Positions 1 through 64,000 of a stretch of DNA of 64,000 nucleotides are shown in pieces. Made by a program: the position numbers and the translations under genes. Position 1 is the first letter of the stretch. The number at the start of each line of letters is the position of its first letter. The stretch comes from Fibrobacter succinogenes (GTDB lineage Bacteria > Fibrobacterota > Fibrobacteria > Fibrobacterales > Fibrobacteraceae), in the NCBI GenBank assembly GCA_902794535.1, contig CADBHQ010000008.1:1-64000 (forward strand). Reading direction: 5' to 3'. Under the pieces are notes generated by a model, which did not search any database, was not told the origin of the DNA, and saw only the letters and a program-made list of their open reading frames with translations.

Positions 1-1020
1 TGTCACGTGGTCCACGTCAATACCGCGGGCTGCCACGTCCGTACAAATGAGAATGCGGAGTTTCTTGTCGCGGAAAGCGTTCAAGGTCTTTTCGCGCATA
101 TTCTGGGCGACATCGCCACTCAGAGCGCCCACGTTGAAGCCGTAGCCCGAAAGCACTTGTTCCAGGTAGCTCACGTCGCTCTTTTTGTTGCAGAAAATCA
201 TGCAGCTTTCAGGATTGTAGTATTCCAGAACCTTGATGGTCATGGAATCCTTGTCCATCACATCGCAAGAATACCAGCGGTGTTCCAGGTTGTTTGCGAT
301 CACCTTGTCGTAGCTGAGCGACAGGAATTCGGCGCTCGGACGCTGGAATTCGCGGGCGAGGCTCTTCACGGTCTGCGGAATGGTGGCGCTGAACATGGTG
401 CAGGCAATCTGCTTGGGCAGGTACTTGCGAATCTTCTGCATGTCGGGGTAGAAACCCATCGAAAGCATTTCGTCGGCTTCGTCCAGAATCAGGTCGCGGA
501 TGTCCAAGAAGTCCACATTGCCGCGCTGCACATGGTCCATCAGGCGACCCGGAGTTGCCACAATGATATGCACGCCGTTCTTGAGGGCCTTCAGCTGCGG
601 TTCATAACTCACACCGCCGAAAATGGCGACGGAGCGAATGCCCGTGCCGGCAGAAAGTTTTTCGATTTCGTCTTGAACCTGCAAGCAGAGTTCACGTGTC
701 GGCACGAGAATCAAAGCCTGCGGGAAAATATGGTCGCGAACAATCACCTGCAAAAGCGGGAGAACGTAGGCGCCGGTCTTTCCCGAACCGGTCTTGGACT
801 GCACCAGCATATCGCGGGCGGCGAGCATGTAAGGAATCGTCTTGCGCTGTACCGGCATCAGGTCGGTCCAGCCGTGCTGAGCGAGAACAGCCTTCTGTTC
901 TTCGGGCAACATGTCAAAAGTATAGTCGGGGAGCTTGTGTTCGGGCTCGATAATCTTAACGGGAGTCAGAAACGGATTTACTTTTTCTTCTTTCTTCTCT
1001 TCTTTTACTTCTTCACTCAT
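1..1020 (-). CDS. DEAD-box ATP-dependent RNA helicase (3' end cut by window)
   Basis: An ATP-dependent RNA helicase that would remodel RNA duplexes or RNPs in the cytoplasm. About 340 residues are visible and the frame is still open at base 1, so the C-terminus is missing. The core motifs are all present in order: SKTGSGKT (motif I, about residue 75), PTREL (Ia), GG, TPGR (Ib), DEAD (II), SAT (III) and ARGID (V, near the window edge). The N-terminus has a charged Lys/Glu stretch before the Q-motif region. The ATG at 1018-1020 lacks a strong Shine-Dalgarno. It follows the 428-residue exported protein by 24 bp on the same strand. Which DEAD-box subfamily it belongs to cannot be decided without the C-terminal tail. 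Confidence 0.95.
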   Translation of the reverse strand, partial: MSEEVKEEKKEEKVNPFLTPVKIIEPEHKLPDYTFDMLPEEQKAVLAQHGWTDLMPVQRKTIPYMLAARDMLVQSKTGSGKTGAYVLPLLQVIVRDHIFPQALILVPTRELCLQVQDEIEKLSAGTGIRSVAIFGGVSYEPQLKALKNGVHIIVATPGRLMDHVQRGNVDFLDIRDLILDEADEMLSMGFYPDMQKIRKYLPKQIACTMFSATIPQTVKSLAREFQRPSAEFLSLSYDKVIANNLEHRWYSCDVMDKDSMTIKVLEYYNPESCMIFCNKKSDVSYLEQVLSGYGFNVGALSGDVAQNMREKTLNAFRDKKLRILICTDVAARGIDVDHVT

Positions 1021-1044
1021 AGTGAGCGCAAATGTAGAAAAATC

Positions 1045-2331
1045 CTACTTAAACGGTGTCCAGTGGTATTCCAACCCAACGCTGATAAACCAGTCAACAG
1101 TGCTTGCGCCAATGGTTGTGGGTTCAGCTGCTGCGTCGGGCGAGGGTTCTACATAGACATCTTTACCGCGGCTCGAAATGCCGGTGCGCACGCTTAGGCC
1201 GTAGTGTTGCAAGAATACGCATTGCGTGCCAAATCCAAAGAGGGCGCCCTTGTAGGGGTCTTCGGTCTTGAATCGGGTCTCGTATTCCCTAGAGGGCTTT
1301 TTCTTGGAATCTTTGAGTTCTATGTCTTCGGCGTAGAAACTGTATTGGAATCCGAGGAAGGCGAACAGGTGCAAGTCTAGCCATTTGAATGGTTCGTAGG
1401 TTCTTGCAAACATCACGTTCAGGCCGATTTCGTGCTGAGAGAAATTCCAGTGGTCCAGTTCTTCGTAAACTTCGTCGCGGTCGTCTATTTTTACGGCGTG
1501 GTCCGAATAGCGGTAGAATATTTCGCCACCGATAAAGCCAAACCAGATTCCGCCCGCATACAGAGTAAAGAGCGGGGTGGAATCGTCCATGAAGTTCCAG
1601 AGGCTAACGGAGTCTCGTGTTGCGCGGTAATTCGAAACGCGGCTTCTGATTTTGCGCTTGTACCAGCTGTACGGTGTGAGCGGAATTTGGGCCTGGGCGT
1701 ATCCAGCAGAAATACCTGCCCAAGATCTGAATGTCGGCGTTTCCTTGTAAAGCTCGTCGGGTTCCGTCTCTTTTTTCAGACGTTCTTCTTTTGTTAAACG
1801 GCGCTTGGTGTGGCGACCAAAAAAGGCGCTGGCAATATCATCACCCAAGGCAATCTTGTCGGATGTCTTTGCAACGGTTCCTGCACTTCTCGGTTCAAGC
1901 GTTGTTTCGTCGAAAATAGCGATTTGCAGGTCTTTGCCTTTATCGGCAATAAACAAAACGATTTTGTCTTCGAGTGCCTGGATTTTGGCCATCATGGAGG
2001 GGTGACGCGCTTTCAAAAGATGCGCGTCCAGGCCGGGCTCAATGTTGTTGGAAAGCCAAGATGCGTAACGCATGGCGACGGTGTCGCGTTCCCATTCACC
2101 GAAAAGTCTGCACTTGGGGTCGCCAATGCCGGAATTGTTGCGGCGTAACGATAGGCAGAATTCTTTGGGGTCAATGGCGGGCTCCTTGTCGGGAGTCCAA
2201 ATCAAGATGTCGGCGTTTTGCCACAGCGTCCAGTGGGAATCAAAGAAGATGTCCTTGGCGTAAGCGTTCCCTGCCAAAAAGGCTTGCGCAAAAATCACGA
2301 CTGCAAATGCAATTAGGGAAAGGCGTCTCAT
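1045..2331 (-). CDS. Exported protein of unknown function, probably envelope-associated
   Basis: Not recognised. The 428-residue product begins with a clear Sec signal peptide (hydrophobic residues 5-20, then AYAKD as the likely cleavage site). The second half (from about residue 200) has alternating aromatic/polar stretches such as GGIWFGFIGGEIFYRYSD, and the protein ends in EYHWTPFK, which resembles an outer-membrane beta-barrel. The first half is soluble-looking. Its ATG overlaps the stop of the upstream lipoprotein gene by 4 bp (2328-2331), so the two are almost certainly translationally coupled and may work together in the envelope. A barrel with a periplasmic N-domain is my inference. 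Confidence 0.75.
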   Translation of the reverse strand: MRRLSLIAFAVVIFAQAFLAGNAYAKDIFFDSHWTLWQNADILIWTPDKEPAIDPKEFCLSLRRNNSGIGDPKCRLFGEWERDTVAMRYASWLSNNIEPGLDAHLLKARHPSMMAKIQALEDKIVLFIADKGKDLQIAIFDETTLEPRSAGTVAKTSDKIALGDDIASAFFGRHTKRRLTKEERLKKETEPDELYKETPTFRSWAGISAGYAQAQIPLTPYSWYKRKIRSRVSNYRATRDSVSLWNFMDDSTPLFTLYAGGIWFGFIGGEIFYRYSDHAVKIDDRDEVYEELDHWNFSQHEIGLNVMFARTYEPFKWLDLHLFAFLGFQYSFYAEDIELKDSKKKPSREYETRFKTEDPYKGALFGFGTQCVFLQHYGLSVRTGISSRGKDVYVEPSPDAAAEPTTIGASTVDWFISVGLEYHWTPFK

Positions 2332-3017
2332 TTGCCGGCCCCCTTGTACATGTTCTTGCGAATCTGTTGGACAGTTTGCCGCATCAGTTGTTCAAGGTCG
2401 TTCAAAGTGAGCTTGATAACCGGGTGCTGGATTTCGTCGACGGCGCTAAACAACGAACGTTGTTTTACATTGTCCCACAATGTATACGATACAATGGCGC
2501 TGATATTCTTGACTTCGCGCTTGTCTTCCAATTCGTTGTGAATCAAGGCGTAGTCAAAGAAGTTTTCTCGCTTCAAGTCGGTGCCGATAATGACTTCGTG
2601 AATCAAGAGAATCTGCGGAGGAACGCTGCCGTCAGGAGCTTTAACTGTCACACCTTGCTCGGGGAGTTTCCCCTTCATGAAAATGCGGTCGTCGAGTTTC
2701 TGGCTTTCTTCGGGGAAGCTTGCCAGCACAGAATCGGGCAGAACGTTCAGCTTGCTGTAACCGCCGCGGAATTCGTGTTCCATGGCTTTGGAGCAAAATT
2801 CAGTCGCTTTGATTTGCGTGCTGTCGCCAAAGTCCAGGCGGTTTGCAAACCACTTGGTTCGGGTAATGACAAACGACTTCTGGAGCCCCGTTACCGTAAG
2901 TTCGCCATAGGGCGCTTGCTTGTAGGCGGGATGGCTGCTGGACCAATGGTAAGAATCGGCGCAACCCGTGAAGAGTAGCGCCGCCATTACAAACAATGTT
3001 CCAAAGAGGCGTGCCAT
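2328..3017 (-). CDS. Lipoprotein of unknown function
   Basis: Unrecognised family. The 229-residue product has a lipoprotein signal: a short positive N-terminus, hydrophobic core and lipobox LFTGC, with Cys at about residue 19. The mature part is soluble, alpha/beta-looking and has no motif I can name. The C-terminal end is basic (RKNMYKGAGK). The gene lies 13 bp downstream of pyrE and overlaps the following exported-protein gene by 4 bp, so it is in a tight minus-strand run with it. Co-translation with the next gene is the only hint about its job. Confidence 0.75.
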   Translation of the reverse strand: MARLFGTLFVMAALLFTGCADSYHWSSSHPAYKQAPYGELTVTGLQKSFVITRTKWFANRLDFGDSTQIKATEFCSKAMEHEFRGGYSKLNVLPDSVLASFPEESQKLDDRIFMKGKLPEQGVTVKAPDGSVPPQILLIHEVIIGTDLKRENFFDYALIHNELEDKREVKNISAIVSYTLWDNVKQRSLFSAVDEIQHPVIKLTLNDLEQLMRQTVQQIRKNMYKGAGK

Positions 3018-3030
3018 TAATCCTTGCTGA

Positions 3031-3702
3031 TTACGGTGCGCCCCACTTTTCGCGGTAAGCGTACACCTTGTCGAGGATTCCTTCGGGAGCGTTGATCTTC
3101 TTGCGATTTTCTTCGCTTTCGAGGAAGGCGATAATGTCGTTGATGTTCACGATGGAGTGAGCTTCGATGCCGTATTCGTCTTGCACGGTCTGGAGCGCGG
3201 ACTTGCCGTTATCGAGCTTTTCCTTGCGGTCCACCGAAATCAAGAGACCGATAACGTTTGCATTCTCAATCTTCGAAAGAGCCTGCATCGTTTCGTTCAC
3301 GCTGGTGCCTGCGGTAATCACGTCTTCGATAATCACGACGTTCGTCTTTTCGGCGTACTTGTAACCGACGAGCATGCCGCCTTCACCGTGGTCCTTCGCT
3401 TCTTTGCGGTTGTAGGTAAAGGTGAGGTCTTGGCTGTACACGTCAGAAAGCTTCATGGCGGTGGCTGCGCACAGCGGAATGCCCTTGTAGGCCGGTCCAT
3501 AAAGGTTCTGGGCCTTGCCGTCGAAATGCTTCATGAAAGCGGCGGCGTAAAATTCGGCAAGCTTGGAAAGCGTGCGTCCGGTACGGAACTCTCCGGTGTT
3601 AATGAAGTACGGCGTATTGCGGCCGCTCTTGGTCACGAAATCACCGAACTTGAGTGCGCCGGCTTCTACGAGAAAATGAACAAATTGGTCTTTATTATTC
3701 AT
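3031..3702 (-). CDS. pyrE: Orotate phosphoribosyltransferase
   Basis: Converts orotate and PRPP to OMP in de novo pyrimidine synthesis (cytoplasm). The 223-residue length is normal for PyrE. The PRPP-binding loop is visible as VVIIEDVITAGTS (about residues 122-134), and the N-terminal part contains the FVTKSGRNTPYFINTG stretch typical of orotate binding. YNRKEAKDHGEGG is the flexible catalytic loop, with its Lys and Asp-His. It sits between a small membrane protein (20 bp upstream) and an unrelated lipoprotein, and no other pyr gene is in the window. Confidence 0.95.
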   Translation of the reverse strand: MNNKDQFVHFLVEAGALKFGDFVTKSGRNTPYFINTGEFRTGRTLSKLAEFYAAAFMKHFDGKAQNLYGPAYKGIPLCAATAMKLSDVYSQDLTFTYNRKEAKDHGEGGMLVGYKYAEKTNVVIIEDVITAGTSVNETMQALSKIENANVIGLLISVDRKEKLDNGKSALQTVQDEYGIEAHSIVNINDIIAFLESEENRKKINAPEGILDKVYAYREKWGAP

Positions 3703-3722
3703 GATGGAACCTTAGTAGCTAG

Positions 3723-4226
3723 TTATGCGCTTGCACCGCAGAGAAGGCTGAAGATTCGGGCGAACACGTTCGTTTCTTCGGTCAGAATTTCGATGACAAC
3801 CAAGAGGATTGTAATCAGTACGCACAGACCGATGTAGAAATAGAACGACTTCTTGAAGCCCTTGATCTTCATCTTGAAAATGGCCCAAGCAATCACGCTA
3901 AAGATAGCGCTGAAAGTCCATGCGGCAACGGCACCGAGCGAAATACCCGGAATCAGGCTGATGGCAAACGTGAGGGCGATACCCGGCATAAAGTAGAAGC
4001 AAATGCACAGGACGCTCAACAGGGCGAATCCGACATAGTGAGAGAAACCGCGTTCGCGCTGGACAATCACCTGCGGCTGGGTCGGCGATGCGTAGGATTC
4101 TTCTACGGGAGCTTCCTGCGGAATGCTCTCGGCGCTAGATTCCGGTGCGGTTTCGTTTTCAACAACCGGAGCAACTTCGGCGGGAGCTTCGGTTGTGACT
4201 TCGTTTTGATTCAGTTCTTCGGACAT
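3723..4226 (-). CDS. Small multi-spanning membrane protein with acidic N-terminal tail
   Basis: Unrecognised. The first 60 or so of 167 residues are rich in Glu, Pro, Ala and Ser. Three to four hydrophobic segments follow (about residues 62-85, 85-105, 105-120 and 127-147), the last followed by a short soluble end. AGGAG lies just before the ATG, supporting the start. The gene is 18 bp downstream of purU and 20 bp upstream of pyrE, so it is probably read through with both nucleotide-metabolism genes, though nothing in it suggests a metabolic role. Confidence 0.75.
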   Translation of the reverse strand: MSEELNQNEVTTEAPAEVAPVVENETAPESSAESIPQEAPVEESYASPTQPQVIVQRERGFSHYVGFALLSVLCICFYFMPGIALTFAISLIPGISLGAVAAWTFSAIFSVIAWAIFKMKIKGFKKSFYFYIGLCVLITILLVVIEILTEETNVFARIFSLLCGASA

Positions 4227-4244
4227 ATTGTCTCCTGTAAAATT

Positions 4245-5090
4245 CTAGAGAATAAAGGTGCGGCCGGCGTAAACGAATACGCGGTGTTCGAGCCAAAGCT
4301 TGAGGGCGGCAGACAGCGTGCGCTTTTCGATATCCTTGCCCAGTTCCACGAGTTCGTCGATGCTGGCGGTTTCAGGCACGCGCTGGATATCCTGACAAAT
4401 AATCGGGCCTTGGTCCAGGTCTTCGGTGGCAAAGTGAGCGGTTGCACCGATAATCTTCACACCCTTGTGCCAGGCCTGGTGGTAGGGCTTTGCACCCTTG
4501 AATGCCGGCAAGAATCCGTGGTGGATGTTGATAATGCGGTACTTGAATTCTTCGGTAAAGGCTTCGCTCAAGATCTGCATGTAACGAGCGAGTACCACAG
4601 TATCGGTCTTGGTTTCGGCGATAATTTCGCGGAAACGATTTTCGGGAATGCTCTTGTCCGGGTTCGACGGCACATAGTAGAACGGCACGCCGAAGGTTCC
4701 GCCCACAGGGCCCAGGTCGGGGTGGTTACCCACAATGCAACTGAACTCGCAGGGGAGGTCTCCATCGCGGTGTTTGAGCAAAAGGTCATAAAGGCAGTGG
4801 TCCGTCTTCGAAACGAAGATGGCTACGCGTTCAATTTTGGTGGTGTCGAACAACTTCCAGTTCAGGTGGAGGTGACCTTCCAAGGTTTCCAGATGTTTGC
4901 GGACTTCTTCGATATTTTCGGATTCCGCTTCAAAAACGGCACGTAAAAAGAAAGTTTCGATATCTTTTGCCGTATGTTGCTGTAAATCAACAATGTTGGC
5001 GCCCGCCTTGGCGAGTACCTGGGTAGTTCCGGCAATAAGTCCCTTTTGGTCAGGGCAATGAATCTGCAAAATGTAACGTGTAATAGCCAT
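4245..5090 (-). CDS. purU: Formyltetrahydrofolate deformylase
   Basis: Hydrolyses 10-formyl-THF to formate and THF, balancing one-carbon units and supplying formate for purine synthesis. The 281-residue protein has the PurU order: an N-terminal ACT domain (CPDQKGLIAGTTQVLAKAG, residues 11-29) and a C-terminal formyltransferase fold with the substrate motif NIHHGFLPAFKGAKPYHQA and the catalytic GATAHFATEDLDQGPII stretch (Asn, His and Asp all visible). It starts a minus-strand run towards pyrE and is divergent from the paralogous-domain gene at 5191. Confidence 0.95.
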   Translation of the reverse strand: MAITRYILQIHCPDQKGLIAGTTQVLAKAGANIVDLQQHTAKDIETFFLRAVFEAESENIEEVRKHLETLEGHLHLNWKLFDTTKIERVAIFVSKTDHCLYDLLLKHRDGDLPCEFSCIVGNHPDLGPVGGTFGVPFYYVPSNPDKSIPENRFREIIAETKTDTVVLARYMQILSEAFTEEFKYRIINIHHGFLPAFKGAKPYHQAWHKGVKIIGATAHFATEDLDQGPIICQDIQRVPETASIDELVELGKDIEKRTLSAALKLWLEHRVFVYAGRTFIL

Positions 5091-5190
5091 AGCCCAAAAT
5101 TATAAAAACGCAGGCATTAAGTCTTTGCTTCCCTTCCGAAAATCTAAAATATTCTAACTTTAAACCGGAAACTTTATACGAGAAGGAAAA

Positions 5191-6306
5191 ATGAGTCGTA
5201 AATTCTCTTTCAAGTCTATGTTTGCTGTCGTATTCGGTATGGCGGTTGTTCAGGCATTTGCTGTTCCTCAGAAGTCTTGGGACGCTATCTACAATGCCGA
5301 AGGCGAAGGTGATTATTCTGCCGCCAAGATCGAAGGCAAAATCCGTTTCGGTAAGTACACTCACTATAAAGAAGTCCAGCCGGTTTCTTTCAAGGTGAAC
5401 GATAGTTTGTTTGCTTTCTCGGTGGCCGGTAACATGACTGTTGCTTCCGACAAGATCGAAAAGGAACATTTCTACGAAAAGTGCAACGAAACCATGGAAG
5501 CATGGATTTCGTTCTTCAATACTCCGCGCGATTTCGGTGGTGAAAACCTGATTATCAACATTGCTGGCGTGGACCTCGCTTGTGGCGATGAACTTTTTGC
5601 TGTGGGCGATTTGCGCATCAAGTTCACGAACCCCAAGGCTCAGGAAGCTTGGGCAAACACTTTGGAAGGCCGCGAAAAGTACAAGCGTGAAAAGGTGGTG
5701 GAATACCGCCGCGCCGAACAGGAACACCGCTCTTCTCTCCGCGATGTGTCTGGCATGGTTAAGGACCCGCGTGACGGCCAAGTGTATCGCACCATTAAGG
5801 TTGAAGGCCGTGAATGGTTTGCCCAGAACGTGAACTACAATGTGGAAGGTCACTCCTGGTGCTACGAAGACAAGGAAAACTACTGCGCTCGCGGTGGCCG
5901 TCTGTATGACTTGGAAGGCGCCCGCAAGGCATGCCCCGAAGGTTGGCACTTGCCGCGTGACCGCGAATGGATGGACTTGCTCGTTGGCCTGACTCACTGC
6001 TACGATGGCGTGGACAAGTGCGAAAAGTTTGCTAACAAGATGAAGGCTACCACTGGCTGGCAGGGCGGTGGCGGTACCGACGAATACGGCTTCTCTATCT
6101 TCTCTTCGGGCTACCGCAAGATGGTGGGTAAGTCTATCGTCCGTTACGAAGACATGGGTGAATACGCCGGTTTCTGGTCTGCACAGAACGGTCGTAACGA
6201 AACCATTTGGATTTGGGCCATGGGCCGTATGAGTGACCAGATGGTCCGCCAGCTCGTGCCGAGCAAGACCAACGCCTACTCTGTCCGTTGCATCAATGGA
6301 AACTAG
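5191..6306 (+). CDS. Secreted protein with Fibrobacter succinogenes major paralogous domain
   Basis: A 371-residue secreted protein. It has a signal peptide (about residues 1-24, AFA before VPQ), a middle region of unknown type, and from about residue 190 the Fibrobacter major paralogous domain. Recognisable pieces of that domain are DGQVYRTIKVEGREWFAQNV, the CPEGWHLPRDREWMDL core, paired cysteines, the GFWSA turn and the closing YSVRCI. The domain is C-type-lectin/formylglycine-enzyme-like and its role is not established. GAAGGA precedes the ATG by a normal distance, and a strong terminator follows the stop, so this is probably a single-gene unit. It is the main taxonomic marker in the window. 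Confidence 0.9.
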   Translation: MSRKFSFKSMFAVVFGMAVVQAFAVPQKSWDAIYNAEGEGDYSAAKIEGKIRFGKYTHYKEVQPVSFKVNDSLFAFSVAGNMTVASDKIEKEHFYEKCNETMEAWISFFNTPRDFGGENLIINIAGVDLACGDELFAVGDLRIKFTNPKAQEAWANTLEGREKYKREKVVEYRRAEQEHRSSLRDVSGMVKDPRDGQVYRTIKVEGREWFAQNVNYNVEGHSWCYEDKENYCARGGRLYDLEGARKACPEGWHLPRDREWMDLLVGLTHCYDGVDKCEKFANKMKATTGWQGGGGTDEYGFSIFSSGYRKMVGKSIVRYEDMGEYAGFWSAQNGRNETIWIWAMGRMSDQMVRQLVPSKTNAYSVRCINGN

Positions 6307-6327
6307 CGCGTCCGCGCCCCGAAATTG

Positions 6328-6354
6328 AAAAGGCCCCCGACGGGGGCCTTTTTT
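6328..6354 (+). terminator. Rho-independent terminator of the paralogous-domain gene
   Basis: AAAAGGCCCCC-GAC-GGGGGCCTTTTTT: an almost perfect GC-rich hairpin followed by a T run, 20 bp after the stop at 6306. It also separates this gene from the convergent argS. Confidence 0.9.
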
Positions 6355-6395
6355 GTATTTATAGCGAGAAGCTCGCGCCGAAGGCGCGGCGTATT

Positions 6396-8114
6396 TTACA
6401 TCTGGCGAATCGGGAAGAGTCCGAGCAGGTCGAGTACGTTTTCGAGCACGATCTGTGTTGCCTGAACCAAGAACAGGCGGGACTTTTCTTCGGCAGAACC
6501 GAGCACGCGGTCTTCGTGGATGAACTTGTGTGCGGCTTCTGCGATTTCCAAAGCATACTGGGCGAGAACGCTCGGTTCATCACCGGCGACGGCGTCCAGA
6601 ATCTTCTTGCCCTTCTTTGACAAAATGTTAATGAGGCTGTAGGCAGCATCGTCGCCGAGCTGGGCCATGTCCACATCGGCGATATTCACCGTGTAGCCGG
6701 CCTTGCGCATAATGCTGCAAAGACGCACGTGGGCGTTCTGCACATACGGACCGGTATCGCCTTCAAAACTCATCACGGCATCCCAATCGAAACGCACATC
6801 CTTCAAGCGGCTGTTCTTGAGGTCGTTGAAGGTGAGGGCGGAAATACCGATCTGGCGAGCGATAAGTTCCTTGTTTTCGAGCTCCGGATTCTTCGCGTCG
6901 ATGAATTCGAGAATCTTCTTCTGGGCAGCTTCAATCACGTCGCGAAGCAGGCTTGCGGTACCCGTACGGGTCTTGCCCTTTTCCCACTTGCCGTCGACCA
7001 GCTGCAGAATCACGCCGAACGGAATGTGGTACATGTCCTTGTACCATTCGCGGCCCATCTTCTTGAGCACATGGAACACCTGCTTGAAGTGCAGAGCTTG
7101 TCCGAGGTCCACCACGTAAAGGCACTTGTCGAAGTTGTATTCCTTCTTGCGGTAGCAAGCGGCGGCCAAGTCGCGGGTAGCGTACAAAGTAGAACCATCG
7201 CTCTTGCGAATCAGGCAGGGGTTCAGGTCGAATTCGTCGAGCATCACCACGTCCAAATCCTGGCTCTTGACCATCAGGTTCTTTTCGCGGAGTTCGTCGA
7301 GAATGGCCGGAATCTTGTCTTCGAAGAAGGATTCGCCGGTGTAGTGGTCGAAGCCCACGCCCATCATGTCATAAATGCGCATGAGTTCCTTGAGCGTTGC
7401 TGCGCGGAAGGCGGTCCAAAGCTTGCGGTAGAATTCATCACCCTGTTCGAGCTTGGTGAATGCGGCGCGTGCTTCATCTTCAAGGCCGGGTTCTTCTTTG
7501 CTGGCTTTGGAGAAGGCGGCGTAAAGAATGTTCAATTCCTTCACGGTCAGGCTATCCAGCGTGGCGTCGTCTGTCGGGCGCTTTTCGCGCAGGTACATCA
7601 CGATGAGCTTGCCGAAAGCGGTTCCCCAGTCACCCAGGTGGTTAATGCGTTCCACCTTGTAACCGGCGGCCTTGTAAATGCGGGAAAGCGAGTTTCCGAT
7701 CATTGTCGAACGCAGGTGATGGAAGGCGAGTTCCTTACCGATGTTCGGGGAGCTAAAGTCAATGCAGACCACTTTGCCGTTCGATGCGGCGTGACCGTAT
7801 TCCAAGCCCTTGGCGGCGATTTCTTCGAGCGTCGACTTAGCCAAGAAGCTACGGTCGATAAAGAAGTTCAGGTAACCGTTCACGGCTTCGACCTTCGAAA
7901 GACCTGCCGGGAGCTTCACCTGGGCGGCCAAGTCTTCGGCGATCATTTTCGGGGCCTTGCGCATCACCTTGGCGAGCGAAAAACACGGAATGGTAAAGTT
8001 GCCGTGCGTGGTGTCTGGCGGCACAGAGATAAGCTTGAGGGCGGCTTCCTTTTCGAAGGAACCGGTAGCGGCGAGCGCTTCTGCGATTTCTTGCTCAAAC
8101 GAGTTCATCTTCAC
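6396..8114 (-). CDS. argS: Arginyl-tRNA synthetase
   Basis: Charges tRNA-Arg in the cytoplasm. The 572-residue class I synthetase has an N-terminal Add1 domain. The HIGH-equivalent is SSPNIGKELAFHHLRS (about residues 120-135). The region around GKTRTGTASLLRDV stands where KMSK would be; loss of canonical KMSK is normal for ArgRS. The C-terminal helical anticodon-binding domain contains DTGPYVQNAHVRLCSI. Its start overlaps the end of rsfS by 20 bp, so it is the last gene of a rsfS-argS coupled pair. Length and domain order are complete. Confidence 0.97.
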   Translation of the reverse strand: MKMNSFEQEIAEALAATGSFEKEAALKLISVPPDTTHGNFTIPCFSLAKVMRKAPKMIAEDLAAQVKLPAGLSKVEAVNGYLNFFIDRSFLAKSTLEEIAAKGLEYGHAASNGKVVCIDFSSPNIGKELAFHHLRSTMIGNSLSRIYKAAGYKVERINHLGDWGTAFGKLIVMYLREKRPTDDATLDSLTVKELNILYAAFSKASKEEPGLEDEARAAFTKLEQGDEFYRKLWTAFRAATLKELMRIYDMMGVGFDHYTGESFFEDKIPAILDELREKNLMVKSQDLDVVMLDEFDLNPCLIRKSDGSTLYATRDLAAACYRKKEYNFDKCLYVVDLGQALHFKQVFHVLKKMGREWYKDMYHIPFGVILQLVDGKWEKGKTRTGTASLLRDVIEAAQKKILEFIDAKNPELENKELIARQIGISALTFNDLKNSRLKDVRFDWDAVMSFEGDTGPYVQNAHVRLCSIMRKAGYTVNIADVDMAQLGDDAAYSLINILSKKGKKILDAVAGDEPSVLAQYALEIAEAAHKFIHEDRVLGSAEEKSRLFLVQATQIVLENVLDLLGLFPIRQM

Positions 8115-8511
8115 TGCTCTTCTTCTTAGAGGTCTTCTTCACAAAGTCATTTTCGTCGAGATTTTCGATCTTGCCGTCGGCATACAGACGGTCCAGCGAA
8201 ATTTCGTTACGCTTTTCTTCTTCGAACAGGTGTACCATCAGGTCGAGGCCTGCGTCGAACACAGCCCAGCGCACGCCTTCCTTGTATTCCACGCCCACGG
8301 ACGGGAGCTTGTTTGCCTTGAATTCCTTACGCAGTTCGTTCAGAATAGCCTGCATCTGAGCTTCGCTTTCGCAGGTGGCGACAAGGAAAAAGTCGGTCAC
8401 GTCTTTGATGCCGCGAAGGTCAATCAACTGGACGTTCTGGGCGCGCAGTTCAAAAAGAATGCTGGCTCCGATATTTACGGACTCTGGCAGGTCTGTGATT
8501 TTTGTTGTCAT
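8095..8511 (-). CDS. rsfS: Ribosomal silencing factor RsfS
   Basis: Binds uL14 on the 50S subunit and blocks subunit joining under nutrient limitation. The 138-residue protein carries the family signature: DLRGIKDVTDFFLVATCES near residues 33-51, then GVEYKEGVRWAVFDAGLDLMVHLF, ending with a charged, Lys/Ser-rich tail. It overlaps argS by 20 bp at its 3' end and shares one base with the stop of the upstream LytR_C-like gene (TAATG), so translation of all three is coupled. Pairing with a LytR_C-type protein is seen in other bacteria. Confidence 0.93.
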   Translation of the reverse strand: MTTKITDLPESVNIGASILFELRAQNVQLIDLRGIKDVTDFFLVATCESEAQMQAILNELRKEFKANKLPSVGVEYKEGVRWAVFDAGLDLMVHLFEEEKRNEISLDRLYADGKIENLDENDFVKKTSKKKSSEDELV

Positions 8512-8951
8512 TATTCTTCTCCCTGTTCGGGTTCAATGATTTGATTAAAGTCTTTTCCTATGTAGACGGCGGCATCGACAACAGCGCGGCTACTATGAAC
8601 GATAAGCACGTTGTCGGTCTTGAGCGCTTGAGCTAAAGCTTTGGCCCCTTCCCATTCGGGGTTTCTAAGCACGAGAACCGTCTCGTCGTAATTCTGCAAG
8701 CGGTCGTTCCTGGAACTCACGATATCGAAACCGTTGTCGCGCAGGTAGGAACGCATCTTGGCTGCAGCCCCTTGCATTCCGCAGCTGTTTAATACCTCGA
8801 CATCGCCCTTGTAGGTTCGTTTGACCTTTACAATTTGGGCCTTTTTCGGCTTTTCTTCGCAACCTAAAAATGCCGTTGCAATAAACAACAGCGTAACCAC
8901 CGTTAAGATGGCTGAAATAATGCGGTATGCTTTAGAAATGCTTTGGTACAT
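8511..8951 (-). CDS. Membrane-anchored LytR C-terminal-domain protein
   Basis: A 146-residue protein with one N-terminal membrane anchor or lipoprotein-like segment (about residues 10-30, ending FLGCEE) and a C-terminal domain resembling LytR_C. Recognisable parts are DVEVLNSCGMQGAAAKMRSY, then LRDNGFDIVSSRN and the closing hydrophobic IGKDFNQII. LytR_C domains occur alone or after LytR-CpsA-Psr phosphotransferases; no catalytic LCP domain is present here. It overlaps rsfS by one base and follows the 188-residue exported protein by 14 bp. A cell-wall-linked role is inferred from the domain only. Confidence 0.75.
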   Translation of the reverse strand: MYQSISKAYRIISAILTVVTLLFIATAFLGCEEKPKKAQIVKVKRTYKGDVEVLNSCGMQGAAAKMRSYLRDNGFDIVSSRNDRLQNYDETVLVLRNPEWEGAKALAQALKTDNVLIVHSSRAVVDAAVYIGKDFNQIIEPEQGEE

Positions 8952-8965
8952 TCGTCAGCACAAAT

Positions 8966-9532
8966 TTAGTAAAATCCCCAATGGCGGTAAGGTCCGTATG
9001 CCTTGAAAGCGTCGTTTTCGTTTATGAACATGACCCTGACACTCATGTTGTCGTTGGGTTTATATTCCAAGGAAATATCAGGAATCACAATGCCTACGCG
9101 CCCTTGGCGAACATCTTCTTTTGCGACGGGTGAACCAAAACGGAAGTTGGAATAAAGCGGCATCCAGAGTCCGACATTTGCATATAAATGTAGTTCCGGC
9201 GTAAATTCGTAGGCGAGGTGTGCCATGTAGCTTTGCTGGGCGTAAGTTCCAAAAGAACCGCCCATAAAACTGATTGTATACGAGTAGGCGACTTTTAGCG
9301 CGGGGTCAAAGGTTTCGTGCCTGACTAAACGTTCGGGGTTAAAATGCTCACGATTCCAGGGAATTCCATCGTCTGGGACCACATACACGGTATCGACAAT
9401 TGTGTCTTTCGGGGCTTCTTTGACGGCAGCGTTTTTTTTCGCGGTGCTTGCAACAGCGGAATCGGCCTTCGCAGGACTTTCCGCAAAGGCTGTCATTGCC
9501 ATAAACAGCATCAAAAACAGCATTAACCGCAT
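8966..9532 (-). CDS. Exported protein of unknown function
   Basis: Not recognised. The 188-residue product has a signal peptide (MRLMLFLMLFMAMTAFA, residues 1-17), an Ala/Lys/Asp-rich linker, and a beta-rich remainder with many aromatic residues, for example GSFGTYAQQSYMAHLAYEF. It ends in HWGFY. The strand pattern and terminal aromatic suggest a small outer-membrane barrel of about eight strands. It heads the minus-strand run that continues through the LytR_C-like gene, rsfS and argS. Confidence 0.7.
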   Translation of the reverse strand: MRLMLFLMLFMAMTAFAESPAKADSAVASTAKKNAAVKEAPKDTIVDTVYVVPDDGIPWNREHFNPERLVRHETFDPALKVAYSYTISFMGGSFGTYAQQSYMAHLAYEFTPELHLYANVGLWMPLYSNFRFGSPVAKEDVRQGRVGIVIPDISLEYKPNDNMSVRVMFINENDAFKAYGPYRHWGFY

Positions 9533-9545
9533 GCTTAGAATATAG

Positions 9546-9582
9546 AAAAAGGGACTGAAAGGATTTCCCTTTCAGCCCCTTA
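9546..9582 (-). terminator. Terminator downstream of the flotillin gene
   Basis: Read on the minus strand: AAGGGGCTGAAAGG-GAAAT-CCTTTCAGTCCCTT followed by TTTC. A long stem with one mismatch, 17 bp after the flotillin stop at 9599, placed before the next minus-strand gene start at 9532. Confidence 0.8.
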
Positions 9583-9598
9583 AGTCGAATTCTGCCTG

Positions 9599-11110
9599 TT
9601 ATTTGTTGTTTTCCTGCGTGTTGTCGGGCTTGGTGACGCCTGCAAGCTTTGCTCCAAACATGGAACCAAGAACCGTGCGCAAGTCGATACCGAGAGAATC
9701 CGTGAGGCCGTTGGTGACCTGCGTGAGAGTCTTGGTAATGTCGCCTGTGAGCTTTGCCGTGTTGCCTTCGCCGTACATGGTGATGTTTCCAATCTTTTCC
9801 ATGGGCTTAGCAATAGCGGCTGCGATTTGCGGCATCTGTTCGAAATATCTTTCGATAGTCTTCAGCTGCATTTCTTGGCGAGCGGCATCACCATAGAGCT
9901 TCATGGCTTCTGCCTTCTTGTTCAGCGCTTCAGCTTCGGCAAGGCCTTGTGCCTTGATAGCTTCTGCTTCGGCGAGACCCTTTGCCTTTGTGGCTTCTGC
10001 CTCGGCCATGGCTTTCGCCTTGGTGGCTTCGGCTTCGGCGAAGGCTTTTTCCTTTTCTGCATCGGCTATCTGCTTAATAGCTTTGGCGCGCTGTTCTTCC
10101 TTGTAACGGTCGGCTTCTGCGTCTTTCTGTTGCTGGAAAAGTTCCGCTTCAGAACGCTGAATCTGGGCCTGGCGTTCGGCTTCGGCTTTCTTTTCGATTT
10201 GAGCCTTCAGTTCCTTTTCGGTCACCATCACCATGCGTTCGCGAATTTCAATTTCCTTTTCCTGCTTGGCGACTTCGGCTTCGGCCTGGGCCACGTTGAT
10301 TGCCTTTTGCTGGGTCTGCTTCTGGATTTCGTAAGCGGCATCGGCAATAGCCTTTTCTGTATCCGAAATCTTCTGCAGATTGGCCTTTTTCACGGCGAGG
10401 TCGTTCTGCTTTTGGGCGATTTCCAGTTCGGCGGCCACGGCAGCGTCGTTGGCGTCTTTCTTGGCCTGGGACTGAGCAACGCTGATATCTCTTTCGGCAT
10501 TGGCCTTAGAAATGGCGGCTGCCTTGCGAATGGCAGAGGTCTTGTCCACACCCAGATTTTCAATCACGCCGTTAGCATCTTCAAAATTCTGGATATTGAA
10601 AGTCTGAACCACAATACCCAATTTTTCCAAGTCGGGAATAGCGTTTTCGAGCACGAGTTCAGAAACTTGCTTGCGGTCTCCCACAAGGTCTACCAGCTGC
10701 ATGCGACCTACGATTTCGCGCATGTTACCTTCCAAGATATCTACAATCATGGCGCGGATGTCTTCGGGCTTCTTGTTCAAGAAGTTCTGTGCCGAAGACT
10801 TGAGACGGTCTGGATTATCCGAAATCTTGGCTGTCACGACAGCGTCGACAGAAACGTTGATGTAATCCTTTGTCGGAACCGGGCTTCCTGTCTTTACGTC
10901 AATTTGAATCAACTGCAAAGAAAGGTGGTCGGCGCGTTCAAAGAAGGGAATTCGAAGGCCCGCACGTCCGATAATGACTTTCGGAAGCTTCCGAAGGCCT
11001 GAAACGATAATGGCTTCGTCTGGTGCGGCCTTGATATACGACATCACAAAGATGATGGCGAGGAAAAATACCACAGCAAAAATAATTGTTAAAAGAATGC
11101 TTGTTTGCAT
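9599..11110 (-). CDS. Flotillin-like SPFH/band 7 protein
   Basis: A membrane scaffold of the flotillin family (503 residues), forming oligomeric cages or microdomains at the cytoplasmic membrane. Visible are one N-terminal membrane segment (residues 5-25), the SPFH domain (about 30-210, with IIVSGLRKLPKVIIGRAGLRIPFFERAD), then a long Ala/Glu/Lys coiled coil (about 210-430). The coiled coil contains near-repeats of the type ATKAKAMAEAE / AIKAQGLAEAE. A Gly-containing tail follows (430-503). The length matches the YqiK/FloT group. No NfeD partner gene lies alongside. It stands alone between panD and a terminator. Confidence 0.9.
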   Translation of the reverse strand: MQTSILLTIIFAVVFFLAIIFVMSYIKAAPDEAIIVSGLRKLPKVIIGRAGLRIPFFERADHLSLQLIQIDVKTGSPVPTKDYINVSVDAVVTAKISDNPDRLKSSAQNFLNKKPEDIRAMIVDILEGNMREIVGRMQLVDLVGDRKQVSELVLENAIPDLEKLGIVVQTFNIQNFEDANGVIENLGVDKTSAIRKAAAISKANAERDISVAQSQAKKDANDAAVAAELEIAQKQNDLAVKKANLQKISDTEKAIADAAYEIQKQTQQKAINVAQAEAEVAKQEKEIEIRERMVMVTEKELKAQIEKKAEAERQAQIQRSEAELFQQQKDAEADRYKEEQRAKAIKQIADAEKEKAFAEAEATKAKAMAEAEATKAKGLAEAEAIKAQGLAEAEALNKKAEAMKLYGDAARQEMQLKTIERYFEQMPQIAAAIAKPMEKIGNITMYGEGNTAKLTGDITKTLTQVTNGLTDSLGIDLRTVLGSMFGAKLAGVTKPDNTQENNK

Positions 11111-11216
11111 AAATTAATTCTCCTTTTGTTTGTTCTAAATATATAACAAAAGATCTGCCACGGAATGACAGACCTCAAATTTTTCGATAGAATGAAAAAA
11201 AATTGTGACCGAGTGT

Positions 11217-11564
11217 TTAAACGATTTCGTTCTTGGCGTTCACGTGGATAACGGTGGGTTTCCACGACTTGGCTTCGGCTTCGCTCATGGTTGCATAAGC
11301 AACGATAATCACAAGGTCGCCCGGCTGAACAAGTCTTGCGGCTGCGCCGTTCAAGCAAATCACGCCAGAACCGGCAGGGCCTTCAATCACATAAGTATCA
11401 AGGCGGTTGCCGTTATTAACGTCCAAAACGCCGACTTTTTCGAAAGGAAGAATATTTGCGGCATCCATCAAATCGCGGGCAATAGTAATCGAACCCTCAT
11501 AGTTGAGGTTTGCGTCGGTTACAGTAGCGCGATGGATTTTGCTTTTGAGTAATTCTAGCTGCAT
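11217..11564 (-). CDS. panD: Aspartate 1-decarboxylase precursor
   Basis: Makes beta-alanine from L-aspartate for pantothenate/CoA synthesis. The 115-residue proenzyme self-cleaves to form a pyruvoyl cofactor: the motif LNYEGSITI puts the Gly-Ser cleavage site at residues 24/25. [15 protein letters not shown] at the N-terminus and the [16 protein letters not shown] stretch are family hallmarks. The start lies 7 bp from the stop of the 247-residue exported protein upstream, suggesting co-transcription, though the two show no functional link. No panB or panC is in the window. Confidence 0.96.
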
Positions 11565-11571
11565 GATGCGC

Positions 11572-12315
11572 TTAGAATTTTACGTTGAAGAATCCGGCAA
11601 CGCCCTTATCCGGGGTCGGGAGGATTCCGTAGCTGAAACGGTTTGCGTCCGGGTTGCTGTCCCACTGAGTGCTAAAGAATGCGTCTGCGAAGGACCAAAT
11701 GTGTGCGCCCGCAACGAAAATCAGACCATACCACCAAGCGGAATTGCCGTCGATTGCAAGGTAAACCGTTGCACCGACGCTGACACCCCACAGGGCATCC
11801 ATCCAAATGGCTTTCATCGATTCATCTTTGTGCCACTGATACAGCGACGGAATCAGCAAGGAAAGGTATGCATAGCCCTGGTCGCCAGAGCGGTTACGGT
11901 AAGAACGGTCGATATCGGCGTCTTCAAGGCCGCCAGAACGCTGGCTGATCCATTCCTGTTCGGAAACACCGAGCTTTTCCCAAGGTTTCTGGAGATATTC
12001 GGAGGGGCGAATGCCCATTTCTACGAGGTTCGTGAGTTTGTCTCTCGAGATGCCTTCTTGCTTGGCCTGCTGGAATTCCCACTGAGTGAGACCCATTTCT
12101 TCGTAGTTGAAGCCCTGCCATTCATCGGCAGTAGCCTTTGCTTCGCCAACATTTGCGCTAGGAGTTTCTTCGTTGCTGTTGTCGGCAAAAACGTCGTCCG
12201 TTTCCTCAGTAGCCCCGTAAGAATAGGAATCTTCGGAAGATTCATCGTCAAACTGTGCGAACGCAATGGAGCCGCACAAAAGCACCGTTGTGAGAATCTT
12301 GCACCAATTCGCCAT
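11572..12315 (-). CDS. Exported/membrane protein of unknown function
   Basis: Unrecognised 247-residue protein. It has a signal peptide (about residues 1-20, IAFAQFDDE), then an acidic Ser/Glu/Asp-rich segment (20-60). A helical region follows with two similar stretches, [19 protein letters not shown] and [17 protein letters not shown]. The C-terminal half has two or three hydrophobic segments (about 145-205, [20 protein letters not shown]). It resembles the DUF5683-type proteins in layout, but I cannot confirm that. It lies directly after tRNA-Leu (minus strand) and 7 bp before panD. Confidence 0.7.
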
Positions 12316-12337
12316 CAGTTTCTTCCTTCAAAAGTAA

Positions 12338-12421
12338 TGCCGGGGGAGGGAATCGAACCCTCACACTCTCGCGAGTACCGGATTTTGAGTCCGGCGCGTC
12401 TACCAATTTCACCACCCCGGC
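12338..12421 (-). tRNA. tRNA-Leu (CAA)
   Basis: An 84-nt cloverleaf on the minus strand. The acceptor stem GCCGGGG pairs with CCCCGGC, with A as discriminator. The D-arm contains AATTGGTAGA, and the anticodon stem CCGGA/TCCGG encloses CTCAAAA, giving anticodon CAA. A long class II variable arm (TACTCGCGAGAGTGT) fits leucine. The T-arm has GGTTCGATTCC. No CCA is encoded. Confidence 0.97.
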
Positions 12422-12500
12422 TCGGGGTTTGTTCAAATATAGAACAATTTTAGCATTTTTTGCAGGGGAAACCGCGAAAAAAGCTCTTTTTTGTGCAAAT

Positions 12501-13406
12501 TTACCTTTTCAAAAGGGGTTGATATTCAATTTTTAGGGGGGCAAGCTTGCTTGCCGCGAAATCGACCGCCTTATCCTTGGTTTCAAACTTGCCTGTTTGG
12601 ACTAAATAGAGGGTTCTTTCGCCGCGCGGCTGCTCAATAATCGTGCAGGTGATTTTTTGCTTTTTCAGGCTCGAAACCAACAAATCAGCATTAGATTTTG
12701 TTCCAAATGCGCCTAACTGCAGGGTCCAGTATTCCTGAGCGGGGGCTTGGGTGGCAGGAGCGGGGGCCGGCGCGGGTGCTGGGGCTGTAGCCTGGACAGC
12801 GGGTTTAGGTTGTTCAACCACCGGAGCCGGTTGGGCGGGTTTCGGTGCCGGTTCAGGGGTAACGGGCTGTGCAACCGGAGCTGCTTTGGTCTGCGATGCA
12901 GTGCGAATAGCCTTGATTGAATCCGGATTGTTCAGCAAGTTGCAGCGGTCATCCAAGTCTTCCGACTTTACTTTTGCCTTTACGGCCTTGCAAACCTTCT
13001 GCAGTACAATGGCTTGGTGCGGGTGCGAAGTTTCGATTGCCTGAATTAAGTCTTCGGCGGCCTTGTCGTACTTGCCAAGGTAGAGCCTGAACTGGGCGCT
13101 CGTCATCATCAAGTCCGAATAAATCGCTCTTTGCGGGTTCGTAGTCTTAATCAGACTGTCGAGGCGGTTGCCTGCAATCTTGAACGACTGGGCGCTACCC
13201 ATTTGCGAAAGGGCGAGCACGTTCCACAAGTAGCATTCGGCGCGCAGTGAATCCGGTTCCTTGGGGCATGCGACTTCGTAGGCGGCAGCGGCTTCTTTCC
13301 AGTTGCCGGCAACGTATGCCTTTTGCGCATCAGCCATCGTCTGTGCGAATGAGTTTATGCAGCAAAGTGCAAGTAGAATAGAAAGTACGCTGATTTTGGA
13401 ATCCAT
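12501..13406 (-). CDS. Exported SPOR-domain protein with TPR-like N-terminus
   Basis: A 301-residue secreted protein. It has a signal peptide (about residues 1-21, NSFAQTMAD) and a helical TPR/YbgF-like region (22-150, AYVAGNWKEAAAAYEVACPKEPDS). A Pro/Ala/Glu/Lys-rich linker follows (about 180-225, repeated PAPAPA). The C-terminal SPOR domain (about 228-300) contains YWTLQLGAFGTKSNADLLV and LYLVQTGKFETKDKAVDFA. SPOR domains bind denuded septal peptidoglycan, so a role at division sites or in cell-wall remodelling is likely. The ATG is directly preceded by the hairpin repeat element at 13407-13453. Confidence 0.88.
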   Translation of the reverse strand: MDSKISVLSILLALCCINSFAQTMADAQKAYVAGNWKEAAAAYEVACPKEPDSLRAECYLWNVLALSQMGSAQSFKIAGNRLDSLIKTTNPQRAIYSDLMMTSAQFRLYLGKYDKAAEDLIQAIETSHPHQAIVLQKVCKAVKAKVKSEDLDDRCNLLNNPDSIKAIRTASQTKAAPVAQPVTPEPAPKPAQPAPVVEQPKPAVQATAPAPAPAPAPATQAPAQEYWTLQLGAFGTKSNADLLVSSLKKQKITCTIIEQPRGERTLYLVQTGKFETKDKAVDFAASKLAPLKIEYQPLLKR

Positions 13407-13453
13407 CTTTCGTCTCTCGTCTGTAGGCGCTTGCGCCGTTCTCTCGTCTAAAC
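13407..13453 (-). repeat. Intergenic hairpin repeat element, copy 1
   Basis: On the minus strand: TTTAGACGAGAGAAC, then a hairpin GGCGC-AA-GCGCC, then TACAGACGAGAGACGAAAG and directly the ATG of the SPOR gene. GACGAGAGA occurs twice, once on each side of the hairpin. Copy 2 is at 48337-48383. The stop codon (TAG) of miaB lies inside the first flank. Its purine-rich 3' end may serve as the ribosome binding region. Confidence 0.8.
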
Positions 13454-14770
13454 TAACTTTCCTCTAATCGTCCATCCGCGAATGTCGTCGAGCTTCACCT
13501 TCACGTAGTCGCCGGGCTTCACGATGCGGCCTTCTTCGGGCTTGAAAACCACCTTCTTGAAGTTGTCGGTTCGGCCGCGCAGTTCCGTCTCGTCGCGTGC
13601 GGAATTCTTTTCCACCAAAAGTTCCTCGGTACGGCCGAGCATCATCTGGTTGCGCTTGAGTGTAATGGCGTTCTGTAGTTCCACAAGGCGCGTGTGACGT
13701 TCCTGCTTTTCCTGTTCGGTGAGCGTCTCGGCTTCCTTGTACGATTCTGTGCCCTTGCGCGGGCTGTAGATGAACATGAAGGCGCTGTCGAACTGGCACT
13801 GTTCAAATGCCTTGAGCGTGTCTTCGAAATCGGCTTCGGTTTCGCCCACGAATCCGCAAATCACGTCCGTCGAAATTCCGTAGAACGGGTCTTTGCTGCG
13901 CAGCTGCTCGATAATCGAGAGGTACTGCTCCATATTGTGCTGGCGGCGCATCTTCTTGAGCATGGCGTCGGAGCCGCTCTGGATAGGAATGTGCGCGTAG
14001 TGACAGACCTTCGGGTTGTTGAGCAACACGTCGATGAGTTCGTTCGTATAGTGTCTCGGGTGCGGGCTAGTAAAGCGAATGCGGCGGATGCCGTCGATTT
14101 CAGAAACCTTCGTAAGGAGGTCGGCAAAGTTGCCGCCTTCAGTCTTGTAGGCGTTCACCGTCTGGCCCAGCAGCGTCACCTCGGTAATACCCTTGTCAGC
14201 GGCTTTGCGGACTTCGGCGAGCACGTCATTCATGTCGCGGTACTTTTCCGGCCCGCGCAGGTACGGCACAATGCAGTAGCTGCAGCGCTTGTTGCATCCG
14301 CGCTGAATAGCCACGAAGGTGGTAAAGTCGTTCTGGAGCTTCGCGTATTCGCCTAAGTAGTTTTCACTCAGGTCCTCGTCGATGAACATCTTGTGGTGCG
14401 TCAGGTGCAAGGGACTCTGGGCGTCGCCGAGCAGCAGTTCCGGGATTTTCTTGTACTGGTCCGGGCCCACGACGTAGCTCACGTTCGGGAGGCGCTTCAA
14501 AAGTTCCGGTCCGCGATTTTTAGCCATGCAACCGCACACGACAACCTTCACGTCGGGATTCTTCTTGTTCAGGTACTTGAGCTTGCTGATGTTCGCGATG
14601 GCGGTTTCCTCGGCCTTTTCGCGTACGCTGCAGGTGTTCACGATGATGAAGTCGGCATCTTCCTGGTTGCTCGTCTCAACGCAACCGCACATGTCGAGTT
14701 CCTGGGCGATCATCGCCGAGTCGTACTCGTTCATCTGGCAGCCGTATGTGGCCAAGTGGTATTTTTTCAT
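13448..14770 (-). CDS. miaB: tRNA-2-methylthio-N6-dimethylallyladenosine synthase MiaB
   Basis: Radical-SAM methylthiotransferase that converts i6A37 to ms2i6A37 in tRNAs reading UNN codons. The 440-residue protein has the full set. The N-terminal UPF0004 domain has its three Cys (YGCQMNE, NTCSVRE, CGCMAK). The radical SAM cluster motif is CNKRCSYC (about residues 155-162), and the C-terminal TRAM domain ends IRGWTIRGKLV. The stop lies in the hairpin repeat that precedes the SPOR gene, so the two genes are probably on one transcript. Length matches characterised MiaB. Confidence 0.96.
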   Translation of the reverse strand: MKKYHLATYGCQMNEYDSAMIAQELDMCGCVETSNQEDADFIIVNTCSVREKAEETAIANISKLKYLNKKNPDVKVVVCGCMAKNRGPELLKRLPNVSYVVGPDQYKKIPELLLGDAQSPLHLTHHKMFIDEDLSENYLGEYAKLQNDFTTFVAIQRGCNKRCSYCIVPYLRGPEKYRDMNDVLAEVRKAADKGITEVTLLGQTVNAYKTEGGNFADLLTKVSEIDGIRRIRFTSPHPRHYTNELIDVLLNNPKVCHYAHIPIQSGSDAMLKKMRRQHNMEQYLSIIEQLRSKDPFYGISTDVICGFVGETEADFEDTLKAFEQCQFDSAFMFIYSPRKGTESYKEAETLTEQEKQERHTRLVELQNAITLKRNQMMLGRTEELLVEKNSARDETELRGRTDNFKKVVFKPEEGRIVKPGDYVKVKLDDIRGWTIRGKLV

Positions 14771-14800
14771 GCGGGTAAAGATAGCATTTTTAGTTGGCAG

Positions 14801-14821
14801 AACTTAGAACTTAGAGCTTAG
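14801..14821. repeat. Tandem heptamer repeat
   Basis: Three 7-bp units in a row: AACTTAG, AACTTAG, AGCTTAG. They sit between miaB (start 14770) and the lipoprotein gene ending at 14864, both on the minus strand. No function is evident. Confidence 0.7.
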
Positions 14822-14863
14822 AAAAGTCATTCTGGAGCGTAAAGTGAGCCCAAGATAGAAAAA

Positions 14864-15469
14864 TTAAAGACAGCGATAATTATTCAAAAATTCTAGTTCT
14901 TCTTGTTCGTTGGCAAAATTGTCTACACAAGATTCATGTTCTCCTGTAATGTCGCCAGGGGTTCCTGTGGCTAGTCCAATAATTCCGGTTCCTGTTCCTA
15001 CTAGACCTCCCAAAAGTAACGCACCACCAATGTTAATTGAACAGATTGAACCAAATGTTATTCCAAATCCCAGTCCAAAGCCGATAATACCATTTCTTAA
15101 TCCATTATCTTCAGTGATGACATCAGGACTTTTAATTTTATTTGTCTTGCAAATGTTGATAGATTCTCGCTGGACTGCAATAATTTGATTTTTGGAATTT
15201 CCGTCCCATCCTTCTAACGGACTCATGATGATTTCGTCTCTTTTGTTGTCATAGCAAAATCCATGATTCCTATATACATGCGTACTGTCGTTATCATCTT
15301 TCATTTCGAAAGCCATAGGATATGAATACCTGTTTATATCAAGATTGAATGATTTGACTGTGACGATTTTCTTATTGTCAGATTCTGTAATGATATGGGA
15401 ATTGGATGAACCGGTTGCACATCCGATTAGTAGTATGTAAAACGGTATGAGTAAAAGAATTGCTTTCAT
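14864..15469 (-). CDS. Lipoprotein with glycine-zipper-like segment
   Basis: Unrecognised. The 201-residue product has a lipoprotein signal (lipobox LIGC at about residues 14-17). After a soluble region with charged and aromatic residues it has a glycine-rich hydrophobic stretch (about 135-175) with repeated GxxxG spacing, for example GFGLGFGITFG and GGLVGTGTG, followed by an acidic tail. Glycine zippers usually insert in or associate with membranes. Base composition here is more AT-rich than the neighbours, shared with the ATPase gene upstream, which may mark an acquired islet at 14864-16890. Confidence 0.7.
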   Translation of the reverse strand: MKAILLLIPFYILLIGCATGSSNSHIITESDNKKIVTVKSFNLDINRYSYPMAFEMKDDNDSTHVYRNHGFCYDNKRDEIIMSPLEGWDGNSKNQIIAVQRESINICKTNKIKSPDVITEDNGLRNGIIGFGLGFGITFGSICSINIGGALLLGGLVGTGTGIIGLATGTPGDITGEHESCVDNFANEQEELEFLNNYRCL

Positions 15470-15476
15470 TGTTTTT

Positions 15477-16790
15477 TTATGGCAGAGTTACAACTTTCCC
15501 GACAACGCCAACATTGTTTTCTGAAAGCTTGTAGCAGGCGTTTACTTCATAATTTTCGTTCTGTAGGACCGTCTTTGCTGACTTGGTTTGCCCCGAGGTC
15601 GCCTTGACTTCGATCAAAGCTGTTTCGCCCGCAATAGTTTCGACAAAGTCAATTTCAAGGCCGGAATTTTTGCGGAAGTAGTATAAGTTTCGTCCTTGCT
15701 TAGAGAAACAGTCTGCGACAATGTTCTCGTAAATAGCGCCCTTGTAAAATCCTAAGTCTCCGCTAAGGATTTTTGCCGCACATCCCTTTTCGAGCATCGC
15801 GACGAACAGTCCGGAGTCTTGCATGTAAATTTTAAAAGTATTTTCAATTTTGTAGCCATCTAGTGGTGTGGATATGTTTGTAAGGTTGTGACATAGATTG
15901 ATGATGCCACAATCGTAAAGCCACTGGATTGCGTTTTGGTATGCTTCAGAACGACCTTTTTTTTCAAGTGAAGAATAAACGAATTTCTTGTTCTCTTTGG
16001 CAAGTTGTGCCGGAATGGAATCGAATACTCGGTTGATTCTTCCTAGAAGCGTCCTGTCAATTTCCTCGTTTTCATCTTCGTCAAGGTGTTTGCCGAAATC
16101 GTCCTTGTATTCTTCGAGAATGTCCTGCTGTTCCTGCCAAACAACGTTCATGTCGTTTGTCTCGACAAATCTGGAAACGATGTATGGGAGGCCTCCCACG
16201 CAGAGGTATTCCCTAAAATAGCGCAGCATGGCGTTGTGCGTGGCTTCGCTGACGGGTTTCTTGTTGTTGAAACATTCCTTTAGATAATCAATGACTTTTT
16301 CGTCAATGCCCTTTGCCCACAGAAATTCTTCGAAATCCATGGGCTTCATGTAAATGATTCGCTCAAATCCGGTGGGAACGCCCTTGCCCTTTTTCTTGTT
16401 GTACCCCTTTATTCCTAGGAGTGACCCCGTACAGATGACATCGTAGCGACCATCTTCCATGAATGGTTTAATACTTGCGCGGGCGTTTGCGCATTCTTGA
16501 ATCTCGTCAAAAATGATGATGGTCTTTTGAGGTTCGAAGCGTGCATCGGGTAGCAGGGCTGAAAGGTCGATAGTCATTCGATTGACATTGAAGTCGCCAT
16601 CGAAAATTTTGCGCGCACTGTCATTTTCTTTAAAGTTTACGTAGACCACATGCTTGTAGTGGCTCTTGGCGAATTCAAGTACACTGGATGTTTTGCCGAT
16701 TTGGCGCATACCTTTGACGACAAGAGCTTTTTTCTTGCCCCCGCCATTTTTCCATTTTTCGAATTCCTTCAGGATTTTTCGCTTGAACAT
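15477..16790 (-). CDS. AAA-family ATPase with DUF4143 domain
   Basis: A 437-residue two-domain protein. The N-terminal AAA_14-type ATPase has Walker A GMRQIGKTS (about residues 26-34) and Walker B TIIIFDEIQEC (about 89-99). The C-terminal DUF4143 domain resembles a PD-(D/E)XK nuclease fold: GLEIDFVE followed by ALIEVKATSG supplies the Asp, Glu and Lys expected of that motif. Such ATPases are common, multicopy and poorly characterised, and a defence, transposition-related or toxin-like role has been considered for relatives. Three iterons with exact 33-bp spacing lie just upstream. It is followed after 7 bp by the glycine-zipper lipoprotein. Confidence 0.88.
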   Translation of the reverse strand: MFKRKILKEFEKWKNGGGKKKALVVKGMRQIGKTSSVLEFAKSHYKHVVYVNFKENDSARKIFDGDFNVNRMTIDLSALLPDARFEPQKTIIIFDEIQECANARASIKPFMEDGRYDVICTGSLLGIKGYNKKKGKGVPTGFERIIYMKPMDFEEFLWAKGIDEKVIDYLKECFNNKKPVSEATHNAMLRYFREYLCVGGLPYIVSRFVETNDMNVVWQEQQDILEEYKDDFGKHLDEDENEEIDRTLLGRINRVFDSIPAQLAKENKKFVYSSLEKKGRSEAYQNAIQWLYDCGIINLCHNLTNISTPLDGYKIENTFKIYMQDSGLFVAMLEKGCAAKILSGDLGFYKGAIYENIVADCFSKQGRNLYYFRKNSGLEIDFVETIAGETALIEVKATSGQTKSAKTVLQNENYEVNACYKLSENNVGVVGKVVTLP

Positions 16791-16799
16791 ACTCTAAAT

Positions 16800-16883
16800 A
16801 TACACTTTTTCAAGGGATAAATCAATACTTTAATACACTTTTTCGACCCACTTTTATACTCTTGAATACACTTTTTCAAGGGA
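16800..16883 (-). repeat. Three 33-bp iterons upstream of the DUF4143 ATPase
   Basis: ATACACTTTTTCAAGGGA at 16800 and 16866, and the variant ATACACTTTTTCGA at 16833, are spaced exactly 33 bp start to start. Two arms form CTTGAA-8nt-TTCAAG around 16861-16880. The array begins 9 bp upstream of the ATPase start codon (16790), so it overlaps or flanks its promoter. It is probably an autoregulatory operator; that is inference. Confidence 0.75.
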
Positions 16884-16991
16884 GTTTATTGAAAAATGGC
16901 GATTTTAGTTGAAATTTGACAGTTGTGTTTCTTAAAACATTCTTGAAAAAGGGGTGCTCCTGAGGCTCAAAAATTATACTATACTTAAAAT

Positions 16992-18503
16992 ATGGCGAAG
17001 CTCTTTAGCAAATGTTTGGGGAAGATTGTTCTGATGACTGCGGCAACGCTGTTTATCGCCTGTGGCGATGACGGGAGTAGCTTCGGCCCGGAGGGCGGCG
17101 AAAGCAGTTTTCCCGACACAACCAAAATCACATACGCTCTCAAGCCTTTTGACGGGCCGCTTTCTAACCCGCACAAGGGTTTTACGGTGCCGACCGGTGG
17201 CGCGTGGACTTTTGTTCCGGAGTTCGAATACGGTCCTTACGGTTCCCTGAACAACAGGGCATGGGACCTGGTCTCGTACGGTTCCGGCTATCAGCAGTGG
17301 AACAAGTTGAACCCGGCTAAGGGCGTTTACGACTGGACGGAACTGGAAAAGCTTTTGAACGCTCTTGCCGAACACAACATGGGCTATGCCCTGCGTGTGC
17401 TGCCATACACGCCTTCGTTTATCAAGAGCGATTTCCCGCCCCAAGAGGATTACGACTGGACTCCGCCTTTTGTCTACGAAATGGGGGCGAAGAAAATACA
17501 GATTGACTTGCGCGGGACAGACTACCATGCGTACGCTCCCGTCTGGGACGATTCCATCTACATCTGGGCGGCGAAGGAGTTCGCGAAGGCTCTGGCCGAA
17601 AAATACGATGGCGATCCGCGCATAGAATACATTGACATTCGCACTTTTGGCGAATGGGGCGAATGGCATACGTCTCACATATTGGGGAGCGAAATGCCTG
17701 CCGATTCGGTGTTGATTGACATGCTGGACTATTACGCATCCCTGTTTAAGAAAACCCAGCTGGTTCTGCCATCTAACGGTTTTGGCGATGTTTATACGCA
17801 TGCGCTTGAACTCGGCATTACCAAGCGAGATGATGGGTTCATTGGCATTCCCGGCAGGCCGGATACTTTGTTGCGAGCGTACAATGCGAACCTACCGACT
17901 ATTGCCGAAAATATAGCCGGTTACAAGACGATGCTGACCTACGATGACCTGATTCCCGGGGGTAACCAGAAGTGGACTCCGCAGCGTTGGGTGGACGCGA
18001 TTACTACGGCTCATTTGACTTATTACGTGTTGGATCAAGATAACGATTGCGGTTACAATTTCTACAAGGACAATAAGGCCCTTGCGGATTCCATGAGCAA
18101 GGTCATCGGCTACAATTTTACGGTGACACAGGCGGAACTGGTGACTGTCGCAAATACAGCTGAAACTACGAACACATTGAACATTACCGTCAAGAATACT
18201 GGCGTAGCACCCTGCTTCTTTGATGTCTACATGGTGGCTGAATTCGTGGATAGTACGGGCAAGGCTCTTACGCAAATGGGCGAGACCGTCCGCATTCCGA
18301 AGGCGACTTTCAAGGATGGCGCATCAAAGGATTTCTCCTTTAAGGCAACTGGTGTGGCGAATATCGTGACGCAGCCGAACATCGCTATCGCCCTTTCCCT
18401 CTACGAAAGCGAAGATGCCTTCAAGAGTGGCAAAAATCCGACCGTCCGCTTTGACAATGACGGCCTCCAGGAAAATAATAAACTACTATTGCAATCCCAA
18501 TAA
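16992..18503 (+). CDS. Lipoprotein with DUF4874/DUF4832-type glycosidase-like fold
   Basis: A 503-residue probable surface lipoprotein: basic N-terminus, hydrophobic stretch, lipobox FIAC near residue 20, then Asp/Gly/Ser linker. The mature part opens with PLSNPHKGF, the hallmark of DUF4874-type N-terminal domains. A TIM-barrel-like region follows containing YIDIRTFGEWGEWHTSHI (candidate catalytic Glu in GEWGEW). The C-terminal region (about 375-500, TLNITVKNTGVAPCFF) is an Ig-like beta-sandwich matching DUF4832. Relatives are thought to be carbohydrate-active, which fits a fibre-degrading bacterium, but the substrate is unknown. It begins a plus-strand run. Confidence 0.8.
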   Translation: MAKLFSKCLGKIVLMTAATLFIACGDDGSSFGPEGGESSFPDTTKITYALKPFDGPLSNPHKGFTVPTGGAWTFVPEFEYGPYGSLNNRAWDLVSYGSGYQQWNKLNPAKGVYDWTELEKLLNALAEHNMGYALRVLPYTPSFIKSDFPPQEDYDWTPPFVYEMGAKKIQIDLRGTDYHAYAPVWDDSIYIWAAKEFAKALAEKYDGDPRIEYIDIRTFGEWGEWHTSHILGSEMPADSVLIDMLDYYASLFKKTQLVLPSNGFGDVYTHALELGITKRDDGFIGIPGRPDTLLRAYNANLPTIAENIAGYKTMLTYDDLIPGGNQKWTPQRWVDAITTAHLTYYVLDQDNDCGYNFYKDNKALADSMSKVIGYNFTVTQAELVTVANTAETTNTLNITVKNTGVAPCFFDVYMVAEFVDSTGKALTQMGETVRIPKATFKDGASKDFSFKATGVANIVTQPNIAIALSLYESEDAFKSGKNPTVRFDNDGLQENNKLLLQSQ

Positions 18504-18514
18504 CGCGTAGTTTC

Positions 18515-18709
18515 ATGTCCCTTCTGCTTGCTCTTTTATTTCTAGCGCTTTTCATTAGCGCCATTGTCCGTGGAAAGTTTTCTTACGGCAAGGCGGATTA
18601 TGATTTCCATGAGCATCCGGTGCAGTTTGTTATCGTTGTTGTGTTTATTCTGGGTGTGTCGGCGCTTTGCTTTTACCGATTCCTTGTCGAGATGGAATTC
18701 ATTCGGTAA
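18515..18709 (+). CDS. Small membrane protein, two transmembrane segments
   Basis: A 64-residue product with two hydrophobic helices (about residues 2-18 and 36-55), joined by the soluble stretch RGKFSYGKADYDFHEHP. It lies 11 bp after the DUF4832-like gene and 21 bp before the HAD phosphatase, in the same direction, which supports translation. The function is unknown and no family was recognised. Confidence 0.6.
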   Translation: MSLLLALLFLALFISAIVRGKFSYGKADYDFHEHPVQFVIVVVFILGVSALCFYRFLVEMEFIR

Positions 18710-18730
18710 ATTTCTACATTTGGGCGCGCT

Positions 18731-19408
18731 ATGCTCCAAAAGAAATCCCTCATTGTTTTTGACTTGGACGGGACTCTGTTCAATACGCTTGGTGATCTTG
18801 CCGTGGCGGTGAATTTTGCGCTGCACCATTTTGGGCTCCCGGAACACGAAGAACAGCGCGTGCGAACCTTTATCGGAAACGGTTCCATGAAGCTTATCGA
18901 GCGTAGTATGGGGGAGGCCGCGCTCCCTGAAAATATGGCTCGCTCCGGTGTGACCATCGAAATGGTTCACAAGGTCTATTCGGATTTTTATTGGGAACAT
19001 TGCACCGAACGCACGCTTCCGAATCCGGGAATCGTTGAATTTTTGAACAATTCCAAAGCCCGCGTGGCAATGCTCACGAACAAGCCGCTTCGCCCTAGCG
19101 AAAAAATCCTGAATCACTTTGGACTTCGCAATCGTTTTGAATTTATTCTTTGTGGCGATACCACGCCCGAACGTAAGCCGAGCCCCGCTGGCTTGCTCAA
19201 GATTCTTGAAATGGCGGGCGTTTCTCGTGAAGATGCGGTAATGGTGGGCGATGACCAGCCGGACATTCTTGCAGCCCGTAATGCCGGGGTCGATTGCATT
19301 ACGCTCCTTTGTGGCTTTGGAAAACCTGTGAATTTACTCCCGCTAAAGCCCGAAAATACGGTTGAAAGCTATGCTGAAATGTGTGTAGCTTTGAACGCGT
19401 GCACATAA
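18731..19408 (+). CDS. HAD-family phosphatase, phosphoglycolate phosphatase-like
   Basis: A 225-residue cytosolic HAD hydrolase. Motif I is FDLDGTLFNT (residues 9-18), with both Asp. Motif II Thr is in MLTNKP (about 115-120), and the late acidic motif is VGDDQPDILAARNAG. The helical C1 cap sits between motifs I and II, as in phosphoglycolate phosphatase Gph and pyrophosphatase PpaX. Length fits Gph. Substrate cannot be assigned from sequence alone, so no symbol is given. It is flanked by a small membrane protein and the lipoprotein phosphatase, same strand. Confidence 0.88.
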   Translation: MLQKKSLIVFDLDGTLFNTLGDLAVAVNFALHHFGLPEHEEQRVRTFIGNGSMKLIERSMGEAALPENMARSGVTIEMVHKVYSDFYWEHCTERTLPNPGIVEFLNNSKARVAMLTNKPLRPSEKILNHFGLRNRFEFILCGDTTPERKPSPAGLLKILEMAGVSREDAVMVGDDQPDILAARNAGVDCITLLCGFGKPVNLLPLKPENTVESYAEMCVALNACT

Positions 19409-19441
19409 AAAGTTATCTTCTGAATGAACTGTGGAGGGACT

Positions 19442-20803
19442 ATGAAAAAAATTCTATTTCGCTCAATAAGTCTCTTGTGTCAAGCGGCTGTGATTTTCTT
19501 TCTGGCCGCTTGTGGCGATAATGCCAGCAGTTCAACCTCTGCAGAGGGCGAAAGCAGCGCCGTTGTTGATGAAGAATCCTGTTCGTCGTCTGTAAAATCG
19601 TCGAAAAAGACTTCTAGTTCCTCTGTTGCTAAAGAAAGTTCTTCGGAAACGGAAAGTTCGTCTTCTGAAAATGTTTCCAGTTCTTCGCTTGTTTCTTCTA
19701 GTTCTGTAGATTCTTCAAAATATTTACTTCCAGAAGATTCTTTGTATTTTTCAACGACCGTTGTCGAAGATACGCTTGAAATATTTACCTTCGGAAGTGT
19801 CATTTTCAATATTGCGGCAGATTCATTCTTGACTAAGTTCGATTACGGCGATTTCGTGACAGTGATGATTCCGGGCTATGACACATTAGACGTCCCCGTT
19901 GTTGCAAGTTATAGTGATGTATTTCCGGGCGAATTCTTTTTGTATGTATCTTCGGGCTTGAATTACATCAAGCTTGAGGCTCGCTATGGTCAGATGGCTG
20001 AAATCGTTGGTTTTGGGCGTGATATAACATTCCCGATTGACGTTACCATTCGAATACAGAAAAGAGGTGGCTATATCGATCACCTGAAAAATTTGCGATC
20101 GCTTTCGATATCGTATTACGTAGAGGCTTATCCAGATTTGTCCATCGAAGACTTTGCCAATTTCAGAATGGTGAAAACCACGGGAATGGGCGAGGGCGCT
20201 TTGTACCGTTCGTCGAATCCGCTGGACCCTTCGATTGGCCGTAATAAGTATGCCGATTCCTTGTCTCGGGTCGCGGGCGTCAAGACATTCTTGAATCTTA
20301 CAGACAATGAGGCAAATGTCGAATTGTACAATGGCTATGCGGAATCTTATTACGCATCGCAGAACGTGGTGTACCTAGATGTGCAACCCGCTTTTGCAAA
20401 TTCGCCGTTCAAGATAGGGTTCGTCAAGGGGCTGCGCTATATGATTGAGCACGAAGGCCCGTACTTGGTGCATTGCACTTATGGCATGGACCGTACTGGC
20501 TATACAATTGCCGTGCTTGAGGCGTTGATGGGGGCGACTGCCGAAGAAATCAAGGCCGATTACGTGAAAACGCACCAGAATTTCTTCACCGTTATCAAAG
20601 ACTATCAAGTAGCCTTGACGTCAACGCAAGTGGAACTGATTCAAGCGGTTATCGTGAGGTTGATGCAAAATGCATACAAGGTGGAAGGTGTCGATATTTC
20701 GGATTTCGAAAACGTAGACCTTGCCGCAGCAACAGAATCCTACCTGCTTTCGCTCGGTTTGGAAAGTTCGGAAATCGAAGCCCTTAAAAACCGGCTAAGA
20801 TAA
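19442..20803 (+). CDS. Lipoprotein tyrosine-phosphatase-like protein with Ser-rich linker
   Basis: A 453-residue extracytoplasmic phosphatase candidate. I chose the ATG at 19442 because GGAGGG lies 4 bp upstream; an in-frame ATG at 19424 would put that Shine-Dalgarno inside the gene. The lipobox is LAAC (about residue 24), followed by a Ser-rich linker (about 35-95) and an unknown domain. The phosphatase part (about 240-370) has the P-loop HCTYGMDRTG, a C-x5-R site, and upstream LYRSSNPLD, resembling the Y_phosphatase3/Siw14 type. Its target could be phosphotyrosine or a phosphorylated small molecule. Ser-rich linkers are typical of this lineage. Confidence 0.82.
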   Translation: MKKILFRSISLLCQAAVIFFLAACGDNASSSTSAEGESSAVVDEESCSSSVKSSKKTSSSSVAKESSSETESSSSENVSSSSLVSSSSVDSSKYLLPEDSLYFSTTVVEDTLEIFTFGSVIFNIAADSFLTKFDYGDFVTVMIPGYDTLDVPVVASYSDVFPGEFFLYVSSGLNYIKLEARYGQMAEIVGFGRDITFPIDVTIRIQKRGGYIDHLKNLRSLSISYYVEAYPDLSIEDFANFRMVKTTGMGEGALYRSSNPLDPSIGRNKYADSLSRVAGVKTFLNLTDNEANVELYNGYAESYYASQNVVYLDVQPAFANSPFKIGFVKGLRYMIEHEGPYLVHCTYGMDRTGYTIAVLEALMGATAEEIKADYVKTHQNFFTVIKDYQVALTSTQVELIQAVIVRLMQNAYKVEGVDISDFENVDLAAATESYLLSLGLESSEIEALKNRLR

Positions 20804-20811
20804 ACTTGTAG

Positions 20812-21429
20812 CTAGTACGATTCTCGGCTTTCCCAGATTTCTGCTTCCGTTTCGCAGATGTCTTTTTCGGATGCATCTGCTTTGCCTGTCATCATGTAGA
20901 TGGCGTCGTCGACGAGTGCTGCAAAAACGCAACGCTGGAAGTCGCCTTTTACAACCTTGACGGTTCCGTAATGCTTTTCTTTGTTGTATACGGGGCCGAT
21001 GGTTTTGCCTGCTCGTAAGGCGGCAGATTTGCTCAGCCAATAATCATGATCCCATTTTAAATAGTAGAGAATGAACGCTTCTTCGCTGGCGTCTTTTTCG
21101 ATTGTAAAGCCTGGGTCGCGGTAGAGGTCTGCTTTGTTCATTCCTCTAAGCTCGACGTATTCGGGCTTTTTGAGCAAGGCGTATGCGGCAAGGTTCTTTT
21201 CGAGGGAGAAAAATTCCACTTTAATATTCCATTTGCCATCCAATTCGAAAGCAAGCGGTTTGGGAATGGGGGAATATAGGGTGCGGTTGACTTTTTTAAC
21301 TAAGCCGCCGAGAGCGTTGACTGAACTTTCGGTTATAAATGGTTCTGTCTTGTTAGAAGGTTTTAACCCGCTTGCGCAACTTGAGAGCAATATGGCTAAG
21401 AGAAACAGAATGGCGAATTTGATCTTCAT
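20812..21429 (-). CDS. Lipoprotein of unknown function
   Basis: Unrecognised 205-residue lipoprotein. The start chosen is the ATG at 21427-21429 because it opens directly with a lipoprotein signal (MKIKFAILFLLAILLSSCAS, Cys about residue 18); upstream in-frame ATGs would run into the divergent gene. The mature part is soluble with mixed alpha/beta pattern, and the tail is acidic (KDICETEAEIWESRE). It converges on the phosphatase gene (stops 9 bp apart) and is divergent from the DUF1573-like gene, 34 bp between starts. Confidence 0.72.
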   Translation of the reverse strand: MKIKFAILFLLAILLSSCASGLKPSNKTEPFITESSVNALGGLVKKVNRTLYSPIPKPLAFELDGKWNIKVEFFSLEKNLAAYALLKKPEYVELRGMNKADLYRDPGFTIEKDASEEAFILYYLKWDHDYWLSKSAALRAGKTIGPVYNKEKHYGTVKVVKGDFQRCVFAALVDDAIYMMTGKADASEKDICETEAEIWESRESY

Positions 21430-21463
21430 GCCCGAAATATACGTTTTTTTGTATATTGTAGCC

Positions 21464-22189
21464 ATGAATTTCAAAAGCATTGTATTTGTTTCGGCTGTTG
21501 CTTTCGCATCGGCTGCCATGGCAGATGAAGCGATTCGCTTTGTTCCTGAAAATTACCCGATTGGTATGCTGAATCAGGGCGATACCAAGCACATTATTCT
21601 CAAGGGCGCGAATATCACGAATAAAGAAATCGTGCTTGAAAATGTGTTCGGTCAAGGCAATGGCATGTCGAACTTCAAGTTCCCTAACAAGATTCCTGCA
21701 AAAGGAACGGTGACGATTGAGTTTGATTTTAGCTCTGCCGAAATGGAAGGCCAAATCAATCCGGTGGTGGTGCTGGTCGATACTACGGGCAAACCTTATC
21801 TCGCCAACATGGATGGCATTGTGAAGGTTCCGTTTGTCTTTAGCGAAAAGCTCTTTGATGCTGGCTATTATGCCAAGGGCGAAAAGCGCGAATGGTCGTT
21901 CTACATTTGGGAAACCGACAAGAAGGCTCGCCCCGATATTGCTTTGGATGCCGAATCGGCCAAGCAGTTTTCCATTTCTACAAAACCGGTTATGTTGAAC
22001 GTCGACAAACTGGAACAAATCAAGGAAGGCGGCAAGGTTCCGGGACTCAAGGTCACGCTTACGACTAAAGGCCTTTCTCGCGAAGGCTGGGAACTCAAGC
22101 AGAAGAGCATTCGAAAGATTGTATCGTTCAAGAGCAAAAAGTACCCCAAGGCTACACCGGACGTGCTGATTGTCGGTTATTGGAAGTAA
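21464..22189 (+). CDS. Exported DUF1573-like protein
   Basis: A 241-residue exported protein. The start at 21464 gives a good signal peptide (residues 1-20, AFASAAMADEA). The mature part resembles DUF1573-type Ig-like domains: QGDTKHIILKGANITNKEI followed by IPAKGTVTIEFDFSSAEMEGQINP with the alternating pattern of a beta sandwich. Such proteins are periplasmic or surface exposed with no defined biochemistry. It is transcribed divergently from the 205-residue lipoprotein with only 34 bp between the two start codons, so the promoters must overlap. Confidence 0.75.
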   Translation: MNFKSIVFVSAVAFASAAMADEAIRFVPENYPIGMLNQGDTKHIILKGANITNKEIVLENVFGQGNGMSNFKFPNKIPAKGTVTIEFDFSSAEMEGQINPVVVLVDTTGKPYLANMDGIVKVPFVFSEKLFDAGYYAKGEKREWSFYIWETDKKARPDIALDAESAKQFSISTKPVMLNVDKLEQIKEGGKVPGLKVTLTTKGLSREGWELKQKSIRKIVSFKSKKYPKATPDVLIVGYWK

Positions 22190-22264
22190 ATTTTTGGCTT
22201 TTTTGGGGCGTTAGCCTTGCAAAAAAGCCTATTTTTATCTAATTTTGACCCACCAATGAACCAA

Positions 22265-22338
22265 CGGGATGTAGCTCAGCCTGGTAGAGCGCTTGAATGG
22301 GGTTCAAGAGGTCGCTGATTCGAATTCAGTCATCCCGA
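22265..22338 (+). tRNA. tRNA-Pro (GGG)
   Basis: A 74-nt cloverleaf. The acceptor CGGGATG pairs with CATCCCG, with discriminator A. C1-G72 is the usual proline first pair. The anticodon stem CTTGA/TCAAG encloses ATGGGGT, anticodon GGG. The T-arm is GATTCGAATTC. No CCA is encoded, and a terminator follows at once. Confidence 0.96.
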
Positions 22339-22339
22339 T

Positions 22340-22373
22340 AAAAAACACCGCTTTTTAAAGCGGTGTTTTTTGT
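22340..22373 (+). terminator. Terminator of tRNA-Pro
   Basis: AAAAAACACCGCTTT-TTA-AAGCGGTGTTTTTT, a perfect hairpin with flanking A and T runs, directly after the tRNA. The A/T symmetry means it can also serve the convergent diguanylate cyclase gene. Confidence 0.9.
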
Positions 22374-22404
22374 TTCTCAGAAATCTGTAGTGTCTAAGGG
22401 ACTC

Positions 22405-24273
22405 TTACCCTTGCTTGTCTTCGCTTTCGGTGGACTCTTCGTCTGCTACCACGTCGTTGATCGTGCCGTTGCCTTTTTTCGGCTCGTCGTCGAGGTAGTC
22501 GATACTTAGTTCAAAATTTTGACCCTTGGGAACTTCTGCGTTCTTTTTCAGAGCGGCAAGTTCAATGGCGGCAGCCTCGTAGTCGGCTTCGGTTACCCAT
22601 TCAGGCTTCCACACGATCACGCGGTTACGGCCACCTTCCTTACCTTGGTAAAGGGCCTTGTCTGCCATCTGGATACTGCGGTCTGCGCCGAGGCGGTCAT
22701 CGAATTTTGCGACACCAAGAGTGATTGTAATCTTGATGGTGAAGTCCGCATAACGCACGGTCATTCGTTCGATTTGTCTGCGGAAGCGTTCGGCAACCAC
22801 TCTTGCGCCTTCGAGGTCTGTTTCCGGCAACAGTGTCAAGAATTCTTCGCCGCCGTAACGGGCAAAGACATCGTACTTGCGCAGCAGGCCGCGAATCGTC
22901 TGAGCCACTGATTTCAAGATGATGTCACCGCAAGCATGGCCGTAGGTGTCGTTGATATTCTTGAAGTGGTCGATGTCGATAAAGATAAAGCAGAACGGCT
23001 TGTGCGTGCGAGCGGAACGTCCCATTTCGTTTGCGATGGTTTCGTTCATTTCGCGGCGGTTGGGAAGCCCGGTCAGTTCGTCGGTCTTCGAAATCAGTTC
23101 CAGCTTCTTGTTGACTTCTTCTAAATCCTTGGTTCGTTCCTTGACTTCCTGTTCCAAGATATCCCTATGGGCGTTCAGTTCTTTAATCTGGCGCTTAATG
23201 GTATCGTGCATAGAATTGAATGCATTGCTCAACTGGCCCAGTTCGTCTTTACGGTTGCCCACATGAATTTCATCGACGTCGAGGTTTCCATCGCTAATCT
23301 GGCGAATGTGTCTTGTCATGCGGTTCAGCGGTAGACCAAGTGTATAGAACATCCATGCGGCGACAATCAATATAATCAGGATTGCCACAAACAGAATTGC
23401 GATGCTAGCCTGAATAGCCGAAGAAATCAAATCGTCGATTTCATTTTTCGGTTGGAAAGCAAAAATGCCAAAGTCCGTATTGGTGTCAAAGAAATAGTTG
23501 ACCAGGTATTGCTTCTTGTCGCTCAGTTCCTGGAAATGAGCTTTCTTGATCACGTAGTTTCGGGGGTCGATGTCTGCAAATCCGAGTTCCGTAATCTTGT
23601 GCGTGTCTGTCAGCCAGCGCTTCAAGTCGGGGTGGTAAAGAATTTCACCCTGACCATTGATGGCGACCAGGAATCCGTTCTTACCGATTTTATAGTTCGG
23701 GAAGTTCGTCCAAAGACGGCGAAGCGAAAAACTAGCGAGCAAGAAACCGGAAGAACTGGAGCGGTTCATAATGCTAATGCCGAACAGGCGCTTGGGGGGA
23801 GCGTCTTTTGCTTCCCTGAACCAAGGGGTCATGTACGGACGATGCTGAGTAATGCGCGAAAAGTCAATGGGGTATGGACTTTCTGTCGGAATGCCGACCA
23901 TGGAATTGTCGCAGATGAATTCAAAGGCTCGGTCGTATAAGGTAACGGTTTCGCCCGAAATGAATAGCGACGAGACGCTATAGCTTTTAAGGTAGCTTGT
24001 AGCGGTCGTCGGATCCAGACTTTGAATTTCCGAAGTCTTTGCCAAAAGTGTCAGTCGGTCGCCGAACTGCTTCATTTCGCTAGAGGCCATGTTGCCAATC
24101 TGAGTGAGCATGGACTCGTTGTTGTTGAAGCTCCACTCTAGCATCAGGTTTGTCTGCTTAGACGTAAAGATGAAATTACTACCCGTGACCACAAGGGACA
24201 TGGATACAATCAAAACGATAAGCACCTTGAAGACGATGCTTCGCGAAAAACCTGATATGGTGTGAATCGGCAT
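22405..24273 (-). CDS. Diguanylate cyclase with periplasmic Cache sensor and HAMP
   Basis: A 622-residue inner-membrane c-di-GMP synthase. In order: TM1 (about residues 13-32), a periplasmic dCache-like sensor (33-280, with VTLYDRAFEF and DFGIFAFQP), TM2 (about 290-312), HAMP (about 313-370), a short coiled coil and GGDEF (about 395-560). The active site reads RYGGEEFLTLLP, so the catalytic GGEEF is intact. A short acidic C-terminal tail follows. It lies 23 bp downstream of a membrane-anchored solute-binding protein on the same strand, and the likely start of that unit is there. I infer that ligand sensing feeds into c-di-GMP. Confidence 0.93.
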   Translation of the reverse strand: MPIHTISGFSRSIVFKVLIVLIVSMSLVVTGSNFIFTSKQTNLMLEWSFNNNESMLTQIGNMASSEMKQFGDRLTLLAKTSEIQSLDPTTATSYLKSYSVSSLFISGETVTLYDRAFEFICDNSMVGIPTESPYPIDFSRITQHRPYMTPWFREAKDAPPKRLFGISIMNRSSSSGFLLASFSLRRLWTNFPNYKIGKNGFLVAINGQGEILYHPDLKRWLTDTHKITELGFADIDPRNYVIKKAHFQELSDKKQYLVNYFFDTNTDFGIFAFQPKNEIDDLISSAIQASIAILFVAILIILIVAAWMFYTLGLPLNRMTRHIRQISDGNLDVDEIHVGNRKDELGQLSNAFNSMHDTIKRQIKELNAHRDILEQEVKERTKDLEEVNKKLELISKTDELTGLPNRREMNETIANEMGRSARTHKPFCFIFIDIDHFKNINDTYGHACGDIILKSVAQTIRGLLRKYDVFARYGGEEFLTLLPETDLEGARVVAERFRRQIERMTVRYADFTIKITITLGVAKFDDRLGADRSIQMADKALYQGKEGGRNRVIVWKPEWVTEADYEAAAIELAALKKNAEVPKGQNFELSIDYLDDEPKKGNGTINDVVADEESTESEDKQG

Positions 24274-24296
24274 AAGACGTTACTTTAGAAAACTTG

Positions 24297-25823
24297 TTAT
24301 TTCTTGCGCTTGCGGATGAAGGCGAACAGGAATCCGAAGACCAGCATGAACACGAATACAAACGGAGCCTTCTTCATGTTGCTGTTAATGGCGCCATCTG
24401 TGGAATCCTTGGCGACTTCGGTCTGAGGCTTTTGTTCTTCGTTAATCTTGTTCCAAGCGGCTTTGAATTCCGCTGCGGTCATCAAGTTGGTTGTGGGATA
24501 ATTCAACTTCTTGTCGATTTCAATGGAGTACTGATGGAATGTCTCGTACAGCTTGTCTTCGGAGTAGAGCGACGGGATTTCCATCTGTTCCCAAATGGCG
24601 CTGAACATGGCGACAAGTAACTGTTCCAGTTCGCCCCATTCCGGAATAGCCACGTAGGCGCGACCGGTTTCAAGAGCGCGAACGAGAATGTTGTAGTCTT
24701 CGTCTTTAGCCCATTCCTGCAGAACCTTTCTAGAAGGCGGCAAGAGACCGATTTGCTTGGTGTAGGCATCCAGGTTTTCATCGTTGGACAAGAACAGCAA
24801 GAGGTCGATTGCTTCTTTACGGTTGTTGTTTGTCGGAATGGCAAGGTTAGAGCCGCCGATAAAGCTTACGCTTCCGACCTTTCCCTTAGGAATGGGGAGA
24901 ACCATGACGCTGTCTCTACCGATACGGGCATTCGAAAGACCGCCCATGCTTCCGTGGAAACGGGTCTGCATCACGATTTCAGAAGTGCTTACGATAAAGG
25001 CGAGTTCGCCGTTATTAAACTGCTGGGCAATTTGGGCGGTGTTGGTCTGCAAGGCTTCGGGAGTGACCAGTGTATCCATAATAAAGTGGAGGTAGCTGGA
25101 AATACCAAGAAGGGTTTCTTTGGAAAGAATGTTTGCATGCCACTTGCCGTTTTCATCTTTTTTGATGAAGGAACCGCCGTTACTCCAGATCCAAGGGGCG
25201 AAGTTGTGCGGAATGTTCCAGTCGCTCTTGCCGGGGAAGGCGAAACCTCTTACGTGAGCGCCATCGTCAAGGACTTCATCTTTGCTGTTGACCTTGCGGA
25301 TAGCGTTCTTGAAACCTTCGTAAGTCCTGATGGAATCTCTTGTGATACCGTGTTCAGCAAGGATTCTCTTGTTGGCAAGGACCGGACGAATGTCGATAAA
25401 CCACGGAATCGAGTAGATAATCGAATCTTCGTCGATATGTGTCGTGTTCCAGCTGACAGGTACAAATCTTTCGGGCTGAATAGACGACAGGTATTCGTTC
25501 AAAGGCTTAATTTCTTTGCGAGAAGCGAAATACGGAATCCAAGTGGTACCAAGCTGCAACACGTCCGGTGCGGGTGTTTGGCCGGCAAGGGCCTGCGAAA
25601 TACGGGTCCAAGCTTCACCCCAGTCAAGCACTTCGACCTTAGTCGGAATATTGGTCTTCTTGGTATAGAGTTCAAGTCGTTTTTCGAGAATTTCTTGCGG
25701 AGATGCTCCGTTTGGCATAATCCAAACTGTGAGCGGCTGTTTTTTGGGGGCAGCCATTGCCGCTGTGGATACAATAGCCAAAGCCAAAATAGAATGTATA
25801 ATACGATTCTTTCCGATACCCAT
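24297..25823 (-). CDS. Family 1 extracellular solute-binding protein with C-terminal membrane anchor
   Basis: A 508-residue sugar-type solute-binding protein. It has a signal peptide (about 1-24, AMAAPKK) and an SBP family 1 body (about 30-450, with LTVWIMPNG, PDVLQLGTTWIPYFASR and SFIGGSNLAIPTNNNRKEAI). Unusually, a single transmembrane helix plus positive tail stands at the very C-terminus (about 485-508, VFVFMLVFGFLFAFIRKRKK). Ordinary SBPs are free or lipid-anchored at the N-terminus. No ABC permease or ATPase gene is nearby; instead the next gene is a diguanylate cyclase, 23 bp away. The protein may be a signalling co-receptor rather than a transport component (inference). Confidence 0.88.
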   Translation of the reverse strand: MGIGKNRIIHSILALAIVSTAAMAAPKKQPLTVWIMPNGASPQEILEKRLELYTKKTNIPTKVEVLDWGEAWTRISQALAGQTPAPDVLQLGTTWIPYFASRKEIKPLNEYLSSIQPERFVPVSWNTTHIDEDSIIYSIPWFIDIRPVLANKRILAEHGITRDSIRTYEGFKNAIRKVNSKDEVLDDGAHVRGFAFPGKSDWNIPHNFAPWIWSNGGSFIKKDENGKWHANILSKETLLGISSYLHFIMDTLVTPEALQTNTAQIAQQFNNGELAFIVSTSEIVMQTRFHGSMGGLSNARIGRDSVMVLPIPKGKVGSVSFIGGSNLAIPTNNNRKEAIDLLLFLSNDENLDAYTKQIGLLPPSRKVLQEWAKDEDYNILVRALETGRAYVAIPEWGELEQLLVAMFSAIWEQMEIPSLYSEDKLYETFHQYSIEIDKKLNYPTTNLMTAAEFKAAWNKINEEQKPQTEVAKDSTDGAINSNMKKAPFVFVFMLVFGFLFAFIRKRKK

Positions 25824-25891
25824 TTGAACAACTCCTATGATTTTTCTTCTTCTTGGTATTTGAACATTAAAATAACAAAAAAATCATAAAA

Positions 25892-25905
25892 GTGATAAAA
25901 ATCAC
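25892..25905. promoter_or_regulatory. Palindromic candidate operator upstream of solute-binding protein
   Basis: GTGAT-AAAA-ATCAC, a perfect 5+5 palindrome 69 bp upstream of the start codon at 25823, in a 281-bp AT-rich intergenic region (25824-26104) that is otherwise free of genes. A direct repeat TTTGTAAA...TTTGTAAA also occurs around 25959-25979. Both are possible regulator sites; none is proven. Confidence 0.4.
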
Positions 25906-26104
25906 CCCTCTAAGGGCCTGTTTTGCCACTCTAAATTGGAATAGGGACCTATAGTTTTGTTTGTAAAGTTTTGTAAACTATTTTAACGATTTTTTGAAAG
26001 TTAAAAAATTGAAAAAAAAGGGGGTATCTCACCAAACAATCATTTTTTAGTTATATTTTTCTTGTCGTAAGAAAACGATAATCAACCCTTAAGGAGTTAA
26101 TAAA

Positions 26105-26539
26105 ATGAAAAAAGGTATCATTACCCTTCTCTGCGCCGGCATGATTGTTCTTTCCGGCTGCTATGGCAAGTACGCATGCTTCAACAAGTTGCTCGCTTGG
26201 AACGGCACCCTTGGTAACAAGTGGCTCAACTCCATCGTGCACTTCGGCATGAACGTGATCCCGGTCTACGGTATCGCTCTGTTCGTGGACTTCCTCGTCC
26301 TCAACACTGTCGAATTCTGGACTGGCTCCAACCCGCTCGCTTCTGGCGACTCCTACTATGAAAAGGACGCTCAGGGCAACGAAATTGCCGCTGTCAAGAA
26401 TGCTGACGGTTCTATGACCGTTGAAATGACCACCGCTGCTGGCGAAAAGGCCACCATGACCCTCCAGCGCGATGAAAACGTTATCCGCGCCCTCGACGCC
26501 GAAGGTAACGTTGTTGCTCAGCGCGAACTCGACAAGTAA
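26105..26539 (+). CDS. DUF3332 lipoprotein-like protein
   Basis: A 144-residue envelope protein of the DUF3332 type. The N-terminus is a lipoprotein signal (lipobox LSGC, Cys at about residue 17). GKYACFNKLLAWNGTLGNKW and a hydrophobic stretch NVIPVYGIALFVDFLVLN are the family signature. The C-terminal half is soluble and repetitive in Thr/Val/Asp (GSMTVEMTTAAGEKATMTL). AAGGAG precedes the ATG. Function is unknown. It forms a single-gene unit closed by a terminator at 26564. Confidence 0.85.
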   Translation: MKKGIITLLCAGMIVLSGCYGKYACFNKLLAWNGTLGNKWLNSIVHFGMNVIPVYGIALFVDFLVLNTVEFWTGSNPLASGDSYYEKDAQGNEIAAVKNADGSMTVEMTTAAGEKATMTLQRDENVIRALDAEGNVVAQRELDK

Positions 26540-26563
26540 TATCTTACTTGATTGAAATTCAAG

Positions 26564-26592
26564 GACCTTGGTTTTTGCCAAGGTCTCTTTTT
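26564..26592 (+). terminator. Terminator after DUF3332 gene
   Basis: GACCTTGG-TTTTTG-CCAAGGTC followed by TCTTTTTAT, 25 bp after the stop. It separates the DUF3332 gene from the TPR lipoprotein. Confidence 0.85.
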
Positions 26593-26617
26593 ATTTATTT
26601 TATTATATATTTAGGCT

Positions 26618-27322
26618 ATGCTATGGCGTGTGTGTTACATAGGGGTGCTTTCGCTCACCTTTTTCTTGATGTCTTGTGTCAAAGACGACATCAAGCGTGG
26701 TAACGACGCCTTGCGTATTGGCGACTACGAACGCGCCATTGCAAATTTCTCGAAAGCCTTGGATGTCGAACCTGCAAACCGCGACGCCCGTTACGGGTTG
26801 GCCCTTTCTTATTACGCCGTGGCGGAGCAGACTGACCGGTTTAAGGACTCTTCGTTTGTCCGTTGGAGCCGTGCGGCCCGTGAATTCAAGATTCTATACG
26901 GTCTAGATAGCAGCGGAAAAATCGATGCTAATTATTCTACGTGCCTGTTCTACCTGGCCCGAGCAACGTTGAACCACGATGCTTCTGCGAACGTTCTGCC
27001 CTTATTGGATAAATCTATCGGATTGGATAGCCTGAACTATTTTAGTTATAACTTGAAGGGCTTGATTCTTGCCCAAAGCAGCGCTCCCGGTGACTTGAAT
27101 ATCGCAAAGAATATATTCATCCACATTGTAACGCGAGAGCCTGGATTTGTGTCTGCATACATTAACCTCGGAAATATTTACTGGGATGAGGGCGATGTGG
27201 AAGCGGCATGGGATACTTGGTCGGCTGGACTTCAGAAGGCACCGACAAACAGGTCCCTGATTTACTGGACGCAGGTTGCCGAAGATTCTTTGAAGTCGAT
27301 GGTGCTTTCGGGTAGACTATGA
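26618..27322 (+). CDS. TPR lipoprotein
   Basis: A 234-residue probable lipoprotein (signal about residues 1-18, SLTFFLMSC with Cys at about 20). Behind it are tetratricopeptide-like repeats: GNDALRIGDYERAIANFSKA, then DARYGLALSYYA, and near the C-terminus INLGNIYWDEGDVEAAWDTW. TPRs bind proteins, so this may be the extracytoplasmic partner of the kinase. Its last codons overlap the kinase start by 4 bp (ATGA), which couples translation. It is the first gene of the kinase/sigma-54 locus and is preceded by TATATATTTAGG, an AT-rich promoter-like stretch also seen before the 30034 gene. Confidence 0.85.
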   Translation: MLWRVCYIGVLSLTFFLMSCVKDDIKRGNDALRIGDYERAIANFSKALDVEPANRDARYGLALSYYAVAEQTDRFKDSSFVRWSRAAREFKILYGLDSSGKIDANYSTCLFYLARATLNHDASANVLPLLDKSIGLDSLNYFSYNLKGLILAQSSAPGDLNIAKNIFIHIVTREPGFVSAYINLGNIYWDEGDVEAAWDTWSAGLQKAPTNRSLIYWTQVAEDSLKSMVLSGRL

Positions 27323-28479
27323 GCGTAAAAAGCGTAGTGTCTACGGCAAGCATTCTGGACAAGGCATGCGAATCGGCCTTGTTGCATCAGGGCGGCGAAG
27401 CCGACGTTTATGAACTTGTATGTGGCGAAGATTTATACGCCTTAAAGTGGTATCATTCGGGTTGCCGTTTTGAAGACGCTGTCGTGGGCCGCCTAAAGCA
27501 CTTGAACATTCCGGGACTTTATCGAATCCGCGAGTCGGGCGTTCGCGATAATACGCCGTACTTGGTTTACGATTTTGTCGATGGCGCAAGTTCTGCCGAC
27601 GTTCCTGCAATGCCGGTGCCTGTAGCGTTGAATCTCTTGCGCCAGGTGGTGCATACGCTAGATGCTTTGAATAAAGAAGACATCCATCACGGCGATATCA
27701 ATCCTTCGAATATCTTGCTTTGCAAGTCGGGCGAAAGCTTGCAGACGCTTGTGATTGATTGCGGCATTGTCGGACCCGGAGCCTTGGCTTATGCGGCGCC
27801 GGAGCGCTTTCAAGGAAAGCCTGCGAGCGAACAAAGTGACCTTTACAGCTTGGGGATGCTCCTGTTCCGCTGGATAGCTGGGGTAGACTTGCTTGATTCC
27901 GGCGATTACAACAAACTAGCGGCTCAAGCTCTGACTATCGATTCTGTCGATGTCTCGTCTCGGCTTTATGAATTGGATTGCTGTAGCGCTCAGGAACTTT
28001 CTGCGCTGGATTCGTTATGGAAGGCTCTCTTGCGGGCAAAAGCCGAAGACCGCGCCGAAGATTTTGACGAACTAGATGAACTTTTAGAAATCGCTCTCGA
28101 TTCCATCGGGGTGGGAGAGGTGACTGTCCAGACGGCCTTGCAGAAATATGCAGATGAAGTGCTTGCCGTAAAAATGGAACAAAAATTCCCGACAGCCCCG
28201 AAAAATGAATTTCCGTATCGCAAAAATGGCGGTGAAAACAAAAAAAATACCTTAAAAATTGCAGTTTTGGCCATTTTCGGACTTATATTAATTGCAATGG
28301 TGTTTCTGGTCTGTGTTGGAACCAAAAGTCCCGACATCGACGAAACAGGAAATTTGTTGCTCCAGAAATCGAGAAGTTTGGAATCGGTGGAGTCGGGTAT
28401 AGAAAATCAATTGGATTCTGCCCCTGATTCGGTTCCGCCTGAGATGCTGGAGGATTTGCCTACGCCAGTATCGGAATAA
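27319..28479 (+). CDS. Membrane-anchored Ser/Thr protein kinase with short activation segment
   Basis: A 386-residue Hanks-type kinase. The glycine-rich loop is degenerate (HQGGEADVYE, residues 23-32). The catalytic residues are present: Lys43 in YALKWY, Asp126 and Asn131 in HHGDINPSNILL, and Asp147 in DCG, which replaces DFG. The APE-like AAPER comes only 10 residues after DCG, so the activation segment is unusually short. One transmembrane helix lies at about 315-335 (IAVLAIFGLILIAMVFLVCV), with a small extracytoplasmic tail. It overlaps the TPR lipoprotein (ATGA) and precedes a sigma-54 activator by 18 bp; phosphorylation of that activator is a testable inference. Activity is likely but not assured. 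Confidence 0.85.
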   Translation: MSVKSVVSTASILDKACESALLHQGGEADVYELVCGEDLYALKWYHSGCRFEDAVVGRLKHLNIPGLYRIRESGVRDNTPYLVYDFVDGASSADVPAMPVPVALNLLRQVVHTLDALNKEDIHHGDINPSNILLCKSGESLQTLVIDCGIVGPGALAYAAPERFQGKPASEQSDLYSLGMLLFRWIAGVDLLDSGDYNKLAAQALTIDSVDVSSRLYELDCCSAQELSALDSLWKALLRAKAEDRAEDFDELDELLEIALDSIGVGEVTVQTALQKYADEVLAVKMEQKFPTAPKNEFPYRKNGGENKKNTLKIAVLAIFGLILIAMVFLVCVGTKSPDIDETGNLLLQKSRSLESVESGIENQLDSAPDSVPPEMLEDLPTPVSE

Positions 28480-28497
28480 TTTTTCAAGAGGTTTCGC

Positions 28498-29952
28498 ATG
28501 AAGTCAGAATCGATGCTAGCTACAGAAAAAATGCTGGATGTCGTGAAAATCCTGTTGGACGAAGTCCAGCCGGAATCACTTTTTGTGAAAATCCTTGAAG
28601 TTGCAAAGAACGTGTTGCATGCCGATGCCGCGGTCTTGGATACGGGTGGCGAAAACGCAATTCACCTAAGCAATCCTGAAAAAGTTTCCATTTCGATTTC
28701 TGCAGTAAAGCAGGCCAAGCTTGAAAAGAAAGCGGTGGTGTGGAATCAGCTCGATGACGATTCCGCTGACCTTTCGAAGTCGATTGTACAAAACCAGCTG
28801 ACAAGCATTATGGTGTCGCCTTTCCGCACGCCCGAAAGTGAAGCGGGTTATTTGTACTTGCAGCGCGCCGCCCGCGAAGAACCTTTTACTGAAGATGATA
28901 GCGCCCTGTTCGATTCGTTCGTGATGGTGTGCGAAAAGTTCGCCTTTGCCGCATTCGATCGCCTGCGTGATAAGGAATCGCTGAATATTTTAAGAAACGT
29001 CATCCGCAAAGACGGTATCGTATATTCGAGCAAGGCGATGGCTGATTTGATTGCGCTTGCAGACAAATTAGCGGTGCTCCCGATGCCGGTCATTATCCGT
29101 GGCGAAACGGGAACCGGTAAAGAAGTCGTTGCCCGCTACATTCATAGACATAGTCCCCGCGCAGACAAGCCTTTTGTGGCGGTAAACTGCGGTGCCATTC
29201 CGGAACACTTGATGGAATCGCTTTTGTTTGGGCATGCCAAGGGCTCGTTTACGGGCGCTATTGAAACCCGTAAGGGATTCTTTGAAGAAGCCGATGGCGG
29301 AACGATTTTCCTCGACGAAATCGGGGAACTGCCCATGAACATGCAGGTAAAGCTTTTGCGTGTATTGCAGGAAAAGCATATTACACGCGTGGGCGACAAT
29401 CGCGAAATTCCGGTGAACGTGCGTATCATTAGTGCGACTCACGTAGACCTGGAAGATGCTGTCAAGACCAAGCGCTTTAGAGAAGATTTGTACTTCCGCA
29501 TTCAGGTAATGCCGGTTGAAATGCCTCCTTTAAGGGATCGCGGGCAAGATGTTGTGCTCCTGGCCGAAGAATTCTTGACCCGCTATGGCGCAGAATATGG
29601 CCGAGGCAAGTTCCATTTGAGCCGCAATGCCGAAAAGGCCATGCTCAGCTATCACTGGCCGGGTAACGTGCGTGAACTCGAAAACAAGGTCCAGAAGGCC
29701 TTGGTTCAGGCGGTGCATGGCGTAATCCAGCCGGCTGATTTGGGCTTAGGCGATGTCCAGGCGCAGGCCAAGGAATCGCCGCGTACGCTTAAAGAAGCCC
29801 GCGAAATCGTGGAACGAGAAGTGATTAGTCGTGCGCTTTCGGACAGCAATGCGAATTTGACGCTTGCAGCAACGATTTTGGGCATCGATCGCAAGGTTCT
29901 CCGCGAAATCATGGAACGCCTTGGAATGAAAAAAGAGGACTTTAAGAAATAA
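28498..29952 (+). CDS. Sigma-54-dependent transcriptional activator (GAF-AAA+-Fis)
   Basis: A 484-residue bacterial enhancer-binding protein. In order: a GAF-like sensory domain (about residues 10-165), an AAA+ domain (about 178-405) and a C-terminal Fis-type helix-turn-helix (about 440-484, LAATILGIDRKVLREIM). Walker A is GETGTGKE (about 201-208). The sigma-54 contact loop reads GSFTGA instead of the usual GAFTGA, and the Walker B region is GGTIFLDEIGELP. No receiver domain is present, so it is not a standard two-component regulator; the upstream kinase may control it. A consensus sigma-54 promoter lies 60 bp downstream of its stop, before two envelope genes, which are its obvious target. 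Confidence 0.95.
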   Translation: MKSESMLATEKMLDVVKILLDEVQPESLFVKILEVAKNVLHADAAVLDTGGENAIHLSNPEKVSISISAVKQAKLEKKAVVWNQLDDDSADLSKSIVQNQLTSIMVSPFRTPESEAGYLYLQRAAREEPFTEDDSALFDSFVMVCEKFAFAAFDRLRDKESLNILRNVIRKDGIVYSSKAMADLIALADKLAVLPMPVIIRGETGTGKEVVARYIHRHSPRADKPFVAVNCGAIPEHLMESLLFGHAKGSFTGAIETRKGFFEEADGGTIFLDEIGELPMNMQVKLLRVLQEKHITRVGDNREIPVNVRIISATHVDLEDAVKTKRFREDLYFRIQVMPVEMPPLRDRGQDVVLLAEEFLTRYGAEYGRGKFHLSRNAEKAMLSYHWPGNVRELENKVQKALVQAVHGVIQPADLGLGDVQAQAKESPRTLKEAREIVEREVISRALSDSNANLTLAATILGIDRKVLREIMERLGMKKEDFKK

Positions 29953-29973
29953 TTATATATATTTAGGGTACTG

Positions 29974-29993
29974 GCTAGCAAGAAATTGCTGGC
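29974..29993 (+). promoter_or_regulatory. Candidate enhancer site (inverted repeat)
   Basis: GCTAGCAA-GAAA-TTGCTGGC: an inverted repeat with one mismatch, 19 bp upstream of the sigma-54 promoter. It could bind the adjacent activator's Fis-type HTH, though it is closer than many enhancer sites. There is no T run, so it is unlikely to be a terminator. Confidence 0.5.
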
Positions 29994-30011
29994 ATAGGCC
30001 CAAAAGGACGG

Positions 30012-30028
30012 TTGGCACGGAATTTGCA
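30012..30028 (+). promoter_or_regulatory. Sigma-54 (RpoN) promoter
   Basis: TTGGCACGGAATTTGCA matches the -24/-12 consensus at every conserved position, with GG and GC 10 bp apart. The predicted start of transcription is about 12 bp after the GC, near 30039, which falls on or beside the in-frame ATG at 30040. The resulting mRNA would be leaderless or nearly so. Confidence 0.88.
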
Positions 30029-30033
30029 AGAGA

Positions 30034-30480
30034 ATGAGTATGAAAAAGACTACTCTCATAACGACAATTATGATGGCTGCAGCGCTTAGCTACGCTGCTC
30101 CATCTTCTGCGCGTCCGGAGTCTTCTGTCCCGACCCCCGCCGAGAATATGGAAATTTCGCGAGAAATGCCCAATCTTGGTGCGAAGGAAAGCGCAGATTG
30201 GCAAAAATTACGTGCAGAACGTCGTGCAGCCCGAGAGCAAATTCTTACGGACTTGCGCAATAGTTCCGCCGCAGAAAAGAAAAATATCCGCCAGGAAGTC
30301 TCGAAAAAACGGGACGAAAAGACTCGCTTTGAGGGGGAAATCCCGAAAAATCAATCTCGCGAACGTACTCCTTTTTATGAGCAACCTGGGTCTCACCAAA
30401 TGAATCCGATGCGAGAGATGCCCCATGGTCCGGGTCCGGCTAATCCTATGATGATGCCGATGGACCATCCCCATCGCTAA
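30034..30480 (+). CDS. Small secreted Met/His/Pro-rich protein under sigma-54 control
   Basis: A 148-residue exported protein. The signal peptide (about residues 3-21, ALSYAAP) is followed by a highly charged helical segment (about 50-105, many Arg/Glu/Lys). The tail is rich in Met, Pro and His (MNPMREMPHGPGPANPMMM, then PMDHPHR), resembling metal-binding tails. Small periplasmic chaperones such as ZraP are sigma-54 controlled and metal-binding, a useful comparison but not evidence of homology. Two starts are possible, 30034 and 30040; the sigma-54 start near 30039 favours 30040. The next gene starts directly after the stop. Confidence 0.78.
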   Translation: MSMKKTTLITTIMMAAALSYAAPSSARPESSVPTPAENMEISREMPNLGAKESADWQKLRAERRAAREQILTDLRNSSAAEKKNIRQEVSKKRDEKTRFEGEIPKNQSRERTPFYEQPGSHQMNPMREMPHGPGPANPMMMPMDHPHR

Positions 30481-31800
30481 ATGCGTTTCATTGCCATAGT
30501 GCTCTTACTACTTACGTCTTTGCTTTTTGCCGAGACGCAAGAGTCTGTGTACTATCGAGCCATGAAGGCTGAAGAAGCTGGCGATGTGTCGGCGGCCCTT
30601 GCTGCCTTTGAACAGGCTGTGCAAATTCCTGGCCCCTATACAGAAGAAATTCGTGGAATTATCGACGAGTATTATAAAGCACTCGGTACGACGACTATGG
30701 AAACAAAAAATCCGTGGTCGCTTCGTTTTTTAGGCGATATTGGTTTTTACGGTTTGCATTATAATGAATATGGCGGAGTAGAGAAGGTCTCCGAAAACGG
30801 TGGCGATTTATTCTTTTCTCTGACGCCCTTCATGGACTATTCTGCGGGCGACTGGATTCATTCTTTTGGTCTAGGCTTTTCGGGCGACTGGTTTGTGGCG
30901 AACGACGATATGCCCGTGCTCGATACGAATGACTGGAATATTTCGGTCGGGCTTGAATATTCCTTGGTTGGAAAATCCCTGATGGTAGATGTGGGTGCCG
31001 ACATCAAGGTTGTCGAGGGCGCCTACGTTTCTCCCAATTTTTATGCATGGGTGGAACGCGATTTTTATCGGTTTGAAAAGCAGCGTGTCGGTGCCGCAGT
31101 CTGGGGTTACTATGATCCCGACGGTCCGCTTTCGTTTGCGTTGTATGGCTCCTGGCACAGAACTGTTCCTTATGGCTTGAACGGCTCGGCTTATGTGGGC
31201 GCACGCTTCGAAGCCGATTCCGCAGTCGACTTCGTAAAATTTGTTGAGACGTACAAGAATACGGTTGAAGACCCAGAAAATGAGGGCAATGTGGAACAAT
31301 GGAACTCGTATTGGGGTGGAAGTAATCCTATGTACGGGAACTGGCAAAACCCGATGCAGGTGTGTTTGGAAACCTACGGACCGGAATGCTATAACTGGAA
31401 TATCGGGAAAATCGATTCCATGTATTGGGCGCAACGGAATGCTCTGCAAAATTCGGAATCGACTGCTGATGTTTCGATTCCCAAGTACTATGCCAAGTGG
31501 TTTGGTCCGACGCTTCGTTCACGAGTCTCCTATAAATTCAAACGCAATATAACGGTCGAAGCGAGACTGAATCTGTTCTATGGTTTTGTTTTGGATGGCC
31601 CGGATAGCGATTACGAAAAGATGGGCAAGTTTAGCGGTGTCTGGGGCACCATGCTCTATTGGAAACCGAATGCGTTGACTCTTTATTTGGGCTTCGAACA
31701 ATTCTATAAGCATTACAGCTTGCCCAAATATTATAAGGGAGTTTATCCTGAAAACAGCATTCTTTCAGAGTTGAAAGTCGGCTTCAAGTGGGAAATTTAA
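30481..31800 (+). CDS. Outer-membrane beta-barrel protein with helical N-terminus
   Basis: A 439-residue envelope protein. It has a signal peptide (about residues 1-18, LLFAETQE) and a short TPR-like helical region (about 22-65, RAMKAEEAGDVSAALAAFEQ). A long beta-rich barrel follows (about 75-439) with alternating strands such as SVGLEYSLVGKSLMVDVGAD. The last strand reads LSELKVGFKWEI, ending in hydrophobic/aromatic alternation typical of barrels. Its ATG directly abuts the stop of the Met/His-rich gene, so both are expected on the same sigma-54 transcript; a terminator follows. Solute specificity is unknown. Confidence 0.83.
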   Translation: MRFIAIVLLLLTSLLFAETQESVYYRAMKAEEAGDVSAALAAFEQAVQIPGPYTEEIRGIIDEYYKALGTTTMETKNPWSLRFLGDIGFYGLHYNEYGGVEKVSENGGDLFFSLTPFMDYSAGDWIHSFGLGFSGDWFVANDDMPVLDTNDWNISVGLEYSLVGKSLMVDVGADIKVVEGAYVSPNFYAWVERDFYRFEKQRVGAAVWGYYDPDGPLSFALYGSWHRTVPYGLNGSAYVGARFEADSAVDFVKFVETYKNTVEDPENEGNVEQWNSYWGGSNPMYGNWQNPMQVCLETYGPECYNWNIGKIDSMYWAQRNALQNSESTADVSIPKYYAKWFGPTLRSRVSYKFKRNITVEARLNLFYGFVLDGPDSDYEKMGKFSGVWGTMLYWKPNALTLYLGFEQFYKHYSLPKYYKGVYPENSILSELKVGFKWEI

Positions 31801-31805
31801 AAACA

Positions 31806-31835
31806 AAAAAAGCAGGACTCAGTCCTGCTTTTTTA
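31806..31835 (+). terminator. Terminator after the outer-membrane barrel gene
   Basis: AAAAAGCAGGACT-C-AGTCCTGCTTTTTT, starting 6 bp after the stop at 31800. The flanking A and T runs make it bidirectional, so it may also serve the minus-strand tRNA-Ala that begins right beside it. Confidence 0.9.
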
Positions 31836-31908
31836 TGGAGATAGTGGGAGTCGAACCCATGACCTACAGATTGCGAACCTGTCGCTCTACCAACTGAGCT
31901 ATATCCCC
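31836..31908 (-). tRNA. tRNA-Ala (CGC)
   Basis: A 73-nt cloverleaf. The acceptor GGGGATA pairs with TATCTCC, and position 3 is a G-T (G3-U70) wobble pair, the alanine identity element. The anticodon stem ACAGG/TCTGT encloses TTCGCAA, giving anticodon CGC, which reads GCG. The T-arm is GGGTTCGACTCCC. No CCA is encoded. Confidence 0.95.
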
Positions 31909-31952
31909 AGGTTTGGCGGAAATATAGAATTAGCCTCCGCCATTGTCAAGAG

Positions 31953-32957
31953 CTAGTTGCCGCGGTTGTCCATCGATGAAAACATCTGAATGATTTCGTC
32001 TGTGAACGTCGAGTTCGGCAAACCTTGTGCAATTTCAAGCGCCTTTTCCAAATGGTCTTGGGCGCAAGCTTTTGCTTTCTTGAAAGCATCCTTTGTATTC
32101 AACTTCTCGATGATTTCTTCGGGAACTCCGGCCTGGTCTGCCTTTGCAATAAGGGCTTCCATGTCGGAACGTTCCTGCGCATTGCAGGCTTCGAAGTAGT
32201 ACAACAGCGGGAGCGTAATGAGTCCGTTGCCGAGATCGGTGAACTTGGCTTTGTCCAAATTCTTGCTACCAAAACCGTAGTCCAAAAGGTCGTCGATAAT
32301 TTGGAATGCAATGCCGAAGTGGCTTCCCATTTGGGCGCAGTTGTCAATAAGAGCCTTGTCGAATCCGGCGAGAATAGCGCCGATGCGTGCGGCTGCGGCA
32401 ATCAAGGCGGCGGTCTTTCCGTCGATAATGCGGTCGTATTCTTCGAACGAAAGACGCATGTTCCCGGACTGGTCCAGTTCCAGAATTTCGCCGGCAATTA
32501 ATTTGTCTGCGGCCTTGGAAAGCACTGTCGGAATGTCGTGCGATTCTTCATCAATCACGCACTGCATGGCCTGCGAAAGAACGTAGTCGCCAATCAGAAC
32601 GGCCACTTGCGTGCCCCATTCCTTGTGCGCAGTCTTTTGCCCGCGGCGAATGTCGGTGCCATCGATAATGTCGTCATGCACAAGGCTTGCAAGGTGCAAA
32701 AGCTCAATGCCTGCGCAAGCGTGTGCCACGCGAAGGCTGTCGGGCTTTTGCGTGCCGCTCTGAGCAATCAGGCAAAGAAGCGTAGAACGAATGCGCTTGC
32801 CTTTGCGCTGGAACAAAGAATCCAATCGCTCGCCGATTCCTGCAGGAGCGTTTTTAGCAACACCGAAAATAACGTTTTCGGTGAGTTTCAATTGTTCTTG
32901 AACAAGTGAACGTGCTTGAGTCAGCACGGTCTGAAAATCTGCCTTAGTCGGAGCCAT
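31953..32957 (-). CDS. Polyprenyl diphosphate synthase
   Basis: A trans-prenyltransferase (334 residues) that extends allylic diphosphates with IPP, probably for the quinone side chain. First Asp-rich motif: HDDIIDGTDIRRG (about residues 92-104). Second: DDLLDYGFGSKNLDKAKF (about 218-235), with both DDxxD sets intact. The spacing and the long-chain-type small residues before the first motif suggest an octaprenyl or related product, but chain length cannot be read with certainty. It follows gyrB by 8 bp on the minus strand, so both probably belong to the same transcript. Confidence 0.93.
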   Translation of the reverse strand: MAPTKADFQTVLTQARSLVQEQLKLTENVIFGVAKNAPAGIGERLDSLFQRKGKRIRSTLLCLIAQSGTQKPDSLRVAHACAGIELLHLASLVHDDIIDGTDIRRGQKTAHKEWGTQVAVLIGDYVLSQAMQCVIDEESHDIPTVLSKAADKLIAGEILELDQSGNMRLSFEEYDRIIDGKTAALIAAAARIGAILAGFDKALIDNCAQMGSHFGIAFQIIDDLLDYGFGSKNLDKAKFTDLGNGLITLPLLYYFEACNAQERSDMEALIAKADQAGVPEEIIEKLNTKDAFKKAKACAQDHLEKALEIAQGLPNSTFTDEIIQMFSSMDNRGN

Positions 32958-32965
32958 TGGGACCT

Positions 32966-34906
<1,941 letters not shown>

Positions 34907-34951
34907 TTACCTTGTTTTCTTCTTCTAAATTCTTGATGCTCGTGGGCCTTT

Positions 34952-35254
34952 TTAACATGCTCCGAGCAATAAATTACACTTGTCAATAATAGCTTTTTTT
35001 TGCAAAAAAAGTTCCTGTTTCCACGCGGAACTACCGCACTTTAGCGTCAAAATATTGCGCTCGAATTTGACGATTTGAACGTGCGGTTTTATGAGTGGAC
35101 CCACGATCATTTCGAGGCCGTTTGTTAGCTTTTCAAGGGCCATTTCATCGGTGATGTGGGCCTTGTCCAGAACCATTTGCAATAGCACGCTAATGTCTTC
35201 GGGATCTTTCCCGCAGACCGGTTTCTTGCGCTTGATGCGGTAAGGATTTTCCAT
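34952..35254 (-). CDS. DUF721/DciA-type protein (replicative-helicase loader candidate)
   Basis: A 100-residue protein resembling DciA (DUF721), which loads the DnaB replicative helicase in bacteria lacking DnaC. Visible are LLQMVLDKAHITDEMALEKL (helical start), and a compact beta region NILTLKCGSSAWKQELFLQK that corresponds to the conserved 'W-x-x-EL' area. In Actinobacteria and others DUF721 genes lie between recF and gyrB; here it is directly upstream of gyrB. Its start touches the stop of the mlaE-like gene (one base shared, TAATG). Confidence 0.82.
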   Translation of the reverse strand: MENPYRIKRKKPVCGKDPEDISVLLQMVLDKAHITDEMALEKLTNGLEMIVGPLIKPHVQIVKFERNILTLKCGSSAWKQELFLQKKAIIDKCNLLLGAC

Positions 35255-36039
35255 TAGAGCAACAGCAGTTTCGAAAGGACAAAGCCGCCAATCAAAATAC
35301 TCGTCATGCCTGCGACAACGGTAGCCTTGGTGCTCTTACCTACGCCTTCGGCACCGCTATGGGTCGTAAAGCCAAAGAAGCAGGCGTAGCTTGCGATAAA
35401 GTAGCCGTAAAGGGTTGCCTTGATAAGGCCCACGACCAAGTCCCAGTTCTGATAGAACATGCGCACTCCGTAAAAGAATACGGCAAAGGAAACATCTTTG
35501 TAAAGGTGGGCCACTTCGTAACCGCCTACGATACCGATAAAGATACTGATAATCGTAAGGGTCGGAAGCATGATAATCGTTGCAATCAGGCGCGGTGCAA
35601 GCAAGAACTTGTAGGGGCTTAAGCCAAGCACTTTGTAAGCGTCAAGCTGTTCGGTCACGGCCATTGTTCCAAGCTCGGAACACATGGAAGCTCCAATTCG
35701 GCCTGCAAGTACCATGGCGGTCAAAATCGGGCAGAGTTCCACCATCACCGACTTACCGACAGCCATACCCACAAACATCAATGGAATGATGTCTGCAAAT
35801 TGGTAAGCGAGCTGCCATGCCATAATGGCGCCTGTGGCAAGCGATGCTGCCACCACCACGGGAATACTGGTGAGGCCTACGTGCTGCATTTGTTCCACGG
35901 TTGTGTGGAAGTTGCTAAATGCGCCGGGAACGCTCTTGAAAAGCTGCCAAACGAAGTGTAAGTAGCTTACCACCGTATGCAGAAACTTCCGGATAAACTT
36001 ACCCAGACTTTCTGCGATTCTGTTCATGATGGTAATCAA
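35254..36039 (-). CDS. MlaE-type ABC transporter permease
   Basis: Inner-membrane permease of an MCE/Mla-type ABC transporter that moves phospholipids across the envelope. The 261-residue protein has the MlaE pattern: four to five membrane segments, VELCPILTAMVLAGRIGASMCSELGTM around residues 98-124 (the conserved Glu-rich coupling helix) and the conserved DAYKVLGLSPYKFLLAPR. An in-frame ATG at codon 5 is a possible alternative start. Partner ATPase (MlaF) and MCE-domain (MlaD) genes are not adjacent here, where instead dciA-like and gyrB follow. Confidence 0.9.
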   Translation of the reverse strand: MITIMNRIAESLGKFIRKFLHTVVSYLHFVWQLFKSVPGAFSNFHTTVEQMQHVGLTSIPVVVAASLATGAIMAWQLAYQFADIIPLMFVGMAVGKSVMVELCPILTAMVLAGRIGASMCSELGTMAVTEQLDAYKVLGLSPYKFLLAPRLIATIIMLPTLTIISIFIGIVGGYEVAHLYKDVSFAVFFYGVRMFYQNWDLVVGLIKATLYGYFIASYACFFGFTTHSGAEGVGKSTKATVVAGMTSILIGGFVLSKLLLL

Positions 36040-36047
36040 GAGTCAGC

Positions 36048-37823
36048 CTACTTCTTCTTGGAACCCTTCTTGGCCGGAGCGCTGATAGCCTTCTTGTAAA
36101 GGTTCATGTCGCTCAGGTACTTGATTGCTTCGTTCAACTGCTTGTCTTGCTTCAAGGAGAAGGCGGTACTTACGGAATCGTTGATGAACGCGGTCAAGAG
36201 TTCACGCTTGATGCCGTCCTTGATGTACTGCTTGTTTTCGTCGAACTGGGCGTTGCGGTTGTTTTCAAGAGCCTTGCGCATGTCTGCAATGCGCTTGGCG
36301 AGAGCGGTGTCGCTCACTACCTTGGCGCTATCGCCCATGTAGTTCTGTTCGCGGATAATGCTCTTTTCGAGTTGGTCCACGCCTACCAGTGCATTGCTCT
36401 TAATCTTGGTGAAGTTCGTGTCCTTCATGCAGAAGTCGCGGAACTGTGTGAACAGGCTGTCGGGAACTTCCCAGTTGGGGTCAATCTTCACGTTGTTCTT
36501 TTCGAGATCCGGGCGAATCTTGACGGCGAACTTGAAGTACATGGCCATGCGTTCCTGAACCTGCACGACCCAGGGCATTGGGGACAGTTCCACTTCTACG
36601 TCGGGGGATATACCACCGCTACCGAACATCATACGGCCGTTATGGGTGTAGAATGTATCGACCTTGGCGGTGTCCTTCTTGGTGGAATCGGCTTTGCCTT
36701 CGCTTTCTTCGGCGTATTCTTCTTCCAAGAGCTTGAGGCCCTTGATGCCATTTTCGGGCTTGTTGATGCAGCGTCCGAAGGGCAGGTAGTAGAAGGCGGT
36801 CGTAAGCTTGAGGGCGTTGCCCTGGTTGTCCAGCGGGAAAATCGTCTGCACGGAACCCTTACCGAAGGATGTCTTACCGATAATCAAGGCGCGGTCCCAG
36901 TCCTGAAGGGCGCCCGATACAATTTCGGCGGCGCTGGCGGAACCCTGGTTCAAAAGAACGACCATCGGCACTTCAGGCTTCACAATGCCGTTTTTGCGGG
37001 CGTGGCTTTCGGTCTTTTGAGTGCGGCCACGGGTGCTCACAATCAAATTGCCCTGCTTCAGGAACAATTCGCTGATTTCGATAGCCTGGTTCAAAAGTCC
37101 ACCCGGATTGTAGCGCATGTCGAGAATGATCTTCTTCATGCCCCTCTTCTGCAGGACCTTGAGGGCGTTTTCCACGTCGCTGGTGGTCTTGTCGCTAAAG
37201 GTGGCGAGCTTGATATAGCCGATATCCTTGGTGACCATGCCATAGTAGGGCACAGCGTGCACAATGATTTCGGCACGGGTAATGGTAAAGTCCATCAGGT
37301 CGGGCACGCCTTCGCGTTCAATGGAAACGGTCACGTCGGTGCCGATTTTACCACGAAGCTTGTTCACGGCTTCGTCGAGGGAAAGACCCTTGGTGTCCTT
37401 GCCGTCGATTTTACGGATGCGGTCGCCGGCGCGAATGCCCAGGCGGAAAGCCGGAGTGCCGGAAAGCGGCGAAATGACGGTCAAAATATTGTCGCGGAGG
37501 CTAATGGTAATGCCCACGCCGCCGAATTTACCTTCCATCGAAACCTTGAGGCTTTCGTAGTCCTTGGGCGAGAACACGGTGGTGTGCGGGTCTAGAATGT
37601 TGCGAATGCCGTTCAATGCCGCATCGGTGAGCTCGGTCGGGTTCACATCTTCGACATACTTGCGGTTCACTTCGGAAAGCACCTTGTTCAGGCGCGAAAC
37701 TTCGTTATAGAAATCGCCAGGAGGATCTTTCTTGTCGCTTGCTGCAAGCGGGCTTGTGGTGAGGCACAGAGCCGAAAGACCGGCTACAAAAAGGGTTCGA
37801 AAGTTCAGCATATTGAAATTCAT
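36048..37823 (-). CDS. S41 carboxyl-terminal processing protease
   Basis: A periplasmic Ser/Lys protease of the CtpA/Prc type (591 residues). The signal peptide covers about residues 1-25 (SPLAASDKK). Then come an N-terminal helical region, PDZ (about 85-170, GVGITISLRDNILTV) and the S41 catalytic core. The catalytic Ser is in NQGSASAAEIVSG (near 295) and Lys in GKTSFGKGSVQ, both present. A C-terminal region (from about 400) is helical and Lys-rich, longer than in minimal CtpA. It probably trims exported proteins. It is last-but-one in the minus-strand run towards mlaE, 8 bp away. Confidence 0.94.
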   Translation of the reverse strand: MNFNMLNFRTLFVAGLSALCLTTSPLAASDKKDPPGDFYNEVSRLNKVLSEVNRKYVEDVNPTELTDAALNGIRNILDPHTTVFSPKDYESLKVSMEGKFGGVGITISLRDNILTVISPLSGTPAFRLGIRAGDRIRKIDGKDTKGLSLDEAVNKLRGKIGTDVTVSIEREGVPDLMDFTITRAEIIVHAVPYYGMVTKDIGYIKLATFSDKTTSDVENALKVLQKRGMKKIILDMRYNPGGLLNQAIEISELFLKQGNLIVSTRGRTQKTESHARKNGIVKPEVPMVVLLNQGSASAAEIVSGALQDWDRALIIGKTSFGKGSVQTIFPLDNQGNALKLTTAFYYLPFGRCINKPENGIKGLKLLEEEYAEESEGKADSTKKDTAKVDTFYTHNGRMMFGSGGISPDVEVELSPMPWVVQVQERMAMYFKFAVKIRPDLEKNNVKIDPNWEVPDSLFTQFRDFCMKDTNFTKIKSNALVGVDQLEKSIIREQNYMGDSAKVVSDTALAKRIADMRKALENNRNAQFDENKQYIKDGIKRELLTAFINDSVSTAFSLKQDKQLNEAIKYLSDMNLYKKAISAPAKKGSKKK

Positions 37824-37868
37824 GCTTTAAAAATACAATTTCATTTGTTTGCTTGACTAATAAAAACG

Positions 37869-37898
37869 GAAAAAACCGGCCAAAAGGCCGGTTTTTAA
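37869..37898 (-). terminator. Terminator downstream of the sigma factor gene
   Basis: On the minus strand: AAAAACCGGCC-TTTT-GGCCGGTTTTTT. A perfect 10-bp stem with T run, 30 bp after the sigma factor stop at 37928 and before the protease start at 37823. Confidence 0.92.
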
Positions 37899-37927
37899 TA
37901 TAAGGAGAGAGAGAAAAAAGGTCAAAA

Positions 37928-38782
37928 TTAGGCGGCGTCGTTCAAAACGCGGGCAAGCTGTTCATTCCGGAGCTTTTCGAGTGCGGAATCCTTGAGCTGG
38001 CGGGTGCGTTCCTTGGAAAGGCCGACCATCGGGGCGATTTCCTTCAAGTTCAGGTCGGAATCCATCTTGAAACCGAAATAGAGCTTGATGATTTCCTTTT
38101 CCTGGGCGGAAAGGCTGTTGTTCATCGCCTTGTTAAAGAGCTTGGAACGGTTGTTCTTTTCAGCGAGTTCATCGGTGCGGAATTCTTGAGCCGCAATGGT
38201 GTCGCCGAGAGTCATATCGCCGTCTTCGCCAACGGGGGTGTCGAGAGACGTAGACTTGTTACCCATCATCAAGATCTTTTCGATGTCGTCGGCTTTGTAC
38301 TTGCTAACGCCTTCGAGGCTCTTCGGGTCAAGCATGAGACCGCCGCCAACGACCTGGTGCATCTGGCCGCCCTTCTTGGCGAAGCGACGGAGCACGAGTT
38401 CCTTTTCGGCGCTGATGCGGACCAAACGGCCGCGTTCTGCGATGGCGCGAGTGATGTTCTGGCGAACCCACCAAACGGCATAGCTGATGAACTTGATTTT
38501 CTGGGAGTGGTCAAAGCGGCGAGCGGCTTCAATGAGGCCCATGTTGCCTTCATTAATGAGCTCGTTCACATCGATGCCCTGACCTTTGTAAAGATTTGCG
38601 ATGTTTACGACGAAGCGGAGGTTGCTTTTGACGAGCAGGTCCATGGCTTCGCGGCTGCCTTCGCGGACTTTTGCGAGAACAACCTTTTCTTGTTCCTTAG
38701 TAAGCAGAGGATATTTAGAAATATCGTTCAGATACTGGAAATAAACATCCCTGTCGTCACGAACGTGTGTATTCTTTGTCAT
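37928..38782 (-). CDS. Sigma-70 family RNA polymerase sigma factor (RpoD/RpoS-like)
   Basis: A 284-residue sigma factor from the ATG at 38782. In order: region 1.2 (DVYFQYLNDISKYPLLT), region 2 (NLRFVVNIANLY, then the -10 recognition helix YAVWWVRQNITRAI), region 3, and region 4 with the HTH LKEIAPMVGLSKERTRQLKD. Region 1.1 is absent, so it is RpoS-like or a group 2 sigma. The start is uncertain: a GTG at 38851 extends it by 23 residues but lacks a Shine-Dalgarno, whereas GAGG precedes the ATG at 38782. A strong Shine-Dalgarno with ATG-TAA lies between the two. Confidence 0.92.
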   Translation of the reverse strand: MTKNTHVRDDRDVYFQYLNDISKYPLLTKEQEKVVLAKVREGSREAMDLLVKSNLRFVVNIANLYKGQGIDVNELINEGNMGLIEAARRFDHSQKIKFISYAVWWVRQNITRAIAERGRLVRISAEKELVLRRFAKKGGQMHQVVGGGLMLDPKSLEGVSKYKADDIEKILMMGNKSTSLDTPVGEDGDMTLGDTIAAQEFRTDELAEKNNRSKLFNKAMNNSLSAQEKEIIKLYFGFKMDSDLNLKEIAPMVGLSKERTRQLKDSALEKLRNEQLARVLNDAA

Positions 38783-38808
38783 ATCAACCTCGTTGCTTGT
38801 TGTTTCGT

Positions 38809-38833
38809 TTACATTCGTAAATCTACCTCCTTT
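38809..38833 (-). promoter_or_regulatory. Strong Shine-Dalgarno with start-stop ATG-TAA in sigma factor leader
   Basis: On the minus strand, AAAGGAGGT (38833-38825) is followed after 11 nt by ATG-TAA (38814-38809). This would be a start-stop minimal ORF 27 bp upstream of the likely sigma factor ATG. It may reduce or tune initiation at the downstream site; the spacing is longer than ideal. Confidence 0.45.
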
Positions 38834-38982
38834 TGCATTTTGAAGTGTCACGGATTATGTCTTTGTTCGCAAAAGTTATTTGTGAATTTCGTCAAAAAAA
38901 ACGGCACTTTTGTCACGTTTTTGTCATAACGCCCTTTTTTTTGCCTAAATAAGGGCTATTTTTGTGTTTGCAAGAGGAAAAA

Positions 38983-40161
38983 ATGACGACAAAATACGCA
39001 AAATCCGCTGCGGAGCTTCAAGAGGCTCAATTCGAAAAAAACGAGCGAGAATTGATCGAAATCATTGGCGATGAGAACGATGCTCAGTATCCGATTCCGA
39101 CCTTTGCGTTGATGATTCTGATTTGGCTGTTCATCTTGCTGTTTCCGCTGATATTGTTGCTTGATCCGACATATCCGTTGACGCGAGTGTCGTTTATCAA
39201 TCTTGCGACCTATTATTTGCCGCTCTTGGCAACTTTTTTGACCTTCCTGGTGAACCAGCGTTACCTTGTTCCAAAGTGCTTTTTTAGAAAACGCTATGCG
39301 TTGTTCTTTGCGGGTAATGCCTTGATTCTTTTTCTTTCGTTGCTTGGCCGCGAAGTGTTTTACTTCTTGATTCATCGTAAGGCAGGTGAGGGCATTGTAG
39401 AATTCTTTAGCAATTATTGTTTTAGTGCGGGGGCCGTGCGCGGGCATTTTTCCATTTGGACGGTTCTTGTGTTTGTGATTGCGCTTGCTCTCATTTGTTT
39501 TGTATGCATTTTGATTTCGATGTTTTCGAGGTTGATTATCAGGGCGTTTATCTTGCGTGAAAAGAAACGCTCGACTTTGGAATACGAACTCAAGTTCTTG
39601 AAAAACCAACTTTCGCCGCATTTCTTGTTTAACACTTTGAACAACATTACTAGCCTGATTCGTATAGACCCTGATCTTGCGGAAACAAGCATGACAAAGC
39701 TTTCGCAGTTGATTCGCGTGATGCTTTACCAAACTGGCGATAAGTATATTTCGCTTAAAGAAGATGTGGGCATTCTTGAAAAATATGCAGAACTTGAAAA
39801 ATTAAGACATGACGATTCCTTTGATTTTAAGTTTGAATATGAACTTGAAAATCCGGATTGCCAGGTGGAGCCTTTGTTGATGATGCCCTTGATGGAAAAC
39901 GCGATGAAGCATTGTGTGAATCCGGACGGCAAGAGCTTTGCGCATATTAAAATTGTGCAGAAAGAAAATACGCTTTCGTTTATTAGCGAAAACAGCAACT
40001 TCCCGCGCAAGGCAAAGCCGAATGCGAGCGGCCTTGGACTTTCGACATTCAAGAAGCGCTTGGAACTTATGTACGGTGAACGCTACCAGTACAAAGCTGG
40101 TGTAGAGGGCGATATATATAGAACGGAATTGAAAGTGGAATTGAAGAAAGATTCCGTGTAA
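38983..40161 (+). CDS. LytS/YehU-type membrane histidine kinase
   Basis: A 392-residue sensor kinase. The start at 38983 follows AGAGGA and drops seven unlikely residues. Four to six membrane segments occupy about residues 38-175. A His_kinase (PF06580-type) dimerisation domain carries the phosphoacceptor in LSPHFLFNTLNNI (about residue 212). A HATPase_c domain follows, with MPLMENAMKHCVN and GLGLSTFKKRLELMYGE. Such kinases normally pair with a LytTR response regulator, but none is encoded beside it. It is divergent from the sigma factor gene, with 200 bp between the starts. Confidence 0.92.
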   Translation: MTTKYAKSAAELQEAQFEKNERELIEIIGDENDAQYPIPTFALMILIWLFILLFPLILLLDPTYPLTRVSFINLATYYLPLLATFLTFLVNQRYLVPKCFFRKRYALFFAGNALILFLSLLGREVFYFLIHRKAGEGIVEFFSNYCFSAGAVRGHFSIWTVLVFVIALALICFVCILISMFSRLIIRAFILREKKRSTLEYELKFLKNQLSPHFLFNTLNNITSLIRIDPDLAETSMTKLSQLIRVMLYQTGDKYISLKEDVGILEKYAELEKLRHDDSFDFKFEYELENPDCQVEPLLMMPLMENAMKHCVNPDGKSFAHIKIVQKENTLSFISENSNFPRKAKPNASGLGLSTFKKRLELMYGERYQYKAGVEGDIYRTELKVELKKDSV

Positions 40162-40336
40162 ACGCTGTATACACTTTTTTTGAAAAATTCCGAACGACGT
40201 CTTTACAATAAAAATTTGTTTATCTATAATTCGGTTCGGAGCAATTAAATAGTTGCTTTGTTTTTATATGGCTTTTTATATCCTGTCTAGCGAATGCTAG
40301 GGAGTTCAACAAACATCTTTTAAAAATGGAGGTCCT

Positions 40337-41599
40337 ATGAAAAATAGGATGTCAAGGTGTGCAGCCTTGATTGGGACCGTATTGTCTCTTTCAAGTTTTG
40401 CACAAGTCTGTAATGATGTTTCGCTGTATAAAAATGGCGAAGCAGGTAAAATGGAAACGACGAACATGACGTTCCCGGAAGCGCCGGAATGGAGCGCTAA
40501 TTGGGGCGAAATGAACCCGGGCGAAAGGGAGGCGCTTACCCCGCCTTACATCCGCTTGTCTGGTATGAAAGGCAAGGCGGGGGATTGGACGGGGCTTTTG
40601 CTGCTGAATAAGTTACCCATAACCGTCCAATCCGGGAACGTGCTCTTGAAGGTGCGTGCCACGCAAAAAAGCAAGTTCGGTATTTGGCTGGTAGGCGATT
40701 TCGGCAATAGCGGTATCAAGTTCTTTGATCTTGATGCGAACAAGACGCATTCGCTGAAGGTCCCGGTGGCAGAACTTGTCGGCAATTCTGCCAAAAAAAT
40801 TGCGCATATTGGCGTGGGACTCTTTGATGTGCCTGCGCGCCAATACACGACACTCTTTATTGATGATGTGTCGCTTAGTTGCGCCGTGTCGGGAACATTG
40901 GCCGGCGATGCTGAAAAAGATGTATATCCGTATAGCGATTTGGACCCGAAAACTCCATACCGCGAAGGCAAATTCTTGAGTACGCCTGCACCTAAGACTT
41001 CGGCGGCGTATTCCGATGAAAATCGCCGAAAATTGGCGGATTCTACTCGAGCAGATTTTGTGCTGAGTGAACAGGAACATCGACAGATTGAAGAATTCCC
41101 GACTCGGACTGATTTGACTCCGCAAAAGTCTCGCAACGGCTGGTTCCGCAACATGTATTTCGTTGATCGGAATCGTCTGCGCGATAGCGTGATTGCTAAT
41201 CCGAAGGGACTGTTCTACGAAGCAAATGAACGTGCCGCAGAAAGGGATAATCGCGAGATGCCCTTGCTGATTGGCAATGTGGATTACGTTTACCGCGTGT
41301 GTGCTGACAGTGCATGTAACAGCTCGCAAATGATGAATGCCCGGATTTTGCAGGCGGGTTTGCCTTCGGCAAGTGTGCGTGGGTCGATGCTCAAGATTTT
41401 CTATGACCCCTATTTTATTTGCACGAATAGAAATTCGTTGCCGACGGTAGAAGTCTATACCAAGAATAAATGGCAGATACTAGAACCGAAATCCGAAATG
41501 CTGATTGAATTTAGCTCGGCTGGTGTGCGGTCAATAAAAGTTCGACTTTCCGAAGGCGGCGTAACCATTAACCAAACTTTATTCGTGGAGGTAAAGTAA
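40337..41599 (+). CDS. Exported protein with jelly-roll binding-like domain
   Basis: Unrecognised 420-residue secreted protein. Signal peptide about residues 1-22 (LSSFAQVCND). The first part (about 30-195, WTGLLLLNKLPITVQSGNVLLKVRA, then TTLFIDDVSLSC) has the beta-strand pattern of carbohydrate-binding jelly rolls. A charged segment follows, and the C-terminal part is again beta-rich. GGAGGT lies before the ATG. Its stop overlaps the start of the hydrolase gene (TAATG), so the two are coupled and probably act together on the surface. No enzyme motif was seen in this one. Confidence 0.72.
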   Translation: MKNRMSRCAALIGTVLSLSSFAQVCNDVSLYKNGEAGKMETTNMTFPEAPEWSANWGEMNPGEREALTPPYIRLSGMKGKAGDWTGLLLLNKLPITVQSGNVLLKVRATQKSKFGIWLVGDFGNSGIKFFDLDANKTHSLKVPVAELVGNSAKKIAHIGVGLFDVPARQYTTLFIDDVSLSCAVSGTLAGDAEKDVYPYSDLDPKTPYREGKFLSTPAPKTSAAYSDENRRKLADSTRADFVLSEQEHRQIEEFPTRTDLTPQKSRNGWFRNMYFVDRNRLRDSVIANPKGLFYEANERAAERDNREMPLLIGNVDYVYRVCADSACNSSQMMNARILQAGLPSASVRGSMLKIFYDPYFICTNRNSLPTVEVYTKNKWQILEPKSEMLIEFSSAGVRSIKVRLSEGGVTINQTLFVEVK

Positions 41600-44121
41600 T
41601 GAAATCTTTGTCGTTTATTTTAGCTTTGTTGGTTTGCGCATCGTTTTCTGCGGCACGAGAATACATGGATTTGTTCTTCGCTAAGGACAAAAATCGTAGC
41701 GCCGATAACCTATGCATTGTAAAGCTGAATTCGCATGTGATGTCGCATCTAGATGCGGCGGGGGAATCGTGTACGCTTTCGCAGATGGTGGCGGGCGCGA
41801 GAGTTTTGAACCCTCAGGTTGACGAATCGCAAAAGTACAATTTTAATCTAGTCCGCCCCTTTTTAATTATTGATGGAATTTACCTTGGTACAGACGAAAG
41901 GCGGACTTTAAGTGATATGCAAGACGAAGTGGAACGCTTTGGTATTGTAGATCCGCTTGTAGAATTGGGCTATACGCCTGTTCTTGTGAAGCTTCAGGAA
42001 TCGGTGACAAGGTCTTTGGAAGAAAATGCGCAAACGCTTGCGAGTGTTTTGCGTATTATGAATTCGAATACTCTTTTTGGCTTTGAAAATAAGCTGACCG
42101 ATGGCTTTGTTGTGCTTGGTGTAAGCCAGGGCGGTATTTTAGGGCGTTATGCGGCGTATTTGTACGATAGCAAGCGAAATAAGAAAACGGATGCACCCAT
42201 TCGTTTGTATGCGTCTTTGGATTCGCCGCATCAGGGTGCCGTTATGCCGCTGTCCCTTTACTACACCATTAATTTCTGGGCTGAAGAAGGAGGCTCTGCC
42301 GAGGCGGAAGCTTTCAAGGATTTGATTGAAGGCCCGGGGGCAAGCGGATTATTACTGCATCAGAAAAAGTGTATCGATGATAAATGTACAGATTACAAGT
42401 ATGAAGTAGACACGTCTACGAAACGATTCCTTTTTGGTGAATATCGCAAGGCTGCCGAATATAAGGGATTCCCTGTAATACTTGTTGCCCAAGGACAATT
42501 AAAAGGAAAAATTCCTGTGCATTCTGATACCTATTTTGTGCTGAATAGGCATGCGGATAAGTTGGGCGGTACGTATGGCCGTGCAGAAAGTAAGCTTTAT
42601 TCTTATACCGATGGCAAAAAGGAAATTGCCAAGAATAGAATATATCAGTTCCCGGGGGATATCGTAGAAGATTCTCCTGTAGAGCCTGCTACGTATGATT
42701 TTATTCAGGGTAGCACGTATCCCTTTGCAGAAACCATGTACAAGGGCTTGCGCGAAGGAATGCTTGATGCAATGCCGACGGGAATGACTAAAAATATTGC
42801 GATTTTCCCTGTTGAATTGGAAACGAGTTGGGATGAAGATACCCTGATACAACAGAATAGCACCTTTATTCCGACGGCAAGTGCCATGGATTTGAATTGC
42901 AATGGGACGCTTGCCATGAAGGATAATTGTGCCTTTACTCAAAGTCATTCCGGTTTTCCGTTTATGCTGCCTGGAACAAAAAGCTCGGGTGATGCGGTTT
43001 ATGCGGTAGATGCAACGCATCCGCGCTATAATGAAGCCATTAGCGGCAGGCATGTTGAATTGCCTAGCGAGAATATGAAGGCGGATACGTCTGTTATTGC
43101 GGGCTTGCAAGTCGATATGTGGCGAGTTCTTTGTGAACTTGCAAATTTTGACTATGATTCAACGAGCAAGGAATTCCGCAATCAAAACTTGTCTTGGTAT
43201 TTTGCGCCGGGAACGGATTGCATCGACCAGTCGAAAATGCCTGCATTCTTGAAGACTAGCGGTTACGTTCAAAAGAAATCTTTTGCCTATAGCCGTTATG
43301 ATTACAATGCAGATGCGACAGAACAAGATAAAAAGGTGACATTTGATGTGCCCGCCGGATGGCATAAGGTGGCCTCTTTTAATAATGGAAGTGATTTGCC
43401 GGAAGGAGCTTCTTTTGAAGTTGAATTTACGGTTAACAGCTCGAAGGGCTCTTGGGTGAAGGCTGAAGTTCTGTTGCTTAAATCTTTGGCAAGCAATACT
43501 CAGTTGCAATTGCAAGAAAAGAGTGTTGCTATAGATGGGAAAAAACATCGTATATATTGGAAACTCCCTGCTGGTGAGGGTTCCCTCAAGAATTATCGCT
43601 GGATTCGTTTGGTCCTGAATTCAGATGGTGGCAATGTAACGGTTTCTAACCCTGTTTTGACTCGAACAATTGAAAATTCTGACAAGAAATATGAATCTGT
43701 TAGCGAAAATCTTTATCCGAGCTCCTATCAATTTGTTCCGTGGACTTCGGCGGTTTCTGTAAAGCCGTATAGTGATGCGCTGGGTTCTGGGGTTTCACTG
43801 CATTATCAAAAATACAATCAAGGCGCTTATTTGAATCTAAACGGAGAAAAGAGTCTAGATTCCTATAATAAGTTGCTAGTCTATTATTGGCCCGGCACAT
43901 GTCAGGGAACAGGAGTTTATTTCGATTCCTATTCCCAGGGAATAGAATTGCTGCGTAACAACGCTTATGTCGATGGAAATTTCTTGGTGAAAGAAATCCC
44001 GCTTTCGGACATCGTCGATGCCAAAATTACGCACAATCATCGCAAAATTGCATCTAGATTGGTCTTTGCCAGCGTGAAAACGGATGAGGTTTGTTCTGTG
44101 TACAGAATTTTTGCAAAATAG
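41599..44121 (+). CDS. Secreted alpha/beta-hydrolase with C-terminal binding-like domain
   Basis: An 840-residue secreted protein. It has a signal peptide (about 1-18, SFSAAREY) and an alpha/beta-hydrolase-like domain (about 80-330). The nucleophile elbow is VLGVSQGGILGRYAA, with Ser in GVSQGG, and a possible acid follows in LYASLDSPHQG. The remainder (about 560-840) is beta-rich and contains VPAGWHKVASFNNGS, suggesting a carbohydrate-binding module. An esterase or lipase acting on plant cell-wall polymers is plausible but substrate is unproven. Its start shares bases with the preceding gene's stop (41597-41601), so it is co-translated with it. Confidence 0.72.
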   Translation: MKSLSFILALLVCASFSAAREYMDLFFAKDKNRSADNLCIVKLNSHVMSHLDAAGESCTLSQMVAGARVLNPQVDESQKYNFNLVRPFLIIDGIYLGTDERRTLSDMQDEVERFGIVDPLVELGYTPVLVKLQESVTRSLEENAQTLASVLRIMNSNTLFGFENKLTDGFVVLGVSQGGILGRYAAYLYDSKRNKKTDAPIRLYASLDSPHQGAVMPLSLYYTINFWAEEGGSAEAEAFKDLIEGPGASGLLLHQKKCIDDKCTDYKYEVDTSTKRFLFGEYRKAAEYKGFPVILVAQGQLKGKIPVHSDTYFVLNRHADKLGGTYGRAESKLYSYTDGKKEIAKNRIYQFPGDIVEDSPVEPATYDFIQGSTYPFAETMYKGLREGMLDAMPTGMTKNIAIFPVELETSWDEDTLIQQNSTFIPTASAMDLNCNGTLAMKDNCAFTQSHSGFPFMLPGTKSSGDAVYAVDATHPRYNEAISGRHVELPSENMKADTSVIAGLQVDMWRVLCELANFDYDSTSKEFRNQNLSWYFAPGTDCIDQSKMPAFLKTSGYVQKKSFAYSRYDYNADATEQDKKVTFDVPAGWHKVASFNNGSDLPEGASFEVEFTVNSSKGSWVKAEVLLLKSLASNTQLQLQEKSVAIDGKKHRIYWKLPAGEGSLKNYRWIRLVLNSDGGNVTVSNPVLTRTIENSDKKYESVSENLYPSSYQFVPWTSAVSVKPYSDALGSGVSLHYQKYNQGAYLNLNGEKSLDSYNKLLVYYWPGTCQGTGVYFDSYSQGIELLRNNAYVDGNFLVKEIPLSDIVDAKITHNHRKIASRLVFASVKTDEVCSVYRIFAK

Positions 44122-44195
44122 GGCCGAATTTTAGGCGATAATCTTATTTTTCTTTGCGGTATGGGGTTGTTCATGCCGCGTTTTTAGGAGAAACC

Positions 44196-45005
44196 ATGAT
44201 GATAAAAAAAATGATTCCGCTGGCGGGGTTGTCTGTTATGGCGATTGCGCTTACTGGGTGTCTTCAACCAACTGCACGATCCATGGGTGCAACGCTTATG
44301 CCTGCACCCTTGACGCATCGGGCGAATCCTGATAGTGCCTCGCAAGAGATTTCGCTGGCTGCATCGGGCTTTTACGGGCATACGGGTAATGCCTACAATG
44401 TAGAAGACTTGAATGCGGGCGGTGGAAATGTGGGTGTTACCTATCGCTTGGGTGGAAAGCTTTCTCCACTTTTTGCGAATGTAGCTGTGGGCGCTTTTGG
44501 AGGTTCGCTCCAGTTTGGTTGCGACAAAAACAGCGACTGCGATAAAAGCAATTCTTTCGATCAAAAGTATGCTGATTGGCTAAAAACTGATGAAGGCTCG
44601 GATAGCTATAGCTTCTGGAATGTGCAGGAACGTGTCCTTGTGGGTGCTGATTTTAATATCGGCTATGCCATTTTCGGTGCCGCTGCGGGCGTTCAGATGT
44701 TCCAGGGCGGTTCTGACTACGATGATATGCGAAAAAAACTAGGCGAAGACAATCTTGTCGATAACGTTGACAAAAACAATGGTGTCGGAGTTGTTTCTTC
44801 TGTATGGCTTGGCTCGTACTTAGGGCGTCAAGGTCAATATGGTAACTTGGTTGCTGAAATGGATATCTTCTATAAAGGTGATATCGATGATTGGACATCT
44901 TCTATCAAGTGGACTTATACGCACCCGAGTGGATTCTTCGGCGGGGCGGCTTACGGAAACTTGATGGAGTTGACCCTGTTTATCGGCAAACAGTTCGTAT
45001 TCTAG
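44196..45005 (+). CDS. Lipoprotein with barrel-like body
   Basis: A 269-residue product from the ATG at 44196, which follows AGGAGA. It has a lipoprotein signal (lipobox ALTGC, about residues 17-21). The body is beta-rich with glycine and aromatic residues (ISLAASGFYGHTG, VGADFNIGYAIFGAAAGV) and ends LMELTLFIGKQFVF, the terminal Phe being typical of outer-membrane barrels. A lipid anchor together with a barrel is uncommon. Function is not recognised. Confidence 0.75.
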   Translation: MMIKKMIPLAGLSVMAIALTGCLQPTARSMGATLMPAPLTHRANPDSASQEISLAASGFYGHTGNAYNVEDLNAGGGNVGVTYRLGGKLSPLFANVAVGAFGGSLQFGCDKNSDCDKSNSFDQKYADWLKTDEGSDSYSFWNVQERVLVGADFNIGYAIFGAAAGVQMFQGGSDYDDMRKKLGEDNLVDNVDKNNGVGVVSSVWLGSYLGRQGQYGNLVAEMDIFYKGDIDDWTSSIKWTYTHPSGFFGGAAYGNLMELTLFIGKQFVF

Positions 45006-45034
45006 TAATAAACTCCCGTAAAAAAGCAAAACAG

Positions 45035-45064
45035 AAGTTCCCGGCATTTTGCCGGGAACTTTTG
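45035..45064 (+). terminator. Terminator of the 44196 gene
   Basis: AAGTTCCCGGC-ATTTT-GCCGGGAACTTTT, 30 bp after the stop. A second perfect hairpin, GCCCCAGTT-GTTAA-AACTGGGGC, follows at 45079-45100 without a clear T run. Confidence 0.85.
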
Positions 45065-45104
45065 CTTGTGAGCAACAAGCCCCAGTTGTTAAACTGGGGC
45101 GAAA

Positions 45105-45133
45105 TAAAAAAGCCGTGGATTGAACCACGGCTC
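45105..45133 (-). terminator. Terminator of the carboxyltransferase gene
   Basis: On the minus strand: AGCCGTGG-TTCAAT-CCACGGCT followed by TTTTTATT, 40 bp after the stop at 45173. Confidence 0.85.
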
Positions 45134-45172
45134 TTTCTAATTTGTTTGTAGAGCGGCGATTGCCGCAACAAA

Positions 45173-46702
45173 TTACTTGAGGGTCTGAACCTGCACGTCC
45201 CAGCTCTGGTTGCCAAGAGCGATACGGTAGGTGCTTGCAGCGCCGGCCTTCATGTTCTTGGTGTCCACTGCCGGAGCAGCGTTCGGGTCCTTCTTCGGCA
45301 CGCCAATGTGGCGGTTGCCCTTGAGGAATTCGATACCCTTGTTGCCAGCCTTCGTCTGGAGGCAGCCCGTGATGAAGATGGTTTCGTCGGTAACCGGCAG
45401 ACCATTTTCTTCGAGGAGAGCCTTGGCCTTCGGAATGCCCGGTTCGAGAATTTCTTCTGCGCACTGGACGCCCGGATAGGCTTCCTTGAACGGCTTCATG
45501 TTGAACTGGTCGGCAGCGATCTTCACGAGTTCCGGATCCGGTTCGCAAGGAGTCTTACCCTGGTAACCGAGGAGCATCTTGCCGTAGCCTTCGGTCATCT
45601 TGAACCACGTACCGCGGCCTGCAGCCTGGTTCAAGGTGTTCATGTAAGCCTGCTGGAAGTAGAACTGAGAAACCGGCGTCACGGAAGAAGCAAAACCACC
45701 GCGGCGGACGCATTCACTCATGTTCTCGATAACCTTCGGGAACAGGTGGAAGGTCTTGGTTTCACGCATCATGAGGGTGTTGGCGGTAAGAGCGCCACCC
45801 GGCGGGAAGTTGTAGTCCTTGAGGCATTCGACGGCGACGTTGTTGGCTTCCATGAGTTCCGGAATGTGATCGTCGACGATGCTGTCTTCACCGAGGGCGA
45901 GCTTGTAGTCCGTACCCTTGAGGGCGTGGAACATGGAGAACAGGTCGGGCTGAGCCGTACCGCCGGAAAGCGGCTTGCGGCCGAGGTCAACGCCATCTGC
46001 GCCACCTTCGATAGCAGCCTTGTACTGGGCCACACCGGTACCGCAGGTGTCATGGCTATGAATGCGGAGTTCGACCTTGTCGCCGAGGAGCTTACGGGCG
46101 CGCTTGAAGGTTTCATAAACCTTAGTCGGGTTCGTGGTACCAGAAGCGTCCTTGAAGCAAACGGAAGCGAACGGAACGCCTGCGTCCAAAATGTTGCGGA
46201 GGATGCGTTCGTAGAATTCCGGGTTGTGAGCGGCGTTGAGGTCGCATCCCGGAGGAAGTTCCATCATGGTCACGACGACTTCGTGTTCCAGACCGGCGTC
46301 GGTGATGCACTTACCGGAGTAAATGAGGTTGTTGACGTCGTTCAAGGCGTCGAAGTTACGAATACGGGTCATGCCGTGCTTCTTGAACATGTCGGCATGG
46401 AGCTTGATCATATCGCGCGGCTGCGGAGCGAGGGCCACCACGTTAATACCGCGGGCGAGGGTCTGCAGGCGGATGTTCGGGCCTACAACGCGGCGGAATT
46501 CGTCCATCATGTCGAAAGCGTCTTCGCCGCAGTTCTGGTACAGGGCCTGGAAACGGGCGCCGCCACCAGCTTCAAAGTGGGTGATGCCGGCCTTGACGGC
46601 TGCTTCGACAGCGGGCATGAAGTCCTTAGCGAAGACACGAGCACCGAAAATAGACTGGAAACCATCGCGGAACGAGGTATCCTGGAACTTGATCTTTTTC
46701 AT
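45173..46702 (-). CDS. Carboxyltransferase subunit (pyruvate carboxylase B / oxaloacetate decarboxylase alpha type)
   Basis: A 509-residue subunit of a biotin-dependent enzyme interconverting pyruvate and oxaloacetate, or a transcarboxylase 5S-type subunit. The DRE-TIM metallolyase barrel opens with KFQDTSFRDGFQS (Asp/Arg of the active site), contains FKDASGTTNP (the metal-binding and lysine region) and SHDTCGTG. A second helical domain follows. No C-terminal biotinyl (MKM) motif is seen, so biotin would be on a separate protein. The start at 46702 follows AGGAAAA; upstream in-frame codons are not supported. Succinate production needs oxaloacetate, which fits the lineage. Confidence 0.9.
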   Translation of the reverse strand: MKKIKFQDTSFRDGFQSIFGARVFAKDFMPAVEAAVKAGITHFEAGGGARFQALYQNCGEDAFDMMDEFRRVVGPNIRLQTLARGINVVALAPQPRDMIKLHADMFKKHGMTRIRNFDALNDVNNLIYSGKCITDAGLEHEVVVTMMELPPGCDLNAAHNPEFYERILRNILDAGVPFASVCFKDASGTTNPTKVYETFKRARKLLGDKVELRIHSHDTCGTGVAQYKAAIEGGADGVDLGRKPLSGGTAQPDLFSMFHALKGTDYKLALGEDSIVDDHIPELMEANNVAVECLKDYNFPPGGALTANTLMMRETKTFHLFPKVIENMSECVRRGGFASSVTPVSQFYFQQAYMNTLNQAAGRGTWFKMTEGYGKMLLGYQGKTPCEPDPELVKIAADQFNMKPFKEAYPGVQCAEEILEPGIPKAKALLEENGLPVTDETIFITGCLQTKAGNKGIEFLKGNRHIGVPKKDPNAAPAVDTKNMKAGAASTYRIALGNQSWDVQVQTLK

Positions 46703-46832
46703 AGTGTTTTCCTGTGGGATAAATCCCTTGTTTTTACTGTACAATAAAATACGGGGGTAAATTTAGAAAAGTAAGGAGTCGAAAGTCGGGTTCAGGAAGG
46801 TAAATGAGGTGTAAAACCAACTTGAAAATGGG

Positions 46833-47369
46833 TTATTGCAGGACGTTGCCGAAAAGTTCTTGCAACATGATACGAATTGGTCTGGGAAGTAGCGAGTCTG
46901 GCTGCCTGCTGACCCAAACGATGCGTGCGCTTTGACCGTTAATGAGATAGGTGTCTATAAGCTGACGCTGGTTGTTGAAAATCTCGAAGCGGACCTCGAT
47001 ACGGTCCGGAATGAAGGACCAACCTGTGGCACGGTCTTCCCAATGCATAATGTACGGAATGATCACATAGTCAAATTGCTCAAGATCCTTGTCGAGAATT
47101 TGATCGATTGTTACGGGAACCGGAATAATCGAAATGGCGCTGGTGTAACGCTGCAGTTCCTTGGAAAGAGCTTGGATGACATCTGTACCCGAAGTCTCGT
47201 AGACGATGCTGCCGTATGTTCCGTTGGCCGGGGTGACCAAAAGGATTCGCGATTGCGGATACAGCGTTTTGGGCGACGGGTTCAGAAACGTGTGATGGTA
47301 CGATGCAGAGCATCCGGTTGTAATCATGGCCAATGCGATGGCGAAAACGAGAAGAATAAATTTGTGCAT
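46833..47369 (-). CDS. DUF4823 lipoprotein
   Basis: A 178-residue lipoprotein. The start at 47369 follows AAGGA and gives a lipobox TTGC at about residue 20. The mature domain matches DUF4823: GTYGSIVYETSGTDVIQAL, then the telltale PYIMHWEDRATGWSFIPDR at about 95-115 (residues HWEDRAT conserved). The in-frame sequence further upstream is not part of the gene. Function unknown. It is divergent from the aspartoacylase gene, 69 bp between start codons. Confidence 0.85.
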   Translation of the reverse strand: MHKFILLVFAIALAMITTGCSASYHHTFLNPSPKTLYPQSRILLVTPANGTYGSIVYETSGTDVIQALSKELQRYTSAISIIPVPVTIDQILDKDLEQFDYVIIPYIMHWEDRATGWSFIPDRIEVRFEIFNNQRQLIDTYLINGQSARIVWVSRQPDSLLPRPIRIMLQELFGNVLQ

Positions 47370-47438
47370 AATAAGTCCTTTGAGGGACTTTAAATATAGA
47401 TATTTAACGAAATTAGAGGCTTTTGCTATATTTACAGT

Positions 47439-48335
47439 ATGAGTTTGATTAATACCATTGTCGTTGCCGGGGGAACCCATGGTAACGAACGGACGGGCGT
47501 GCGCTTGGTCCAGAAATGGATGGAACACCCCGAATGTTACAGTTCGCTTTGTAGCGCCAAGGTCGATTTGGTGCTTTCGAATCCTGAGGCGGTGCGTTTG
47601 AACCGCCGGTATCGTGATTTTGACTTGAATCGCGCTTTTTCGCAGACTTGTTTGGATGTGAATGCAATCCCGCAACAGTACGAGTTCCGTCGCGCAAAAG
47701 AATTGAATGCGCTTTATGGCCCGAAGGGGACTGCTACCAAGACGGACTTACTCTTGGATGTGCACAATACAGGCTCGAATATGGGCAACTGCTTGATTCT
47801 TTCGGCACGAGACCCGTTTACGATGCGCGCCTCGGCGGTGCTGACGCAGGAATTCAAGGATGCGTGGATTTATTACCAGCCCGAAGAACGCTCTGCATCG
47901 CCGTACTTTGGAACGGTGGCGAAGGCGGATGTGTGTATCGAGATTGGCCCGCAACAGCATGGAACGCTGGATGCCGCGATTTTCGAGGAAACGGAACGCC
48001 TGGTGAAACGCTACCTGGAATTGGCCGAGGAATGGAACCGCGGCGAATTGCAGAAACGCCCGCCAATCAAGGTGGAAGTGTATACGCAGTTCAAGGATTT
48101 GGGTTACCCCAAGCCGCAGGGCGGTGGCCCGATTCAGGCGATGATTCATCCGGAATTGATGGGTCGCGACTATCGCGAACTCAAGGATGGCGACAAGTTG
48201 TTCCGCACATTCGATGGCGAAGATATTTTGTACCATGGCGAAAGCCCGGTGTATCCGATTTTCATTAGCGAGCCTGCGTACTACGAAAAGGACATTGCGA
48301 TGAGCCTCACGGTGAAAAGCGTCGAGGAATGGTAG
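47439..48335 (+). CDS. Aspartoacylase/succinylglutamate desuccinylase-family zinc hydrolase
   Basis: A 298-residue M14-like zinc hydrolase. The first zinc-ligand cluster is VAGGTHGNERTG (His and Glu, about residues 11-22). The second ligand is in LDVHNTGSNMGN (about 107-118). RLNRRYRDFDLNRAF and the YYQPEERSASPYFGTVA region match substrate-carboxylate binding in AspA. It would hydrolyse an N-acyl amino acid such as N-acetylaspartate; the natural substrate here is unknown. It is followed by the hairpin repeat and an acidic hypothetical protein. Confidence 0.9.
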   Translation: MSLINTIVVAGGTHGNERTGVRLVQKWMEHPECYSSLCSAKVDLVLSNPEAVRLNRRYRDFDLNRAFSQTCLDVNAIPQQYEFRRAKELNALYGPKGTATKTDLLLDVHNTGSNMGNCLILSARDPFTMRASAVLTQEFKDAWIYYQPEERSASPYFGTVAKADVCIEIGPQQHGTLDAAIFEETERLVKRYLELAEEWNRGELQKRPPIKVEVYTQFKDLGYPKPQGGGPIQAMIHPELMGRDYRELKDGDKLFRTFDGEDILYHGESPVYPIFISEPAYYEKDIAMSLTVKSVEEW

Positions 48336-48336
48336 T

Positions 48337-48383
48337 TTTAGACGAGAGAACGCCGCTGCGCGGCTACAGACGAGAGACGAAAG
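48337..48383 (+). repeat. Intergenic hairpin repeat element, copy 2
   Basis: TTTAGACGAGAGAAC then hairpin GCCGC-TGC-GCGGC then TACAGACGAGAGACGAAAG, ending 3 bp before the ATG at 48387. Flanks match copy 1 at 13407-13453 while the stem differs in a compensating way (GGCGC/GCGCC there). Confidence 0.8.
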
Positions 48384-48386
48384 AAT

Positions 48387-49031
48387 ATGAGCGAAGAAAA
48401 TGAAGAACTGAAGGAAATCTCGGGCGAAGAACGTCTGAAGAATTTCATGGACTTGGTGCAGAACCAGAAAAACGAACCGTGGGATTCCCGCCTTTCGGAT
48501 ATTTTGGATGCCTTCGAGGATTTCTTGACGCTTCGTCCGGAACCGCCGCAGGAATGGCAGGAAACCTATGCCAAGAGTGGAAAGGAATTTGACTACTACC
48601 AGGTGGTGCTGCCGCAGGATTTCCAGGACCCGTACGAAGACGACTTGGGCAATATCCGCAGACTCCGCAACGAGTTCGAACGTACGCCTTCGACGATGGC
48701 GCTGGAACACGAACTGGTAAGCCGCAACTACTTTATCTTCGAAAACGGCCACGCCGAAGCGATTCCGGCACCGCGTCCGATGCTGATGCTTGAAAGCAAG
48801 GACCGCGATGACGACGAGGAAGAACAGGAAGGCGACATTACGTGGGATTGCTGCATCTCGATTTTCCCGGATGGCAGCTACATTGCCTACAACCTGAATC
48901 ACGATGACGAAGAAGAACTCGGCGAAGACTTTAAGGCCGAATTCGACAAGCATATCGATGTGCTTTCGAAGTTGCAGTTGGTGATTCCGGTGGAAGGCCG
49001 CGATTACGGGATTCTGAATAGCAGATGTTAA
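48387..49031 (+). CDS. Acidic cytoplasmic protein of unknown function
   Basis: Unrecognised 214-residue protein, strongly acidic (for example DDDEEEQEGD), without signal peptide or membrane segment. It has a helical N-terminus (about 10-80) and a mixed C-terminal domain (about 140-205, CCISIFPDGSYIAYNLNHDDEEEL). It lies between aspartoacylase and the HAD phosphatase on the plus strand. The hairpin repeat supplies the only visible leader sequence. Confidence 0.7.
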   Translation: MSEENEELKEISGEERLKNFMDLVQNQKNEPWDSRLSDILDAFEDFLTLRPEPPQEWQETYAKSGKEFDYYQVVLPQDFQDPYEDDLGNIRRLRNEFERTPSTMALEHELVSRNYFIFENGHAEAIPAPRPMLMLESKDRDDDEEEQEGDITWDCCISIFPDGSYIAYNLNHDDEEELGEDFKAEFDKHIDVLSKLQLVIPVEGRDYGILNSRC

Positions 49032-49235
49032 AGGGGAAAGTATGGGACTAAAGTCCCAACAGCTCGGCTCGATCATGCCAGCCCGCTAGCGGTCTGTCGC
49101 GATGCTCGCCTTAGGCTGTTGTCCCCTCGCTTAAGCCTCGGCTTAGCCTAAACCGCACGCTCACATGGCCGTTCCGGAATGTTCACTTAGCGGTTAGGCT
49201 TTCACCGAGTCTTTCGCTACCCTTTCCCCTAGGGG
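49032..49235 (-). ncRNA. Structured intergenic element, copy 1
   Basis: On the minus strand, stem P1 arms lie at 49200-49190 and 49156-49145 (AGCCTAACCGC with GCGGTTTAGGCT, one bulge). They enclose TAAGTGA, ACAT, a small hairpin CCG-GAA-CGG, GGCC, ATGT and GAGCGT. Copy 2 at 59655-59720 keeps the loops and changes the stems. A hairpin lies at each end (TAGGGGT/ACCCCTA and GGGACT-TT-AGTCCC). No coding potential was seen. Confidence 0.6.
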
Positions 49236-49262
49236 TTGGACCCCTAAAACCCCGATGGATGT

Positions 49263-50231
49263 ATGGAAAGATTAGAAACAGAAATCTACCTGCGGTATAA
49301 GCAAATCATTGAATCGCAGGGTGTGGGGACGAGTGTGCTCGCAGGTGGCGAGTCGCCTGCGCCGCGTTACACGCACATGGAAGATTTGCTGGACCGTTAC
49401 GATGCTTTCTGCTTTGACGGCTATGGCACGCTTTATAACCGCGGAAGCTTTGTTTACGAGGGCGCGCTGGATTGGTATACAATGCTGCGCGCCGCGGGAA
49501 AGCAGATGCGCCTGATTACGAATGCGGCGTCTGATGTGGATTCGGTGTTGGCCGCAGATGCCGGAAAGCGAGGCTTCGCGTTTAGCGAGGCCGAGACGAT
49601 TTCTTCGGGAAGCTTGCTGAAGGATTTGTGCGCTGAATTGCGCGGTCGCAGTGTCGAATCTAGTCGTGGCGTTCGTCGTGAGGTTCGTGAGGTGTATTAC
49701 ATCGGTCGCGAAACGGGTAAGCATGTGCTCGAAGGTTGCGGTATTAAGGCGGTGGCCCCGGCTGGTGAACCTGTGGAACCGATTGTGGCGATTTCGTCGG
49801 CGAAGGATACGCCTGAAACTTATGAACAGGCGGTCAAAATTTTGAAGCGCCCTGGCGCAATGCTCCTGGTTCTGAATTCCGATGCATGGGCGCCGAAGAT
49901 TCCTAGAGACGATGGCGTGACGGTGCGCGAACCTGTTTCGGGTGCGCTTAGTGAGAGGTTGCGTCGCGATTCCATGTGTGAGACGAATGGTGGCGCTGGC
50001 TGCGAGACATTTTATTTGGGAAAGCCTTTTCCGGCGATTTGGGAGAAGGTCAAGCGGAGTTTGCCTGAGGGCTCTCGTGTGCTGATGGTGGGCGATACCT
50101 TGGGCACGGATGTGCTCGGCGCAAAGGTTGCGGGCTTTGATTCGGCGCTCGTTGTTGGCCGCAATGTGCCGGCTGATGAACTTGAGGTTGATGAACGCGC
50201 TCTTGGCATAAGGCCGGATTATTACTTATAG
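49263..50231 (+). CDS. HAD-superfamily (subclass IIA, NagD-like) phosphatase
   Basis: A 322-residue cytosolic HAD hydrolase. Motif I is CFDGYGTLYNRG (Asp and Gly, about residues 49-60; Tyr is in place of the usual second Asp, seen in some IIA members). Motif II Thr is in LITNAASD, and the late acidic motif is MVGDTLGTDVLGAKVAG (about 276-292). A large C2 cap lies between. Length fits the NagD/IIA group. The second catalytic Asp of motif I is replaced by Gly-Tyr, so activity should be tested. Substrate is unknown. Confidence 0.85.
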   Translation: MERLETEIYLRYKQIIESQGVGTSVLAGGESPAPRYTHMEDLLDRYDAFCFDGYGTLYNRGSFVYEGALDWYTMLRAAGKQMRLITNAASDVDSVLAADAGKRGFAFSEAETISSGSLLKDLCAELRGRSVESSRGVRREVREVYYIGRETGKHVLEGCGIKAVAPAGEPVEPIVAISSAKDTPETYEQAVKILKRPGAMLLVLNSDAWAPKIPRDDGVTVREPVSGALSERLRRDSMCETNGGAGCETFYLGKPFPAIWEKVKRSLPEGSRVLMVGDTLGTDVLGAKVAGFDSALVVGRNVPADELEVDERALGIRPDYYL

Positions 50232-50347
50232 ATTTTTAAAGGGTTTGTTAACTCACTATAACTAAAGAAAAGGGGTTGACGGCTTCGCCAGTTCCCGCTT
50301 ACGCGGCTGGCTTGCCGCCCTTCGGGCTTATCGCTTCGCTCAAAGTC

Positions 50348-50427
50348 CTAAATTCTTTTCACGGGCTTGCGCCCACAAAAGAATTTAGTCGAACCCTCTT
50401 CGAGGGTTCTTAGAAACCCTTCCCGCC
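50348..50427. repeat. Hairpin-rich intergenic stretch with inverted tRNA-Gly copy
   Basis: CTAAATTCTTTT (50348-50359) pairs with AAAAGAATTTAG (50377-50388) around GGGC-TTGC-GCCC. It is followed by GAACCCTC-TTC-GAGGGTTC. The segment at 50400-50426 is an inverted, near-exact match to bases 50474-50499 of tRNA-Gly (T-arm and acceptor end). The rest of 50232-50347 is GC-hairpin-rich with no ORF. Confidence 0.7.
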
Positions 50428-50471
50428 AAAAACAAAAGACCAGACTTTTAGTCTGGTCCTTTTGTTTTTTA
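50428..50471 (-). terminator. Terminator of tRNA-Gly
   Basis: On the minus strand: AAAAACAAAAGGACCAGACT-AAA-AGTCTGGTCTTTTGTTTTT. A long stem with one bulged base directly after the tRNA 3' end. Confidence 0.9.
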
Positions 50472-50472
50472 G

Positions 50473-50545
50473 AGCGGGAAAAGGGTTTCGAACCCTCGAC
50501 ATCGACCTTGGGAAGGTCGCGCTCTACCAACTGAGCTATTCCCGC
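50473..50545 (-). tRNA. tRNA-Gly (CCC)
   Basis: A 73-nt cloverleaf. The acceptor GCGGGAA pairs with TTCCCGC, with discriminator T. The anticodon stem CGACC/GGTCG encloses TTCCCAA, anticodon CCC. The T-arm is GAGGGTTCGAAACCCTT. No CCA is encoded. The 3' part is duplicated in inverted orientation at 50400-50426. Confidence 0.96.
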
Positions 50546-50636
50546 GAGTGTTGCTAATTTAGAAAAAATGCGGTGTTTGTAAAGGGGTAGGGTTCTTCGG
50601 GCGTGTTTATAGGCTTGATTTTTCTATCATTAGGGC

Positions 50637-51194
50637 ATGAAAGTTTTTGCATTGTGCTTTGTGCTGCTTATTTCGGTTGGATATGCCGAAGAAAAGTCCA
50701 TGTGGACTAAATTTGTGGAATTTTTCACTCCGACTTCTGAAGTGGAAGGCGATGGCCCTCTTTATGATGAACTGCGTGAGCTGGACCGAAAAATCAATCG
50801 TGTCGAGGGCAAGTATGCTCGCGAACGTCGCCCGATGAACAAGGAACGTTACAAGAAAGAACTGAGCCAATTGCGCGAAGATCGTGAAAAACTGGTGAAG
50901 AAAATCGAGGCTGAAGAAAAGAACAAGGGCAAGTCTTCGTCGTCTGTCGCAAAGTCTTCTTCTTCGAAGAAGGTTTCTTCTAGTAGCGTCGCAAGTTCTT
51001 CTTCGCAGGCTGTTTCTTCTGCGGCACAATCTTCTTCAAGTGCAGAAGCCGTTGTTGATGTAGCTACTTGCAAGCCGGATACAGTGTATGTCCGCGACAC
51101 GGTCGTTGTGCACGACACGCTTTACGTGATGCTTGCTCCGAAGCCGGAACCTGCTCCGAAAGCGGATTCTAGTGCGGCTAAAGAAAAGAAGTAA
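50637..51194 (+). CDS. Exported coiled-coil protein with serine-rich linker
   Basis: Unrecognised 185-residue secreted protein: signal peptide (about residues 1-18, SVGYAEEK), a charged coiled coil (about 40-95, repeated Glu/Lys/Arg heptads), then a Ser-rich linker of the Fibrobacter type (about 97-138, SSSSVAK, SSSSKKV) and a short tail with two Asp-Thr-Val stretches (DTVYVRDTVVVHDTLYV). It lies 2 bp before sfsA, so both are likely on one transcript. The linker type suggests surface location. Confidence 0.75.
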   Translation: MKVFALCFVLLISVGYAEEKSMWTKFVEFFTPTSEVEGDGPLYDELRELDRKINRVEGKYARERRPMNKERYKKELSQLREDREKLVKKIEAEEKNKGKSSSSVAKSSSSKKVSSSSVASSSSQAVSSAAQSSSSAEAVVDVATCKPDTVYVRDTVVVHDTLYVMLAPKPEPAPKADSSAAKEKK

Positions 51195-51196
51195 TC

Positions 51197-51928
51197 ATGC
51201 GTTACGCCAATATCGTCATGGGACGGTTCCTTTCTCGGCCTAACCGTTTTATTGCCCATGTCGAAATTGATGGCGTCAATACGGTTGTTCATGTTAAGAA
51301 CACTGGCCGTTGCAAGGAATTGTTGGTGCCTGGCTGCACGGTGTATCTGGAAAAATCCACGAATCCAGCCCGCAAGACCCCGTACGATTTGGTGACTGTA
51401 GAAAAGAAGGTAAAACGCAAGGGCCGGATCAAATCTATGCTGGTCAATATGGATAGCCAGGCTCCCAACAAGGTGGCGGGGGAATGGATTCAGGCCCATG
51501 AGGAATTGTTCCCGAAGTTGTCATTTGTGAAACCGGAGTACACCTTCGGAAAATCTCGGTTCGACTTTTATATTGAATTTGGGAAACACAAGATGTTTAT
51601 CGAGGTGAAGGGCTGTACCTTGGAATTCGATGGTCATGCCTATTTCCCGGATGCTCCTACGGAACGAGGGGTGAAACACCTGACGGAATTGACGGAAATC
51701 CTGCGACAAAAATGTTGCGATGACGATGGAACGCCCTATGAATGCGGCATTCTGTTCTTGATTCAGATGAAGGGGTGCCATTGCTTTTCGCCTTACGATG
51801 TGGCTCAGCCGGAATTCGGTGAAGCATTGCGCAGGGCGCGGGATGCTGGTGTCAAGGTGTTTGTCTACGACTGCAAAGTAACGCCTCGGACCTTGATTGC
51901 CGATGCGCCTGTAGCTCAGGAATTGTAG
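51197..51928 (+). CDS. sfsA: SfsA family DNA/RNA nuclease-like protein
   Basis: A 243-residue SfsA (sugar fermentation stimulation protein). The fold is an OB-like domain followed by a PD-(D/E)XK-like nuclease. Visible are GRFLSRPNRFIAHVEIDG (residues 9-26), HVKNTGRCKELLVPG (about 34-48), and the nuclease half with KSRFDFYIEFG and MFIEVKGCTLE, which supply the Asp, Glu and Lys. The role in E. coli was first linked to maltose metabolism and DNA binding; its true function is unresolved. It follows the coiled-coil protein by 2 bp. Confidence 0.93.
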   Translation: MRYANIVMGRFLSRPNRFIAHVEIDGVNTVVHVKNTGRCKELLVPGCTVYLEKSTNPARKTPYDLVTVEKKVKRKGRIKSMLVNMDSQAPNKVAGEWIQAHEELFPKLSFVKPEYTFGKSRFDFYIEFGKHKMFIEVKGCTLEFDGHAYFPDAPTERGVKHLTELTEILRQKCCDDDGTPYECGILFLIQMKGCHCFSPYDVAQPEFGEALRRARDAGVKVFVYDCKVTPRTLIADAPVAQEL

Positions 51929-51934
51929 TTTCTG

Positions 51935-52792
51935 TTAGTCGTTAATTGTAAATCCGCGGCGGAAATTCTCGATGAGGCAGCAGCTGATGCTGACATCGGT
52001 TTCGTATTCGGGAATGTCTTCGCGCTTGACCCACAGGGCTTCGGAAAGTTCTTCCTTTTGCATGTGGATGGTGTCATCGCCATCGAGTTCGGCGGTAAAG
52101 CCTGCGATGAGTGAATCGCTGAAAGCCCACGGCTGCGAACTGAAGTAGCGGATGTTTTTCACGCGGAGGCCCGCTTCTTCCAAAACTTCGCGCTTGACAG
52201 CCTGTTCCAAGCTTTCACCGACTTCGACAAAGCCTGAAATCAAGAAGAGTCTTGGGTTCGGATTGTCGATGTTGTGTGCCATCAGGAGTTTGTCTCCGTT
52301 ACGGACGGCCACAATCACGACAGGCGAGATTCTCGGGTAAACGACATTGCCGCATTTGGGACAAATGATGGATCGTTCGTGGTCACCGCGAATGGTCACG
52401 TTCCCACAACGTCCGCAAAACTTGTTCAGCGATTCCCAATGAGCGATGTGAGCGGCGGTGGCGCCTCCCATGCGTTCCACAGGATTCATGCCGCGGAAGG
52501 TTCGGTTGCCCATGTATTCGTAACCAGCAGGAGCTTCGGCATCGATTGCTGTCTTGCTGTCGTCTAAGAAGAAGGCTGTGTCGTCGATGCTAAAAAGGTA
52601 ATGGCCTTCGAAGTCGGCAAGTGTTTTGCCTTCAAACGCAAGAAGTTCTCCGACTTGCGGGATAACGTAGCTTTCGCCCTCTTTTTTGAGGAGCGTCTTG
52701 GAACCGTTATAGCGAATGACAAAGTCGGTGGCCTTGGGGTCTGCGACCTTGAATTCATTGTTGAATTTATGCGGTGCGATTTCGTGAATCAT
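51935..52792 (-). CDS. nudC: NADH pyrophosphatase / RNA decapping Nudix hydrolase
   Basis: A 285-residue NudC-type Nudix enzyme that cleaves NAD(H) or removes NAD caps from RNA. A zinc ribbon is clear (CGRCGNVTIRGDHERSIICP, then KCG, about residues 125-145). The Nudix box reads GFVEVGESLEQAV followed by KREVLEEAGL, with all conserved Glu and Gly, and the downstream SQPWAFSDSLIAGF matches the SQPWPFPxS motif that defines NADH-specific members. I chose the ATG at 52792; the TTG at 52870 would add an unlikely hydrophobic N-terminus. It converges on sfsA. Confidence 0.92.
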   Translation of the reverse strand: MIHEIAPHKFNNEFKVADPKATDFVIRYNGSKTLLKKEGESYVIPQVGELLAFEGKTLADFEGHYLFSIDDTAFFLDDSKTAIDAEAPAGYEYMGNRTFRGMNPVERMGGATAAHIAHWESLNKFCGRCGNVTIRGDHERSIICPKCGNVVYPRISPVVIVAVRNGDKLLMAHNIDNPNPRLFLISGFVEVGESLEQAVKREVLEEAGLRVKNIRYFSSQPWAFSDSLIAGFTAELDGDDTIHMQKEELSEALWVKREDIPEYETDVSISCCLIENFRRGFTIND

Positions 52793-52962
52793 GGTCTGTG
52801 CGGATTTTAATTTTTTGCGGAAAAGATAGTAATTGAAGTAAATATAGATGTTATAAAGGGAATGCTCCAAATGCTGGTAAAGTTGAATTTACAATTATTT
52901 TGAATCTAAAGTCGGAAAAATTGATTACATATAATATCATAACTACAAGAAGGAGAAATGAC

Positions 52963-53337
52963 ATGAAATACTTTGTCAAAGGTTTTGAAAATTACGCAAA
53001 TTTCAGCGGTAGAGCGACAAGAACAGAATACTGGATGTTCTATCTCTTTTATACCATCTTCTACTTTTTGATATATGGTATTATTTTTGTTGGCGCGTCT
53101 ATGCAAAACGATACTGTGATCACGGCCGGTTCGGCTTTGGTTGTTTTGTACGTTTTAGGAACCTTGCTTCCTATGTGGACCGTAAGTGTCCGTAGATTGC
53201 ATGACATAGGGAAGAGCGGCTGGTTTATTCTTATCAATATGATTCCTATTGCAGGTGCAATTTGGTTCTTGGTCCTTATGTGCACGGATAGTCAGCCTGG
53301 ATCGAATTCGTATGGCACTAATCCGAAAGGGCTATAA
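52963..53337 (+). CDS. DUF805 membrane protein
   Basis: A 124-residue inner-membrane protein of the DUF805 family. The start at 52963 has AAGGAGA 7 bp upstream. It has three hydrophobic segments (about residues 22-45, 55-73 and 84-105) and the hallmarks FSGRATRTEYWMF at the N-terminus and SVRRLHDIGKSGWFILI near the third segment. Function is unknown. A bidirectional terminator follows. Confidence 0.92.
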   Translation: MKYFVKGFENYANFSGRATRTEYWMFYLFYTIFYFLIYGIIFVGASMQNDTVITAGSALVVLYVLGTLLPMWTVSVRRLHDIGKSGWFILINMIPIAGAIWFLVLMCTDSQPGSNSYGTNPKGL

Positions 53338-53350
53338 TTTTTAGTGTACT

Positions 53351-53386
53351 CAAAAAAAACGCTGCCAATTTGGCAGCGTTTTTTTT
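53351..53386. terminator. Bidirectional terminator between DUF805 and speA
   Basis: AAAAAAAACGCTGCCA-ATT-TGGCAGCGTTTTTTTT, a perfect stem with A and T runs on both sides. It serves the plus-strand DUF805 gene and the minus-strand speA gene. Confidence 0.92.
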
Positions 53387-53404
53387 AGCCTTTGTTTGGG
53401 GTAA

Positions 53405-55303
53405 TTATTCCAAGTACGTGTAACCGTACAGGCCGCCACGGTAGATGTTCAGGAATTCCTTGCCTTCTTGCAGGCTGATCTTTCCTTCCTTCACGGAGCG
53501 AGATACCCAGTTTTCCATGGTGCGTACAAGAGCCTTGTCGCTGAAGTTCACGTAGTCGAGCACGTCTTCCACGGATTCACCGTCAATCACCTTGTCGATT
53601 TCGTAGCCGCCCTTGTCGTTGCAAACGATATGGACTGCGTTGGTATCGCCAAAGAGGTTGTGCAGGTCACCGAGGATTTCCTGGTAAGCACCCACGAGAT
53701 AAACCGCAATGTAATACGGTTCGCCCTTCTTGAGTTCATGCAACGGGAGTGTGCGACTTACATCGCCACCGCGCACGAACATGTCGATTTTACCGTCAGA
53801 GTCGCAAGTGACATCTTGAATGGTGGTTTCGACAGTCGGTTCTTCGTTCAGACGCTGGATCGGCATGAGCGGGAAGACTTGGTCCACGCCCCAGCTGTCC
53901 GGCAGGCTCTGGAACAAACTGAAGTTGCAGAAATACTTCTGGGCCAAAAGACGCGGAAGTTCGCTAAGTTCGTAAGGCGGATGACGCAGGTCTTTTGCGA
54001 GCAGGTCCACCTTGCGCACGATGCTCCAGAACAAACGTTCGCACATGGCGCGGGTCGGCAAATCGTAATCGCCAACTTTGAAACCATTGAGCACGTCGTC
54101 GTTCAACTGAATGGCATCGTGCCAGCTTTCCAGCAAGTTTTTCGGGGTGAGTCCCTTGTAAATGCCGTAAAGATCCTTCAGTGCATCAGGAGCGTTTTCG
54201 TCAATTTCGTGAATGTTTTCGTCGAAGAAAGCCTGACCAGCAGTTTCAAGCACGTTGAACACCAAAATGGAATGGTGTGCAGCGAGTGCACGGCCAGATT
54301 CTGCGATGATGTTCGGGTGAGCGACACCGCCGTTTTCGCAGGCTTCGAACATGGCGTAAACCACGTCGTTTGCGTATTCCTGAATGGAGTAGTTCACCGA
54401 GCTTGCGTTGGAACTGCGGGTGCCATCGTAATCGACACCGAGACCGCCGCCTACGTCTACGAATTCAAGGCCCATGCCCATCTTCTTAATTTGCACGTAG
54501 AACTGCGAAACTTCGCGCAGGCCGCTCTTGATATGGCGAATGTTGGTAATCTGGCTACCCAAGTGGAAGTGGATGAGCTTCATGCAGTCTTCCATCTTCT
54601 CTTCCTTGATGTAGTCAAGGGCTTCCAACAATTCAGAACTGTTCAGACCGAACTTGCTGTGGTATCCGCCAGATTCTTCCCACTTGCCGCTACCGGAGCT
54701 GGCGAGCTTGATGCGAATACCGATATTCGGGCGTACGCCGATACGACGGGAAAGTTCCACGACCAAGTGGAGCTCGTTCATCTTTTCGACGACGATGAAA
54801 ATCTTCTTGCCCATCTTTTGTGCAAGGAGAGCGAGTTCAATAAAGTCTTCGTCTTTGTAGCCGTTGCAGATAATCAGCGAATCCGGATTGTCCATGTTCG
54901 CAAGCACGGCATGCAGTTCCGGCTTGGAGCCGGCTTCGAGACCGATGTTGAACTTTTTACCGTGACTCACGACTTCTTCGAGCACGGCACGCTGCTGGTT
55001 CACCTTAATCGGGAAGATGCTGTAGTAGCTTCCGTTAAAGCCGTATTCCTTGCGGGACTTGTTAAAGCATTCGTTGATCTTTTCGATACGGCTGTCCAAA
55101 ATATCTGGGAAACGAAGCAGCATCGGAGTAGAAACGTCACGAAGTGAAAGTTCCTGCACGAGTTCGTACAGGTCGATATCCGGACCGCCATCTTTGAGCG
55201 GGTGAACGGTTGCGTGGCCCTTTTCGTTGATGTCGAAAAAGTTTACGCCCCAACCCTTGACGTTGTACAAGTCGCGGGAATCGTCAATGCGCCATTTTTT
55301 CAT
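53405..55303 (-). CDS. speA: Biosynthetic arginine decarboxylase
   Basis: PLP enzyme that turns arginine into agmatine at the head of polyamine synthesis. The 632-residue protein has the fold III barrel with PLP lysine in SIFPIKVNQQRAVLEEV (about residues 92-108). HFHLGSQI (about 245-252) and GGGLGVDYDG (about 280-289) bind the cofactor phosphate. The C-terminal beta domain contains the catalytic cysteine region VTCDSDGKIDMFV and EPYYIAVYLVGAYQEILGD. Length and order match SpeA. The preceding gene, 11 bp away on the same strand, is carboxynorspermidine-synthase-like, making a two-gene polyamine unit. Confidence 0.96.
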   Translation of the reverse strand: MKKWRIDDSRDLYNVKGWGVNFFDINEKGHATVHPLKDGGPDIDLYELVQELSLRDVSTPMLLRFPDILDSRIEKINECFNKSRKEYGFNGSYYSIFPIKVNQQRAVLEEVVSHGKKFNIGLEAGSKPELHAVLANMDNPDSLIICNGYKDEDFIELALLAQKMGKKIFIVVEKMNELHLVVELSRRIGVRPNIGIRIKLASSGSGKWEESGGYHSKFGLNSSELLEALDYIKEEKMEDCMKLIHFHLGSQITNIRHIKSGLREVSQFYVQIKKMGMGLEFVDVGGGLGVDYDGTRSSNASSVNYSIQEYANDVVYAMFEACENGGVAHPNIIAESGRALAAHHSILVFNVLETAGQAFFDENIHEIDENAPDALKDLYGIYKGLTPKNLLESWHDAIQLNDDVLNGFKVGDYDLPTRAMCERLFWSIVRKVDLLAKDLRHPPYELSELPRLLAQKYFCNFSLFQSLPDSWGVDQVFPLMPIQRLNEEPTVETTIQDVTCDSDGKIDMFVRGGDVSRTLPLHELKKGEPYYIAVYLVGAYQEILGDLHNLFGDTNAVHIVCNDKGGYEIDKVIDGESVEDVLDYVNFSDKALVRTMENWVSRSVKEGKISLQEGKEFLNIYRGGLYGYTYLE

Positions 55304-55314
55304 TTCAGGTTTCT

Positions 55315-56589
55315 CTAGTCAACGAGGACGGGATTGAAGTTTTCCTTCCAGGGGAGGCCGTACTTAGTGAGGGCTTCCATGAACGGATCCGGGTCGAATT
55401 CTTCGACGGTATGCACACCCGGCTTGTTCCACTTGCCAGTAAGCACCATCATGGCGCCGCACATGGCCGGAACACCAGTCGTGTAGGCGATTGCCTGACT
55501 ACCGAGTTCCTTGTAGCATTCCTGGTGGTCGCATACGTTGTACAAATAGTACGTCTTGTCCTTGCCGTCTTTCTTGCCCTTGAAAATGCAACCGATGTTG
55601 GTCTTACCCTTGGTGCGGGGGCCGAGGCTTGCCGGGTCCGGAAGGAGTGCCTTCAAGAACTGGATCGGCACGATGTCCTGACCCTGGAACTTGATGGGCT
55701 GAGTAGAGAGCATGCCCACGTCTTCGAGGCAACGCATGTGATCGAGGTAGCTCTGGCCGAAAGTCATGAAGAAGCGGATGCGCTTCACGCCCGGAATGTT
55801 CTGGGCGAGCGATTCAATTTCTTCGTGGTGCAACAGGTACATGTCCTTCATGCCGACTTCGTCAAAGTTGTATTCACGCTTGATGCTCATGGCCGGAATT
55901 TCAACCCAGTGACCCTTGCCGTTGGCATCGGTGTCCCAGTAGCTACCCGGGGCAGACACTTCGCGGAGGTTGATTTCGGGGTTGAAGTTGGTTGCGAACT
56001 TGTAACCATGATCGCCACCGTTGCAGTCGAGAATGTCGATTTCTTCGATGGTGTCGAACTGGTGCTTGAGGGCATAGGCGCAGTATGCCTGAGAAACACC
56101 CGGGTCAAAGCCCGAACCGAGCAAAGCCGTGAGACCGGCCTTTTCAAACTTTTCTTTGTATGCCCACTGCCAGCTATAGTCGAAGTAGGCGCTGAAACCC
56201 TGTTCCTTGCAGCGCTTGTCATAGACCTTGCGCCATTCCGGATCGTCGATGTTTTCGGGTTCGTAGTTAGCCGTATCCATGTAGTTCACGCCGCATTCCA
56301 GGCAGGCGTCCATGATGGCGAGATCCTGGTAGGGGAGAGCGATGTTCATCACCAGGTCCGGCTTATATTCCTTAATCAGAGCAGAGACATTTTCGGCCTT
56401 GTCGGCGTCAACGGCTGCAGTCGTAATGACTGTCTTTGTGTTCGGGCGGAGTTCCTGGGCCAGCTTTTCGCAGTTTTCGCGGTGGCGGCTTGCGATACAG
56501 ATTTCGCTAAAAACTTCGCTGCAGGTGCAGCACTTCTTGATAGCAACTGTGGCAACGGCGCCACAACCGATAATCAATGCTCTTGCCAT
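55315..56589 (-). CDS. Carboxynorspermidine synthase-like dehydrogenase (CASDH or CAPADH)
   Basis: A 424-residue saccharopine-dehydrogenase-like enzyme. The Rossmann NAD(P) motif is ALIIGCGAVATVAIKKC (residues 4-20), the middle domain has NYMDTANYEPE and FDPGVSQAYCAYALKHQ, and the C-terminal part has TTGVPAMCGAMMVL. Family members join aspartate semialdehyde to an amine: putrescine or diaminopropane in CASDH, or agmatine in CAPADH. The neighbour speA makes agmatine, which fits the CAPADH option, but this is inference. No carboxyspermidine decarboxylase gene is in the window. The ATG at 56589 has GAGGA 11 bp before; an upstream ATG at 56607 is less supported. Confidence 0.88.
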   Translation of the reverse strand: MARALIIGCGAVATVAIKKCCTCSEVFSEICIASRHRENCEKLAQELRPNTKTVITTAAVDADKAENVSALIKEYKPDLVMNIALPYQDLAIMDACLECGVNYMDTANYEPENIDDPEWRKVYDKRCKEQGFSAYFDYSWQWAYKEKFEKAGLTALLGSGFDPGVSQAYCAYALKHQFDTIEEIDILDCNGGDHGYKFATNFNPEINLREVSAPGSYWDTDANGKGHWVEIPAMSIKREYNFDEVGMKDMYLLHHEEIESLAQNIPGVKRIRFFMTFGQSYLDHMRCLEDVGMLSTQPIKFQGQDIVPIQFLKALLPDPASLGPRTKGKTNIGCIFKGKKDGKDKTYYLYNVCDHQECYKELGSQAIAYTTGVPAMCGAMMVLTGKWNKPGVHTVEEFDPDPFMEALTKYGLPWKENFNPVLVD

Positions 56590-56703
56590 TTTTTGTTTGT
56601 TCCTCATTTGTTGAGAGTTAATCCATCGGGATGGCGATCCCGGTAGAGTATGTTGATGTTATAAAATGTAGAAAAAGGCGAACTGCCACTTGAGGTTGCA
56701 GAA

Positions 56704-56740
56704 AAAAGAAAGACGGTTCCTTAAAGAGAAACCGTCTTTC
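56704..56740 (-). terminator. Terminator of tRNA (CAT)
   Basis: On the minus strand: GAAAGACGGTT-TCTCTTTAAGG-AACCGTCTTTCTTTTTT. A strong stem with T run directly after the tRNA 3' end. Confidence 0.88.
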
Positions 56741-56741
56741 G

Positions 56742-56815
56742 TGGGACCTCCGGGACTTGAACCCGGAACCCGCGGGTTATGAGTCCGCTGCTCTAACCAA
56801 TTGAGCTAAAGTCCC
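56742..56815 (-). tRNA. tRNA with CAT anticodon, Ile (lysidine) or Met
   Basis: A 74-nt cloverleaf on the minus strand. The acceptor GGGACTT pairs with AGGTCCC (one G-T), with discriminator A. The anticodon loop CTCATAA gives CAT. The 'GGACTCATAA' arm and the weak last pair of the stem resemble elongator tRNA-Ile2, whose C34 is turned into lysidine by TilS, more than initiator Met, but I cannot settle this by eye. The T-arm is CGGGTTCAAGTCCCG. No CCA. Confidence 0.88.
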
Positions 56816-56858
56816 GATGTTGCGCCAAATATAGTCTTTTTTCGGGAAAAATGTTGTA

Positions 56859-58286
56859 CTAAAGACCGAGTTCGCCAAATATGAGCAAATATTTGGAAAT
56901 GGTCTTGCACCATTCGTAGTGGAATCCGCTGTAGGCGTTAACCACGCACTTGTCCCAGTCTTGTACTTCGGTCTTGTAGACATGCACGGCGTCTTTTGCA
57001 CAACGTAACATTTGGTGCGGCGCGTTGGCGTCGTCTACCAGGAATGCGTTTGCTTCGCCGGCGGTTTCGAGCGAATAGTTGGTAAGCATTGTCGAAACGC
57101 CTACGTTACGACCGGTGATGGGGAGTGTGCCTGCGGCCATAGCCTTGAGGATGATAGACGAAGACGGCTCGCGGAGATTGGCGGCAAACAGGGCGTCGGA
57201 ACCGGCGAGTGTGTCGCGGAGAATCTGCGTGTTGTCGTCGTCGCATTCAAGGTCTTGCACGCACATGGTATCTGGATACTGCTGGGCGAAGTCCCTGTAA
57301 TAATTCCATTCGTTGTCCAACGACGAAATGCCTACGATAATGAATATGTCGAGACGTGCGATGTCCGAAAGGATTGTGGCCAGAGTTTCGGAAGTGTTTC
57401 CGGCTTCTTCGTCGAGGTGCACGTAGAGAACCATCTTGCCATCGAAGTCTGCGCCCAAATTCTGTTGCAAACGGGCGCGGGCTTTGGCCTTGGCTTCTTT
57501 GATGGGGAGGCAGTCTTTGTTGAAGTCCCAAACTTGGTAGCTAACGCCGAACTGCACACCGATAAGCTTGTCGGCGTTACGGTTCAAGAATCCGCTGATG
57601 CCGCCGGGAAGGTTGGTGTTGAGCATGGCGTCGCGGTAACCGGGCGATGGGAACAGCACCTTGGTGGCATACAGAATGCCGACCTTCAAAAGGCTAACCT
57701 TACCCCAGAACTCGTAGCCGTCCATATTGTAGTCTTTGCGCGGAAGGCCAATCTTTTCGATTTCACTTGACGGAATATGGAAGTCGTAAGTGATGTTATG
57801 GACGGTAAAGAAGAACGGGATTTTGCCGGCGTATTCCTTGTAAGTCGTCTTGGCGAGAGCCCCTGCAAGGGCTCCACCCCATTCGTGCCCAAGGATGGCG
57901 TCACATTCGAACTTGGTTTCTTCGGCGTAGGCGAGAGCGGCTGAGGCAAGGAACGCGAACCGGATATGGTTGTCCGAATACGGAGCGCTCTGCGGCGGGC
58001 TATAAACATAGGGCCTACCGAAGTATTCGTCGTTGTAAATGTAGGTGTGCAGGGGGTCTTTGTCGGAAACCCAAATCTCGTAGGGCTTGTTCTGCAGTTT
58101 TTCGACACCGGTGTATACACAGCGGTAACTGCCGACATTGACCATCAAATTCTTGAAGAACGGCGAGCAGGTAAGCACCTTGGTGCCGGCGCTTGCAAAA
58201 GCATCGGTCATGCGGTTGACCGCGGTCGCCAGAGGACTGGTTTTTCGCCAATTCCCGGCTTCAGGGCTTACGACAAGGATGTTCAT
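56859..58286 (-). CDS. GlgA-like glycosyltransferase (GT5 glycogen synthase) with altered motifs
   Basis: A 475-residue GT-B glycosyltransferase like bacterial glycogen synthase. N-terminal domain: MNILVVSPEAGNWRK. The N-terminal nucleotide-sugar motif KTGGL is replaced by KTSPL (about residues 15-19). The C-terminal part has a REPSSSIILKAMAAGTLPI stretch corresponding to the catalytic Glu/EPCGL region, also diverged. HEWGGALAGALA (about 135-146) corresponds to the usual catalytic HDWHxGL region. Overall fold and length match GlgA, but the sugar donor or even activity is uncertain. It is divergent from the TPR lipoprotein at 58439. Confidence 0.85.
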   Translation of the reverse strand: MNILVVSPEAGNWRKTSPLATAVNRMTDAFASAGTKVLTCSPFFKNLMVNVGSYRCVYTGVEKLQNKPYEIWVSDKDPLHTYIYNDEYFGRPYVYSPPQSAPYSDNHIRFAFLASAALAYAEETKFECDAILGHEWGGALAGALAKTTYKEYAGKIPFFFTVHNITYDFHIPSSEIEKIGLPRKDYNMDGYEFWGKVSLLKVGILYATKVLFPSPGYRDAMLNTNLPGGISGFLNRNADKLIGVQFGVSYQVWDFNKDCLPIKEAKAKARARLQQNLGADFDGKMVLYVHLDEEAGNTSETLATILSDIARLDIFIIVGISSLDNEWNYYRDFAQQYPDTMCVQDLECDDDNTQILRDTLAGSDALFAANLREPSSSIILKAMAAGTLPITGRNVGVSTMLTNYSLETAGEANAFLVDDANAPHQMLRCAKDAVHVYKTEVQDWDKCVVNAYSGFHYEWCKTISKYLLIFGELGL

Positions 58287-58367
58287 TCCTGCTCAATACT
58301 CCAAATAAAAATTTACCTATAGATAAAGTATAACATAAATTTATTTAATTATTTTTATGAAGTATAA

Positions 58368-58391
58368 TTCCAAAGAGAGTTTTCTTTGGAA
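58368..58391. promoter_or_regulatory. Perfect inverted repeat in the glgA-lipoprotein intergenic region
   Basis: TTCCAAAGA-GAGTTT-TCTTTGGAA: 9-bp perfect arms, 47 bp upstream of the plus-strand start at 58439 and 82 bp from the minus-strand start at 58286. Operator or 5' UTR hairpin; no T run typical of a terminator follows. Confidence 0.5.
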
Positions 58392-58438
58392 AAAAGGTAT
58401 TATTACAAAACAAAATCATTCAGCTGAAGGAAAATCAA

Positions 58439-59491
58439 ATGAAAAAACTCTTTATTGCCTCTCTGGCTGCCGCCGTCGCATTCACGATGGTGGGCTGTAA
58501 GGGTACTAACGAAAAGCGCGGTGACGAACACCTCAAGGAAGGTCGTTATCGCAACGCTATCAATTCTTACCTCGAGGCTAAGAAGAAGGGTAGCATGTCC
58601 GATGAATTCTATGATAACTTCACGCTCGCCCTGGTCCGTGCCGCCGAAACTGAAGCCAAGAAGGATTTGAACAGCGACCTTATCAATGGATATTTCGACA
58701 AGGTTTCCGTGAACATGGCTGAAGTCCAGAATGCAGAAGTCATTCAGGAATACGTGACGACGCTTGCCAATATCGGTAAGATGCAGGCCGCTCAGGAAGG
58801 TATGGACTACGGTACCATCGTGAACGCTTTCGCAAAGATTGATACCGCTCTCGCAACTGCCAAGGCTAAGGGTGCTGGCGAAGCTGCTGTGAAGGCAATC
58901 CGTACCGAAGCTGAGAACGCTTACGTTGCCAAGAACCTCTCTGACGCCGTGGGCGAATCTGACCCGGTGGTGAGCGAATACCAGATTATGAAGATTGCCG
59001 AAATGGCACCGGAAAATGCAGACGTGAAGGCCGCTTTGAACAAGAGCCGTAAGGGCACTCGCGGTTACTTCCTGATCTTCGGTGAACAGATTGGCGAACC
59101 GGTGAGCCGCCGCGTTGACAAGTGGGGCTACGTGATGGCCATGCCGACCCTCAAGATTGCTCCGGGTTCTCTCTCTGCAGAACTCCAGTTCTGGGCTTCT
59201 ACGGGTAACAACACTGAACTCGACCCCTCCAAGATCAAGCTCGTTTCTACCACTGGCGAAGAAGTCTTTGCCAAGGGCAACAGCGGCTGGTGCGAAGCTG
59301 AAGTGCTCGTAGGCAAGAAGGGTCAGGAAAAGATCGAAAAGAAGAAGCAGAGCTTCAAGGGCAAGGGCAAGCTGATGAACGAATTCCAGTGCTCTGTGAA
59401 CGTGAGCTTCTCTTACGCCAAGTCCTTCGTGCCGGACTACATCGAATACAAGGATGAATTCGGTATCGGCCGTAAGTACTTGGGCCAGTAG
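58439..59491 (+). CDS. TPR-containing lipoprotein
   Basis: A 350-residue lipoprotein (signal MKKLFIASLAAAVAFTMVGC, Cys at residue 20). Two TPR-like helix pairs follow (about 22-70, RGDEHLKEGRYRNAINSYLE), then Ala/Glu/Lys-rich helices (about 85-185). The C-terminal region (about 200-350) is beta-rich with basic patches (KKGQEKIEKKKQSFKGKGK). Function unknown. GAAGGA lies before the ATG. A terminator follows the stop. Family not recognised. Confidence 0.82.
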   Translation: MKKLFIASLAAAVAFTMVGCKGTNEKRGDEHLKEGRYRNAINSYLEAKKKGSMSDEFYDNFTLALVRAAETEAKKDLNSDLINGYFDKVSVNMAEVQNAEVIQEYVTTLANIGKMQAAQEGMDYGTIVNAFAKIDTALATAKAKGAGEAAVKAIRTEAENAYVAKNLSDAVGESDPVVSEYQIMKIAEMAPENADVKAALNKSRKGTRGYFLIFGEQIGEPVSRRVDKWGYVMAMPTLKIAPGSLSAELQFWASTGNNTELDPSKIKLVSTTGEEVFAKGNSGWCEAEVLVGKKGQEKIEKKKQSFKGKGKLMNEFQCSVNVSFSYAKSFVPDYIEYKDEFGIGRKYLGQ

Positions 59492-59512
59492 TAAAATCCA
59501 TTGATGTGATTT

Positions 59513-59544
59513 AAAGGCGGCTCGGTTTACCGAGCCGCCTTTGC
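59513..59544 (+). terminator. Terminator of the 58439 gene
   Basis: AAAGGCGGCTCGG-TTTA-CCGAGCCGCCTTTG: a perfect 13-bp stem 21 bp after the stop. Confidence 0.9.
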
Positions 59545-59603
59545 ATATGTGGGGAATTTAAAAGAAGGCTAGTTTAGATTCACAGGTTCTATAGCCAGGC
59601 GTT

Positions 59604-59755
59604 ACGGGCTGGCGTATGAAGCCCGTTAGAAGGGGTCGTGTAAGCCACGACGAATGCCTGTCCGCTAAGCGAACATTCGTCGGCCGAAGGCCGAGGCCAT
59701 GTGAGCGTGCGGAGCAGGCAGAGTTGGGGCTGAAACGAGGGGAATGCTTTCCCCT
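59604..59755 (+). ncRNA. Structured intergenic element, copy 2
   Basis: Hairpins in order: ACGGGCT...AGCCCGT (59604-59626) and GTCGTG-TAAGC-CACGAC (59635-59651). Then the core: TGCCTGTCCGC (59655-59665), TAAGCGA, ACAT, TC, GT, CGGCC-GAA-GGCCG (59681-59693), AGGCC, ATGT, GAGCGT, GCGGAGCAGGCA (59709-59720). Last is GGGGAA-TGCT-TTCCCC (59739-59755). Core loops match copy 1 near 49145-49200, and the stems covary. Most of the gene-free 59492-59809 (318 bp) consists of this element and two terminators. Confidence 0.62.
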
Positions 59756-59756
59756 T

Positions 59757-59790
59757 CATAAAAAAACACCGGGCAGAACCCGGTGCCTAA
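59757..59790 (-). terminator. Terminator of the frameshifted barrel gene
   Basis: On the minus strand: GGCACCGGG-TTCTG-CCCGGTGTTTTTTTA, 20 bp after the restored stop codon at 59810. Confidence 0.88.
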
Positions 59791-59809
59791 AGTCTTTTAA
59801 ATGAGGGAC

Positions 59810-60891
59810 TTAAAAACTAGCCTTGCCGCTCAAACCGAGGGAGAACCTGCCCTTGCCGAACGGGGTATCGTTGTTGTCCTTGCCGGTGAAGTTATAACCG
59901 TACCAGGCAACGATTTCGGTGTTCATGGTGGGGTAGATGTAGTGGTTCATGCCCAAGAAGTGGAAGTCGTCTTTGTGAACTTCGCGGTCCGGATCGTGAC
60001 GAAGAGCATCTGGTCGTCGGTCATGAGCTGGTCTTCTGCTGCATAGTCCTTGTCGAGAATCGCATAGAAGAACGTAGCGGACAGGTTAAAGATGGCGTAG
60101 TTCATGCTGGGTTCGAACAAGAAGGAGTGTGTACCCTTGCCCTTGTAGGGGTGGAGGCCCCACACAGCATAAATGCCGTAGTTGAACTTGTCGTAGCTCT
60201 TGGAGTAGTCGATTTCGGTACCGAGCACATAGGTGTAGGGACGACCGATGTCCTGACCGAACACCCAGTCGAGGCTCGGCTTGATGATCAAGTGTTCGTC
60301 GGGGTGGTTCAAGAGCGGGAATGCATAGGTGGCGAACATGGACAGAGTGTGGTCCGTGTCGTCGGAAGCACCCATGTAGAAGGCGCCCTTACCGTACTTT
60401 TCGTTACCGACTTCTGCACCGAAACCGCGGAGGCTTTCTTCGCGGGTGATGACGGCGTAGCGGGACGGATCACGCCAGAAGTAGTAGTTGAATGCGCCTG
60501 CGCTGTAAGTCATGTCGCCGAAGATAAGGGTGACGTCGTGGCTTACGTTCCAGCGGAACTGGACACCGTCAAAGTCGAAGGAATTGTAGCGGCCTTCCGA
60601 ACCCATGGCGGTAGAACGGGCGAGCCCGTGACGGACTTCGGATTCCTGCAGTTCCCCGTTTTCGTTAACAAAAGTGCTGTGGGTGGTTCCCATGACGACG
60701 ACAGAGATGTTTTCGTCGAGGTTGGCATGCAGGGCGAGGTCAATGTCCTGGTTACCTGCGTTTGTCGGGTCAAAATCGCGGTCAAAATAGCTGGCATAGT
60801 CCATATTTACGTCGCCATGGACTTCGAAGTCTACAGCGAGCGCCAGGGTGGCGGCGGAGGAAATTGCCAGTGGCATGATCAATTTGCGCAT
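59810..60891 (-). pseudogene. Outer-membrane barrel protein, apparent single-base frameshift
   Basis: An exported barrel protein broken near its end. The first part (from the ATG at 60891) has a signal peptide (about 1-20, TLALAVDF) and beta strands such as GVQFRWNVSHDVTLIFGDMTYS. At about 60000/60001 the open frame runs into unlikely sequence (TIRTAKFTKTTSTSWA, stop at 59947). Shifting by one base there gives DPDREVHKDDF, NHYIYPTMNTEIVAW and a C-terminus GKASF with stop at 59810-59812. The terminal Phe and matching reading are characteristic of an intact barrel. A missing C (TTCCGT read as TTCGT) explains it, either a real mutation or a sequencing error. Confidence 0.8.
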
Positions 60892-61014
60892 ATCTGTTTC
60901 CAATATGATTTGAAATTTCTTGTGCAAAGATAGAAATATCTATGTAAAAAAGCCAAATACAGTGTGCGTGAATTTTGTAAATTTGCCCATATTCTTATTC
61001 ACGAGGTTCCCTTG

Positions 61015-61656
61015 ATGTTCAAACGCATTGGGTTTATTAGGCTGTTTGTAATTTTAATGGCGCTGGCCGTTAATTGCGCTTTCGCTTTATCTGCCGACGA
61101 GGCCATGGAAAAATCCAAGGCTTGGTTCAAGTCGGGCAAAGCTTGGAATCTTGAATTTAGGGTGCAGGTTTTTTATTCGGATTCTCCGGATATCGCGTCT
61201 CAGGGGGGCAAACTTTTGGTTGCCGAAGGGGACCGTTTTGTTTTGGATATGGCAGGAATCAAGTTCTATAGCGACGGTGAAAGCCTGTGGCAGTACAATG
61301 TGGAGCAAAACCAAGTGTTGATCAAGTCGGTCGAAGACTTGTCTAGCTCGCTGCACCCCTCGGAACTCTTGTTCAAGTATCTGAATTGCAAGGCCAAAGC
61401 AATTTCGGAAGGTGAATTCAACAAGCAGAAAATGTGGGTGCTGACCTTGGACCCGTCCAAGTACAAGGGACAGTTCACTCAAATGGAAGTCTGGCTTTCG
61501 AAAACGGATTTTTCGCCTAAGCGCCTTTATACGGTGGATCCTGCTGGCAACGGTTCGTGGTACAACATTGTGAACCTTTCGGTGGTGAAGTCCTGGAAGG
61601 CAGAAGACTTTAAGTACAAGCCTATAAAGGGCGTTGACGAAATTGACATGCGGTAA
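61015..61656 (+). CDS. LolA-like outer-membrane lipoprotein carrier protein
   Basis: A 213-residue exported protein resembling LolA, the periplasmic chaperone that carries lipoproteins from LolCDE to the outer membrane. The start at 61015 follows GAGG and yields a signal peptide (about residues 1-24, NCAFALSAD). The core matches the family: FRVQVFYSDSPDIASQGGKLL (with YSDS and a Gly-rich turn) and FYSDGESLWQYNVEQNQVLI, followed by VWLSKTDFSPKRLYTVD. Its stop is 3 bp before the FlgD-Ig protein, on the same strand. LolB or LolCDE genes are not in the window. Confidence 0.85.
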   Translation: MFKRIGFIRLFVILMALAVNCAFALSADEAMEKSKAWFKSGKAWNLEFRVQVFYSDSPDIASQGGKLLVAEGDRFVLDMAGIKFYSDGESLWQYNVEQNQVLIKSVEDLSSSLHPSELLFKYLNCKAKAISEGEFNKQKMWVLTLDPSKYKGQFTQMEVWLSKTDFSPKRLYTVDPAGNGSWYNIVNLSVVKSWKAEDFKYKPIKGVDEIDMR

Positions 61657-61659
61657 TTT

Positions 61660-63279
61660 ATGAATAGACTGTTCGAAAAATACGTGAATGCCTTGACGCT
61701 CGTTCTTGGAATCTCCGTAGGGGGAACGTTCGCGGCAGAAACATTGTTCAGCAATGGAGCGCTGAACGTGAGCGAAACCGGAAAAACAGGAACCCTGTGG
61801 GTGTTTTCCCGTGGCGACCTTTATAGCGGCGTGACGCTATTGGATCTTAAGGTGGGTACAAACGGCGTGCAGGTGGTAGAATCGCATCAGGAACAGATGT
61901 CGGATTCGATGACCGCAACGCAGGATGGCGTTTTTAGGGACGTGCTTGCAGAACACCGCAGAACGTCTTCGGTTTATGCGGGCAAGCTCGGTTATGTGCT
62001 TCCGATGTTTGGCTTGAACGACGACGGTGAATACTTGATGCCGACGGGCTTTTTCTCGGTCCGCGGAATCGACAATATGAATGAAACGCCGCTTGATGAT
62101 GTACCCGACGCGCTTCTGGATTTGGATACGGCTATGTATTATGCCGTGAGCGGTTTCGCGTACGATTCTTCAAAGAAACAGCTTTGGATGGCCCGCGGTG
62201 CGGCTGGCCTTGGCCTTTACGATGTCTCGGGAAATTCTCCTAAAAAAGGATTGTATCAGCTGAACTTGAAGACGAGTGCGCTTGATACGGCTAAGTCGAG
62301 TTACAAGTGGGAAGATAAGAAAAATCCGCGCATCTTTGATGTCAAGCAACACCCGGAAACGGGCGACATTTGGATGGCGACATCTAAGGGACTTTGGAAG
62401 CGTAGCGCTGACGGCAAGGTGGCTAAGGCGTCTACTGCACTTGATACGAGTGCCCGCGTGACAGGACTTTGGATGGGGGGCGACCCGCTGACGATTATTG
62501 CTGAAACTTCGCGCATGGAAAAGGAATCGATGAAGGGCGCCTTGTGGGTGCTCCGCGAAGGGGACAAGGATTTTGCGAAGGCTGTTTTCTTGGATACGGC
62601 TGGCAAGAAACAGAAGAAGGATATTTACGATGAAGGTGACTATACCGTAAGCGATGTGGCTTTTGTCGGCAATACGGCTTTTGTGGCGGTTGCTGTTTCG
62701 GGCGGTGACGTGAGCGGATACTTTAAGTTGGATTCTGCTGGAATTCGCGCTTGGGACGCCGATGATGATGGAAAGAGCGTGTGGCTTTATGGTTATGCGA
62801 CAGGCGCCATTGACCGCGATTTCCGCATTACCTCGATTTGTTCGTTCCCGCTGGCTAAGAATGTGACGGGCCTTGCGCTTGCTACTTATGGCAATGGTAT
62901 TTCTGTTTCGGCGGATACGGGAAAGACTTGGACTCCGATTTTGAACCGCGCAAAGCTCGGAAACGATTTGGGTTCTGTGCGCATGGTGCCGTCGGTGATT
63001 ACGGCGGGCGACCAGTCGCTTGTGTCGTATAAGGTGAGCAAGGATTCCAAGATTACGATTGACGTGTTCAGCTACGACATGCGTAAGATTCGCACGATTG
63101 TAAAGAGCGCTCCGCGTGGAGCAGATGCTTCGCGCAGCACGAACCCGAAGGAAGACTTCTGGGATGGCAAGGATAAGGCGGGTAGGCCCTGCACAATGGG
63201 CGTGTACTATGTGCGCGTCAAGGATAACCACGGCCATATTGGCTGGGGCAAGGTGATGACCTTGGGAGGGCACAAGTAA
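61660..63279 (+). CDS. Exported beta-propeller-like protein with C-terminal FlgD-Ig domain
   Basis: A 539-residue secreted protein. Signal peptide about residues 1-27 (GGTFAAETL). Most of the sequence is beta-rich with repeated 'TG-DIWMATSKGLWKRS' and 'GALWVLREGD' type units, suggesting a propeller. The C-terminal 80 residues read ITIDVFSYDMRKIRTI, then ...WDGKDKAGRPCTMGVYYVRV, a FlgD-Ig-like domain as found in secreted proteins with C-terminal sorting functions. Its stop overlaps the start of the PorV-like gene (TAATG). Partner role in a secretion or adhesion system is inferred from the neighbour. Confidence 0.78.
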   Translation: MNRLFEKYVNALTLVLGISVGGTFAAETLFSNGALNVSETGKTGTLWVFSRGDLYSGVTLLDLKVGTNGVQVVESHQEQMSDSMTATQDGVFRDVLAEHRRTSSVYAGKLGYVLPMFGLNDDGEYLMPTGFFSVRGIDNMNETPLDDVPDALLDLDTAMYYAVSGFAYDSSKKQLWMARGAAGLGLYDVSGNSPKKGLYQLNLKTSALDTAKSSYKWEDKKNPRIFDVKQHPETGDIWMATSKGLWKRSADGKVAKASTALDTSARVTGLWMGGDPLTIIAETSRMEKESMKGALWVLREGDKDFAKAVFLDTAGKKQKKDIYDEGDYTVSDVAFVGNTAFVAVAVSGGDVSGYFKLDSAGIRAWDADDDGKSVWLYGYATGAIDRDFRITSICSFPLAKNVTGLALATYGNGISVSADTGKTWTPILNRAKLGNDLGSVRMVPSVITAGDQSLVSYKVSKDSKITIDVFSYDMRKIRTIVKSAPRGADASRSTNPKEDFWDGKDKAGRPCTMGVYYVRVKDNHGHIGWGKVMTLGGHK

Positions 63280-64000
63280 TGAAAAAGATTCTGTCCATTC
63301 TCGTGATTACTTTGCTTGCGTCTTCTGCGTTTGCGGGTAAAAAAGCAACGCTGGGTAGCTTTGATGGCTTTGTGGAACGTATGGGCGCGGGCACGCGCGA
63401 ACTGGGCCGTGGTAACACGGGCTCTGCGGATACGGCATCGATGCCTGCGGCTTACTGGAATCCGGCTATCCTTGGCTTTAGAGAACACTTGAGTTATAAC
63501 CTGAACGCCGAAAAGCGTGATTTGGACCGTATGGGCGGCTCGCTTGGCTTGGAAGGCCCGGTGGGTAAGCGCATGGGTATTGGCTTTGCGATGCTTTATC
63601 GTGGCGATTTGGACTTCGATGTGATTAACGAAGACGATGAAACCATGGGATCGGCGACGCCTTACTTTACCATGATGTATTTGGGCTTGGCTTACCGTGC
63701 TACGCGTCGCGATGCTTTCGGCTTGTCGTTCTCGATGAGTTATGACAACATGGATATTGCGGAATACTATGAAGGGGTCGCCGAAGTGGTTGACGATTAT
63801 CGCAGTCCGGTGACAGTTAACTTGAGTTGGATTAGACAGTGGAACGAAAAATGGTCTACCTCTGTTGTGATTCGTAACCTGAGCTTTAGCAAAAACTTGT
63901 CTGCCAAGTGGAGCAAGAATACGAGTACCGACAACTCCGTAGAAAGTACTGATGGCGTGCGTCCGAAGGTGCTGCAGATTGGATTGGGTTACCGTTCTAG
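63279..64000 (+). CDS. PorV/PorQ-like (UPF0164-type) outer-membrane protein, partial
   Basis: About 240 residues are visible and the gene runs off the window. Signal peptide about residues 1-19 (SSAFAGKK). The first part has the PorV-type opening: ERMGAGTRELGRGNTGSADT then MPAAYWNPAILGF, equivalent to the 'GxGGAxxAxADDASAxYWNPAGL' pattern of PorV/FadL-like barrels. Strands follow. PorV is a shuttle component of type IX secretion in Bacteroidota, so this could be a PorV relative or a FadL-like transporter. It is coupled by TAATG to the FlgD-Ig gene. Confidence 0.83.
   Translation, partial: MKKILSILVITLLASSAFAGKKATLGSFDGFVERMGAGTRELGRGNTGSADTASMPAAYWNPAILGFREHLSYNLNAEKRDLDRMGGSLGLEGPVGKRMGIGFAMLYRGDLDFDVINEDDETMGSATPYFTMMYLGLAYRATRRDAFGLSFSMSYDNMDIAEYYEGVAEVVDDYRSPVTVNLSWIRQWNEKWSTSVVIRNLSFSKNLSAKWSKNTSTDNSVESTDGVRPKVLQIGLGYRS

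What the first reader, a model, noticed from the sequence alone, without database searches (positions are those of the whole stretch)
59604..59755. Covarying structured element with conserved internal loops, copy 2 (plus strand)
Shared with copy 1 are TAAGYGA, ACATTC, a GAA-capped hairpin, GCC, ATGTGAGCGT and the P1 context. P1 differs at several positions but still pairs (TGCCTGTCCGC/GCGGAGCAGGCA here; AGCCTAACCGC/GCGGTTTAGGCT in copy 1), keeping a single bulge. The hairpin also changes from CCG-GAA-CGG to CGGCC-GAA-GGCCG. ACAT/ATGT pairs and the adjoining GA/GA could form tandem G-A pairs. Conserved loops with changing stems suggest a functional RNA or RNA-templated mobile repeat, not a chance repeat.
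Basis: partly seen in the sequence, partly recalled or inferred. Interest (0 to 1): 0.75.

Follow-up and report, generated by a model that had tools for sequence, protein, structure and literature searches.

The report
Modular folded repeats of Fibrobacter
The spot is one copy of a large, previously unnamed family of folded repeats found almost only in Fibrobacter, built like a hairpin handle with exchangeable tips, whose stems keep pairing while their letters change and whose tips differ between strains at the same place.

Summary
Copy 2 (window 59596-59757, +) and copy 1 (about 49030-49254, -) belong to a genus-specific family. A covariance model of the 64-nt core finds 24 copies in this genome, 23 in a same-species genome, matches in 43 of 80 Fibrobacter genomes, and one weak match elsewhere in 168 genomes of the phylum. 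Over 72 distinct cores, 93.5% of pair cells are paired and 21 of 23 pairs show double changes.

The core is a cap. Frames end in a G/C hairpin often followed by T on the sense strand. The core also recurs 3' of FISUMP genes.

No reverse transcriptase, Y1/RAYT, IS110 or TnpB was found in this genome, and Rfam has no match. Best reading: a new variant of composite, structured interspersed repeats (BOX/SPRITE/BIME-like), acting as an RNA 3'-end or terminator-like structure when transcribed. "RNA-templated" is not supported. Transcription is untested.

The parts
59596..59757 (+). Copy 2, whole element (frame plus cap)
   Evidence: R2 frame model, 57.1 bits, E 2.4e-14
59604..59626 (+). 5' hairpin of the frame, ACGGGCT / AGCCCGT
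   Evidence: sequence; same arrangement in other frames
59636..59646 (+). Frame, left strand TCGT-GTA-AGCC; TCGT pairs with ACGA 59735-59738
   Evidence: short helix with several covarying pair types
59647..59727 (+). Exchangeable cap, 81 nt; replaced by an unrelated 124-nt cap at this locus in same-species genome G094
59656..59719 (+). Covarying core (model R1): P1 59656-59665 / 59709-59719 with bulge at 59714, loop TAA/GT, GC/GC, tandem GA/GA (59671-59672, 59703-59704), ACAT/ATGT (59673-59676, 59699-59702)
   Evidence: R1 96.9 bits, though this core sequence was among those used to build R1; covariation
59680..59694 (+). Apical hairpin TCGGCC-GAA-GGCCGA, C(GAA)G triloop
   Evidence: loop counts
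59728..59754 (+). Frame, right strand GGCTGAAACGA and 3' hairpin GGGGAA-TGCT-TTCCCC
49030..49254 (-). Copy 1, whole element: frame, 71-nt R1 cap, 3' hairpin enlarged by a nested module; lies antisense between two + strand genes
49146..49199 (-). Copy 1, R1 core with the short CCG-GAA-CGG tip
   Evidence: R1 68.4 bits, also among the sequences used to build R1
49040..49122 (-). Nested folded module ACAACAGCCTAAGGCGA...GAGCCGAGCTGTTGG plus GGGACTTTAGTCCC inside copy 1's 3' hairpin
   Evidence: sequence and fold; related insert in L086/L087

Best explanation
The finding is one copy of a Fibrobacter-specific family of modular, folded interspersed repeats. Shown here: the family, its covariation on the sense strand, cap exchange and presence/absence between strains, and recurrence behind FISUMP genes. 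Inferred: when transcribed it works as an RNA 3'-end or terminator-like structure that ends and shields transcripts; it has no enzyme of its own; and caps move mainly by recombination or gene conversion between frames and by insertions that survive in hairpin tips because they leave the frame folded.
For: Copy number and range. Core covariation: 93.5% of cells paired, 21 of 23 pairs with double changes, slid controls 27-45%. Frame covariation: 90% paired, slid 47-58%. Same-species cap swap at copy 2's locus and a second cap-region difference at another locus. Empty site for a whole element right after a stop codon. Sense strand: G.U 44 versus A.C 16 and G.A 62 versus C.T 4 cells; at least 5 T in the 8 nt after the 3' stem in 42 of 106 frames versus 6.7% control; 21 of 24 FISUMP-type copies followed by T-rich tails. 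FISUMP domain in 32 of 71 upstream neighbours.
Against: No transcript evidence. Neither window copy has a promoter-like match; copy 2's own 3' hairpin is not a clear terminator and copy 1 has none. Copy 1 lies antisense between two + strand genes. After collapsing related loci the same-strand bias towards the upstream gene is weak (21 versus 9 for cores, 22 versus 16 for frames). C(GAA)G triloops are also very stable in single-stranded DNA, so a DNA role is not excluded. The cap-moving mechanism was not observed.
Confidence: 0.55

Rival explanations
1. Single-stranded DNA hairpin substrate: the sense strand folds during replication and is recognised by an unknown transposase or recombinase, like REP-RAYT or integron attC; structure is kept because mobility needs it.
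For: GNA triloops (C(GAA)G 48, C(GCA)G 2, C(GTA)G 1) are extra-stable in DNA (own knowledge). DNA fold gives the same rod, z = -6.7. Synteny breaks between two same-species genomes are 1.28/kb within 150 nt of frames versus 0.21/kb elsewhere. Empty site.
Against: Y1_Tnp absent from G000, G003, G066 and G067; IS110 absent from 11 of 12 and TnpB from all 12 genomes tested; no attC-type boxes conserved between copies; T-runs fit RNA better. The break comparison mixes coding and intergenic DNA.
Confidence: 0.2
2. Independent functional small RNA or riboswitch-like RNA with conserved loops binding a protein or ligand.
For: Conserved loops TAA/GT and GA/GA with changing stems, strong covariation.
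Against: Caps are swapped for unrelated folds; no conserved downstream gene family; no promoter-like site; very variable copy number; absent from Rfam.
Confidence: 0.12
3. No selected structure: template-switch repair at imperfect palindromes and gene conversion keep stems paired and make double changes in one step.
For: Some tandem mismatches became perfect pairs; caps and copies clearly recombine.
Against: TAA/GT and GAAA/TGA loops stay unpaired across copies that differ in all stems; strand-asymmetric mismatches; many different pair types in the 3-nt frame helix.
Confidence: 0.1
4. RNA-templated element (retron, DGR, group II intron remnant).
For: Folded, repeated, next to FISUMP genes whose C-terminal parts differ between strains.
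Against: No reverse transcriptase in G000, G094, G003, G066, G067, G019, G041, G052 or G095.
Confidence: 0.03

Closest known systems
BOX elements (boxA-boxB(n)-boxC) of Streptococcus pneumoniae (PMC3049150)
   Same: Composite interspersed repeat; an inner module can be absent or repeated because it folds independently of the outer modules; folded RNA if transcribed.
   Different: Here the inner module is exchanged for unrelated folds, and the host is Fibrobacter. Sequence comparison with BOX was not run.
SPRITE, Rho-independent terminator-like repeat of S. pneumoniae (PMC3049150)
   Same: Dispersed repeat resembling an intrinsic terminator.
   Different: In the passages read, SPRITE is a single duplex followed by a uridine-rich stretch; no swappable cap or covarying internal-loop core is described there.
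REP/BIME with RAYT transposases (PMC2817692)
   Same: Intergenic folded repeats in mosaics, tens of copies.
   Different: No Y1_Tnp in several high-copy genomes; rods much longer than REPs.
IS elements targeting REPs (IS1397, ISKpn1, IS621; PMC1525189)
   Same: Precedent for insertion into palindromic repeats.
   Different: The nested modules here are short and non-coding, and IS110 is absent from 11 of 12 genomes tested.
Integron attC sites
   Same: Folded sites 3' of genes, conserved in shape more than sequence, with variable tips.
   Different: No conserved RYYYAAC/GTTRRRY boxes; copy 1's GCCTAAC is GCCTGTC in copy 2; integron integrase not searched.

Membership tests
BOX-type composite interspersed repeat | Modular: outer parts with an independently folding, variable inner part | tested here: met
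BOX-type composite interspersed repeat | Sequence homology to boxA/B/C | not tested
   only the paper was read
REP/BIME with RAYT | RAYT (Y1_Tnp) gene in the genome | tested here: not met
   absent in G000, G003, G066, G067; one copy in G094
MITE | Target-site duplication and terminal inverted repeats | tested here: inconclusive
   none obvious at the empty sites examined by eye
MITE | AT-rich | tested here: not met
   G+C of copy 2 frame 0.61, core 0.67
Intrinsic terminator | G/C hairpin followed by a T-run on the sense strand | tested here: inconclusive
   family: 42 of 106 frames and 21 of 24 FISUMP-type copies; the two window copies: not found by the scan
Retron / DGR / group II intron | Reverse transcriptase | tested here: not met
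   none in G000 or the other high-copy genomes
IS200/IS605 TnpB omega-RNA | TnpB gene | tested here: not met
   0 of 12 genomes; no Rfam match
Integron attC | R boxes RYYYAAC / GTTRRRY | tested here: not met
   not conserved between copies
Integron attC | Integron integrase | not tested
Any Rfam 15 family | Match at gathering score | tested here: not met
   only tRNAs in the window; no convincing weak match

The most novel reading that the evidence does not exclude
A bacterial system in which folded modules are actively inserted into, or exchanged at, hairpin tips by an unknown enzyme that reads structure (RNA or single-stranded DNA), and which also moves or diversifies the FISUMP surface-lipoprotein genes the elements follow.
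Probability: 0.15. Interest if true: 0.85.

Novelty: new variant of a known kind. Interest (0 to 1): 0.55.

Why it matters
It describes a large family of folded repeats, not in Rfam and not found in the papers searched, in a major rumen fibre-degrading genus. Its frame-plus-exchangeable-cap design, with tips swapped between strains at the same locus, is a clear natural case for testing how folded repeats spread and stay folded. The association with FISUMP genes and with synteny breaks suggests a part in the turnover of a large surface-protein family. The model also lets annotators recognise hundreds of loci.

Tried and rejected
Rfam by score and by E-value: nothing. RAYT/Y1, reverse transcriptase, IS110 and TnpB: not associated. 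attC by eye: the RYYYAAC/GTTTAGGC likeness in copy 1 is not shared by copy 2. A terminator/antiterminator switch between the frame's left G-run and the 3' C-run: not conserved when the hairpin is GGGAGA/TCTCCC. Strict sense orientation downstream of genes: strong in raw counts but weak after collapsing related loci. The first frame context used longest ORFs and gave antisense artefacts, so it was redone with a hexamer score. Two exact-pattern hits outside Fibrobacter (Bacteroidota, Leptolyngbya) score 12 bits or nothing with R1: chance. No match in viral contigs. Paper searches for a Fibrobacter description found none.

Full report
What is there. The window lies in a genome (G000, contig C8) whose relatives in a named collection are Fibrobacter MAGs. 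Both copies read as described. Copy 2 folds far better than shuffles, and better on the stated strand than on the other. Rfam gives nothing.

Family. A pattern from the core found 11 copies in G000 and further copies in three other genomes of the genus, with none for the reversed pattern. A 64-position covariance model (R1), built from nine type-A cores including the core sequences of both window copies, finds 24 matches in G000, 23 in same-species G094 and matches in 43 of 80 genus genomes. In 168 genomes of the phylum only one genome outside the genus, in the same family, matches weakly. In 84,980 named species genomes all convincing pattern hits are Fibrobacter or Fibrobacterales. None is viral.

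Covariation. On 72 distinct cores 93.5% of cells pair, 21 of 23 pairs show changes on both sides, and sliding the partner drops pairing to 27-45%. This alignment was fitted to the structure and copies are related, so counts are not independent events; the slid control addresses the first point only in part. The tandem GA appears as G-C/G-C or A-T/A-T in other copies. Mismatches are strand-asymmetric: G.U 44 versus A.C 16, G.A 62 versus C.T 4 cells, so the stated strand is the one that folds.

Frame and caps. The core is one of several caps. In the larger element a 5' hairpin and a short stem lead to AGAC or AGCC, then a cap, then GGCT, the other half of the stem and a G/C hairpin. With caps shortened to their closing bases the frame covaries by itself: 90% paired versus 47-58% when slid. 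Its 3-nt helix appears as TGC/GCA, AAC/GTT, TAC/GTA, GGT/ACC, GTT/AAC and others. The frame model R2 matches in 41 of 41 genus genomes, 2 to 77 times, 40 times in G000 and 47 in G094. Its hit on copy 2 is 59596-59757.

Turnover. At copy 2's locus G094, same species, has the same frame with an unrelated 124-nt cap; G003 has the R1 cap; G051 and G041 have a third, 109-nt cap. At another locus the two strains share the frame's 5' half but differ in cap and 3' part, and at a third the R1 tip in G000 carries a further dispersed repeat. A whole element right after a stop codon in G094 is missing in G003. In 28 G000/G094 pairs, 14 have a synteny break within 150 nt of the frame: 1.28/kb versus 0.21/kb elsewhere. 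That comparison mixes coding and intergenic DNA and is only suggestive.

Neighbours. Of 71 upstream neighbours of R1 copies, 32 carry the FISUMP domain PF09603, against 3 of 66 in a mixed set of other neighbours. Behind FISUMP genes the core occurs in two further stem contexts, in tandem, sometimes after a short LEPR-XLL-like peptide frame. Every genus genome has FISUMP genes. Raw counts place most copies downstream of a same-strand gene, but after collapsing related loci the bias is weak: 21 versus 9 for cores, 22 versus 16 for frames.

How it may work. T-runs after the 3' stem (42 of 106 frames versus 6.7% control; 21 of 24 FISUMP-type copies) suggest RNA that ends there, like an intrinsic terminator. 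This is a family property: neither window copy passes the simple terminator scan and neither has a promoter-like match. Copy 1 lies antisense between two same-direction genes. So the RNA 3'-end role is an inference. A folded single-stranded DNA role remains possible: the same rod forms with DNA parameters and GNA triloops are very stable in DNA (own knowledge). Known structure-reading mobilisers are missing where tested: Y1/RAYT, reverse transcriptase, IS110 (one exception, G019) and TnpB. Integron integrase and other transposases were not searched.

Comparison. The nearest described analogue is BOX of S. pneumoniae, whose inner module is optional because it folds independently (PMC3049150), with SPRITE as a terminator-like repeat in the same paper. 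Insertion of IS elements into REPs is a precedent for nesting (PMC1525189). I file the finding as a new variant of composite structured interspersed repeats, not as a member of BOX, REP or MITE.

Noticed in passing
L053, L069, L066, L083, L084, L100, L114 (3' of FISUMP genes): Short frames with a ribosome-binding-like site, MSKK...LEPRLMMDA or similar, resembling the LEPR-XLL leader motif, end just before the structured element; the likeness is from memory and was not searched.
   Followed up: partly
L053/L069, L055/L073, L057/L075: FISUMP genes at the same locus in two same-species genomes share the N-terminal part but differ in the C-terminal domain and 3' element, as if exchanged together.
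   Followed up: partly
L127, L131, L132, L277, L306: A second cap family with CGAACGAGCC...GGCTAGCGAGTGAG, apparently two tandem-GA steps separated by 2-bp helices; five variants seen.
   Followed up: partly
L267 and orthologues in G003, G094: Another composite repeat with ends CACACGGATT...AATCCGTGTG and nested hairpins such as AATCACGTTAGTGATT.
   Followed up: no
L073:3935-3988 region: A folded insert (TACTCATAGAGCATAACTCAACTAAGGCAACAAGTTGCC...) breaks the 3' strand of P1 in one core copy, an exception to insertion at tips.
   Followed up: no
L060 (G000:C17:61256-61319): Hybrid core: left half of the FISUMP type III context, right half of type II, suggesting recombination between tandem cores or an assembly join.
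   Followed up: no
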